In this document: piece by piece, positions 1 to 42,976 of the stretch
Position numbering within the stretch: position 1 is the first letter of the stretch
Layout of the letters: every line of letters begins with the position of its first letter
Origin: Lachnospiraceae bacterium
GTDB lineage: Bacteria > Bacillota > Clostridia > Lachnospirales > Lachnospiraceae
Length of the DNA stretch: 42,976 bases
Assembly: GCA_017467845.1 (NCBI GenBank)
Contig: JAFUKH010000044.1
Location: 1 to 42,976 of the forward strand
Direction: 5' to 3'
Position numbers and translations under genes: made by a program
The notes under the pieces: generated by a model
What the model saw: only the letters and a program-made list of their open reading frames with translations
What the model was told of the DNA's origin: nothing
Databases searched by the model: none

Positions 1-1
1 A

Positions 2-433
2 CTGATGCTGAAGAGAGAGAAGGAAGGCAATCCATTTACCTTCTATCATTATATGATTGACTTAACCGGCGGTCCATGTATCTACAAGCGTATCTCCGGT
101 TGTGGTTCAGGAACTGAGTATATGGCAGTGACTCCTTGGGGAGATCTGTATCCGTGTCACCAGTTTGTAGGTGATGAGAAGTTCAAGCTGGGTAATATCT
201 GGGATGGGGTAACCAATACCGAGATTCAGAGCCAGTTTGCAAATTGTAACGTATATGCACATCCGGAGTGCAAGGATTGCTGGGCGAGACTTTACTGTTC
301 GGGTGGATGTGCTGCGAATGCATATCACTCCACCGGTTCCATCACCGGAGTGTATGAGTATGGTTGTACCTTATTCCGTAAGAGAATGGAATGTGCGATT
401 ATGCTTGCCATTGCAAAAGCGTTAGAGGATTAA
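2..433 (+). CDS. scfB: SCIFF peptide maturase, radical SAM/SPASM protein (C-terminal part)
   Basis: The reading frame is open at the window edge, so only about the last 143 residues are present. They carry a SPASM-type iron-sulfur domain: GCGSGTEYMAVTP, then DLYPCHQFVGDEKF, then a cysteine-dense end with CKDCWARLYCSGGCAAN and a last Cys before the C-terminus. This spacing and wording match the thioether-forming maturase of the six-cysteine SCIFF peptide, which crosslinks Cys thiols to a neighbouring residue of a short ribosomal peptide. The radical SAM CxxxCxxC core and the peptide gene scfA should lie upstream, outside the window. Only one base separates its stop from the next gene, so the two are probably co-transcribed. 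Other SPASM maturases are possible; the assignment rests on motif recall. Confidence 0.8.
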   Translation: MMLKREKEGNPFTFYHYMIDLTGGPCIYKRISGCGSGTEYMAVTPWGDLYPCHQFVGDEKFKLGNIWDGVTNTEIQSQFANCNVYAHPECKDCWARLYCSGGCAANAYHSTGSITGVYEYGCTLFRKRMECAIMLAIAKALED

Positions 434-434
434 A

Positions 435-1775
435 ATGAATACATCGATTTGTGATTTTGTGAATGAATATAAGAAGAGCAGCGCGCTAAGATTCCACATG
501 CCCGGACATAAGGGCTGTAGCTTTCTTGGCGTGGAAGCTCTTGATATTACGGAAATAGAAGGGGCGGACAGTCTGTACGAGGCCGCCGGTATTATCAGGG
601 AGAGTGAGGATAATGCCGGTAGTCTGTTTGGCTGTGCGACCCTTTTTTCTACGGAAGGATCATCCCAATGTATCCGTGCTATGCTCTATCTTGCTGTACT
701 TCATGCCAAAAGGACGGGGAGAAAGCCTTTCATATTGGCAGCAGGGAATGTACATAAGACTTTTCTGAGTGGAGCAGCATTACTTGACTTGGATGTGGAG
801 TGGATGTATCCCAAAGAACAGGCTTCCTATCTGTCCTGTAAGCTGGATGGGGTGTTGGTGGAAGAATATTTGCGGAAATCATCGGAGAAGCCGGCAGCAG
901 TGTATCTGACCAGTCCGGATTATTTGGGAAATGTGGCACCGATTAAGGAAATTGCAGAGGTGTGCCACCGCCACGAAGTACTTCTTTTGGTGGACAATGC
1001 CCATGGAGCATACTTAAAGTTTTTGAAGGAGTCCGGACATCCTTGCGATTTGGGCGCAGATTTGTGCTGTGATTCTGCTCATAAGACCTTACCGGTGTTG
1101 ACCGGCGGGGCATATCTGCATATTGGCAGCAGTGCACCGGAGTATCTTGTGGGGCAGGCGAAGAATGCTCTGGCTCTCTTTGGTTCCACCAGTCCGTCGT
1201 ATTTGATATTGCAGTCCTTGGATAAGGCTAATGCGTATCTGGCAGATGGGTACCGCGACAGATTGCAGGATTTTATTCTCAAAGTGGGGAAATGTAAGAC
1301 GTCACTGATTGCCCATGGGTATGTACTTGCCGGAGATGAACCTTTGAAAATAACGATTTGTGCCAAGGCTTATGGATATGAGGGCATGGAGTTGGCTGCG
1401 CTACTTTTAAAAGAAAATATTGTCTGCGAGTTTGCAGATCCGGATTATATTGTGTTTATGGTGACACCGGAAAACGGAGAAGAGGGGCTTGTGCGGCTGG
1501 AGGAGACTTTGATTTCGATTCCTCGAAAGAACTGTGAATTGGAGATGGTCCCGACGTTTGTGAGCTGTGAAAGGAGGATGTCCATTCGGGAGGCGATGCT
1601 TTCTCTGAGCGAAGAAATACCTGTGGCTGAGGCGGAAGGCAGAATTCTGGCAGCGGCATCGGTAGGCTGTCCGCCGGCAGTACCCATTGTGGTATGCGGA
1701 CAGAGAATTAGCAAGGAAGCGATAGCTGTTTTCGAGTATTATGGAATTGAGAAATGTCGCGTGGTGCTTTCGTAA
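435..1775 (+). CDS. Orn/Lys/Arg decarboxylase-like PLP enzyme
   Basis: A 446-residue fold-type I PLP enzyme of the Orn/Lys/Arg decarboxylase family. Visible family motifs are LRFHMPGHKG near residue 18, the EAAGIIRESEDNAGSLFG stretch, STEGSSQ for phosphate binding, VDNAHGAYLKF with the PLP-contacting Asp, and CDSAHKTLPVLTGGAYLHIG with the probable Schiff-base Lys. It is at the short end for this family and has a divergent C-terminal domain. Lachnospiraceae and other Firmicutes carry such proteins of uncertain substrate; lysine, arginine or ornithine decarboxylation is possible but not shown. It starts one base after the maturase stop, so translational coupling is likely; the usual ribosome site would lie inside the upstream gene. 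Confidence 0.82.
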   Translation: MNTSICDFVNEYKKSSALRFHMPGHKGCSFLGVEALDITEIEGADSLYEAAGIIRESEDNAGSLFGCATLFSTEGSSQCIRAMLYLAVLHAKRTGRKPFILAAGNVHKTFLSGAALLDLDVEWMYPKEQASYLSCKLDGVLVEEYLRKSSEKPAAVYLTSPDYLGNVAPIKEIAEVCHRHEVLLLVDNAHGAYLKFLKESGHPCDLGADLCCDSAHKTLPVLTGGAYLHIGSSAPEYLVGQAKNALALFGSTSPSYLILQSLDKANAYLADGYRDRLQDFILKVGKCKTSLIAHGYVLAGDEPLKITICAKAYGYEGMELAALLLKENIVCEFADPDYIVFMVTPENGEEGLVRLEETLISIPRKNCELEMVPTFVSCERRMSIREAMLSLSEEIPVAEAEGRILAAASVGCPPAVPIVVCGQRISKEAIAVFEYYGIEKCRVVLS

Positions 1776-1831
1776 GTCTGTGGCGGTTCCTTTTTCCGGG
1801 AAAAGGGTCTCAGAAAAAGAATGGTGTATTT

Positions 1832-1919
1832 TAGACCCCGCGAGGCCAATTTTTAATGAAAAAATGGCTCGAATGAGGTCATTCGGGGTATGGAAGAAAG
1901 TTTTTGGGTATAGACCCCG
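1832..1919 (+). repeat. Intergenic GACCCCG repeats around a complementary CGGGGTA
   Basis: The gap between the decarboxylase and the 2H phosphoesterase holds TAGACCCCG twice (about 1832-1840 and 1911-1919) and the complementary CGGGGTA once between them (1884-1890). The central copy can pair with either flank, giving two mutually exclusive helices. A compact hairpin, CGAATGA-GG-TCATTCG, sits at 1870-1885. No protein is predicted with confidence here. It may be a folded leader or a degraded repeat element; the sequence alone does not decide. Confidence 0.35.
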
Positions 1920-1952
1920 TTGTAAGAAATAATAAGGGAAAGTAGGAGTGGT

Positions 1953-2468
1953 ATGAGCCTGCGAACAATAATGATTTTTCCACAGTTCGATAACGTGGAA
2001 TTAATCGACCAAATTAGAGATAAATACGATCCACTAGCAGACCTGGTACGTCCACATATTACGCTGGTATTTCCTTTCGAAAGTCCGATGAGTAAGGGAG
2101 AGCTTGCTGAGATATTAGAGAAAAGACTGCAAGCAATAGAGCCTTTTGCATTAGAATTATGTGGTATCAGCAAGCAGGAAGATACTTTTGGAAACTATCT
2201 GTTTCTGGATGTTATAAGAGGCGGAGAGGAAATAAGTCAAATTCATCGGATTTTGTATGAGAATGAGTTTAAAGAATTTGACAAGGGATATCCATATATT
2301 CCGCATATGACCATCGGGAAATTGCCTACGCCACAGGAGTTAGATGATGCTTACGATGCTATTAAGAATGAAAGTCATCGATTTTTGACTGAGGTTCAAA
2401 AGATTTCTGTAGAGATGATAGGTGTTAATGAACAGTCTATTATTGTGATTGAGAAGCAATTGAAGTAG
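1953..2468 (+). CDS. 2'-5' RNA ligase / 2H phosphoesterase family protein
   Basis: A 171-residue protein with the two HxT motifs that define 2H phosphoesterases: RPHITLVFPF near residue 29 and YIPHMTIGKL near residue 109. The spacing and small size fit the LigT/YjcG-type branch (2'-5' RNA ligase or cyclic phosphodiesterase acting on 2',3'-cyclic nucleotides or RNA ends). The ATG is preceded by GTAGGAG at a good distance, which supports this start. It is followed after 29 bases by a DUF4261-like gene with its own strong ribosome site. The true substrate cannot be read from the sequence. Confidence 0.85.
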   Translation: MSLRTIMIFPQFDNVELIDQIRDKYDPLADLVRPHITLVFPFESPMSKGELAEILEKRLQAIEPFALELCGISKQEDTFGNYLFLDVIRGGEEISQIHRILYENEFKEFDKGYPYIPHMTIGKLPTPQELDDAYDAIKNESHRFLTEVQKISVEMIGVNEQSIIVIEKQLK

Positions 2469-2497
2469 TGTTGTAGAAGTGGAGGAGGACATGATAT

Positions 2498-3391
2498 ATG
2501 AGCATATTTGGTAAAGTATTTAAGAAGAAGGAAGTGTTAGAGCAGAATCTGGAGGAAAAGGCTAGGCCGGGGGCTGTATTTGTTATGCAGCTTCTATTTG
2601 AAGAACCGTGTGACATGCCGGAAAGAGAACAAATGAATTCTGTAATGGAGAAGCATCTTGGTGAGATAGACAACTTCTCCTATGATGAGAAAATGGCCGG
2701 ATTTGCGGTAAAGAAGTATCTTGCGGAGTTTAAGGATGCTAAGGTTCCACCACAGCTCATGATTACGGCCTGCAATGAATTTGATGCATCCAAAATCGGA
2801 GTGATGGAGCGAAGCCAGATGTGGGATTGTGCAGAAAGTGAGCAAATTCTGGACTCTTGCAAATATCAGGTTTTTGCTACCGATATGATGGCAGCAGCAC
2901 TGCATTATAAGGAACGCGCAGAACTGGACATGGATTTTCTGGAGGCACTTATAGAACTATACCCTACATGTAAGGCAGTTTACTTCAATAATTCAGGGAA
3001 GCTTTTTACTGCGGAGATGGTTCGTGAGCATAAGATACCGCGGGAGAGCAGATTTATCTATTTTGCGGTAAATGTGAGATTTTTCAATATTCAGGGCACA
3101 GAGGACATGCTGGTAGATAGTCTGGGGATGAATACATTATTTCTGCCGGACTTGCAGTATCATTTTCATGGGATGAATCAGAACTGGGTAGTCAACCATG
3201 CCTACAATGTGCTGTCGTACATATTTGACAATGAGAATCCCATAAAGAGTGGAGACCCTATTGATGGAGTAGTGGACGGCAGAATGAGCCGGGAGGTCAT
3301 GTGGCGCTGTCAGTATGAGAATTCGTTAATACAGCCGGTGCGCGAGGTGATTGATATCTATATGAACGAATATGCATCAGGTGGAAGGTAG
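2498..3391 (+). CDS. DUF4261-like protein of unknown function
   Basis: A 297-residue soluble protein without signal peptide or membrane segment. Its layout (MQLLFEEP near the start, a Trp-Asp-Cys segment near residue 107, a central YPTCKAVYFNNSGKLF block, then RFFNIQGTEDMLVDSLGM and LPDLQYHFHGMN) resembles my memory of DUF4261 domain proteins, which are common in Firmicutes and have no established function. The start is well supported by GGAGGAGG upstream. It lies 29 bases after the 2H phosphoesterase and is followed by an inserted mobile element, which probably separates it from the next gene. The family assignment is moderate; the ORF itself is convincing. Confidence 0.75.
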   Translation: MSIFGKVFKKKEVLEQNLEEKARPGAVFVMQLLFEEPCDMPEREQMNSVMEKHLGEIDNFSYDEKMAGFAVKKYLAEFKDAKVPPQLMITACNEFDASKIGVMERSQMWDCAESEQILDSCKYQVFATDMMAAALHYKERAELDMDFLEALIELYPTCKAVYFNNSGKLFTAEMVREHKIPRESRFIYFAVNVRFFNIQGTEDMLVDSLGMNTLFLPDLQYHFHGMNQNWVVNHAYNVLSYIFDNENPIKSGDPIDGVVDGRMSREVMWRCQYENSLIQPVREVIDIYMNEYASGGR

Positions 3392-3445
3392 TCGGAGCCT
3401 GGTCGACAAATACGCCCTGATTTCACGCTCTTCTTTTGATAGATT

Positions 3446-3579
3446 GTAACTGTTCAGAACAGGTCGAAGCACTTGCTGCTGAGACCGTATGAAAACGTAG
3501 AACGGCCAGAAGCAAGCCCCATCGCGAAGCGATTTTGCATGGGCTTGCGGTCGTAACTGTGAGGGTACTGAACAGTTAC
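3446..3579. mobile_element. MITE-like element, 134 bp, with 12-bp inverted ends
   Basis: The ends are GTAACTGTTCAG (3446-3457) and its exact reverse complement CTGAACAGTTAC (3568-3579). Directly outside both ends lies the same 8-bp word GATAGATT (3438-3445 and 3580-3587), a target-site duplication. The interior has no ORF of size but folds: GCAAGCCCC at 3512 pairs with GGGCTTGC at 3541, with an inner ATCGC/GCGAT stem at 3521-3533. Short size, perfect ends, direct flanking repeats and no transposase are the signature of a non-autonomous miniature element. The mobilising transposase is not in the window. Confidence 0.8.
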
Positions 3580-3610
3580 GATAGATTACTGTCATAAGGA
3601 GGGCGTGTTT

Positions 3611-4051
3611 ATGACTTTGGAGCAGAATTATTACGTGACATATATGGGGAAAAAGTGTAACATTGATATGACAGATTGGAACGATGGGGTATATGAATCC
3701 TATCTTTTGGGGCAGGACGAGAGATATGTTTTTTATGTTTCTATAGAGAGGAAGCACACGAAGGTAGGAGCACTATCTAAGCAGCATATTGAAGAGATCA
3801 CATATTGCGTACAAGATAGAGAGCGTGTTGCAAAGCTGTCGGAATTGCAAAATATGAACAGGAGCTTTTTTGTGAATCGACTGTCCAATATCTATTTGGA
3901 AGAAAAGCATTTTTTCAGTGGATTATTTGGTAAGGAGACCGAGATACTGGGGGTCTTCATCAGTGATGTAGGTGAGGACTATGTGAAGCTGATAACAGGG
4001 CAGGAGATAGATGCGGAGAAGATTACGAAGATAGAGACAGTGGTTAAGTAA
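3611..4051 (+). CDS. Hypothetical protein, 146 residues
   Basis: I do not recognise this protein. It is soluble, rich in charged and aromatic residues (NYYVTYMGKKCN, YVFYVSIERKHTK, VYLEEK-like stretches) and ends in a region of short beta-type segments (ILGVFISDVGEDYVKLITG). The ATG at 3611 is preferred over an in-frame GTG at 3605 because AAGGAGGG at 3597-3603 would be too close to the GTG. It begins just after the mobile element, whose right flanking repeat ends at 3587, so its own promoter may have been displaced by or supplied by that insertion. The neighbours downstream are broken genes, so its own functional status is uncertain. Confidence 0.6.
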   Translation: MTLEQNYYVTYMGKKCNIDMTDWNDGVYESYLLGQDERYVFYVSIERKHTKVGALSKQHIEEITYCVQDRERVAKLSELQNMNRSFFVNRLSNIYLEEKHFFSGLFGKETEILGVFISDVGEDYVKLITGQEIDAEKITKIETVVK

Positions 4052-4065
4052 TAGGGGGATTTACC

Positions 4066-4507
4066 ATGAAGATAAAGTGTGTATGGGAACATAACGGGGA
4101 GGATACACTTCTGTATTCCAGCAATTTTGTGGGAGCATTTACCAGAGGTGCATCAAAGGAGATTGCTTTAAATAAAATGCAGAGCGAAGTGGAGTCGTAC
4201 TGCGGAAGAGATGTATGTACATACCCGAAGCGTAAATAGTTACTATTTCGGAGAAATCGGCGTAGATGCGGATAATGAGGGCTCAATTTATGAGTGTCGC
4301 AAGAAGGGCTTCGAACTTTTAGAGCAGCAGAAGGACTTTCTGGATAATCCGGTGATTCTGGGTAGCTATGACGAAGAATGGTCTGTCAGAAAAATGCTGC
4401 GAAGATTTATCTGGCACGACCGAATACACGGAAAAGCCATGTACCGCATGGCGGTGAAGACCTTTGGAGAAGGTTGCTGCCCGGATGTGTTCCGGTTTGA
4501 AGGGTGA
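4066..4507 (+). pseudogene. Broken gene, DinB-like protein with frameshift and probable internal deletion
   Basis: A first frame starts at ATG 4066 after AGGGGG and runs 57 residues (ending ...ESYCGRDVCTYPKRK) to a TAG at 4237-4239. A second frame (stop at 4505-4507) overlaps it and carries the rest of a protein: NSYYFGEIGVDADNEGS, then VRKMLRRFIWHDRIHGKAMYRMA. The second block resembles the conserved end of DinB-like clostridial proteins, where the RRFIWHDRIH stretch supplies metal-binding histidines. The two frames are offset by one base and the joined product would be about 145-150 residues, shorter than I recall for intact homologues, which suggests a lost middle as well as a frameshift. 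A sequencing error could explain the shift but not the missing part. Confidence 0.6.
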
Positions 4508-4540
4508 TACAAAGCTTTTATCTGATGGAGAAACGGCTAA

Positions 4541-4764
4541 ATGAAGGAACAGAGGATTAATTTTAACGAGATCACAGCCTGCGGCGAGTTAATGAAGAAT
4601 ATTGCAAGTGGTGTTACACAGATGGTAAATTTGTATATTCTGGCTTGGAACAGCTGACAGATTTCTTAGTGGAACAGCTGTCGAATGAACAATGGCCGGC
4701 GGAGCAGGCGCGCAATTATTTTGAGGAATATCTGCCGAAGTTAAAACATTGGAGTAAAGGATAG
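4541..4764 (+). pseudogene. Degenerate ORF pair, remnant of an unrecognised gene
   Basis: An ATG at 4541 opens a 38-residue frame (MKEQRINFNEITACGE...) that ends at TGA 4655-4657. Another frame crosses the same place and continues as YTDGKFVYSGLEQLTDFLVEQ up to a TAG at 4762-4764. Both pieces look like real protein sequence in composition, but neither stands alone, which suggests one or two old genes interrupted by frameshift or deletion. The first words are reminiscent of the start of small DUF3795-type proteins, but the Cys-rich part that would confirm this is absent. No function is proposed. Confidence 0.4.
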
Positions 4765-4871
4765 GTAGTGAATTTTCGGAGGGCGTATATGAAAAAATGC
4801 TTTCGTTACGTCCTGTTTTAGTGGAAAATAGAGACTACAATTCGTGAGGAATTTAAGGAGGAAAATCGCCA

Positions 4872-5369
4872 ATGGGGAATACTACGAAGATTCTGCTAAC
4901 CGCCTTTCGTGGCAGTTCTGCGGAATGGTTACTTAAGGGCTTTGAGAACTACGAGCTCCTTCTTCTTCCAAATGATAAGATAAAGGATTCTGAATTGTTG
5001 ATAGAAGCGATTTCGGGGAAAAACTACGATTATATCATCAGCTTCGGGCAGAGGCCGAGTATCAAGGACAAAGTCCATATTGAAACGACTGCCCGAGAAG
5101 GGGATTTTTCAATTAAGACGAACGTTGATTGCGAGCAGTTAAAGGCTCAATTGGAGCAACATGGTGTTCCGGCTAAACTTTCACATAATGCGGGAACATC
5201 TTTTTGCAACCAACTATATTTGAACGGCTTGAAATATATTAAGCAGAATGAACTTGATACCAAGATGGTATTCATACATATTCCTTATCTGAAAAATATT
5301 TCTGATTGGAAGTTTTTGAGTAGCGCAATTGTTAAGGAGATTGATTCAATTCTGCTCAAAGGAGAGTAG
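4872..5369 (+). CDS. Short pyroglutamyl-peptidase-like (C15) protein
   Basis: A 165-residue protein starting KILLTAF, as in pyroglutamyl peptidase I, which removes N-terminal pyroglutamate from peptides. Family landmarks are present in order: IISFGQRPSI near residue 56, HNAGTSFCNQLYLNG with the nucleophilic Cys near residue 115, and VFIHIPYL with the catalytic His near residue 140. It is clearly shorter than the usual 200-215 residues; the Gly/Asn-rich N-terminal loop of the classical enzyme (FEPFGG) is replaced by RGSS. The start is supported by AAGGAGG at 4856-4862. It may be a divergent C15 subfamily rather than a damaged gene, since the three catalytic positions remain. It is the last gene before the trp leader. 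Confidence 0.75.
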   Translation: MGNTTKILLTAFRGSSAEWLLKGFENYELLLLPNDKIKDSELLIEAISGKNYDYIISFGQRPSIKDKVHIETTAREGDFSIKTNVDCEQLKAQLEQHGVPAKLSHNAGTSFCNQLYLNGLKYIKQNELDTKMVFIHIPYLKNISDWKFLSSAIVKEIDSILLKGE

Positions 5370-5409
5370 TAGAAGCGGGAGAAGAGTTCTAAATAATTTA
5401 AAAAAATAA

Positions 5410-5438
5410 TTGACAAATAAAACCCATGGTGTTTTAAT
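5410..5438 (+). promoter_or_regulatory. Promoter of the trp operon
   Basis: TTGACA at 5410-5415, a 17-base spacer, and TTTAAT at 5433-5438 form a sigma-A type promoter with a perfect -35 and one mismatch in the -10. The expected transcript start near 5445 is about 25 bases before the first strand of the T-box stem I. Confidence 0.7.
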
Positions 5439-5444
5439 GTAGTC

Positions 5445-5764
5445 AAATAAAACAATTTTAAACCGTTGAAGCGGAGATAACGGTAATTATGATTCCACAG
5501 AGAGCCCGTGTTGCTGAGAGTCGGGTGAAAAACAGATTATCAAATGGACCGCTGAGGGTGCAGTCAAATGTGCTGCTATGCAGTGCAGAGTATTCTGCGA
5601 CGTGTGGGCATACGTTAGTTGCCGGGGATATGTAGGTATCCTGCTAAGGGTACAGCTGTCGTGGCTGTAAATCAAGGTGGCACCGCGGATAAAGTGGGCG
5701 TATTTTGTATTACGTTCTTATTCGTCCTTGACAGAATCTAGAATTCTGTCAAGGGCGTTTTTTT
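5445..5764 (+). promoter_or_regulatory. Tryptophan T-box riboswitch leader
   Basis: The conserved T-box sequence AAGGTGGCACCGCGG lies at 5674-5688. The first strand of stem I (AGCGG, 5470-5474) pairs with CCGCT at 5549-5553, and the distal stem I shows the AGAGAG...GCTGAGAG wording typical of T-boxes. Directly before the closing strand is AAATGGACC, which places a UGG specifier codon at 5545-5547, matching tRNA-Trp. Uncharged tRNA-Trp would pair with UGG and the T-box bulge and favour the antiterminator over the terminator at 5723-5764. There is no translated leader peptide, so control is by tRNA charging rather than ribosome stalling. Confidence 0.93.
5723..5764 (+). terminator. Intrinsic terminator of the T-box leader
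   Basis: CTTGACAGAAT (5727-5737) pairs with ATTCTGTCAAG (5743-5753), extended by a few flanking pairs, and is followed by a run of seven T at about 5758-5764. It sits between the T-box and trpE and is the off-state structure of the riboswitch. Confidence 0.9.
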
Positions 5765-5790
5765 ATTGTGTAAAAAGGAGGCGTATAAGT

Positions 5791-7257
5791 ATGAACTATT
5801 TACCAAGTCTTGAAGGTGTAAAGAAAATCGCAGAAACCGGAAAATACAAAGTGTTGCCGGTGAGCTGCGAGATTTTGTCAGATGTGTGTACACCGATTCA
5901 GGCGATTAAGATTCTGAAAAATGTATCCACACATTGTTATATGTTAGAGTCTGTGGCAGAGAGGGAGACCTGGGGACGTTACACATTCCTGGGATTTGAC
6001 CCCAAGATGGAAATCACCTGTATGGATGGCGAAATGAAAATAGGCAATGTGAAGGTGCAGACAGATAACCCATCCACCTATCTTCGCCAGATTTTAGCGG
6101 AGTATAAGAGCCCCGGATTTGATTATCTTCCTTCCTTTACCGGAGGATTGGTGGGTTATTTCTCCTATGATTATCTGTGCTATAGCGAACCTACAGTGAG
6201 AACGAAGGTGCAGGATACGGAAGAGTTCAAGGATGTGGATCTGATGCTGTTTGACAAGGTTATCGCCTTTGATAACTTCCGGCAGAAGATTGTCCTGATA
6301 GTGAACATGTCCCTGACAGACCCGGAGTCGGGATATAACAAAGCAGTGCTGGAGCTTCAGCATCTTTGTGAACTTCTTAAGAATGGTAGAACGAAAGAGG
6401 AGCCGGGCGGACACCTGACCGGTGAGGTAACTCCATTATTTGATAAGGAAACTTACTGTGACATGGTAGAGAAAGCGAAGCATTACATCAGGGAGGGGGA
6501 TATCTTTCAGATTGTGCTTTCCAACCGCCTGAGCGCTCCCTTCGAAGGAAGTTTGTTAAATACCTATCGCACTCTCAGAACTTTAAATCCGTCGCCCTAT
6601 ATGTTCTACTTTTCAGGAACAGATGTGGAGGTAGCAGGGGCTTCTCCGGAGACACTTGTGAAGCTGGAAAACGGCGTACTTCATACTTTCCCGTTGGCAG
6701 GAACCAGACCAAGAGGTAAGACCCCGGAAGAGGACGAGGCATTGGAGAAGGAGTTGCTTGCCGACAAAAAGGAATTGGCAGAGCATAACATGCTGGTGGA
6801 TCTGGGAAGAAATGACCTGGGTAAAATCAGTAAGTTCGGCTCTGTACAGGTGGAAAAGCTTCATTCCATCGAGAGATATTCCCACGTAATGCACATTGGT
6901 TCCACGGTGCGGGGAGAAATCAGAGAGGAGTTTGATGGGCTGCATGCCATTGAAGCGGTGCTTCCGGCAGGAACCTTATCGGGAGCCCCGAAAATCAGAG
7001 CCTGTCAGTTAATTGGAGAACTGGAAAATAATAAGCGCGGCATCTACGGTGGTGCTATCGGATATATCGATTTTGCAGGAAATATGGACACCTGTATCGC
7101 TATCCGAATTGCTTACAAGAAAAATGGCAAGGTATTCGTGAGAAGCGGCGCGGGAATCGTTGCTGATTCCGTACCTGAGAAGGAATTTGAAGAATGTATC
7201 AATAAAGCCAAGGCAGTTGTAAATGCGCTAAAGCAGGCAGAGGAGGCGGACATATGA
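5791..7257 (+). CDS. trpE: Anthranilate synthase component I
   Basis: A 488-residue chorismate-using enzyme that makes anthranilate with ammonia from TrpG. The N-terminal part has the feedback-type motif MLESVAERETWGRYTFLGF (near residue 51), the region where tryptophan binds in this family. The C-terminal chorismate-binding part shows GDIFQIVLSNR, ASPETLVKLENG, FPLAGTRPRG, LVDLGRNDLGK, and IRSGAGIV-like VRSGAGIVADS. The ATG at 5791 is chosen because AAAAGGAGGCG precedes it; an in-frame extension reaches back into the T-box terminator and is not plausible. It overlaps trpG by four bases (ATGA), and expression should be set by the upstream T-box. Confidence 0.97.
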   Translation: MNYLPSLEGVKKIAETGKYKVLPVSCEILSDVCTPIQAIKILKNVSTHCYMLESVAERETWGRYTFLGFDPKMEITCMDGEMKIGNVKVQTDNPSTYLRQILAEYKSPGFDYLPSFTGGLVGYFSYDYLCYSEPTVRTKVQDTEEFKDVDLMLFDKVIAFDNFRQKIVLIVNMSLTDPESGYNKAVLELQHLCELLKNGRTKEEPGGHLTGEVTPLFDKETYCDMVEKAKHYIREGDIFQIVLSNRLSAPFEGSLLNTYRTLRTLNPSPYMFYFSGTDVEVAGASPETLVKLENGVLHTFPLAGTRPRGKTPEEDEALEKELLADKKELAEHNMLVDLGRNDLGKISKFGSVQVEKLHSIERYSHVMHIGSTVRGEIREEFDGLHAIEAVLPAGTLSGAPKIRACQLIGELENNKRGIYGGAIGYIDFAGNMDTCIAIRIAYKKNGKVFVRSGAGIVADSVPEKEFEECINKAKAVVNALKQAEEADI

Positions 7258-7823
7258 TTATATTGATTGATAATTACGATAGTTTTTCTTATAACCTATA
7301 TCAGCTCATCGGTGAGATTTCTCCGGACATTAGGGTGATTCGAAATGACGAGTTGACGGTAGATGAAATCCGTTTGCTAAAGCCGGACCGAATCATTCTC
7401 TCCCCGGGACCGGGTAGACCGGAGAATGCGGGAGTTATCGTCGAAGTGGCAAGGACTTTGGGAAAGGAAATCCCTACCCTGGGGGTGTGTCTCGGTCATC
7501 AGGCCATCTGTGCAGCCTTTGGAGCGACCGTTACTTATGCGAAGGAGCTGATGCATGGAAAGCAGTCCGAAGTAAGGTTTAATAAGGACTGCCTATTATT
7601 TAAGGATTGTCCGGAGGTATCGACTGTAGCCAGATATCATTCTCTGGCAGCGGACAGCAGTACTATTCCGGAAGAACTAAAAATCACCGCAGTTACCACA
7701 GACGGGGAAGTAATGGCAGTTCAGCACAAGGATTATCCTATTTATGGTGTGCAGTTTCATCCGGAATCCATCATGACACCGGAAGGAAAGAAGATGCTGG
7801 AAAACTTCATTGAATTAAGATAA
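7254..7823 (+). CDS. trpG: Anthranilate synthase glutamine amidotransferase
   Basis: A 189-residue class I glutamine amidotransferase that supplies ammonia to TrpE. The oxyanion motif LSPGPGRPENAG, the nucleophile in LGVCLGHQAI (Cys79) and the His169/Glu171 pair in VQFHPESI form the complete triad. It is a stand-alone glutaminase, not fused to trpD as in enterobacteria. The start codon overlaps the trpE stop (ATGA), which suggests coupled translation of the two subunits. It could also serve para-aminobenzoate synthesis, as in bacilli, since no separate pabA is in view; that is inference. Confidence 0.96.
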   Translation: MIILIDNYDSFSYNLYQLIGEISPDIRVIRNDELTVDEIRLLKPDRIILSPGPGRPENAGVIVEVARTLGKEIPTLGVCLGHQAICAAFGATVTYAKELMHGKQSEVRFNKDCLLFKDCPEVSTVARYHSLAADSSTIPEELKITAVTTDGEVMAVQHKDYPIYGVQFHPESIMTPEGKKMLENFIELR

Positions 7824-7836
7824 AGGAGATTGAATC

Positions 7837-8868
7837 ATGATTAAAGAAGCCATTGTTAAAATTGTTAATAAAGAAGATCTCACCTATACGGAAGCATATA
7901 GCGTAATGAATGAAATTATGAGTGGAGAAACATCACCCACACAGAATGCAGCGTTTCTGGCAGCTCTTTCTACCAAGAGTGCGAGAGCGGAGACTACCGA
8001 TGAGATTGCAGGGTGTGCAGCTGCTATGAGAGACCATGCTACCAAGGTGGAAACCGGTATGGATATCTTTGAAATCGTGGGAACCGGTGGTGATAATGCA
8101 CATAGCTTTAATATCTCCACTACTTCCGCTCTGGTTGCTGCAGCAGGTGGGATGAAAGTTGCAAAGCACGGTAACCGCGCAGCCTCTTCCAAAAGCGGCA
8201 CTGCGGATTGTCTGGAGGCACTTGGCGTGAACATCCATCAGAGTCCGGAGCTTTGCAAAAAGCTTTTAGAGGAAGTGGGAATGTGCTTCTTCTTTGCACA
8301 GAAGTATCATACTTCCATGAAATATGTAGGTGCTATCCGTAAGGAACTGGGCTTCCGTACCGTATTTAATATCTTAGGACCGCTGACCAACCCGGGCAAC
8401 CCTAAGATGCAACTCTTAGGAGTATATGACGAGTATCTGGTGGAGCCACTGGCGCAGGTTCTTATCAATCTGGGCGTAAAGCGGGGAATGGTAGTGTACG
8501 GTCAGGATAAGCTGGATGAAATTTCTATGAGCGCACCTACAACCGTATGTGAGTTCAAGGATGGATGGTTTAAGACCTATACTATTACGCCGGAGAACTT
8601 TGGTTTTGAAAGATGCACCAAGGCGGATTTAGTAGGCGGAACTCCCGAAGAAAATGCGGAGATTACCCGTGCTATTTTAAGAGGAGAAAAGGGGCATAAG
8701 AGAAATGCAGTGCTCTTAAATGCTGGTGCGGCACTTTACATTGGAGGTAAGGCAGAGAGCTTATCAGATGGGGTGAAGCTGGCTGCGGACATTATTGATT
8801 CCGGAAAAGCACTGGAGACGCTGCAGAAATTTATTCAGGTGAGCAACAGCGGGGAGGAAGAAAAATGA
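7837..8868 (+). CDS. trpD: Anthranilate phosphoribosyltransferase
   Basis: A 343-residue enzyme that joins anthranilate to PRPP. The diphosphate-binding glycine motif [17 protein letters not shown] starts near residue 82, followed by the [21 protein letters not shown] block that contacts both substrates, and [14 protein letters not shown] in the C-terminal lobe. Length matches the family. AAAGGAG upstream of the ATG gives a good start, 13 bases after trpG. It overlaps trpC by four bases. Confidence 0.97.
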
Positions 8869-9650
8869 CCATACTTGACCAGCTTGCAGACTATGCAAGA
8901 GAGCGTACAGAGCAGGCAAAGAAAAATATGCCTCTTACAGAGATAAAGAAACTGGCGTATCAGCTGCCAAAGGGAAACTTTGCTTTTGAAAAAGCGCTGC
9001 AAAAGCCGGGAATCTCTTTTATCTGCGAGTGCAAGAAGGCTTCTCCGTCGAAGGGACTGATTGCGCCGAATTTCCCATATCTGCAGATTGCAAAAGAATA
9101 TGAGGCTGCCGGAGCAGATTGCATCTCCGTACTTACAGAGCCCAAATGGTTTTTGGGCAGTGATGAATATCTGAGGGAAATCACAGACGTGGTATCTATT
9201 CCCTGCATCCGCAAGGATTTTACGGTGGATGAATATATGATATACGAAGCAAAGCTTCTGGGCGCACAGGCAGTGCTGCTGATTTGCTCCATCCTTTCCG
9301 CAGAGCAGATTCGGGAGTACATGGGAATCTGTGATGAACTGGGAATGTCCGCGCTGGTAGAGGCTCATGACGAAGAGGAGATACAATCCGCCGTAAAAGC
9401 CGGAGCAAGAATCATCGGAGTGAATAACCGAAACCTGAAGGATTTCACCGTGGATACTCAGAACAGCCGCCGTATGAGAGCGCTGGTGCCCAGGGACATT
9501 CTTTTTGTGGCAGAGAGTGGTGTACAGACTGCTCAGGATATTCAGCTTCTACGAGAAAATGGCGTGGATGCGGTGCTTATCGGCGAGACCTTGATGAGAG
9601 CCGCGGATAAGAAGGCAAAGCTGGCAGAGCTGAAAGGAAGCGCAGAATAA
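8865..9650 (+). CDS. trpC: Indole-3-glycerol-phosphate synthase
   Basis: A 261-residue TIM barrel that closes the indole ring of 1-(2-carboxyphenylamino)-1-deoxyribulose 5-phosphate. The signature [17 protein letters not shown] (near residue 47) has the catalytic Lys, followed by [41 protein letters not shown] and FVAESGVQ. It is monofunctional; TrpF is a separate gene next door. The start overlaps the trpD stop by four bases. Confidence 0.97.
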
Positions 9651-9693
9651 AGTAAATGTCAGGCAAGCCAAGATAAAAGTGAGGAGGGAAAGT

Positions 9694-10314
9694 ATGACCC
9701 GGATTAAGCTATGCGGACTGCGGAGACCGGAAGATATATCCTATGTGAATGGGTTGCTCCCGGAGTACATCGGATTTGTCTTTGCTCCAAAAAGTAAGAG
9801 ATATGTGACATCTATGGAGGCTGAGAAGCTAAGAAAGCAGTTGGATAAACGCATTACTCCTGTGGGAGTATTCGTGGACGAAGAGCCGGAAGTGATTACA
9901 GATTTGTTGGAGAGGCGCATCATTGAGGTAGCCCAGCTCCATGGAAATGAGGATGAAGAGTATATAAAAAGGCTTCGGACATATACGAACAGCCCGATAA
10001 TCAAGGCGTTCCATATACAAAATGGTGAGGATGTTCGATTTGCAAATAGTTCCTTCGCAGACTATGTACTTTTGGATTCCGGTGGTGGCAGTGGAGAGAC
10101 CTTTGACTGGTCACTTTTACAGGAAGTTAAGAGACCCTATTTTCTGGCAGGAGGACTTACACCGGAAAATGTGGGTTGGGCAATAGCACTGCTTCGTCCT
10201 TACGGTGTGGATGCCAGCTCCTCTTTGGAAAGGGATGGCTATAAGGATAAAGAAAAGATGACTGCTTTTGTGAAAGCTGTCAGAGGGAAAATAGAAAGGA
10301 ATGATAGGTTATGA
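9694..10314 (+). CDS. trpF: Phosphoribosylanthranilate isomerase
   Basis: A 206-residue TIM barrel performing the Amadori rearrangement of phosphoribosylanthranilate. [12 protein letters not shown] at the start holds the catalytic Cys; [12 protein letters not shown] and [16 protein letters not shown] hold the general acid Asp and the phosphate loop, and [11 protein letters not shown] and VDASSSLE follow. The canonical VDVSSGVE wording is changed to VDASSSLE, a mild variation. ATG 9694 is chosen because GAGGAGGG lies just upstream (9681-9688); a GTG 15 bases earlier would have the ribosome site inside the gene. The stop overlaps trpB by four bases. Confidence 0.94.
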
Positions 10315-11501
10315 CGAATGCAAATGGAAGATTCGGTGTGCACGGTGGACAGTATATTCCGGAGACATTGATGAATGCGGTAATAGAGTTGGAAAAAGCT
10401 TATAATCATTATAAAAATGATCCTGAGTTTAACCGGGAATTAACGGAGCTTTTGGATGCGTATGCGGGAAGACCTTCCCGATTGTATTATGCAGAGAAGA
10501 TGACCAAGACTCTTGGGGGAGCAAAAATCTATTTAAAACGAGAGGATTTAAATCATACCGGTTCCCACAAGATAAACAATGTACTTGGTCAGGCACTGCT
10601 GGCTAAAAAGATGGGAAAGACCAGACTGATTGCAGAGACCGGTGCGGGGCAGCATGGGGTTGCAACCGCAACGGCAGCGGCACTGATGGATATGGAGTGC
10701 GTGGTATTTATGGGGGAGGAAGATACCAAGCGTCAGGCACTGAATGTATACCGTATGAAGCTTTTGGGAGCAGAGGTAATTCCGGTAACCTCCGGAACCG
10801 CTACCTTAAAGGATGCGGTATCTGAGGCAATGCGTGAGTGGACCTCCCGAATTGACGATACCCACTATTGCCTGGGTTCCGTTATGGGACCGCACCCCTT
10901 CCCTACAATCGTTCGCGATTTCCAGGCGGTGATCTCTCGGGAAATCAAGGCGCAGATTCTGGAGAAGGAGCATCGCCTGCCGGATGCAGTAATCGCCTGC
11001 GTGGGTGGTGGTTCCAATGCTATCGGAAGCTTTTATCATTTTATTGAGGATGAAGGAGTACGTTTGATAGGTTGCGAGGCCGCTGGCAGAGGTATTGATA
11101 CCTTCGAAACAGCAGCAACAATTAATACGGGAAAATTAGGGATTTTTCATGGAATGAAGTCCTATTTTTGCCAAGATAAGTACGGTCAGATTGCACCGGT
11201 TTACTCTATTTCTGCAGGGCTTGACTATCCGGGAATCGGACCGGAGCATGCCAATCTTCATGATATGGGTAGAGCAGAATATGTACCAGTAACAGATGCA
11301 GAAGCTGTGTGTGCCTTTGAATTCTTATCCAAGATGGAGGGAATCATTCCAGCAATCGAGTCTGCCCATGCAGTGGCTCATGCAATGAAGATCGCTCCTA
11401 CCATGAACAAGGATCAGATTATCGTTATTACAATCTCCGGAAGAGGAGATAAGGATTGTGCAGCAATTGCGCGCTATAGAGGGGAGGATATTTATGAGTA
11501 A
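10311..11501 (+). CDS. trpB: Tryptophan synthase beta chain
   Basis: A 396-residue PLP enzyme that condenses indole with serine. The N-terminal [14 protein letters not shown], the PLP Lys87 in [43 protein letters not shown] and the phosphate-binding [10 protein letters not shown] are all as in the classical TrpB1 type that works with TrpA. Length is normal. It overlaps trpF by four bases and trpA by eight, consistent with coupled production of the alpha-beta complex. Confidence 0.97.
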
Positions 11502-12264
11502 CATAAAATCTGCTTTTGCAAAGGGAAAAGCGTTTATACCATTCATTACCTGTGGTGATCCGGATTTGGAAACTACGGGTAAGCTGGTGCGGGCAGCAGT
11601 AGATAGTGGTGCGGACTTAATTGAACTGGGAATTCCCTTTTCAGATCCCACCGCAGAGGGACCGGTGATACAGGGAGCAAATATTCGGGCTCTTAAGGGG
11701 GGAGTTACTACAGATAAGATTTTTGATTTTGTAAGAGTGTTACGTGAGGATGTAAAGATTCCGCTTGTATTTATGACTTATGCAAATGTGGTGTTCTCTT
11801 ATGGCGCAGAGGCTTTCATCTCCACATGCAGAGGAATTGGTATCGATGGGATTATCTTACCGGATTTGCCCTTTGAGGAAAAAGAAGAATTCGAGCCACT
11901 GTGTCAGAAATATGATGTGGATTTGATTTCCTTGATTGCGCCTACATCCAAGGAACGTATTGCTATGATTGCGAGGGAAGCTAAGGGCTTTTTATACATC
12001 GTATCCAGTCTGGGCGTAACCGGTGCCAGAAGCGAGATTACCACGGATTTATCTTCTATTATCAAGGTGGTGCGTAAGAATACTGATATTCCATGTGCCA
12101 TCGGGTTTGGAATATCTACACCGGAGCAGGCACGAAAGATGGTCGGTATTGCGGATGGAGTTATCGTGGGCTCAGCCATTATCAAGCTGATGGCTGAGTA
12201 CGGAACAGATGCTTCTGAGCCGGTGGGTGAATATGTGAAACGCATGAAAAATGCCATAAAGTAA
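11494..12264 (+). CDS. trpA: Tryptophan synthase alpha chain
   Basis: A 256-residue TIM barrel that cleaves indole-3-glycerol phosphate and channels indole to TrpB. Motifs are [44 protein letters not shown] and [12 protein letters not shown]. The catalytic Glu is residue 44; the position of E. coli Asp60 is Glu55 here (DPTAEGP), a substitution I recall as common in clostridial TrpA. ATG 11494 has GGGGAGG upstream at 11480-11486, so the longer in-frame start inside trpB is rejected. It is the last gene of the operon. Confidence 0.96.
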
Positions 12265-12304
12265 CCATGTAGAACCTTTATTTGAATACAACAGTTTACG
12301 AAAG

Positions 12305-12349
12305 GGAATCATAAAATTTTAACATCATATATTAAATTTTTATGATTCC
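12305..12349 (+). terminator. AT-rich hairpin after trpA
   Basis: GGAATCATAAAA at 12305-12316 pairs with TTTTATGATTCC at 12338-12349, and the stem extends inward through AT pairs. It could end the trp transcript, but no T-run follows the stem. It lies just upstream of the glgP -35 box, so it might instead be a protein-binding palindrome. The rest of the 301-base gap between trpA and glgP is covered by the promoter, operator and hairpin entries that follow. Confidence 0.45.
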
Positions 12350-12359
12350 TATTTAGGTG

Positions 12360-12388
12360 TTGACATTTGCAGAAAATGGTAGTAATAT
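12360..12388 (+). promoter_or_regulatory. Strong sigma-A promoter of glgP
   Basis: TTGACA (12360-12365), 17 bases, then TAATAT (12383-12388): a perfect -35, a near-perfect -10 and ideal spacing. The transcript would begin near 12395, giving a leader of about 170 bases before the glgP ATG. Confidence 0.8.
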
Positions 12389-12397
12389 CTATTTAAA

Positions 12398-12409
12398 GAA
12401 AACGTTTTC
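12398..12409 (+). promoter_or_regulatory. LacI-family operator-like palindrome at the glgP start site
   Basis: GAAAACGTTTTC is a perfect 12-base palindrome with the central CG typical of LacI/GalR-family and CcpA (cre) sites. It lies 10 bases after the -10 box, overlapping or just after the expected transcript start, where bound repressor would block initiation. A second half-like word, AGCGTTTTC, follows a few bases downstream. A MalR-like or CcpA-like regulator is the natural candidate; none is encoded nearby. Confidence 0.6.
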
Positions 12410-12453
12410 CTTAGCGTTTTCTCAGTAGTTTGGAACTTGAACAGTAAAGTGAG

Positions 12454-12533
12454 AAGGAGCAGTCATAGTACCTTATAAAAAGGTGACTTGCCACTGCATC
12501 GGAACCTTTTATAAGGTACTATGACTGCTCCTT
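12454..12533 (+). repeat. Long inverted repeat in the glgP leader
   Basis: The left arm (12454-12484) starts AAGGAGCAGTCATAGTACC and the right arm (12503-12533) ends GGTACTATGACTGCTCCTT. Twenty-seven consecutive bases pair perfectly, then a single bulge, around an 18-base loop. It lies inside the transcribed leader, about 30 bases before the ATG. There is no T-run after it, so it is not an ordinary terminator; no flanking target duplication is visible either. It could stabilise the mRNA, be an RNase III site, or be an old fold-back element. Confidence 0.8.
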
Positions 12534-12565
12534 CGGAAATTAGTAAGAAAGAAGAGAGGTTCATT

Positions 12566-14830
12566 ATGAAAGAAAGATTAGCTTTAGAAATCAAAAACTT
12601 GTACGGAAAAGAAATTGAAAACTGCACCAACGAAGAGATTTACTATGCTCTGTTAAATGCCAGCAAGGCACTTCTTGATGAGAAGCCTGTAATCGAAGGC
12701 GAGAAGAAGGTGTATTACATCTCCGCTGAGTTCCTTATCGGAAAGCTGATGAGCAACAATCTTATCAATTTAGGTGTATATGATGAAGTTGCAGAGTTCC
12801 TTGCTTCTAAGGGTAAGAGCCTTGCAGAGGTAGAAGAGGTTGAGCCGGAACCATCTCTTGGTAACGGTGGTCTTGGTCGTCTTGCTGCATGTTTCCTTGA
12901 CTCTATTGCAAGTCTTGGACTTCCTGGCGACGGTATCGGACTTAATTATCACTTTGGTTTGTTTAAGCAGGTATTCGAGAATAAATTACAGACTGCTGAG
13001 AAGAATGAATGGATTGAGAAGCAGTCTTGGCTTACTAAGACTGATGTAACCTATGATATCGCATTCGGCGACAGAGTGGTTAAGAGCCGCCTTTACGATA
13101 TTGATGTAGTTGGTTATGAGCAGGGTAAGAACAAGCTTCATTTATTTGATATTGAGACCATTGATGAGTCTTTAGTAGAAGATGGTATCAGCTTCGATAA
13201 GGAAAAAATCGAAAAGAACTTAACTCTGTTCTTATATCCGGATGATTCTGATGAAGCAGGTAACTTACTTCGTATCTATCAGCAGTACTTCATGGTAGCA
13301 AGTGGTGCCAGATTAATCTTAGATGAGATGAAGGCTAAGGGTCAGGATTTACACAAGATGAATGAGTATGTAACCATTCAGATTAATGATACTCATCCTA
13401 CCATGGTAATCCCTGAGTTAATCCGTATCCTTACCAAGGAAGAAGGATTTAGCACCGAGGAGGCAGTAAGTGTAGTAAGTAAGACCTGTGCTTATACCAA
13501 TCATACCATCCTTGCAGAAGCACTTGAGAAGTGGCCTCTTGCATACCTTGAGAAGGTAGTTCCACAGCTTGTACCGATTATCAAGGATTTAGACAGACGT
13601 ATTAAGAAGGCTTATCCGGATCCAAAGGTACAGATTATCGATGAGACTAACCGTGTGCATATGGCTCACATTGATATCCATTTCGGATACTCTGTAAATG
13701 GTGTCGCTGCTATTCATACTGAGATTTTAAAGGATACCGAGCTGAATCATTTCTACAAGCTCTATCCTAACAAGTTCAATAATAAGACCAATGGTATCAC
13801 CTTCCGTCGTTGGTTATTATCCTGCAATAAGGAATTAACCGCACTTTTACAGGAGAAGATTGGTGCAGGCTTTAAGAAGGATGCAGCAGAGCTTGAGAAG
13901 CTTCTTGCATTCAAGGATGACGAAGCTACTTTAGATGCTATTGCAGCAATTAAGAAGGGTAAGAAGGAAGCTCTAGCAGCACACATTGCTAAGGCAGAGG
14001 GTGTAGAGCTTGATCCGAACTCTGTTTATGATATTCAGATTAAGAGACTTCATGAGTACAAGCGTCAGCAGATGAACGCTCTTTACATCATCCACAAGTA
14101 TTTGGAGATTAAGGGTGGAAAGAAGCCGGCTACACCAATCAGCTTCATCTTTGGTGCAAAGGCAGCTCCTGCCTACGTAATTGCACAGGATATTATTCAC
14201 TTACTTCTTGTATTACAGGAAATCGTAAATAATGACCCTGAGGTTTCTCCATATATGAAGGTAGTTATGGTAGAGAACTACAACGTAAGCTATGCTGAGA
14301 AGTTAATCCCTGCATGTGACATCTCAGAGCAGATTTCTCTTGCAAGTAAGGAAGCTTCCGGTACCGGTAACATGAAGTTTATGTTAAACGGTGCAGTAAC
14401 TTTAGGTACCAGTGATGGTGCAAATGTAGAAATTCATGGATTAGTTGGTGATAAAAATATTTACATTTTCGGTGAAAAGTCCGATACTGTAATTAAGCAT
14501 TATGAGAAGGCTGACTATGTTTCTAAGGACTTCTATGAGAAGAGTCCTGTAATTAAGGAAGCAGTGGACTTCATCGTAAGCAAGCAGGCACTGGCTGTTG
14601 GACAGAAGGAGAACTTAGAGCGTCTTTACAATGAGCTCCTGAACAAAGACTGGTTCATGACCTTACTTGATTTAGAGGATTATATCAAGGTGAAGGATCA
14701 GGCATTTGCGGATTATAAGGATCAGGCAAAGTGGAAGAGAATGAGCCTTGTAAATATTGCGAAGGCAGGCTTCTTCTCATCTGACAGAACCATTGCTGAG
14801 TACAACGACGATATTTGGAAGCTTAGATAA
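12566..14830 (+). CDS. glgP: Glycogen/alpha-glucan phosphorylase
   Basis: A 754-residue GT35 enzyme that releases glucose 1-phosphate from glycogen or maltodextrin. [71 protein letters not shown] and [20 protein letters not shown] (PLP Lys604) are in family order. It is somewhat shorter than the 800-840 residues of E. coli or muscle enzymes, as in other clostridial versions. ATG 12566 follows AGAAGAGAGG; an upstream in-frame ATG lies inside the leader hairpin and is rejected. It is followed after 16 bases by malQ, together forming an alpha-glucan degradation unit under the promoter at 12360. Confidence 0.96.
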
Positions 14831-14846
14831 GCAAAAGGGGTAACGC

Positions 14847-16331
14847 ATGAGACGAAGTGGTATTTTGCTTCCCGTTTCCAGTATTCCTTCAGAGTATGGA
14901 ATCGGAACTTTTGGAAAAAAGGCATATGAGTTTGTGGACTTTTTAAAGGCATCAGGGCAGAAGCTGTGGCAGATTCTGCCCCTGGGCCAGACCGGTTATG
15001 GTGATTCTCCATACCAGTCATTTTCTACTTTCGCAGGAAATCCATATTTCATTGATTTAGAGGAATTAATTGAAGAGGGGCTACTGACTAAGGAAGAGTG
15101 TGACAGTTATGATTTCGGAACCAATCCGGAATATGTAGATTATGAGAAGGTATACTTAAGCCGTTATAAGGTACTTCGCAAGGCCTATGATCGCGCTCTT
15201 GCAAAGGGGCTTGAGAGAGAGAAGTCATATCTGAAGTTTGAAAGTAAGAATGAGTACTGGTTACAGGATTATGCTCTGTATATGGCGGTGAAAGATTCCT
15301 TTGGCAGCGTGTGCTGGATAGAGTGGGATGAGGATATCCGCTTAAGAAAGCGGTCAGCAATCAAGGAATATACCGAGAAGCTGGCAGATGAAATCGGCTT
15401 CTATAAGTTCCAGCAGTACATGTTTGCAAAGCAGTGGAAGGCACTAAAGGAGTATGCTAATGAGCAGGGCGTACTGATTGTAGGTGATATTCCTATCTAT
15501 GTGGCATTTGATAGTGCAGATACTTGGGGAAGTCCGGAGCTTTTCCAGTTGGACGAAGAAAATCTTCCAATTGGTGTGGCAGGATGTCCGCCGGATGCTT
15601 TCAGTGAGACAGGACAGCTTTGGGGTAATCCGTTATATGCCTGGGATTATCATGAGAAGACAGATTTTGACTGGTGGATGAAGCGTATTGCATACTGCTA
15701 CGAGCTGTATGATATTGTGCGTATTGACCATTTCAGAGGCTTTGATGAGTATTGGTTTGTTCCTTATGGTGATGAGACCGCAGTGAACGGTCATTGGACC
15801 AAGGGACCGGGATATAAGCTCTTTGAGACCATGAAGAGAAAACTTGGTGATAAGGCTGTAATTGCAGAAGATTTAGGATTCCTTACTGATTCAGTAATCG
15901 AGCTTGTTGAAAAATGTGGATTCCCGGGAATGAAGATTCTGGAGTTTGCCTTCGGAACTGATGCAACCAACGAGTATTTACCACATAATTATAAGTCAAA
16001 CTGCATCGTATATACCGGAACCCACGATAATGAAACCATAATGGGATGGTATGAGAGTGTAGATGAGCAGGATCGTACTTATGCAGATGAATATCTGGGC
16101 ATTAAGGATGGCGATGAGGTGAACATGAAGTTTATCGCATCCGCATTCTCCTCAGTTGCAGAGACCGTTGTAATCCCTATGCAGGACTATTTGGGACTGG
16201 GCAACGAGGCTCGTATCAATACTCCGTCTACCTTAGGTGGCAATTGGGAGTGGCGTATGAAGGACGGTGCGCTGACCGGCAAGCTGGCTGCAACAATATA
16301 TAAAATGACAAAAAATTACGGAAGACTTTAG
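14847..16331 (+). CDS. malQ: 4-alpha-glucanotransferase (amylomaltase)
   Basis: A 494-residue GH77 enzyme that disproportionates maltooligosaccharides, giving longer chains for the phosphorylase and free glucose. It starts RRSGILLPVSSIPSEYGIGTFG and has WQILPLGQTGYGDSPYQSFS, GDIPIYVAFDSADTW, the nucleophile region VRIDHFRGFDEYW, the acid AEDLGFLTDSV and GTHDNETIMGWY. Length and motifs are complete. It has no signal peptide, so it works in the cytoplasm with glgP, 16 bases upstream. Its last codons form one side of the terminator hairpin. Confidence 0.96.
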   Translation: MRRSGILLPVSSIPSEYGIGTFGKKAYEFVDFLKASGQKLWQILPLGQTGYGDSPYQSFSTFAGNPYFIDLEELIEEGLLTKEECDSYDFGTNPEYVDYEKVYLSRYKVLRKAYDRALAKGLEREKSYLKFESKNEYWLQDYALYMAVKDSFGSVCWIEWDEDIRLRKRSAIKEYTEKLADEIGFYKFQQYMFAKQWKALKEYANEQGVLIVGDIPIYVAFDSADTWGSPELFQLDEENLPIGVAGCPPDAFSETGQLWGNPLYAWDYHEKTDFDWWMKRIAYCYELYDIVRIDHFRGFDEYWFVPYGDETAVNGHWTKGPGYKLFETMKRKLGDKAVIAEDLGFLTDSVIELVEKCGFPGMKILEFAFGTDATNEYLPHNYKSNCIVYTGTHDNETIMGWYESVDEQDRTYADEYLGIKDGDEVNMKFIASAFSSVAETVVIPMQDYLGLGNEARINTPSTLGGNWEWRMKDGALTGKLAATIYKMTKNYGRL

Positions 16332-16345
16332 GGTCTTCCGTTTTT
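16319..16345. terminator. Terminator overlapping the malQ stop codon
   Basis: CGGAAGAC (16319-16326) pairs with GTCTTCCG (16333-16340) and TTTTT follows. The malQ TAG (16329-16331) sits in the loop. On the other strand the stem is followed by TAATTTTTT, so it can also end the convergent CYTH gene: a compact bidirectional terminator. Confidence 0.85.
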
Positions 16346-16360
16346 CATGGCTCTGAACAA

Positions 16361-16855
16361 TCACTCAAATTGTTTCACAGAAAGCGTGGAGTTATGATAC
16401 TCCTTTTCGTAGGTTACGTCCTTATCGAACCAATCAGGGGGGATAAAGCCCTCTGCGGAATCTGTGCTACCGAACTCAACTTCCGCCATAACGAGAGGGG
16501 CGAAGGGTGGGTCAAATACATCCAGCTCAATCGTCAGGGTATAATCTTCCGGAGGTGCAGGGAACCCTTTTTCAAACTGGGGATTTTTTAATGGTATCAG
16601 ATATCTTTTCTTGGAAATCAAATTTCCGTCAATCTTTTCACGAAGGTGATAGTAGGCTTCTTTGGTAAGTGCCAGATTGTATTCTTCTCTTGCCATCATG
16701 CCCTTTCCCTTATAGGTGAGAATATAGGTCTCATCCTGCTTACGAATACGTACCACCGGATTGATGTTTAGGTAGCCCTGCTCGATATGGTGGCAGGGAT
16801 ACTGCTCCAGATTTTCCGGAAGGCTCTTTAAAGTAAATTTACGTTCAATTTCCAT
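16361..16855 (-). CDS. CYTH domain protein (triphosphate-binding tunnel fold)
   Basis: A 164-residue protein with the defining N-terminal EIERKF, then VRIRKQDETYILTYKGKG, where alternating basic residues line the tunnel that binds triphosphate, and ELDVFDPP with VMAEVEF (acidic metal-binding positions). CYTH proteins include class IV adenylate cyclases, thiamine triphosphatases and inorganic tripolyphosphatases; in bacteria of this kind tripolyphosphatase is the likeliest, but it cannot be fixed from sequence. It is the only gene on the minus strand here, converging on malQ with a shared terminator. The ribosome site is weak (GCAAAGAAA). Confidence 0.87.
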   Translation of the reverse strand: MEIERKFTLKSLPENLEQYPCHHIEQGYLNINPVVRIRKQDETYILTYKGKGMMAREEYNLALTKEAYYHLREKIDGNLISKKRYLIPLKNPQFEKGFPAPPEDYTLTIELDVFDPPFAPLVMAEVEFGSTDSAEGFIPPDWFDKDVTYEKEYHNSTLSVKQFE

Positions 16856-16883
16856 TTTCTTTGCTCATTTCTATGTATTTTAT

Positions 16884-16907
16884 AGTTCGGTCATGCATGA
16901 CTGAACT
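16884..16907. repeat. Palindrome upstream of the CYTH gene
   Basis: AGTTCGGTCA-TGCA-TGACTGAACT folds into a 10-pair hairpin with one G-T pair. On the minus strand it is directly upstream of TATAAA, in the position of the -10 box for the CYTH gene, so it could be an operator within that promoter. No good -35 box is visible, and this reading is tentative. Confidence 0.4.
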
Positions 16908-16966
16908 GTTATATTCAGTATATCTCAAAACCAGGTAGAAAAAAAGTAAAACATTTGATATTATTA

Positions 16967-17116
16967 AAATATTCAGAGCCATGCAGATTTATGGAAGCAG
17001 ACTATGCGAGCTTGCACGCAAAGGTCTGTTTTTATAAATCTATATGGCGAGAAGCCATTCATGAGCAAAAGGAAAGCCATGTAAGGGCGGTTTTGCGAAT
17101 GTGGCTCTGAATATTT
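16967..17116. repeat. Fold-back element with 15-bp perfect inverted ends
   Basis: AAATATTCAGAGCCA (16967-16981) and TGGCTCTGAATATTT (17102-17116) are exact reverse complements. Inside, GCCATGCAGATTTAT near 16979 pairs imperfectly with ATAAATCTATATGGC near 17046, enclosing CAGAC/GTCTG and a TGCGAGCTTGCACGCA core; a second hairpin GCAAAA/TTTTGC follows. There is no ORF of size. It resembles the MITE-like elements at 3446 and 23289 in build, with a possible short AATATT target duplication that merges with the inverted ends. It fills most of the gap before the DJ-1 gene. Confidence 0.65.
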
Positions 17117-17145
17117 GTAAAAATATGTTTCAGGAGGACGTTTTT

Positions 17146-17691
17146 ATGAGCAAAATTGCTGTATTTTTTGTAGATGGATTCGAGGAAATCGAGGGACTTA
17201 CCGTAGTGGATTTATGTCGCAGAGCCGGGATTGAAGTGGATATGGTATCCATGATGGAAAGAAAAGAGGTAATGGGAGCACATCAGATTCCAGTATGCTG
17301 TGAGCTTATGTTTGATGATATTGATAAGGACAGCTATGATATGGTAGTTCTTCCCGGAGGTGCAGGACATAAGAAATTAGAGGCACATGATGGTCTTATG
17401 GCACTTGTGGACGCATATTTTAAAGCAGACAAGTATGTGGCAGCTATCTGTGCATCGCCAAGTATTTTGGGACGCAGGGGTATTTTGAAGGGCAAGAAGG
17501 CTTGCTGCTTCCCATCCTTTGAGGAGCATCTGCAGGGAGCAGAGGTATCCTTTGATAATGTGTGTGTGGATGGTAAGGTAATTACTTCCAGAAGTATGGG
17601 TACTTCCATTGATTTTGCATTGGCAATTATTGAGGCATTGGAAGGTGCAGAACTGGCAGATAAGAAAGCCAAAGAGATTGTGTATAGATAG
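17146..17691 (+). CDS. DJ-1/PfpI family protein
   Basis: A 181-residue protein of the DJ-1/PfpI/ThiJ superfamily. FVDGFEEIEGLTVVDLCRRAG at the start supplies the conserved Glu, VVLPGGAGHKKL follows, and AAICASPSILG near residue 104 carries the nucleophile-elbow Cys. The end, VITSRSMGTSIDFALAIIEAL, is typical of the DJ-1 branch, whose members act as deglycases, glyoxalases or redox sensors; the substrate cannot be told here. ATG 17146 follows CAGGAGG, so the longer GTG start inside the fold-back element is rejected. It sits 12 bases before an M18 aminopeptidase and is probably co-transcribed with it. Confidence 0.9.
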   Translation: MSKIAVFFVDGFEEIEGLTVVDLCRRAGIEVDMVSMMERKEVMGAHQIPVCCELMFDDIDKDSYDMVVLPGGAGHKKLEAHDGLMALVDAYFKADKYVAAICASPSILGRRGILKGKKACCFPSFEEHLQGAEVSFDNVCVDGKVITSRSMGTSIDFALAIIEALEGAELADKKAKEIVYR

Positions 17692-17703
17692 GCAGGTTGT
17701 AAA

Positions 17704-18990
17704 ATGGATTTTATGAATGTAAATCATGAGCTTTTAAGCTTTATTGAAAGTAGCCCAAGCTCTTATCATGTAGTGGAGAATATCACAGCATCCCTTAGGA
17801 AGCGAGGGTTCATTTCGCTTTCGGAAAAGGAATGCTGGAAGGTGGAATATGGTAAGGATTATTATGTGACCCGAAACGGTTCTTCTGTCATTGCATTCCG
17901 TATGCCAAAGCAGGATGCCAAGGGCTTCCATATTATTGCAACTCACAGCGATTCTCCTACCTTTAAGGTAAAAGAGCATCCTGAGATGGCTGTGGAAGAA
18001 AAGTATGTGAAGTTAAACACCGAGAAGTATGGTGGAATGATTCTTTCTACCTGGCTGGACAGACCTCTTTCCGTGGCGGGACGTGTGGTATACAAGGCAG
18101 AGGATGGTCAGGTGAAGATCACCTGTGTTAATGTGGATAAGGATTTATTGGTGATTCCCAATGTGGCAATTCACATGAATCGTGAGATGAATAAGGGTGT
18201 GGAGTACAATCCTCAGGTGGATATGCTTCCGCTGATGTCCATGCAGCAGGAGGGCGGTTGCAAGGGACTACTGACAAAGGAAATCAGTAAGACTCTTGGA
18301 ATTTCGGAAGATGCTGTTTTAGGGCATGATTTGTATTTGTATGTACGTGATAAAGGTAGAGTTATCGGCGCTGATGAAGGGTTTGTATTATCTCCTAAGC
18401 TGGACGATTTACAGAGTGTGTACGCGCAGGTGACTGCATTTTGTGCGGCGGCTCCTTCGGAGTATATCACTGTGGCAGCAGTGTTTGATAATGAGGAAAT
18501 CGGCAGTGGTACCATGCAGGGGGCAGATTCTACCTTCCTTTGCGATGTTCTGGAGAGAATCGGGGAAAGTTTGGAGCTTAGTAAAAATCAGTATTTGAGT
18601 ATGGTTGCAGACAGCTTCTTAATTTCTGCAGACAACGCTCATGCGGTGCATCCGAACCATCCGGAGAAGGCTGATCCAACCAATAGGCCATATCTTAACG
18701 GAGGTCTTGTCATCAAGTATCATGGTAGCCAGAAGTATACCACAGATGCGGTATCTACGGCGAAGATGAAGCTGATGTGTGAGAAGGCAAAAGTTCCTTT
18801 CCAGACCTATCATAATCGCTCAGATATCTTAGGTGGTTCAACACTGGGCAATATTTCTACATCTCATGTTTCCTTATCTTCTGTAGATGTGGGACTTCCG
18901 CAGCTGGCTATGCATTCTGCGGTGGAGACCGGTGGCGGTAAGGATACAGCATATGCCATTGAGGCATTTAAAGCTTTCTATCAGGAGTAG
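17704..18990 (+). CDS. apeB: M18 family aminopeptidase
   Basis: A 428-residue di-metal aminopeptidase of the M18 (aspartyl aminopeptidase) family. Metal-binding motifs are IIATHSDSPTFKVK near residue 80, SPKLDDLQSVYA, VFDNEEIGSGTMQGADS, SADNAHAVHPNHPEK and HNRSDILGGSTLGNI, followed by the C-terminal AMHSAVETGGGKD. Length matches the clostridial family. It removes N-terminal residues from peptides in the cytoplasm. GGCAGG precedes the ATG weakly, and a second in-frame ATG lies three codons later. It follows the DJ-1 gene closely and precedes the MoxR operon by 16 bases. Confidence 0.93.
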   Translation: MDFMNVNHELLSFIESSPSSYHVVENITASLRKRGFISLSEKECWKVEYGKDYYVTRNGSSVIAFRMPKQDAKGFHIIATHSDSPTFKVKEHPEMAVEEKYVKLNTEKYGGMILSTWLDRPLSVAGRVVYKAEDGQVKITCVNVDKDLLVIPNVAIHMNREMNKGVEYNPQVDMLPLMSMQQEGGCKGLLTKEISKTLGISEDAVLGHDLYLYVRDKGRVIGADEGFVLSPKLDDLQSVYAQVTAFCAAAPSEYITVAAVFDNEEIGSGTMQGADSTFLCDVLERIGESLELSKNQYLSMVADSFLISADNAHAVHPNHPEKADPTNRPYLNGGLVIKYHGSQKYTTDAVSTAKMKLMCEKAKVPFQTYHNRSDILGGSTLGNISTSHVSLSSVDVGLPQLAMHSAVETGGGKDTAYAIEAFKAFYQE

Positions 18991-19006
18991 ATTATAGGGG
19001 GAGAGT

Positions 19007-19939
19007 ATGGTATATCAGGGGAAGATTGAGCAGCTGCAGGCTGCGATAAATAAAGTCTTTGTTGGAAAAGCAGAGATTGTAGATAAGATATTAATCTGTC
19101 TTCTTGCGGGGGGACATGTGCTTTTGGAGGATGTACCGGGAGTGGGTAAGACCACTCTTGCCAATACTCTGGCAAAGAGCATGCAGTGCTCCTTTGGAAG
19201 AATTCAGTTTACGCCGGATACCTTACCGGGAGATATTGTGGGAATGAGTGTTTTTAATATGAAGACCGGAGAGTTTCAGCACAGAGACGGCGTGGTAATG
19301 AACCAGATTCTTCTGGCAGATGAGATTAACAGAACCTCGCCTAAGACCCAGGCGGCACTTTTAGAGGCTATGGCGGAAGGGCAGGTAACGGTGGATGGTG
19401 AGGTGTACCCACTGCCTCAGCCCTTTATGGTGATTGCTACCCAGAATCCGGTGGAGTTTCTGGGAACATATCCTCTCCCGGAGGCGCAGATGGATCGCTT
19501 TATGATGCGCCTGTCCATTGGCTATGCCAGCAAGGAGGAGGAACTGAAGCTGGCGCAGCTTTTTTTACAGGGGCAGACCCCGGATAAAGTGGAAGAGGTG
19601 TGCAGCAGTAGTGATATTGTGGCAATGAAGGCAGAGGTAGAGCAGATTAAGGTAAATGATTTGGTGCTGGGGTATATTCAGGATTTAATTCAGCTTACCA
19701 GAAACGAGGAGCGTTTTGTGTTGGGAGCAAGTCCCAGAGCCATGCTCTCTTTGATTCGTGCATCCCAAGCAAAGGCCTATATATGCGGCAGGGACTTTGT
19801 AAAGCCGGATGATGTAAAGCAGATTGCATCTGATGTTTTATTACATAGAGTAGCCCTGACTTCGGAAGCGAGGATTCGTAAGGAGGATAGTAAGAAGATT
19901 CTCCAAAGTCTGATTGTAAAAGCTAGAATTCCTGTGTGA
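19007..19939 (+). CDS. MoxR-type AAA+ ATPase
   Basis: A 310-residue AAA+ ATPase. Walker A EDVPGVGKTTLA is near residue 43, Walker B is LLADEINRTSPKTQAALLEAMAEGQVT, and ATQNPVEFLGTYPLPEAQMDRF holds sensor 1 and the arginine finger; PRAMLSLIRASQA is sensor 2. MoxR proteins act as chaperones for neighbouring von Willebrand or DUF58 proteins. That pattern is present here: DUF58 follows with a four-base overlap (or a 12-base gap, depending on start), then a membrane transglutaminase. GGGGGAG precedes the start. Confidence 0.94.
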   Translation: MVYQGKIEQLQAAINKVFVGKAEIVDKILICLLAGGHVLLEDVPGVGKTTLANTLAKSMQCSFGRIQFTPDTLPGDIVGMSVFNMKTGEFQHRDGVVMNQILLADEINRTSPKTQAALLEAMAEGQVTVDGEVYPLPQPFMVIATQNPVEFLGTYPLPEAQMDRFMMRLSIGYASKEEELKLAQLFLQGQTPDKVEEVCSSSDIVAMKAEVEQIKVNDLVLGYIQDLIQLTRNEERFVLGASPRAMLSLIRASQAKAYICGRDFVKPDDVKQIASDVLLHRVALTSEARIRKEDSKKILQSLIVKARIPV

Positions 19940-19950
19940 GGAAGCATATT

Positions 19951-21117
19951 ATGAAACTGAGAAGATGGGTATTTGCCGCATTATGGATGTTTTCGCTGGT
20001 AGGAATCAGCTTCTATGGCGGAGCGGTCAGCTATGGATTTTTCTTTATGCTTACCCTGGTTCCTGTAGTATCTGTCATTTATTTGATTGCGGTATATTTT
20101 GGATTTCGTATATATCAGGAAGTGGATAGTAGAGACATGGTGTGTAATGAACCCATGTCCTATTATTATGTACTGGAAAATGGTTCTTTCTTTGGCTTAT
20201 CCGGGGTTAGTGTACGGATGTTTTCCCGACTTTCCTTTGTGGAGGACATTCCTGACGATATGGAATATGAGCTGCTTCCGGGAGACCGCCAGACCTTCCA
20301 TACCAAGCTGATTTGCAGATATAAGGGAGAGTATGAGGTTGGTGTGAAGGAGGTTGTGGTGACGGACTTTTTCCGTTTATTCTCTTTCAAGTACAAAATA
20401 CCCAGTACCATCAAGGCTATCGTTCATCCACGAACTATTCCGGTAAGTGAGCTTAGCGCCCTTTCAGATGTGCGGGTTGCGCAGCAGAAGGAGTCCGGAC
20501 AGGGACAGAGTGAAATGGATGTAGTGGTGCGTGATTATGTAAGTGGAGATTCTCTGCGGCGTATTCATTGGCAGGCTTCCGCAAAGGAGCAGAAGTTGAA
20601 GACCAGGTTGCAGACCGGAGAGGAAAAAATCGGAATCACGGTTTTATGTGACCGGAAACGTTATGATAAGGATATGTATCGTTATCTCCCACTGGAAAGT
20701 CAGCTGGTGGAGACCACGTTGGCAATCAGTTATTTCTTTACCTGTAAGGGAATCGGATACAATGTATATAGCGGATGGAAACAGCAAAGATTCTGTACTG
20801 TGCAGGGAATGAATACATATGAGGGGTTGTACTCTTATATGAGTACCATGACCTTTGATGAAGAGAGTAGTGTGGAAGTACAGCTGGAGGATGTGAATAG
20901 AAGTGGGCTATTAAGTGACAGCCGTTTATTGATTTTGGTGTGTCATGAAGTCTCTCAGGGACTTTTGGGGCAGTTGAGGGAGCTTTCGGATAAAGGAATG
21001 ATGGTGGTGATATATTTCATTACGGATGATGATGGGGACGCAGTGCTTCGAGAGGCTTCCGAGAGAATTCGTATTGTGAAGATATCCACCAGGTTGCAGC
21101 TGGAGGGAGTCTTATGA
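19951..21117 (+). CDS. DUF58 domain membrane protein
   Basis: A protein of 388 residues with two N-terminal membrane segments (about residues 7-50, MFSLVGISFYGGAVSYGFFFMLTL and on) and a cytoplasmic DUF58 domain. The family signature is clear near residue 185: DVVVRDYVSGDSLRRIHWQASAK. DUF58 domains are von Willebrand-like and partner MoxR ATPases. ATG 19951 follows AGGAAG at good distance; the alternative GTG at 19936 overlaps the MoxR stop and gives five more residues. The stop overlaps the transglutaminase start (ATGATG). The role in the MoxR/DUF58/transglutaminase trio is probably assembly or quality control of an envelope complex, by inference. Confidence 0.9.
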   Translation: MKLRRWVFAALWMFSLVGISFYGGAVSYGFFFMLTLVPVVSVIYLIAVYFGFRIYQEVDSRDMVCNEPMSYYYVLENGSFFGLSGVSVRMFSRLSFVEDIPDDMEYELLPGDRQTFHTKLICRYKGEYEVGVKEVVVTDFFRLFSFKYKIPSTIKAIVHPRTIPVSELSALSDVRVAQQKESGQGQSEMDVVVRDYVSGDSLRRIHWQASAKEQKLKTRLQTGEEKIGITVLCDRKRYDKDMYRYLPLESQLVETTLAISYFFTCKGIGYNVYSGWKQQRFCTVQGMNTYEGLYSYMSTMTFDEESSVEVQLEDVNRSGLLSDSRLLILVCHEVSQGLLGQLRELSDKGMMVVIYFITDDDGDAVLREASERIRIVKISTRLQLEGVL

Positions 21118-23267
21118 TGAAGAAGGTTTCTCTCTTTGGTGTGGAAGAAAATATGATTTACAGGGTGTTCTATGTATGGCTTTTGACAGTGGGAACACTC
21201 AGCGTTTGTGCTGACAGAGGCTGGGGACCCGGGCTTTCAGGGCCGGCTTTTGTTTTTATTGTAGCAGTTACCCTACTTTTGGCGTGCCTGAATTATTTGC
21301 AGGTCAGGGGAAAGGTAATTGTAGGTTTTTTGTCTGCCGGACTCTTGATTCTGGGACTTCACAGGATTCCGGAGGGGGAGCTGGGCGACAATATTTACGT
21401 TAGGCTGTTACTTTTGTGCGCGGCTATTTACCTTGGAGAAATACTGCTGGAGAAGGCTCTGGTGCTTAAGCTGATCGTAGGGCTGGGAATCCTTATTTAT
21501 CTGTTGGTTTGTCTTTTCGGAGAATATGAGGTCAGCCATGCAAGTGCCATCCTGTTGATGTGGACGTTTATGTTATATCTGATTGAGGTGGCAGAGCATT
21601 TCTGGAAGAAGCATAAGGAGCATCCGTATCAGAATTATGTGGTGTGGCTGATGCCTTTTTCCGTGATTTATCTGGTAATGGCGCTTTTGACACCGGCACC
21701 GGAAAAGCCCTATGATTGGCAGTTTGTAAAGGATGCATACCGGAATATTTCTCAGGCGGTTACTACTTGGCTGGAGGATATGAGACGTGACGGTCAGGAG
21801 GATTTCGGAAGGGCTGTGGCAGGATTTTCCGAGGATGGAAGATTAATGAGTTCTCTTGCACACGGAAATCAGGAGATTTTGCGTCTGCAGGGAAACAGGG
21901 GGCTAAAAACCAATGTGTACCTGATGGGAAAGGTCTATGATACTTTTTCAGGAAATGACTGGACTTGTCAGTACAGTGATTTATATCAGGATCGTTTTGT
22001 GGACACCATGGAAAGTCTGTATTATCTGGAGGGATATGACAGTGAGTTTCAGGAGGATTATTTTGCCGGAACCAAGCTGACAGTGGAGTACCTGTATTTT
22101 AATACGGGGTATTTATTTGCACCCTTAAAGACTTATAAAGTCGTGGATGCGGAGTATTCCTTTGATGGACCTAATCTGCGGTTTAACGAGCAGGTGGGAT
22201 ATTCCACCAGATACAGCACCTACTATTATCAGTTAAATATTAATCATCCTTCTTTTTATGCTTTTGTCCACAGTGCAAAGGAGGAAAGTGAGGATCGCTG
22301 GAATCAAGTGACCGGGGATTACACTCCAAAGGGAGAGAGGAAGGTTACCTATGAGGAGCTTCTGCAAAGGCGGGAGGATATCAAGAATTTTTATCTGCCG
22401 GAGACTAAGGTATCTGTAGAGGTGCAGGCTTATCTGGATGAGATTCTTGCAGATGCAGATACGGATGTGGAAAAGCTGATTGCCATTGAAGAGGCACTTC
22501 AGAGATTGGAGTATACTATGACTCCCGGTGCATTGCCGGAGTGGGTACAGGATGAGGCGGATTTTATGGATTATTTCCTTCTGGAGAATAAAAAGGGCTA
22601 TTGCGCTTATTTTGCCACCGCATTTGTACTTCTTGCCAGAGTGGAAGGAATTCCCGCAAGGTATGTGGAAGGATTTTCCGTTCCGATTAATTCTGACAAG
22701 AAGGTAACAGTATATTCCGATATGGCTCATGCATGGCCGGAGGTGTACCTAGAAGGAGTGGGCTGGATTCCTTTTGAACCTACACCGGGGTATGCGGAGA
22801 TTCGCTATACTCCCTGGGAGCCTCAATCAGAAATTGCGCAGAATATTACCAGTGTGGAGTTGGATGCAGAGGAGGAAGCTGAACCGGAAAATGTATTTTT
22901 TGTTGTGAGCACCATTGGCGTTATTCTGGGATGTGTGGCGTTATTCCTTTGGATGGACAATGCTTTGCGGAAGCGTCGTTTTAAGAGGATGTCAAAGGAA
23001 GAGCGGTTTGAATATGTGGCAATGAATAACCTCTGGCTTTTATCCAAGCTGGGAATTCAGCGATTGCCGGAAGAAACGCTGGAAGAGCTGCAAAGAAAGT
23101 TTGAGATGACATATGAGTTCATTGTCATTTTAGAGAATCTGCGATACGGCGATAAGGAAATCGGAGAGCAGGACATTATTCTTGCGTTGAAGGAGCAGGA
23201 AGACATTTTTAAGCTTTTAAAAGAATGGAATATCTGGTTATACTATCTGGCAAAAATCAGGGCATAG
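21114..23267 (+). CDS. Membrane transglutaminase-like protein (TgpA type)
   Basis: A 717-residue protein with about six or seven membrane segments in the first 190 residues, a long extracytoplasmic part, a transglutaminase-like cysteine protease domain, a further membrane segment near residue 600 (VFFVVSTIGVILGCVALFLW) and a cytoplasmic tail. The catalytic Cys497 lies in KKGYCAYFATAFVLLAR and His539 in MAHAWPEVYLEG; the third position appears as Glu in WIPFEPTPGY where Asp is usual. TgpA-like proteins are encoded next to MoxR and DUF58 genes in many bacteria. The operon ends here, after which a mobile element has inserted. Confidence 0.92.
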   Translation: MMKKVSLFGVEENMIYRVFYVWLLTVGTLSVCADRGWGPGLSGPAFVFIVAVTLLLACLNYLQVRGKVIVGFLSAGLLILGLHRIPEGELGDNIYVRLLLLCAAIYLGEILLEKALVLKLIVGLGILIYLLVCLFGEYEVSHASAILLMWTFMLYLIEVAEHFWKKHKEHPYQNYVVWLMPFSVIYLVMALLTPAPEKPYDWQFVKDAYRNISQAVTTWLEDMRRDGQEDFGRAVAGFSEDGRLMSSLAHGNQEILRLQGNRGLKTNVYLMGKVYDTFSGNDWTCQYSDLYQDRFVDTMESLYYLEGYDSEFQEDYFAGTKLTVEYLYFNTGYLFAPLKTYKVVDAEYSFDGPNLRFNEQVGYSTRYSTYYYQLNINHPSFYAFVHSAKEESEDRWNQVTGDYTPKGERKVTYEELLQRREDIKNFYLPETKVSVEVQAYLDEILADADTDVEKLIAIEEALQRLEYTMTPGALPEWVQDEADFMDYFLLENKKGYCAYFATAFVLLARVEGIPARYVEGFSVPINSDKKVTVYSDMAHAWPEVYLEGVGWIPFEPTPGYAEIRYTPWEPQSEIAQNITSVELDAEEEAEPENVFFVVSTIGVILGCVALFLWMDNALRKRRFKRMSKEERFEYVAMNNLWLLSKLGIQRLPEETLEELQRKFEMTYEFIVILENLRYGDKEIGEQDIILALKEQEDIFKLLKEWNIWLYYLAKIRA

Positions 23268-23273
23268 GAAAAG

Positions 23274-23490
23274 GCGTCGGGCATAGGTCAATGTCTTTAG
23301 TTTAGAAATGTCTCTGTGAGAAAATGATATGTCTTATGAAGACCCTTGAAAAACGTCAGCACTTAGCGAGGTATTTTCGAGCTTAGTACTGTTACGTTTT
23401 TCACGGAGCGAGAACGTGTCTGAATAAGACATATCGTTGTTGAACAGAGACATTTCTAAACTAAATGACATTGGGGCATAGGTCCGGCGC
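23274..23490 (+). terminator. Terminator-like hairpin split by an inserted element
   Basis: GCGTCGG (23274-23280) and CCGGCGC (23484-23490) are complementary (one G-T pair), and the right arm is followed by TTTCTT. In the uninterrupted sequence, with one copy of the target repeat, they would be separated only by about eight bases and form a GC-rich hairpin after the transglutaminase gene. The element at 23289-23473 now separates the arms. Confidence 0.55.
23289..23473. mobile_element. MITE-like element with about 48-bp inverted ends and 10-bp target duplication
   Basis: The ends begin CAATGTC and finish GACATTG; the arms (23289-23336 and 23425-23473) share GTTTAGAAATGTCTCTGT and GATATGTCTTA as reverse complements. 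GGGCATAGGT occurs directly before (23279-23288) and directly after (23474-23483), a 10-bp target duplication. The core has a nested fold, AAAAACGT with ACGTTTTT and CAGCACTTAGC with GCTTAGTACTG, around GAGGTATTTTCGA. It has no coding capacity. Inverted ends, short length and target duplication identify a non-autonomous transposed element. Confidence 0.85.
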
Positions 23491-23526
23491 TTTCTTCATA
23501 AAATGGCAAAAAGCTATGGAATATTT

Positions 23527-25197
23527 ATGAGTGAGAAATTCGACAATGCATTAAATCTGGCACTACAGACGGAGGAGGAAATTAGGGAGCAAAGCGACAA
23601 TCTGAATGCAGCCTTTGAGAAGACAGAGGGACGCTGGGAGGTGATAGTGAAATACTATGGTTCTCTCGCAGAACTGGAAAGCCGGGGAATCATTGTAGAG
23701 TATCTGTTGGGGGACTATGCCATATTGCAGGTACCCCAGGAGGAGATGGACTATCTTGGAAGTGTAAAGCAGATAGAGTATGCGGAGCTTCCCAGACGAT
23801 TCTTTTATCAGGTGATAGATGTAAAGGCAGAGAGCTGTTTTTATCCGTTGACTACGGGAAGGGAGGCTCTTACGGGAGATGGGGTACTGATTGGGGTATT
23901 GGACTCAGGAATTGACCTAAAGAATAAGGAATTTCAAAAGGAAGACGGAACCACAAGAGTGGTTTATCTGTGGGATCAGCAGACCGGGGAGGAGTATTCG
24001 CAGGAACGTATCAATGGGCTTTTGGAGACTTCTGATACCTTGCTACCCGGAGCAGATGTCACAGGACATGGTACGGCGGTTGCGGGAATCGCGGCAGGTA
24101 GTAGGTCGGGGCTGGCACCTCGGTCGGCACTTCTTATCGTAAAGCTGGGAACGAAGCAGGGAGACGGCTTCCCTATGACCACCCAGATTATGCGAGGACT
24201 CGATAAGGTAATTCGAAAGGCTCAGGAGCTGGGAAGGCCGCTTGTGATTAATCTAAGCTTTGGCAATACCTACGGCCCTCACGATGGCAGTGGACTTCTT
24301 GCAAGATATTTGGATACGGTCAGCGGTATCGGGCGGAATGTAATCTGCGTAGGTACGGGCAATGAGGGGGATACGGGAGGACATGTGAATGCCCGGGTAT
24401 CGGAGCGAAGTATCGTCCAGCTTTCTGTGGCAGATTATGAGCCCAATCTGTCCATTCAGATGTGGCAGAATTATGTGGATGAACTGGAATTTATCATATA
24501 CTCACCGGCTGGGGAGCGGCTCCCCCTGCCTGCCCAGATTGGGGACGGCAAGTATGAGGTGATTGCAGGGAACACCAGACTGCTGGTGTATTTTGGATTG
24601 CCTACACCCTATTCTGTGAAAAGGGAGATTTATATAGAGATGCTGCCGGTAACAGGCGGCTTTATCAACGGTGGTATCTGGGAACTTGAAATCGTAGGGA
24701 GAAGTGTGGTCTCCGGGAATCTGGAAATCTATCTGCCTTCTCAGGATTCCAGAGGGCAGAATACGGTATTTTTAAAGCCCACACCTGCAGAAACACTGAC
24801 CATTCCATCCACAGCGCAGATGGTAATCAGTGTGGCAGGCTACAATAGTGTCTATAACTCCTACGCCCCCTTTTCCGGGAGAGGGTATGTGGCACCGGAT
24901 TCTGCACTGGTGACCTATTCCAAGCCGGATATTGCAGCACCGGCAGTGGATATTCCGGCACCCAGTATCTATGGAGGCATGGCTTCCTTTACCGGAACCT
25001 CCTTTGCTACCCCTATTGTATCGGGAGCTGCGGCACTCCTCATGGAGCAAGGCATTGTGCGGGGAGAGGATATCTATATGTATGGGGAAAAGGTGAAAGC
25101 TGTACTTCAGAGAAGAGCAAGGCGGCAGCAGGAGATTAATTCTTATCCAAATGAGCGGATTGGCTGGGGAATGCTTTGCGTTTCAGGGGAATTGTGA
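23527..25197 (+). CDS. S8 subtilase, CspB-like
   Basis: A 556-residue subtilisin-family protease without signal peptide or membrane segment. The triad is Asp126 in IGVLDSGID, His181 in VTGHGTAVAGIAAG and Ser492 in FTGTSFATPIVSGAAALL. Between His and Ser lies an insert of about 140 residues of beta character (from SIQMWQNYVDELEFII to EIYLPSQDSRGQ), like the jellyroll domain of CspB-type clostridial subtilases. All three residues are present, so it should be active. ATG 23527 gives the family-like start MSEKFDNALNLALQ; an upstream ATG at 23503 adds eight residues. Neither has a good ribosome site. An insertion sits directly upstream, so its expression may depend on the element. Confidence 0.88.
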   Translation: MSEKFDNALNLALQTEEEIREQSDNLNAAFEKTEGRWEVIVKYYGSLAELESRGIIVEYLLGDYAILQVPQEEMDYLGSVKQIEYAELPRRFFYQVIDVKAESCFYPLTTGREALTGDGVLIGVLDSGIDLKNKEFQKEDGTTRVVYLWDQQTGEEYSQERINGLLETSDTLLPGADVTGHGTAVAGIAAGSRSGLAPRSALLIVKLGTKQGDGFPMTTQIMRGLDKVIRKAQELGRPLVINLSFGNTYGPHDGSGLLARYLDTVSGIGRNVICVGTGNEGDTGGHVNARVSERSIVQLSVADYEPNLSIQMWQNYVDELEFIIYSPAGERLPLPAQIGDGKYEVIAGNTRLLVYFGLPTPYSVKREIYIEMLPVTGGFINGGIWELEIVGRSVVSGNLEIYLPSQDSRGQNTVFLKPTPAETLTIPSTAQMVISVAGYNSVYNSYAPFSGRGYVAPDSALVTYSKPDIAAPAVDIPAPSIYGGMASFTGTSFATPIVSGAAALLMEQGIVRGEDIYMYGEKVKAVLQRRARRQQEINSYPNERIGWGMLCVSGEL

Positions 25198-25234
25198 TAT
25201 ACTGAAAAGACTAACGATTGGAGGAGTACAGAAG

Positions 25235-25537
25235 ATGGTTTTATATGTAGTGATTGCATTTATTTGTATTATGGCGGGGATGAGAGTGTTCTATGAGGAA
25301 GGCCAGACGAAGGTATTTAACAAAAGGAATCTGTCTCTGAAGGATGTGAAGGCTTATAATCATGCATGTGCGGTTCTCATCTGGGGCTTTGGAGCGGTTG
25401 CAGAGGTGACCTGTTATTTCTGTCTTACCAGTGAAGGTCTGTGGGCCAATCTGTTGCCTTTATACGTTCTCATTGAGGCAGTGGTGCTGATGCAGATTTA
25501 CTTTCGGGTGGAGAAGAAAAATATTAAAAATAATTAG
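25235..25537 (+). CDS. Small membrane protein, unknown function
   Basis: A 100-residue protein with three hydrophobic segments (MVLYVVIAFICIMAGMRVF, ACAVLIWGFGAVAEVTCYFCL and LLPLYVLIEAVVLMQIYF) and a basic C-terminus (RVEKKNIKNN). I do not recognise a family. GGAGGAG upstream of ATG 25235 supports this start over a longer in-frame one that would overlap the protease gene. It lies between the subtilase and a DUF975 protein on the same strand with short gaps, so it is probably co-transcribed. Confidence 0.7.
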   Translation: MVLYVVIAFICIMAGMRVFYEEGQTKVFNKRNLSLKDVKAYNHACAVLIWGFGAVAEVTCYFCLTSEGLWANLLPLYVLIEAVVLMQIYFRVEKKNIKNN

Positions 25538-25559
25538 TTTTGCGTGAGGAGGAGAGTTT

Positions 25560-26345
25560 ATGTTATGTGCGGCAGATTTTAGAGAAAGAGCGCGTATGGC
25601 GCTGCAAAATAATTGGTTATGGGCAGTGTTGACCGGACTAGTGGCTACTATGCTTGGGGCAGCAACCACTCTTTTGGATGGTAACGGCGGTGGTAGTTCC
25701 TCAAGTAGTGAAGTTACTGAGGAAGAACTGGAGATGCTGGAACAGACCGGTTTGAATATGACGGAGATTCTGACCAATCCTATTGTGCAGGCAATGATGA
25801 TGGTTCTGGGGGCACTTATGATTGTACTGGTAGTATGGGCAATCGTGATTATGATTATCGGTGGTCCGATTACTTTAGGTTATGCACAGTATAACTTAAA
25901 TCTGGTAGATGGATTTAATCCACAGTTATCAGATTTGTTCGGTAAGTTTGGTCAGTTTGGGCAAGGCTTTTGCGTGCAGTTTTTAAGAAGATTGTTTATT
26001 GTATTGTGGACTTTTTTATTTGTCATTCCGGGGCTGGTGAAGTCTTATAGCTATTCTATGGCTGCATATATTGCAGCGGAGAATCCGGATATGACGGCAT
26101 CAGATGCAATTACAGCTTCCAAGGAACTGATGGACGGCAATAAATGGAGATTATTTTGTCTGGATTTAAGTTTTATCGGCTGGTCCATCCTATGTGTATT
26201 TACATTAGGGATTGGTACATTGTTCCTTAGACCGTACAGAGAGGCGGCCTTTGCGGCGTTCTATCGTGAAATCGTAAGAGAGAGAACTCCGGTAATGCCG
26301 CAGCAGACGGTGAGTCAGGATAATCCTTACTTTAGTGAATTTTAG
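25560..26345 (+). CDS. DUF975 family membrane protein
   Basis: A 261-residue membrane protein starting with the soluble DFRERARMALQNNW motif common to DUF975 proteins. A first membrane segment follows (WAVLTGLVATMLGAATTLL), then an acidic Ser-rich loop, and further segments around residues 78-105, 150-165 and 205-220. The VIPGLVKSYSYSMAAYIAAENPDMTASDAITASKELMDG stretch is the family core. No activity is known. GAGGAGGAG precedes the start. It ends 20 bases before the GH51 gene, so the arabinosidases may be transcribed from this unit, although their relation is unclear. Confidence 0.85.
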   Translation: MLCAADFRERARMALQNNWLWAVLTGLVATMLGAATTLLDGNGGGSSSSSEVTEEELEMLEQTGLNMTEILTNPIVQAMMMVLGALMIVLVVWAIVIMIIGGPITLGYAQYNLNLVDGFNPQLSDLFGKFGQFGQGFCVQFLRRLFIVLWTFLFVIPGLVKSYSYSMAAYIAAENPDMTASDAITASKELMDGNKWRLFCLDLSFIGWSILCVFTLGIGTLFLRPYREAAFAAFYREIVRERTPVMPQQTVSQDNPYFSEF

Positions 26346-26365
26346 CATAACAAAAGGGGTTACAT

Positions 26366-28666
26366 ATGAAAGGGATAAAAGTATTTCAGGAAAAGACCTA
26401 TAAGGAATTGGGGGATTTATACGGTCTCTTTTTTGAGGACATCAATCATGCGGCAGATGGCGGCTTATACGCGGAGCTGGTGCAGAACCGTTCCTTTGAG
26501 TTCTGCGAGATTGACAAGCCGGAGTATCATCGTCTGACGGCCTGGGAGAAATCCCGGGATTGCCAGTGGCAGATACTCACTGAGAAGCCATTAAATGAGG
26601 AGAACACACATTATTTGCATGTATCTGCAAATAGCGGTTCTTATGTGGCGAACAGTGGCTTTAACAGCAGTATCTTCGTGGAGAAGGATAAGGAGTATAC
26701 TTTTTCTATATATGTGCGTACTTCAGCGAAAGGCGCTATACTGAAGATTTCGGTAGAGGATGAAAGCAGAGCAGTGTGCGCTCAGGCAGAAGTTACTTTA
26801 GAAGCATCCGAGGAATTTGTAAAGTATCAGGTGAGTTTAAAGGGAATTGCTACTACATGGAATGGGAAGCTATATATCACCTTTGAGAAAGATGGTACCT
26901 ACGATTTGGATATGGTATCTCTTTTCCCTGTGGATACATACATGGGCAGAGAGAATGGTCTGCGTAAGGATATTGCACAGGCATTGGCGGATATGAAGCC
27001 GAAGTTTATGCGTTTCCCAGGCGGCTGTCTGACACATGACGGAGCTTTGGATGACCATGCAAGGAATTCTATGTATCGCTGGAAGAGAACCTTGGGACCT
27101 ATTGAGAAGAGACCAAGCTGGAGAAATAACTGGAGATATAACCAGACCCTGGGCCTTGGATATTATGAATATTTCTGCTTCTGCGAGGATATGGGAGCAA
27201 AGCCCCTTCCTGTAGTGCCTGCAGGCTTTAATCCTCATAAGGGAGAAGGCGTGGCGCTGGAAGAGATTGGTAGCTGGGTACAGGAGACGCTGGATTTAAT
27301 TGAATTTGCCAATGGAGATGAGACCACAACCATGGGTAAGGTGCGTAGCGAGATGGGACATCCGGCGCCTTTCGGACTGGAATACTTAGGTGTGGGCAAT
27401 GAGGAGATCGGAGCCGGATTCTTTGAAAGATATCCTTATTTCCATAAGGCTATCCGGGAGAAATATCCGGATATTAAGATTATTAATACGGCAGGTCCCT
27501 TTGCTGTGGGGGAAGGCTATGAGGATGGCTGGAGGAGTGCCAGAGAGCATGGCAGTGATCTGATTGATGAGCACTACTATTCTTCACCGGAGTGGTTTCT
27601 TGCCAATATGCATCATTATGAGGATTATGACGAGAAAGGACCTAAGGTATTTTTAGGAGAGTACGCGTCCTGGGGCAATACCTATTATAATGCTATTGTG
27701 GAAGCTGCCTATATGACTCATTTGGAGCGTTCTAAGGCGGTGGCACTGGCGTGCTATGCACCGATGCTTTGTAATGTGGACTATGTGAATTGGCAACCGG
27801 ATATGCTTTGGTTTGATAATCATCGTATTATGAAGACTCCCAATTATTATGTGCAGAAAATGTTCATGGAGAATCAGGGTACCGATGCAGCGGAATTTGA
27901 AATGCAGGAACTGGATGAAATTATCCCTCTGACAGATGAGGTTAATTTAACCGGAGGAATCACCATCACCGGTAATGACGTCACCGGTAGTATCTGGGAT
28001 GTGCAGGTGGAAGAGGACGGTACCCGAAGAAGTCTGGAGGATTTGCAGATTACGGATAATGCACAGCACGAGCTTACGAATATTACCGGAAAGAAATTTA
28101 GCCTTACCTTTAAATTTAAGCGGGATAGTGGCAGAAAGGGATTAAAGATTTATTTCGGTAAGAGAGACGATAAGAATTTCCTACAGTGGGAATTCGGTGG
28201 CTGGGACAACTGGGATTGTAATATCGGCAATATCAGTAAGGGCAGAGGTTCTACCATTTCCCACAGAATCTTCCATGTAGAAGATATGGAGTATACGTTG
28301 AAGCTTGAGGTGGATGGACGTCATATTAAGACTTATGTCAATGGTGAGAACTATAATGATGTAACGGATCGTTTACCGGAGATTGAAGAGTTATATGTTA
28401 CCGCAAGTGTGGATAAGGAGCAAGGAACCACCATTGTGAAGGCAGTAAACCTAACAGGGGAAGAAAAAAATGTACTTCTTTCCTTGGATGGTGGAGAGAA
28501 GAAGCAGGCAGAGATTACTTCTCTTGCAGGTTGTGCATTAGATGCAGTAAATACCTTGGACGAGCCGGATAATATCACCACCAAAAAGTTGCATATGACA
28601 CTGATAGGCAATCAGCTTACCTACACCTTCCCGCCTCACAGCGTGACAGTAATGGTATTTTCATAA
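26366..28666 (+). CDS. GH51 alpha-L-arabinofuranosidase with extra beta domains
   Basis: A 766-residue retaining glycosidase that removes arabinofuranose from arabinan or arabinoxylan oligosaccharides. GLFFEDINHAADGGLYAELVQNR opens the fold; FMRFPGGCLTHDG follows; acid/base Glu346 is in GVGNEEIG and nucleophile Glu432 is in FLGEYASWG. Residues about 65-195 form a CBM4_9-like insert (VEKDKEYTFSIYVR), and residues about 560-690 form a jellyroll-like domain (FKRDSGRKGLKIYFGKRDDK), explaining why it is longer than the usual 500 residues. It has no signal peptide, so it acts in the cytoplasm on imported oligosaccharides. The ribosome site is weak (AAAGGGG). GH43 follows after 13 bases. Confidence 0.92.
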   Translation: MKGIKVFQEKTYKELGDLYGLFFEDINHAADGGLYAELVQNRSFEFCEIDKPEYHRLTAWEKSRDCQWQILTEKPLNEENTHYLHVSANSGSYVANSGFNSSIFVEKDKEYTFSIYVRTSAKGAILKISVEDESRAVCAQAEVTLEASEEFVKYQVSLKGIATTWNGKLYITFEKDGTYDLDMVSLFPVDTYMGRENGLRKDIAQALADMKPKFMRFPGGCLTHDGALDDHARNSMYRWKRTLGPIEKRPSWRNNWRYNQTLGLGYYEYFCFCEDMGAKPLPVVPAGFNPHKGEGVALEEIGSWVQETLDLIEFANGDETTTMGKVRSEMGHPAPFGLEYLGVGNEEIGAGFFERYPYFHKAIREKYPDIKIINTAGPFAVGEGYEDGWRSAREHGSDLIDEHYYSSPEWFLANMHHYEDYDEKGPKVFLGEYASWGNTYYNAIVEAAYMTHLERSKAVALACYAPMLCNVDYVNWQPDMLWFDNHRIMKTPNYYVQKMFMENQGTDAAEFEMQELDEIIPLTDEVNLTGGITITGNDVTGSIWDVQVEEDGTRRSLEDLQITDNAQHELTNITGKKFSLTFKFKRDSGRKGLKIYFGKRDDKNFLQWEFGGWDNWDCNIGNISKGRGSTISHRIFHVEDMEYTLKLEVDGRHIKTYVNGENYNDVTDRLPEIEELYVTASVDKEQGTTIVKAVNLTGEEKNVLLSLDGGEKKQAEITSLAGCALDAVNTLDEPDNITTKKLHMTLIGNQLTYTFPPHSVTVMVFS

Positions 28667-28679
28667 AGGAGATATAGCG

Positions 28680-29627
28680 ATGCAAGCATATTTATTTGTA
28701 CATTTTAAAGAGACAAGAACTCCGGAGGGAGAACAGGTATATTTTGGCATCAGTACCGACGGATATCATTGGGAAAAGGTAAATGATGGTAACCCGGTGC
28801 TCTGGAGCTATAAAGGGGATAAGGGTGTCCGCGATTTTACTATCACCAGAACTCAGGACGGTAGATTTGTAATTCTGGCAACAGACCTTAGTCTTTCCTA
28901 TGAATTTCGTTATAAGTATAAGAATTCATGGGGTGAGGTGAAGCGAGTAGGAAGTAAGGAGCTGGTGATGTGGGAGTCAGAGGATTTGATTCACTGGTCA
29001 GAACAGAAGATGCTTCCTATTGGTACTCCGGATTTTGGATGTATGTGGGCTCCGGATATTATTTTTGATAAAAAGGAAGGGGACTATATTATCCATTGGT
29101 CTTCTTCTCACAAGGATACAAACTACGATCCTATGTGTATTTATTATTCCAGAACAAAGGATTTTGAGACTTTTACTTCACCGGAGGTTCTGTATCAGGG
29201 AGAGAATCCCTGTATCGACTCTGCAATGTATGAGGAGGATGGTAAGTTTTATCTGTTCGTAAAGGGAGTTGGCAATCCTATTCGTGTGTTTATGCTGGAG
29301 AGTGAGAATATCACCGGCCCATGGACCAAGGTGGAAGGGTTTGATGAATGTATGGAAGGAGTTATTAACGAGGCATATGAGGCACCTACCGCATTTAAAA
29401 TGCCGGATGGAAAGTGGACTCTGATGCTGGACTTCTTTGGGACAAAGGAGGCCTCCGAGCAGGGATATGTTCCTTTTGTGGCAGAGAAGCTGGATGGTGG
29501 AAGATTTGTAAGAAGTGACAGTGATTTCTCTTTCCCTTATGGTTATAAGCATGGAACCATTCTGACCATTACTATGGAAGAATATGAAAGCTTGAAAAGC
29601 TACAAGAAGAGCCCGAATGAACACTAA
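28680..29627 (+). CDS. GH43-type arabinosidase or xylosidase
   Basis: A 315-residue five-bladed beta-propeller glycosidase related to GH43. Blade motifs include GVRDFTITRTQDGRFVILATDLS (general base Asp), GCMWAPDIIFDKKEGDYIIHWSS and ALHE-like NEAYEAPTAFKMPDGKWTLMLDFFG, where the EAYEAPT Glu would be the acid. It has no signal peptide, so it works in the cytoplasm, as does the GH51 enzyme 13 bases upstream; AAAGGAG precedes the start. The pair is a typical arabinan-side-chain unit. Substrate within GH43 (arabinose or xylose linkages) is not determinable. Confidence 0.87.
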   Translation: MQAYLFVHFKETRTPEGEQVYFGISTDGYHWEKVNDGNPVLWSYKGDKGVRDFTITRTQDGRFVILATDLSLSYEFRYKYKNSWGEVKRVGSKELVMWESEDLIHWSEQKMLPIGTPDFGCMWAPDIIFDKKEGDYIIHWSSSHKDTNYDPMCIYYSRTKDFETFTSPEVLYQGENPCIDSAMYEEDGKFYLFVKGVGNPIRVFMLESENITGPWTKVEGFDECMEGVINEAYEAPTAFKMPDGKWTLMLDFFGTKEASEQGYVPFVAEKLDGGRFVRSDSDFSFPYGYKHGTILTITMEEYESLKSYKKSPNEH

Positions 29628-29650
29628 AATAATCGAATTGTAGGAAGATT

Positions 29651-29678
29651 TTGAAAAAACAATAGAGTTATATATAAA
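29651..29678 (+). promoter_or_regulatory. Promoter of the sugar-sensor diguanylate cyclase
   Basis: TTGAAA (29651-29656), a 16-base spacer and TATAAA (29673-29678) make a plausible sigma-A promoter. Transcription would start near 29685, just before a hairpin in the leader. Confidence 0.5.
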
Positions 29679-29686
29679 TAGTGCTA

Positions 29687-29735
29687 TAGTACCGCAAAAA
29701 AGTTGAAATTTATCGAGTACTGTGGTACTATTTTT
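29687..29735 (+). terminator. Hairpin with T-run between GH43 and the diguanylate cyclase
   Basis: TAGTACCGC (29687-29695) pairs with GTGGTACTA (29722-29730, one G-T pair) and TTTTTATAT follows. A smaller alternative, AGTAC/GTACT at 29716-29729, uses the same right strand. It may end the GH51/GH43 transcript or, if the promoter at 29651 is used, act as an attenuator in the leader. Confidence 0.5.
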
Positions 29736-29766
29736 ATATATATGTTGGCGTAGAGGGAAATGGGTT

Positions 29767-31617
29767 ATGAAGAGAATCGCTTTACTTTCTGATGGCTGGA
29801 AAAGAATGATGACATATGCTTGGGTGGACGGTATTATGAAAAGAGCATGGGACAGGGACGAGGAAGTGCGTCTTTATCACTACGTCTGCCATGGAAACTG
29901 GAGTAATGATGAATTACATAACTTAGGCGAGTACAATATCTTTGAATTGCCGGAGCTGGATAAGATGGACGGCATAGTTCTTGATTTAATAAATATTAAT
30001 GATGTAAGTATTCGTAACAAGCTGATCAAAAAACTGAAAAAGTACAATGTACCCATCGTAAGTGTTGCTTTGGGAATTGAAGGCTTCTATTACGTCGGTA
30101 TTGATAATAGGAGTGCAATAGCAGAGTTGATGCATCATCTTCATGATGAGCATCAGTGTAGAAGTTTTGTCTTCGCAGGCGGTCCGAAGGATAATTACGA
30201 GAATCAGCAGCGTAAACAAGGATTCATTGATTGTATTGAGGAGTTTGGACTTAATCTGGAAGATAATCCTATCCTTGATGGTGATTTTGATTTTTATCAT
30301 GGTGTCAGTCATTTACGATATATTGTAGATAATGGATTAAAAATCCCAGATGCCTTTGTATGTGCCAATGATAACATTGCTGCGGGGCTTTGCTCGGAGG
30401 CTGCTAATATGGGATATTCCATTCCAAAGGATTTTAGAGTAACCGGCTTTGATAATTTGGATAAGGCAGTTTTCTTTAAACCACAGATTACTACTGTAAC
30501 AAGTACCAGAGAAGTGACCGGTGGTGTGTGTCTGGACATTCTTTCCAGAATTTGGGCATGCGAAGAGGTACCCAAAGAAAATCTCATTCGGAGTAGCTGT
30601 GTGTATGGAGAGAGCTGTGGATGTCCGAATAATAACATTGTAGATTATAGAGATTATGCTAAGAATCAGATTATCTGGGGAGTTAAGCGTGATGTGAATG
30701 CCCAGCAGCTGATGGAGCTGGAAGTTGAGTTAGCTAAACGAAGGGAGTTTGAAGATATTTTTGCGTGCTCTTCCGAGTATTACGAATCCAAGGATTGTGA
30801 TGCTGTTTACTTTGTGGTGGACAAGAAGCTTTATGAGGCACATCCCGATACGATTTTCGGCTCGAAGGGTTATGATTTGGATAATTGTATTGTAGCCAGA
30901 GCAGTAGAGGATGGGGAACTTTTGAAGATTCATTCCTTACAGGAGCTTACAAATCATATAGAAGCACAAGAGGGAAGCTGCTCTTATACGTTCTCTCCCA
31001 TACACTTCCGGCAGCAGGCAGTGGGATTTGTGATATTGAAAAACGCTAATTTTCTGTACAACAATCCTAATTTTTATGATATACATGCAGCAAGCGTTAC
31101 TGCATTGGAGAACCGATTTAAGAAAAAGCAGCTTGAGTCAGCAGCGATGCAGCTTAGAGATATTTATAACAGAGATCAGCTTACCGGTATTTATAATCGA
31201 ATCGCCTTCGTGGAGAAGATGGTTCCGGCATTTGAGACCTTCTGTATGGAGAATGAAAAATGCGCCATTTTATTCTGTGATGTCAATTATTTCAAAGAGA
31301 TAAATGACAATTACGGGCATGAGGCAGGAGACCGTGCCTTAAAGAATATCGCAAAGTCTCTTAAGAATAACTGTCCGATGGGGGGCTTTGTCTGCCGTTA
31401 TGGTGGAGATGAATTTGTGGTAATGTTCCCTCGAGCGACTTGGCAGCATATTGATGATTACTGCGGCAATGTGCGTGAGGATTTAGGGAAGCACGGATTG
31501 TCTATCAGTATGGGTGCTGTGCTCACTGATCCCAGAGAGAATGTAGATTTGCATGGCTACGTAGCGAAAGCAGATCAGAAAATGTATGAGCAAAAACAAA
31601 TGACAAGAAGAGGCTAA
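29767..31617 (+). CDS. LacI-type sugar-binding domain fused to diguanylate cyclase
   Basis: A 616-residue cytoplasmic protein with no signal peptide, membrane segment or helix-turn-helix. Residues about 1-290 match the sugar-binding domain of LacI-family regulators ([73 protein letters not shown]), ending with a Cys-rich [17 protein letters not shown]-like segment (about 300-450) follows, then a coiled link and a GGDEF domain with [32 protein letters not shown] and intact GGDEF at 546-550. No RxxD inhibitory site stands out directly upstream of GGDEF. It should make cyclic-di-GMP in response to a small molecule, probably a sugar. ATG 29767 follows AGAGGGAAA. The chemoreceptor gene follows after 25 bases. 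Confidence 0.9.
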
Positions 31618-31642
31618 TATCGGGGGGAAGAAGGACGTGAAG

Positions 31643-33361
31643 ATGAAGACCAGAAGACTAAGTATTCGTGTGAAATTGTTGGTGGTATGCTGTGCGACAA
31701 TCTTGTATGCTATCGGGTATATGGGATATGATTTGGCCAAGCGTTTTAAGGAGCAGATGGTTGATATGGCTGTGATTCAGGCTTCCGTAGCAGCGGAGGT
31801 TGCAGCAGGCAGTATCAATGTGGAAACCTTAGTACAGCTAAAAGCCGGAGAAGAAAATACACCGGAGTATGCAGGAATTGCTAAGGCACTTAGGGATGCC
31901 AGAGATACTTGCGGAATCATGTATGTATATACCTTGTGGACGGATGGAAGTAAGGTCTACTACGGAGTAGATGCAGATGAGTCAGAGAGCAGATGTGCTA
32001 TCGGCGAGGAGTTCGAGGTTTCCTATGAAGAATTAAGCGGTGTATTTGCCGGTGAAAGCTATGTGCAGGACTATATAGATTACACGGAAGAAGGGGAACT
32101 GATTAGTGCTTATGTGCCCCTTAAGAATAATACCGGACAGGTAGTGGGAATTCTGGGAAGTGATTTTGATGCGTCAGTGGTATCAGAGCAGTATGCTTCC
32201 TTCCAAACCAAAGTTGCACAGATTGGTGCAGTGATTTTTGTCATTTCACTCATTCTTGTACTTGGGGTAGTTCAGGCAGTGATGAAGGGAATTCGTAAGG
32301 TAAACGAAAAGCTTTATGAATTAGTTCATAATGAAGGGGACTTGACCCAGACTTTGGAGGTTCGTTCCGGCGATGAAATGGAGATAATGGCCGGACTGGT
32401 CAATGAGCTATTAGCGTATATTAAAGAAATTATGCTTCAGATATCCAAAGGATCAGATGATATTAAGGAGTCCAGTGATGTGATAGCAGAGCGTCTTGCC
32501 AATGCCGGAGAGGGACTCATGGATGTTTCTGCAACCATGGAAGAGATGAGTGCCGGTATGCAGCAGACTACAGCTTCCTTAAATCAGATTACAGAAGTTG
32601 TAGATGGTATGAACGCACGTATCGGTAATATTGCCAATCGGGCGATGGAGGGAGATTCTCTTGCAAGAGATATCCGCGGCAGAGCAAAGGATACTTATGA
32701 GGTTGCGTCTGTAGAGCAGGAAGAGGCAAAGGTAAGTGCCAATGAGATGGCTCAGACGGTAGCAGAAAAAATTGAACTGTCCAAAGCAGTCAATGAGATT
32801 CATGTATTGACAGAGAATATCATTGGTATCACAGAACAGACGAATCTGTTAGCACTCAATGCAAGCATTGAAGCAGCCCGTGCCGGAGAGGCTGGAAGAG
32901 GATTCGCGGTGGTAGCAAGTGAGATAGGTAAGCTTGCCACAGACTCTGCTGATGCAGCCGGAAAGATTAAGAAGGTAAGTGCAGATGTGGTTCGTGCTGT
33001 GGAAGAATTGGCAGGGGAATCACAGAAGATGATTGAATTCATGGGAACCACTGCCATGGAGGGCTACAATAAGCTGATTCATATTTGCGATGATTATCGA
33101 GCGGATGCAGATAGTTTCTTAACTATTATGGAGGAATTTGCCCGAGAGTCTGAGGAACTGGATGGTGTTTCAGAACAGATTAATGAGGCGATGAATGCAA
33201 TCAATATTGCGGTAGAAGAATCCACAAAGGGAATTACCGTGGTATCAGAGACTTCCTCCGGTTTGACCGGAGACATCTGTGATATTGAACAAAAGGCAGG
33301 CTTTAATCAGGAAATTGCGGAAAATCTTGCGCAGCAGGTTGCAAAGTTCAAGTTAGAATAA
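31643..33361 (+). CDS. Methyl-accepting chemotaxis protein
   Basis: A 572-residue chemoreceptor. A first membrane segment (about 10-30, [18 protein letters not shown]) is followed by an extracytoplasmic sensor of about 165 residues with a Cache-like character ([21 protein letters not shown], and [23 protein letters not shown]). A second membrane segment near 200 ([17 protein letters not shown]) leads into a HAMP-like linker and the signalling coiled coil, whose tip [30 protein letters not shown] binds CheA/CheW. No CheR tether pentapeptide is visible at the end. ATG 31643 fits AAGGA at 31631 better than the in-frame GTG at 31637. It probably shares a transcript with the diguanylate cyclase. 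Confidence 0.93.
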
Positions 33362-33384
33362 AATAGAAAATTGTAAATGACTGA

Positions 33385-33429
33385 GACGGTCAAATGTTTG
33401 CGGAATGCAGATGTTTGGCTGTCTTTTTT
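33385..33429 (+). terminator. Terminator after the chemoreceptor gene
   Basis: GACGGTCAAA (33385-33394) pairs with TTTGGCTGTC (33414-33423) over ten positions with two G-T pairs, and six T follow at 33424-33429. Confidence 0.8.
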
Positions 33430-33600
33430 GTTTTACTGTTGTTAGGAAAGGTGTTGAAAATGTTTACACTGGGACAAAAGTACTTTGGCAAAAATAGACA
33501 AAAAATGTTACAAAAATTTTACGGCGTTTTTTGTTAAAATGGTACTGAGGTCTCATGCGAAAAACTGTCAATCTTGCTAAAATTTACCTAAATTGCTTGG

Positions 33601-33631
33601 TGGGGAGCCTACGCGTGCCCCAAATTTTTTT
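33601..33631 (+). promoter_or_regulatory. Attenuator-like hairpin in the leader of the giant pectinase
   Basis: TGGGG at 33601 pairs with CCCCA at 33618-33622, with possible inner GC pairs, and seven T follow at 33625-33631. It lies about 130 bases before the ATG of the pectinase, where a terminator is not needed for the upstream gene because that already has one at 33385. The 403-base gap contains no convincing ORF and no promoter I can defend; the rest is AT-rich sequence. Confidence 0.45.
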
Positions 33632-33638
33632 CGGTTTA

Positions 33639-33658
33639 AAATGTAAGGGCTTACATTT
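33639..33658 (+). promoter_or_regulatory. Palindromic operator-like site before the giant pectinase
   Basis: AAATGTAAG-GG-CTTACATTT is a perfect 9-base inverted repeat. The inner TGTAAG-GG-CTTACA resembles LacI-family and CcpA (cre) sites, differing by GG instead of the central CG. It lies about 107 bases before the start codon. It is compatible with carbon-source control of pectin degradation, by inference. Confidence 0.55.
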
Positions 33659-33764
33659 GTGGGTGAAATGCTAAGTATCGCTACAATTTGTGAAGAAAAC
33701 AGGCAAAATTAGCGTGTTTACATAGTGTGGACATGCGGGAGGAAGAAAGAGGAGGATTTTTGAT

Positions 33765-36700
33765 ATGTTCAAGAATTCAAAGAAGCGAAAAAGTTTCAGA
33801 CAGACATTAGCTTGGATGTTATCTTTAGCAATGATTCTGTCAAACCTGACAAGCTTTCAGGTTCAGGCAACCACCGTTTCGTCCGGTGATACCGTAACGC
33901 CCGGTGATGGTGCCACAGTAAAAGAATATGTCCTGAATCCTGCTGACCTTGCTACATTCGCATCTGGTGAAAAGACAGATGGCCAGGAAGAGGCAGCCGG
34001 AACAGACAATTATTTTACTATTATTTATAGCGCGAAAGCAGCTGTAAATGACAATAGCAAAACATTTGAGGATGGTTTTGTGGCAACAAAGAGAATTAAC
34101 TTTGGCGGATCTTCTTCTGCATCAAAGAATGCCATAAAGTTTACCACCTCTGACGCTGCTACCGTTAAAGTATGGTGGGCATGCGGCGGAGACGCTCGTC
34201 AGGTGTCAGTATTCGACAGCGCTAAGACGGTAATCGCTGCTACTGCACTGGAATCTGTAAAGAACGAGGTGTACATCTCAGAGCTTTCCGTAGCAGAAGC
34301 AGGCACCTACTACTTAGGCGGCCTGGAAGGTAACAACTATCTTTATAAGATTTCAGTTACAGAAGGTGCAGCACAGGATGCAGAACCCACTGCAGAGCCA
34401 ACCGCAGAACCTACCGCAGTACCTACGGAAGAGCCAACCGCTACGCCTGAAGTGGAAGCAACAGAAGCTCCTGCAGTAGAATATGATCCTACCAAGACGG
34501 AAGTTTGGGATTTTGGTGGAGAGCAGTTAGATACTTCCGTATATAACAACATGCTTACCGCTGATATCATGAACAGCTGGTATCCGGGTGTTGAGCCTGG
34601 AACCGCAGGAAAGAATCTTGCAAGCTGCTCCGTGACCGACGCGGAGGGCAATGTTTTATTTGCTTTTAATGATGGTGGATATTCTGCAACTCACAGACTT
34701 CGTACAACCAATACTGCTGTGACAAGATATGATGAGAAGACCAAGACCTTAGGCGATGTGACCTATACCGGATTCATTTATTCTAATAAAGCAGCATCTG
34801 CAGAGGTATATGTTGCGTTTGATTTAAATCCGGGTGAAGTGCTCACAGCAATTATTTCATCTAACGGAACTGCTGCGGATTATGTAGTAGAAGCTCCTTC
34901 CGGTGCAAAGACTACTTATGAAAATGTATATGATGGAAGTACACAGGCAGCTGAATTAACCTTTTATGCAACAGAAGAAGGTCTTCATAAGATTTACACA
35001 AGCAAAGAGAAGCTTGTTATCTGCCGTGCTTACATTGAGCCGGCTGTGGAAGTTGCCGTAACCGGCACCGTAACCGCACCGGAAGGACTTGCTGATTACA
35101 GTGTAATCCTTACCAATAACCAGAGTGGTGCAACTACTATCGCACAGGTAGCCGATGGAAAGTATTCTGCGTCTCTTTACGCAGGGTATGATTACACATT
35201 AACTCTCGGAAATGCAGACGGATATGTTATCTCAGAAGGCGCAGCACTTTCTTTAGCAGATGGTGTTTCCGGCGCAATTGCTGACATTACCGTTGTTGCA
35301 GTTGAGAAGTTTGCTGTTACAGGTAGCTTAATCGGTTTACCGGATGACGTAATTGCAAATCTTACATTAGAATTTGTTTCTGACGAAATCTTCGTTCCGG
35401 AAGTAAAAATCGACGGATCAAGCTACTCTACCGAATTAGAAAGTGGTATCGAGTATACCGTTAAGGAATCCGGTATCAATGATTACAGCTTAGTATCACC
35501 TGCTACTGTAAAGATTACCGAAGCGGGCACTATCGATATTACCTTCGAGAAGAAGCCTGTATATAATGTAACAATTGCTCCGGAGGGTGCAACCGCATCT
35601 GATCTTGCAAATGCAACCTTTACCTTCACTAATTTAAATGAAGAGGGTTACGTATATACCTTTACCGGAACTGAGAACATCCAGTTACGTGATGGTGTGT
35701 ATGAAGTGAAAGTTTCTGACAGTGGTATTTTTGTTCAGCAGCTTACTTCCAACCTTAAGGTAGAGGCGTCAGATGTTACCAAGACGATTAAGTTTATTTC
35801 ATACGTTACCGAGTGGGATTTCAGAACAGCTGATTTCACCGGTCAGTCGCCATACAACGGACTTACCATTTCTGGTTCTTTCAATAAGCATGGTTCTACT
35901 TATGGTATGCAGATTAAGAATGCTACTATCACTGTTCCTGTGTCAGGTGCATGTGAGGTAAAAGTAAGTGTTGGATACAACTGGGATATCAGCTTTGAGG
36001 ATGGTTCTGTAGCTTACTTTGACAATACCAACAGTGGAGATATTACTGTATCCTACAACTATACCGGAAGCGGTGATAGCGTGACCATTAATGTAGGAGG
36101 ACAGTGTACTTCATACATTAAGATGATTGAAGTTGTAGAGAAGGTTGCGTATAAAGAGACCGTAACCGTAGGTGCAGAGGGTTGTGATTATACAACTATC
36201 AACGATGCACTTGATGCTGTTCGTGCAATGGATCGTTCTGACGGGGAGAGAGTAACCATTTCTATCGCTCCCGGCAACTATGAGGAGATGTTAGTAATTG
36301 ATACTCCTAACGTAACCTTAAAGAATGCAAGTGCTACCCCAAGCATTGAGCTCAAGAACAAGGGTGTAGATATTGATGAAAATGCAGTTCGTATTACTCA
36401 CTACTATGGACATGGTTATACCTACTACAGTATGGGTAGCGATTGTAAGTATGATGAAGAGATATTAGCAGTAAACAAAGAGAACGGATATGCTTCTTTT
36501 GAGAATCCGGGTTCAGGTACTACTAACGGAAGCTACTGGAATGCAACCGTTGTAATTAATGCAAGCGGTGTAGAGGCAGAGGGTATTATCTTCGAGAACT
36601 CCTTCAACCAGTATGTTTCTGAGAAGGCGGCTAACGATGTAATCGTAGCTCAGTCAGGCGCAAAGGAAGGTAGTGTAAAGCGTGCCGATATGGAAGCAGG

Positions 36701-39700
36701 CGATACTACTGTTCAGGATAAGAAGTATGTAGAGAGAGCAGCAGCACTTGCAATCTACAACAATTGTACAGAGGTTTCTTTCGACAATTGTAAGTTTATC
36801 GGGCGTCAGGATACCTTATATGGTGGAACCGGCGTAACCGCAGCATTCTATGATTGTGCAATTTACGGTGGTACCGACTATATCTTTGGTGGAATGAACG
36901 CTGTATTTGCAAAGTGTGATTTAGTATTCAATACCAGTGAAGATGGTAACGATGAAGGTTACATCACTGCTGCACAGACCAAGTCCGGCAGAGGTATGTT
37001 AATGTACAACTGTCATGTTACCAGTACTGTTCCCGGCGTAGATACCGCTTCAGAATATCCTTCTAAGGCCGGTTACTTCGGAAGACCTTGGCAAACAAAT
37101 ACCGGTGAAGCAGTGTTCTACTATACTGTAATCGACGCAACCGATTCTCATTGGTACGGGGCATCTGCTTCTATGATTCTGCCTGAAGGCTGGAATTCAA
37201 CCTTAAGTGGCGAGTCTGTAATGAGTGCAGAGTACGGAAGCTATGAGATGGCTAAGGATGTAGATAACCAGGCTAGTAGAGTTGCATGGGCTACAACCTT
37301 AAATGAAACTTCCGGTGCAGTGCTTGCAGACGGTACTGCAATTTCTGTAGAAGCTTTCTTAGGCAACTGGGATGCTTTTGCAGGCAAGGATATGACAATT
37401 GTAATGCCTACCGATAAGGTAGACAACGCTCCTGTAGAAGATGATGAGGAATCAGCTACTACTGAGTTTGTATTAGAGACAAGTGCATTAACTGCATTTG
37501 CACAGGGAACTAAGGCTGACGGAGATACCGAGAAAGCCGGTACCGAGGATTACTTTACTTTAATCTACAGTGCAAAGTCTAAGGTTGACGGAAGTAAGAA
37601 GACCTTTGATGATGCATATTATTCAGAGCAGCGTGTAAACTTCGGTGGCGCAGCATCAACCGAGAAGAACGCTGTGAAGTTTACTACTTCTAATCCTGCA
37701 ACCGTAAAGGTATGGTGGGTAGAAGGAGGCGATGACAATCGTCAGATGGCAATCTTAAATGCAGCAGGAACACAGGTGGCAGTGACCGCTGAGACTCTTG
37801 CGAAGAATGCAACCTGCATTTCTACTTTTGAGCTTGCAGAAGCAGGCACCTACTATTTAGGTGGTGCAACCAATAATAACTATATCTTCAAGGTCGTTGT
37901 AACGGAAGAAAAGCCGGCAGAGCCCATCGTAAGTACTTTAGATACCGCAGCAGATTTAACTGCATTTGCAGCAGGCGTAAAGGCTGATGGCGATGAAGAA
38001 AAGGCAGGTACCGAGGATTACTTCACTGTGATCTACAGTGCAAAATCCAAGGTTGATTCAAGTTCTAAGACATGGGATGACGGATATACTTCCAGCCAGA
38101 GATTAAACCTTGGTGGTAAGGTAGCATTAGAGAAGAACGCAGTGAAGTTCACTACTTCTAACCCCGCATCTGTAAAGATTTGGTGGGTAGAAGGTGGCGA
38201 TGACAATCGTCAGATGGCAATCTTGAATGCAGCAGGAGAGCAGGTGGCAGTGACCGCTGAAACTCTTGCAAAGAATGCAACCTGTATCTCTACTTTAGAG
38301 CTTACAGAAGCAGGCACCTATTACTTGGGTGGTGACATTAATAATAACTATATTTTCAAGGTAGAAGTAACCGAGACTCCGGGTGGTACTGTAAAGCCTC
38401 CACGTGCAGATTGGGCTACTGTAGAAGATCCTGTAATAATAAGTGCAGAGCAGATTACTTCTGCTGACAATACTATTGAAGTTAATCTAACTGCAAACGT
38501 TGGTTATGACGGAGCAGATAATATTACTGTTACCATGACTGACGAAGCAGGGGAGGTAGTTGCTACCAGAAATTCCTCTAAGGAAGCAAATGAACATACC
38601 GTAACCTTTAATCCTACTGCATCCGGCAACTACACCTTCTCTGTAGTAGCAGTTCGTGAGGGAGAAGAGGATAAGGCAGGTAGCGAGACAAAGAGCGTAG
38701 CATTCGTTCTTAAATTAGAAACTCCTTCTATCACAAGTGCAACCAGTCTTGGTGCACAGGCAGATGGAACTGTTAGTGTTGAAGTATGCTGGGATGCTGT
38801 AACTGAAGCAACCGGCTACGAAGTATCTGTTAAAGATACTGAGATTAAGGATACTACTACTGCAACTGCTTATACTGTAACCGGTTTAACCGCTGGTCAG
38901 GAATACACCTTTGTTGTTAAGGCTCTTCGTGGTGAAGAGGTAAGTGCAGAAGCTACTATCGTTGCTAAGGCAACTGCTGAAGAGCAGATGAAGTGGTCTT
39001 TTGCAGCATTTGGTAGTGGTGTAGATACTAAGAACAATGGTTACGAAGGTAACGCAAATGACGGTAGTGTACGTGTGTACTCCAATAATGGTAAAGGAAA
39101 GATTGTTCCTAATACCACCGATGGACTTGCATTCTACTATACCGAGATTAATCCGGAAACTACTAACTTTACCTTAACTGCAACTGCAAAGGTAAATAAT
39201 TGGAAACTTTCCAACGGTCAGGAAGGCTTTGGTCTTATGGCTGCAGATAGAGTTGGTAAGAATGGTGATAGCTCTACCTTCTGGAACAACTCATACATGG
39301 CAAGTGTAACCAAGGTTGAATACTATTGGGATGGCGAGAAGGTAAGCGATGCCGGTAGCAAGATTTCTATGAAGCTTGGCGTTGGTTCTCAGGAAAAGAA
39401 GGGTGTAACTCTTGACAATATCAATGAGGCACTTAGTCTTGATGACATGAGCCTGTTCTCTACCAAGATGACTACTTTAGAAACATCTTGCGCAGCAAAT
39501 GGTGCAGGAACCTACAATATTGTAGGTGGATATACCGGTACTGAGCCTACCGGAACAGTGGAAAATACTGCTACAGAGTTTAAGCTCACTATCCAGAAGA
39601 ACAACACCGGTTACTTCGTAAGCTACACCAACGAAGCTGGTGAAACTGTAACTAACAAGTACTACGGTACTGACGTATTAAATTACTTAGATAGCGATTC

Positions 39701-42083
39701 TGTATATGTTGGTTTCTATGCTTCCAGAAATGCAGATATCACTTTCGAAGATATTACCTTTACTACCATTTCTCCTGAGGATGATGTTCCTGCAGAAGAA
39801 AGACCTGTTACTTTAGTAACTCCTAACTTCTTCATCGAGTCTGCAACCACTGCAAACAGTGCAGATTATGAAATGGTATATTACGGAAATGCTGACGGCC
39901 AGTTAGTAATTACCGATGAAGATGGTAATGTAATTCTTGACAAGACTGTAGTAGCAAATACTAAGGTTCGCCAGAGTGTAACTCTTGCAGAAGGTAAGAA
40001 TAACTTCAAGGTAACCATGACTCCTGATGCTGATTATCAGCCATCAGAATATGAGAAGTTAAGCTCATACGATGTAGTAAGCTTTACTCATGTAGTAGAG
40101 TATAGAAATAGCATTCAGACCGTTGTATATGTTGGTCCTGAGGGAACCTCAAACGGCGAAGGTACTAAGGAAAGTCCTTTAGATATCTACACCGCAGTGA
40201 AGTGGGCAATGCCCGGTCAGCAGATTCTGTTGATGGAAGGTACCTATAACTTATCTCGTACCGTAACTATGGAAAGAGGTATGGATGGTACTGCTGACAA
40301 GATGATTTACTTAATGGCAGATCCTGAGGCTGAGACAAGACCTGTTCTTGACTTCAATAAGAAGTGTGCAGGTATGGTAGTAGGTGCTGATTATTGGTAC
40401 TTACAGGGATTTGATGTAACTGAGTCTGCAGATGCTCAGAAGGGTCTTCAGATTTCAGGTAGCAACAATGTTGTTGACAGAGTAAACGCTTATAAAAACG
40501 GTAATTCCGGTATTCAGATTAGTAGATTTAAGTCAACTGACCTTTGGGAAGATTGGCCGGCTAATAACTTAATTCTGAACTGTACCTCTTACCTCAATGC
40601 AGATAAGGGTTACGAGGATGCAGATGGTTTCGCTGCAAAGCTTACCATCGGTGATGGCAACGTATTTGATGGATGTATCGCTGCTTACAATGCAGATGAC
40701 GGATGGGATTTATTTGCTAAGTTAGAGACCGGCGCTATCGGTAAGGTTGTAATTAAGAACAGTCTTGCATTCAAGAACGGTTATGTTGTTGATGAAAACG
40801 GAAATGAAGTGAATGCCGGAAACGGCAACGGTTTCAAGATGGGTGGAGATAGTATCACCGGATACCATACCTTAATCAACTCTTATGCATTTGGTAACAA
40901 GGCGAAGGGATTTGATTCCAACAGCTGTCCTGATATTCAGGTTGAAAACAGTATTGCGTTCAACAACTTATCTTATAACGTAGCATTCTATACTAACAAT
41001 GCTATCAATACTGATTATGCAGCAACCGGTATTATTTCTTACAAGGATGCAGCAGGTGAGGCTGAAAATATAAAGCCTAAGGGAACTCAGGATACCAATA
41101 AGATTTATGGAACTACAAACTATTACTTCGATGGTAGCCAGTCTGCTAACTCTGAAGGTACCAAGGTATCCGCTGATTGGTTTGTATCATTAGATATGGA
41201 TGCAGCAATCAAGGGTGGAATCACCAGAAATGCTGATGGAACAATTAACATGAACGGATTCCTTCAGTTAACTGATAAGGCTCCTAGTGGAATCGGCGCA
41301 AATGGACAGGGAACTCCTTCAGGTGAAATCGAAATGAATCAGCCTGTAGTGACTCCTGCACCAACCGAAGAACCGACTGCTACACCGGAACCTACTGTAG
41401 AGCCTACTGAAGCACCGGAAGCAACCGAGGCTCCAACCGCTACACCGGAACCTACTGTAGAGCCTACTGAAGCACCGGAAACAACCGAGGCTCCAACCGC
41501 TACACCGGAACCTACTGTAGAGCCCACTGAAGCACCGGAAGCAACCGAGGCTCCAACCGCTACACCGGAGCCAACCGTAGCACCAACCGAGGCACCTGCG
41601 CCTACTTCTACACCGGCGGCAACCGTGAAGCCTTCAAATCCTATTAAGGATATTATTAATGCAGGTTCTGATGCAATTAAGGATATTGTTAATGCAGACA
41701 GTGCAGAGGATGTTAGAGATGCAATTACTAACTTCTTTGACAGAGTTACCAGCATTGTTTCAAGACCTAGACGTCAGCAGAGCACTGCTCAGGCTCCAGC
41801 AGCAACGGAAGCTCCTGTAGCAACGGAAGCTCCTGTAGTAACCGAGGCGCCTGTGGTAACTGAGGCTCCTGTAGCAACCGAGGCTCCTGTGGTAACAGAA
41901 GCACCTGTAGAAATTGAAGAGGAGAAGGTTCCTCAGGTAGAGGCACCGGCAGTAGATGCAGCTACAGATACTAAGAATTCTTCCGTTCTTCCATGGATTT
42001 GCATTGCAGTGGCTGCAATTGCAGGAGGCGGCGCAGTAATTACCGGCGCATCAGTTCTTAAGAAGAAAAAGGGAGAAGAATAA
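33765..42083 (+). CDS. Giant surface pectinesterase (CE8) and pectate lyase (PL9)
   Basis: A 2772-residue multidomain exoenzyme. Residues 1-35 are a signal peptide ending VQA. Module A1 (about 54-200) is followed by a Pro/Thr/Glu linker, a VWDFGG beta module (about 245-425), three Ig/CnaB-like modules and a WDFR carbohydrate-binding-like module. CE8 pectinesterase spans about 798-1160 with GRQDTLY (Asp1016), TDYIFG (Asp1038) and FGRPW (Arg1107). Two more A modules (1234-1536) precede an FnIII domain (about 1650-1738), a large beta-sandwich (1743-2005), an Ig-like domain and PL9 (2119-2450) with EDADGFAAKL (Lys2292 as probable base) and DDGWDLF. The C-terminus has PTE repeats, an amphipathic helix, ATEAPV repeats, one membrane helix and KKKKGEE. 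It should de-esterify and then cleave pectin at the cell surface. AGGAGG precedes the start. Confidence 0.93.
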   Translation: MFKNSKKRKSFRQTLAWMLSLAMILSNLTSFQVQATTVSSGDTVTPGDGATVKEYVLNPADLATFASGEKTDGQEEAAGTDNYFTIIYSAKAAVNDNSKTFEDGFVATKRINFGGSSSASKNAIKFTTSDAATVKVWWACGGDARQVSVFDSAKTVIAATALESVKNEVYISELSVAEAGTYYLGGLEGNNYLYKISVTEGAAQDAEPTAEPTAEPTAVPTEEPTATPEVEATEAPAVEYDPTKTEVWDFGGEQLDTSVYNNMLTADIMNSWYPGVEPGTAGKNLASCSVTDAEGNVLFAFNDGGYSATHRLRTTNTAVTRYDEKTKTLGDVTYTGFIYSNKAASAEVYVAFDLNPGEVLTAIISSNGTAADYVVEAPSGAKTTYENVYDGSTQAAELTFYATEEGLHKIYTSKEKLVICRAYIEPAVEVAVTGTVTAPEGLADYSVILTNNQSGATTIAQVADGKYSASLYAGYDYTLTLGNADGYVISEGAALSLADGVSGAIADITVVAVEKFAVTGSLIGLPDDVIANLTLEFVSDEIFVPEVKIDGSSYSTELESGIEYTVKESGINDYSLVSPATVKITEAGTIDITFEKKPVYNVTIAPEGATASDLANATFTFTNLNEEGYVYTFTGTENIQLRDGVYEVKVSDSGIFVQQLTSNLKVEASDVTKTIKFISYVTEWDFRTADFTGQSPYNGLTISGSFNKHGSTYGMQIKNATITVPVSGACEVKVSVGYNWDISFEDGSVAYFDNTNSGDITVSYNYTGSGDSVTINVGGQCTSYIKMIEVVEKVAYKETVTVGAEGCDYTTINDALDAVRAMDRSDGERVTISIAPGNYEEMLVIDTPNVTLKNASATPSIELKNKGVDIDENAVRITHYYGHGYTYYSMGSDCKYDEEILAVNKENGYASFENPGSGTTNGSYWNATVVINASGVEAEGIIFENSFNQYVSEKAANDVIVAQSGAKEGSVKRADMEAGDTTVQDKKYVERAAALAIYNNCTEVSFDNCKFIGRQDTLYGGTGVTAAFYDCAIYGGTDYIFGGMNAVFAKCDLVFNTSEDGNDEGYITAAQTKSGRGMLMYNCHVTSTVPGVDTASEYPSKAGYFGRPWQTNTGEAVFYYTVIDATDSHWYGASASMILPEGWNSTLSGESVMSAEYGSYEMAKDVDNQASRVAWATTLNETSGAVLADGTAISVEAFLGNWDAFAGKDMTIVMPTDKVDNAPVEDDEESATTEFVLETSALTAFAQGTKADGDTEKAGTEDYFTLIYSAKSKVDGSKKTFDDAYYSEQRVNFGGAASTEKNAVKFTTSNPATVKVWWVEGGDDNRQMAILNAAGTQVAVTAETLAKNATCISTFELAEAGTYYLGGATNNNYIFKVVVTEEKPAEPIVSTLDTAADLTAFAAGVKADGDEEKAGTEDYFTVIYSAKSKVDSSSKTWDDGYTSSQRLNLGGKVALEKNAVKFTTSNPASVKIWWVEGGDDNRQMAILNAAGEQVAVTAETLAKNATCISTLELTEAGTYYLGGDINNNYIFKVEVTETPGGTVKPPRADWATVEDPVIISAEQITSADNTIEVNLTANVGYDGADNITVTMTDEAGEVVATRNSSKEANEHTVTFNPTASGNYTFSVVAVREGEEDKAGSETKSVAFVLKLETPSITSATSLGAQADGTVSVEVCWDAVTEATGYEVSVKDTEIKDTTTATAYTVTGLTAGQEYTFVVKALRGEEVSAEATIVAKATAEEQMKWSFAAFGSGVDTKNNGYEGNANDGSVRVYSNNGKGKIVPNTTDGLAFYYTEINPETTNFTLTATAKVNNWKLSNGQEGFGLMAADRVGKNGDSSTFWNNSYMASVTKVEYYWDGEKVSDAGSKISMKLGVGSQEKKGVTLDNINEALSLDDMSLFSTKMTTLETSCAANGAGTYNIVGGYTGTEPTGTVENTATEFKLTIQKNNTGYFVSYTNEAGETVTNKYYGTDVLNYLDSDSVYVGFYASRNADITFEDITFTTISPEDDVPAEERPVTLVTPNFFIESATTANSADYEMVYYGNADGQLVITDEDGNVILDKTVVANTKVRQSVTLAEGKNNFKVTMTPDADYQPSEYEKLSSYDVVSFTHVVEYRNSIQTVVYVGPEGTSNGEGTKESPLDIYTAVKWAMPGQQILLMEGTYNLSRTVTMERGMDGTADKMIYLMADPEAETRPVLDFNKKCAGMVVGADYWYLQGFDVTESADAQKGLQISGSNNVVDRVNAYKNGNSGIQISRFKSTDLWEDWPANNLILNCTSYLNADKGYEDADGFAAKLTIGDGNVFDGCIAAYNADDGWDLFAKLETGAIGKVVIKNSLAFKNGYVVDENGNEVNAGNGNGFKMGGDSITGYHTLINSYAFGNKAKGFDSNSCPDIQVENSIAFNNLSYNVAFYTNNAINTDYAATGIISYKDAAGEAENIKPKGTQDTNKIYGTTNYYFDGSQSANSEGTKVSADWFVSLDMDAAIKGGITRNADGTINMNGFLQLTDKAPSGIGANGQGTPSGEIEMNQPVVTPAPTEEPTATPEPTVEPTEAPEATEAPTATPEPTVEPTEAPETTEAPTATPEPTVEPTEAPEATEAPTATPEPTVAPTEAPAPTSTPAATVKPSNPIKDIINAGSDAIKDIVNADSAEDVRDAITNFFDRVTSIVSRPRRQQSTAQAPAATEAPVATEAPVVTEAPVVTEAPVATEAPVVTEAPVEIEEEKVPQVEAPAVDAATDTKNSSVLPWICIAVAAIAGGGAVITGASVLKKKKGEE
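37464..38373 (+). repeat. Tandem duplication of a 468-bp module
   Basis: Two adjacent copies of the A module within the giant pectinase, offset by 468 bases: the word GATGACAATCGTCAGATGGC occurs at 37731 and again 468 bases later at 38199. Over long stretches the copies differ only at scattered, mostly synonymous positions. A third, diverged copy is near the N-terminus (about 33924-34364). The close identity implies recent duplication or gene conversion. Confidence 0.85.
41381..41580 (+). repeat. 60-bp tandem repeat coding a PTE linker
   Basis: A unit of 60 bases (TACACCGGAACCTACTGTAG and on) recurs with a period of exactly 60 over about three and a third copies with only a few base changes, coding 20-residue blocks of the type TATPEPTVEPTEAPEATEAP. 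It forms a flexible, probably glycosylated, wall-spanning linker and can change length by slippage. Confidence 0.92.
41802..41909 (+). repeat. 18-bp tandem repeats coding ATEAPV/VTEAPV
   Basis: Six consecutive 18-base units (41802, 41820, 41838, 41856, 41874, 41892) code the hexapeptide (A/V)TEAPV. The first two are identical and the rest diverge at third and first positions. They form a second stalk just before the C-terminal membrane helix. Confidence 0.92.
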
Positions 42084-42149
42084 TCTCTAATATTGACACT
42101 TTACCAGTGTAAAAATGAATGTTTCTGACAGAAGAGAATTCATGTAGAA

Positions 42150-42188
42150 TTAAGGGTAACTACTATAAGTAGTTACCCTTAATGTTTT
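42150..42188 (+). terminator. Strong terminator after the giant pectinase
   Basis: TTAAGGGTAACTACT (42150-42164) and AGTAGTTACCCTTAA (42168-42182) are exact complements around a three-base loop, followed by TGTTTTTG. It separates the pectinase from the GH5 gene, which must be read by its own promoter or by readthrough. Confidence 0.85.
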
Positions 42189-42203
42189 TGTGGGAGGTTA
42201 TAA

Positions 42204-42976
42204 ATGAAAGGGAAAAGATTATTAAGTCTTGCCATGGCGGCAATATTAAGTACAGGTCTTATGGCTGGATGCGGCGGCAGTGCAGAAGGCACTGCGGTTG
42301 AAAGTAGTGTAGTTGAAAGTAGTGTAGTTGAAAGCAGCGTGCAGGTGACGGAAGCACCGGCAGAGACGGAAGCACCTACTGAGGCACCAATCGAAGTGCC
42401 TATCGAGGTAGAGGCGGAAGAACCTGTAGCTTCCGGTAATACCATGACAGCCTTGGAACTTGCGGAAATCATGGGGAATGGTATCAATCTTGGTAATACC
42501 ATGGAAGCTTATGGACATACCACTTTAGGTGTTGGGCTTGAGACAAGTGCATATGAGACTTATTGGGGGAATCCCGTAACTACCCAGGAGATGATTACCG
42601 GTATGAAGGAGGCTGGTTTTGACAGCATCCGTATTCCGGTGGCATGGACCAATGCTATGAATTTTGAAACCGGTGATTATACCATCGGGCAGGATTATCT
42701 TGACCGTGTGGAAGAGATTATTAATTATGCCCTGAATGAGGATATGTATGTTATCATCAACGACCACTGGGACGGTGGCTGGTGGGGAATGTTCGGTTCT
42801 GCTACTCAGGAAACCAGAGAACAGGCTATGGAGCTCTATACCTCCATGTGGACCCAGATTGCTGAGGAATATAAGGACTATGATTATCATCTGATATTCG
42901 AGTCCGGTAATGAGGAATTGGGATATCGTCTCAACGATACGGACATTGCCAAGGATTCCGGTGCATTATCCGATGA
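42204..42976 (+). CDS. GH5 glycanase lipoprotein (N-terminal part)
   Basis: The gene runs off the window end; 257 codons are visible. Residues 1-22 are a lipoprotein signal with lipobox LMAGC (Cys23), so the protein should be anchored to the outer face of the membrane. A short VESSVVESSV repeat and a TEAP-rich acidic linker follow. The catalytic domain begins near residue 80: NGINLGNTMEAYG, DSIRIPVAWTN, VIINDHWDGGWWG and ESGNEELG, with acid/base Glu237. This is the GH5 endoglucanase/mannanase pattern; the nucleophile Glu lies beyond the window. GGGAGG precedes ATG 42204. Confidence 0.88.
   Translation, partial: MKGKRLLSLAMAAILSTGLMAGCGGSAEGTAVESSVVESSVVESSVQVTEAPAETEAPTEAPIEVPIEVEAEEPVASGNTMTALELAEIMGNGINLGNTMEAYGHTTLGVGLETSAYETYWGNPVTTQEMITGMKEAGFDSIRIPVAWTNAMNFETGDYTIGQDYLDRVEEIINYALNEDMYVIINDHWDGGWWGMFGSATQETREQAMELYTSMWTQIAEEYKDYDYHLIFESGNEELGYRLNDTDIAKDSGALSD

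Follow-up and report, generated by a model that had tools for sequence, protein, structure and literature searches.

A protein encoded in a Lachnospiraceae genome joins a LacI-type domain to a GGDEF enzyme, and the locus raises the question of which ligand such a sensor reads and how its binding is passed on to the enzyme. The window, that is, the whole stretch of DNA analysed (42,976 nucleotides of contig JAFUKH010000044.1), contains the following features.

26366 to 28666, + strand: GH51 alpha-L-arabinofuranosidase, no signal peptide by eye (Pfam, N-terminus)
28680 to 29627, + strand: GH43 enzyme, no signal peptide by eye (Pfam, N-terminus)
29669 to 29740, no strand: inverted repeat with 24-nt arms between the GH43 and cyclase genes (fold z-score −3.78)
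29767 to 31617, + strand: whole cyclase gene (616 aa), encoding LacI-type sensor, connector, middle domain and GGDEF domain
29767 to 30612, + strand: LacI/periplasmic-binding-protein-like sensor, residues 1-282, without helix-turn-helix (Pfam; CcpA effector domain by phmmer)
30613 to 30624, + strand: connector motif S283-C284-G285-C286 (alignment of 27 members)
30700 to 31131, + strand: middle domain, residues about 312-455, tentatively GAF-like (hhalign; no Pfam support)
31168 to 31608, + strand: GGDEF diguanylate cyclase domain, residues 468-614, with the GGDEF motif at 31402-31416 (Pfam, E 1.7e-32)
31637 to 33361, + strand: chemoreceptor (MCP) gene beginning 20 bases past the cyclase gene (Pfam MCPsignal; adjacency kept in L013)
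33765 to 42083, + strand: 2772-aa secreted protein with a pectinesterase domain (Pfam; signal-like N-terminus by eye)

Architecture and setting of the sensor-cyclase

The reading frame is open from the ATG at 29767 to the stop codon ending at 31617; an in-frame GTG lies 45 nt upstream of this ATG, but the orthologues align from MKRIA. The earlier note had described a LacI-type sugar-binding domain without a DNA-binding helix-turn-helix (HTH), and had proposed a domain search of the N-terminus as a check. Pfam matches of the periplasmic-binding-protein type were obtained for the window protein, Peripla_BP_3 at residues 124-284 (E 6.3e-19, above its cut-off) and Peripla_BP_1 at residues 83-275 (E 1.2e-12), and a phmmer search of PDB sequences gave catabolite control protein A as the nearest match (residues 60-269, E 1.7e-18). 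LacI R197, N246 and D274, which we take to be inducer contacts, align with R149, N201 and D229 of the window protein. No HTH family was found among its Pfam matches, and the orthologues begin at the first strand of the sensor; the protein thus does not have the N-terminal HTH of a LacI transcription factor. In addition, no transmembrane-like stretch was detected in the window protein, its best 19-residue hydropathy being 1.34 as against 2.83 in the neighbouring chemoreceptor. Since nothing in the protein appears to span the membrane, both the sensor and the enzyme are taken as cytosolic.

The GGDEF domain carries intact active-site residues, as had been claimed. In an alignment of 27 full-length members, whose identity to the window protein ranges from 21 to 83%, D505, N513, G547, D548 and E549 were invariant, and D522, G546 and F550 were kept at 90% or more. 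An RxxD inhibitory site is absent before the GGDEF motif; PMGG stands at residues 537-540, presumably the corresponding position by PleD numbering. These results confirm the observation of a soluble LacI-type sensor and an intact GGDEF domain in one protein. The segment between them had been called GAF-like, an assignment that found weak support in profile-profile comparison. The middle domain of the window protein had no Pfam match, and among 17 members only one touched Pfam GAF (E 0.11). On the other hand, a profile of these 17 middle domains aligned with a profile of ten GAF domains at an hhalign probability of 57.6 (E 1e-4), compared with 0.2 for one control profile, and a conserved Pro and Gly coincided between the two. 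A PDB profile search with the middle domain gave weak matches only, all to one unrelated enzyme. The middle domain is therefore only tentatively regarded as GAF-like.

The GH51, GH43, chemoreceptor and pectinesterase-domain genes around the cyclase gene were all recovered by Pfam as they had been described, and an arabinofuranosidase model matched the GH43 enzyme in addition, below its cut-off. L013, a Lachnospiraceae metagenome-assembled genome whose cyclase is 83% identical to the window protein (80% over the sensor), has kept the gene order GH51, GH43, cyclase, chemoreceptor and pectinesterase protein. The inverted repeat at 29669-29740, which folds better than 199 of 200 shuffles and is partly kept in L013, is a candidate operator, attenuator or terminator. 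Promoter and terminator scans gave signals not clearly above those of shuffles, and no Rfam match was found in the window at gathering thresholds.

The Cys-Gly-Cys connector

A Cys-rich motif closing the sensor had been pointed out from the window alone. The motif is real and follows the sensor; it is not a peculiarity of this protein but a hallmark of the whole architecture, since C284, G285 and C286, like the catalytic residues, are invariant in 27 of 27 full-length relatives, preceded by Ser in 25 and Thr in two. Two distant members, L060 and L063, have kept the first Cys only. The motif was also present in 44 of the 45 rows of a tree set picked by sensor similarity, the 45th (L053) being a piece that ends before it; the first listing showed only frames with the motif or GGDEF, and relatives with neither would have escaped it. 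By contrast, it was absent from 21 of 22 repressor-size frames, own-genome ones included, these being the frames that the script could place (several confirmed by size only; in nine further repressor loci no frame was placed). The sole exception, L232:1087-2325, resembles a repressor, with a crude HTH match, and its frame closes with ESCGC, where an in-frame TAG stands.

The outputs behind the motif are diverse. It precedes GGDEF-EAL or EAL domains in L057, L058, L061 and L062, HD_5 domains, which we take to be of the HD-GYP-like type, in L213, L214 and L215, and a histidine kinase in L218. The idea that the motif marks only sensors of c-di-GMP enzymes was rejected on account of the HD_5 and histidine-kinase outputs. 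Taken together, these outputs suggest that Cys-Gly-Cys is a mark of LacI-type sensors that act on a signalling enzyme instead of on DNA, and its joining to HD_5 in three loci and to a histidine kinase in one is consistent with the sensor and connector forming a general cytosolic sensor module. With two Cys per chain, and hence four per dimer, the pair could serve as a metal site or a disulfide clasp. The invariant connector offers an easily mutated handle on communication between sensor and enzyme.

Peripla_BP-GGDEF signalling proteins, which have the same domain pairing as the window protein, appear in a 2022 review of c-di-GMP sensing with no ligand given, the sensor being placed among putative domains of unknown function; neither the connector nor hydrolase fusions are described in the sections of the review considered here (PMC8846402). 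The absence of a named ligand in that account, together with the Cys pair being the most constant feature outside GGDEF, would fit a vestigial or purely structural sensor in front of a cyclase that is constitutive or under redox or metal control at the Cys pair. We regard this explanation as very unlikely, because across genera the sensor retains 46-50% identity and because the hydrolase fusions described below suggest a matching ligand.

Galactanase links and the candidate ligand

Orthologues were found by sensor similarity alone. Six of them (L047, L049, L098, L100, L104 and L204) are one continuous reading frame of sensor, middle domain, GGDEF and GH53, with some 170 further residues behind it; in L049 and L104, which start at the edge of a contig, the first part of the sensor is missing, and L097, of the same clade, runs off its contig. 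The GH53 module was matched in all six by Pfam (E 1.4e-94 to 6.1e-101). It corresponds to the GH53 endo-beta-1,4-galactanases of PDB 7OSK and 1R8L, with which both Glu contexts (GNE and VVETAH, whose Glu residues we take to be catalytic) align and are kept in 6/6. L204 belongs to the genus of the window and is 48% identical over the sensor; besides its fused module, it has an upstream GH43 and another GH53 beside it. In five further genomes (L102, L103, L209, L210 and L053), a GH53 gene is the direct neighbour of the cyclase gene. These neighbouring enzymes lack a signal peptide by eye in L102, L103 and L209, and the one in L053 is lipoprotein-like. GH42 comes next in L102, L209 and L210, ABC permeases are found in L102 and L209, and galE lies beside L045 and L103. 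In the window itself, the reading frame ends right after GGDEF, so that the protein is not a cyclase-galactanase fusion, and GH53 was found neither in the frame nor beside the gene.

A tree of 45 sensors (IQ-TREE) placed the window protein in a 34-row clade with support of 100/99. Its first part, clade A, has 14 rows (the window, L013, the six fusions, L097 and five others), and clade B has 20 (the five GH53-adjacent cases and 15 others). GH53 was thus linked to 11 of the 34 clade rows, compared with none of 39 distinct outside loci (Fisher p 8e-5, shared descent being ignored). Within flanks of about 1.5 kb in most, no GH53 was found in any of the 41 loci outside the clade (39 distinct), nor in 29 repressor loci; of the 41, 39 match the outside set best, and the remaining two, L057 and L059, are weak and match clade A best. 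The flanks of the clade loci were longer than those of the outside loci, but all 11 GH53 cases are fusions or direct neighbours. The linkage would have either an early origin within the clade or several separate origins, and both histories would point to a ligand of the galactan type for these sensors. W19, E145 and R248, presumably LacI pocket positions, are among the residues that are fixed in A and B and vary in the other paralogues; the overlap with the pocket was borderline (3 of 16, p 0.065).

A galactan-type locus is also encoded in the genome of the window. At L258:2063-9302 (G000:C2), genes for an ABC permease, a lipoprotein, a LacI-type repressor, a cytosolic GH53 and a GH35 lie in a row. 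This GH53 (514 aa) is 41-43% identical to the fused modules over almost its own full length, compared with 29-33% to the three other GH53 enzymes of the genome. A pocket shared by the cyclase sensor and the repressor of this locus was considered and rejected, since the pocket of the repressor differs. GanR of Bacillus subtilis sets a precedent for LacI-type regulation by such a ligand: this LacI-type repressor has beta-1,4-galactobiose as its inducer, and pellicle formation in the same organism is promoted by galactan, according to the portions of the report used here (PMC5472308).

Based on the fused or adjacent GH53 genes, the catalytic Glu residues kept in every fusion and the cytosolic GH53 of the galactan locus, the window protein may control c-di-GMP synthesis by sensing, in the cytosol, pectic side-chain oligosaccharides that have been imported and most likely derive from beta-1,4-galactan or arabinogalactan; we consider the chances of this reading evenly balanced. 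It is weakened by the absence of GH53 at the gene in 23 of the 34 clade rows, many of which adjoin unrelated genes, by the neighbours of the window gene being GH51 and GH43 rather than GH53, by the weak support (83/62) for the window as sister of the fused clade, by the borderline pocket conservation and by the different pocket of the own-genome repressor beside GH53.

The GH51 and GH43 neighbours would instead favour the same device with arabinose or an arabino-oligosaccharide, handled by these cytosolic enzymes, as the ligand. Both genes are immediate neighbours of the cyclase gene and kept with it in L013, and GH43 also lies upstream of the L204 fusion. However, a GH51 or GH43 as in the window was found in none of the other loci searched (sets of 16 and 34, partly overlapping), whereas GH53 recurs near the compared orthologues, and we consider arabinose or an arabino-oligosaccharide a rather unlikely ligand. 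The earlier interpretation, which had named a pectin- or arabinan-derived ligand and proposed a survey of homologous neighbourhoods, is accordingly supported in part: pectin is the best supported source and arabinan is less certain, since the survey returned GH53 in 11 of 34 clade rows and the GH51/GH43 order only in L013.

The more distant orthologues adjoin genes for Hsp33/NAD synthase, a LysR regulator, dnaE, a YkuD protein and others, and L046 lies between an upstream chemoreceptor gene and a downstream GGDEF-EAL gene. As many of these neighbourhoods are not linked to pectin, the sensor might read an unrelated cytosolic metabolite, the carbohydrate-active neighbours being coincidental. We think this improbable, as GH53 is linked to eleven members of a single clade and to none of 39 loci elsewhere.

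In the galactan-type reading, pectin would be cut outside the cell and its side-chain oligosaccharides imported. The ligand on which the LacI-type domain closes would most probably be a beta-1,4-galacto-oligosaccharide from a rhamnogalacturonan-I side chain, which may also bear arabinose; the Cys-Gly-Cys connector and then the middle domain would relay this closure to the GGDEF dimer, and c-di-GMP synthesis would change. The cell would thereby link its use of pectic side chains with attachment and with motility, alongside the chemoreceptor encoded next to the cyclase. In the GH53-fused members, hydrolysis of the oligosaccharide would either switch the signal off or produce the ligand. The architecture, the intact catalytic residues, the invariant Cys pair and the comparative link to GH53 are seen in the sequences; we infer the ligand, the direction of the effect, the dimer mechanism, the output and the role of the Cys pair. 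A wider and doubtful proposal is an "eat-and-tell" class, in which one polypeptide would bind a plant-glycan oligosaccharide, make c-di-GMP and, in the fused members, hydrolyse what it has bound, the signal being self-starting or self-terminating as the sugar is cut; the Cys connector would couple closure to the following enzyme as a clasp formed by a metal or a disulfide, and the window protein would be an un-fused member. The galactanase fusions offer a concrete ligand class for LacI-type c-di-GMP sensors, and suggest how dietary pectin could act directly on second-messenger control in gut bacteria.

A hydrolase other than GH53 is also joined to this architecture. L065:2827-7131 (+ strand), a distant relative, encodes sensor, Cys-Gly-Cys and GGDEF together with a complete GH3 (Glyco_hydro_3 and Glyco_hydro_3_C) in 1434 aa, and is by its predicted domains a second kind of cyclase-hydrolase fusion.

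Known systems, paralogues and distribution

The window protein is predicted to have the effector-binding fold in common with the LacI-family repressors, GanR included (GanR being likened by its description in the portions used, not by sequence), but the window protein has no DNA-binding domain, a GGDEF enzyme as its output and the Cys-Gly-Cys connector. Control of c-di-GMP turnover by a periplasmic-binding-type domain, as proposed here, is described for RmcA of Pseudomonas aeruginosa; according to the sections of the review considered, RmcA is a phosphodiesterase with an SBP_bac_3 domain for L-arginine, whereas the window protein is a predicted cyclase with a LacI-type cytosolic domain (PMC8846402). 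The galactanases 7OSK and 1R8L differ from the six fusions in that the latter carry the module behind a diguanylate cyclase.

In the open-licence literature, no paper was found on a GGDEF-GH53 fusion or on the ligand of a sensor of the window type, and no earlier description of the invariant connector or of the hydrolase fusions. PMC5457731 was considered as a precedent for GH53-GGDEF and rejected, because its protein 5 is HAMP-GGDEF in the part of the article consulted. A CAZyme tool had labelled this protein GH53, a label that database entries of GGDEF-GH53 fusions could explain. Within the literature reviewed, much of it in excerpt, the window protein is thus an uncharacterised case of a known architecture.

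The genome of the window (3.0 Mb, 105 contigs, 86% complete) gave 14 Peripla_BP_3, 30 GGDEF and four PilZ matches. Peripla_BP_3 and GGDEF occurred together in four frames, that of the window and those on C95, C79 and C4. The C4 paralogue has AGDEF instead of GGDEF, and two of the three other paralogues adjoin carbohydrate-type genes, namely a GH2 enzyme and a GDSL esterase (L009:5505-10876 and L011:5677-8932). The c-di-GMP-I riboswitch gave no match in this genome, and control genomes likewise gave none.

Among Lachnospiraceae, a query of sensor plus middle domain was matched in 185 of 200 genomes, plain repressors included. The closer group (A2 profile, E 1e-60) was present in 54 of 397; many of the compared genomes are metagenome-type draft assemblies. 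LacI-type sensors joined to c-di-GMP enzymes are common in this family. In viral-contig scans, no sensor relative was found, and the matches of the full-length profile were mostly to the GGDEF half. In L057:3689-7486, L061:1374-5171 and L062:1274-4681, the same sensor is joined to EAL, with or without GGDEF, and a 380-residue tail after EAL has no Pfam match and looks by eye like a right-handed beta-helix. A plasmid match (H1, NC_019789.1) is a Deinococcus peraridilitoris protein with an EAL annotation that is 27% identical over window residues 57-615, and the sensor architecture may therefore reach beyond Bacillota.
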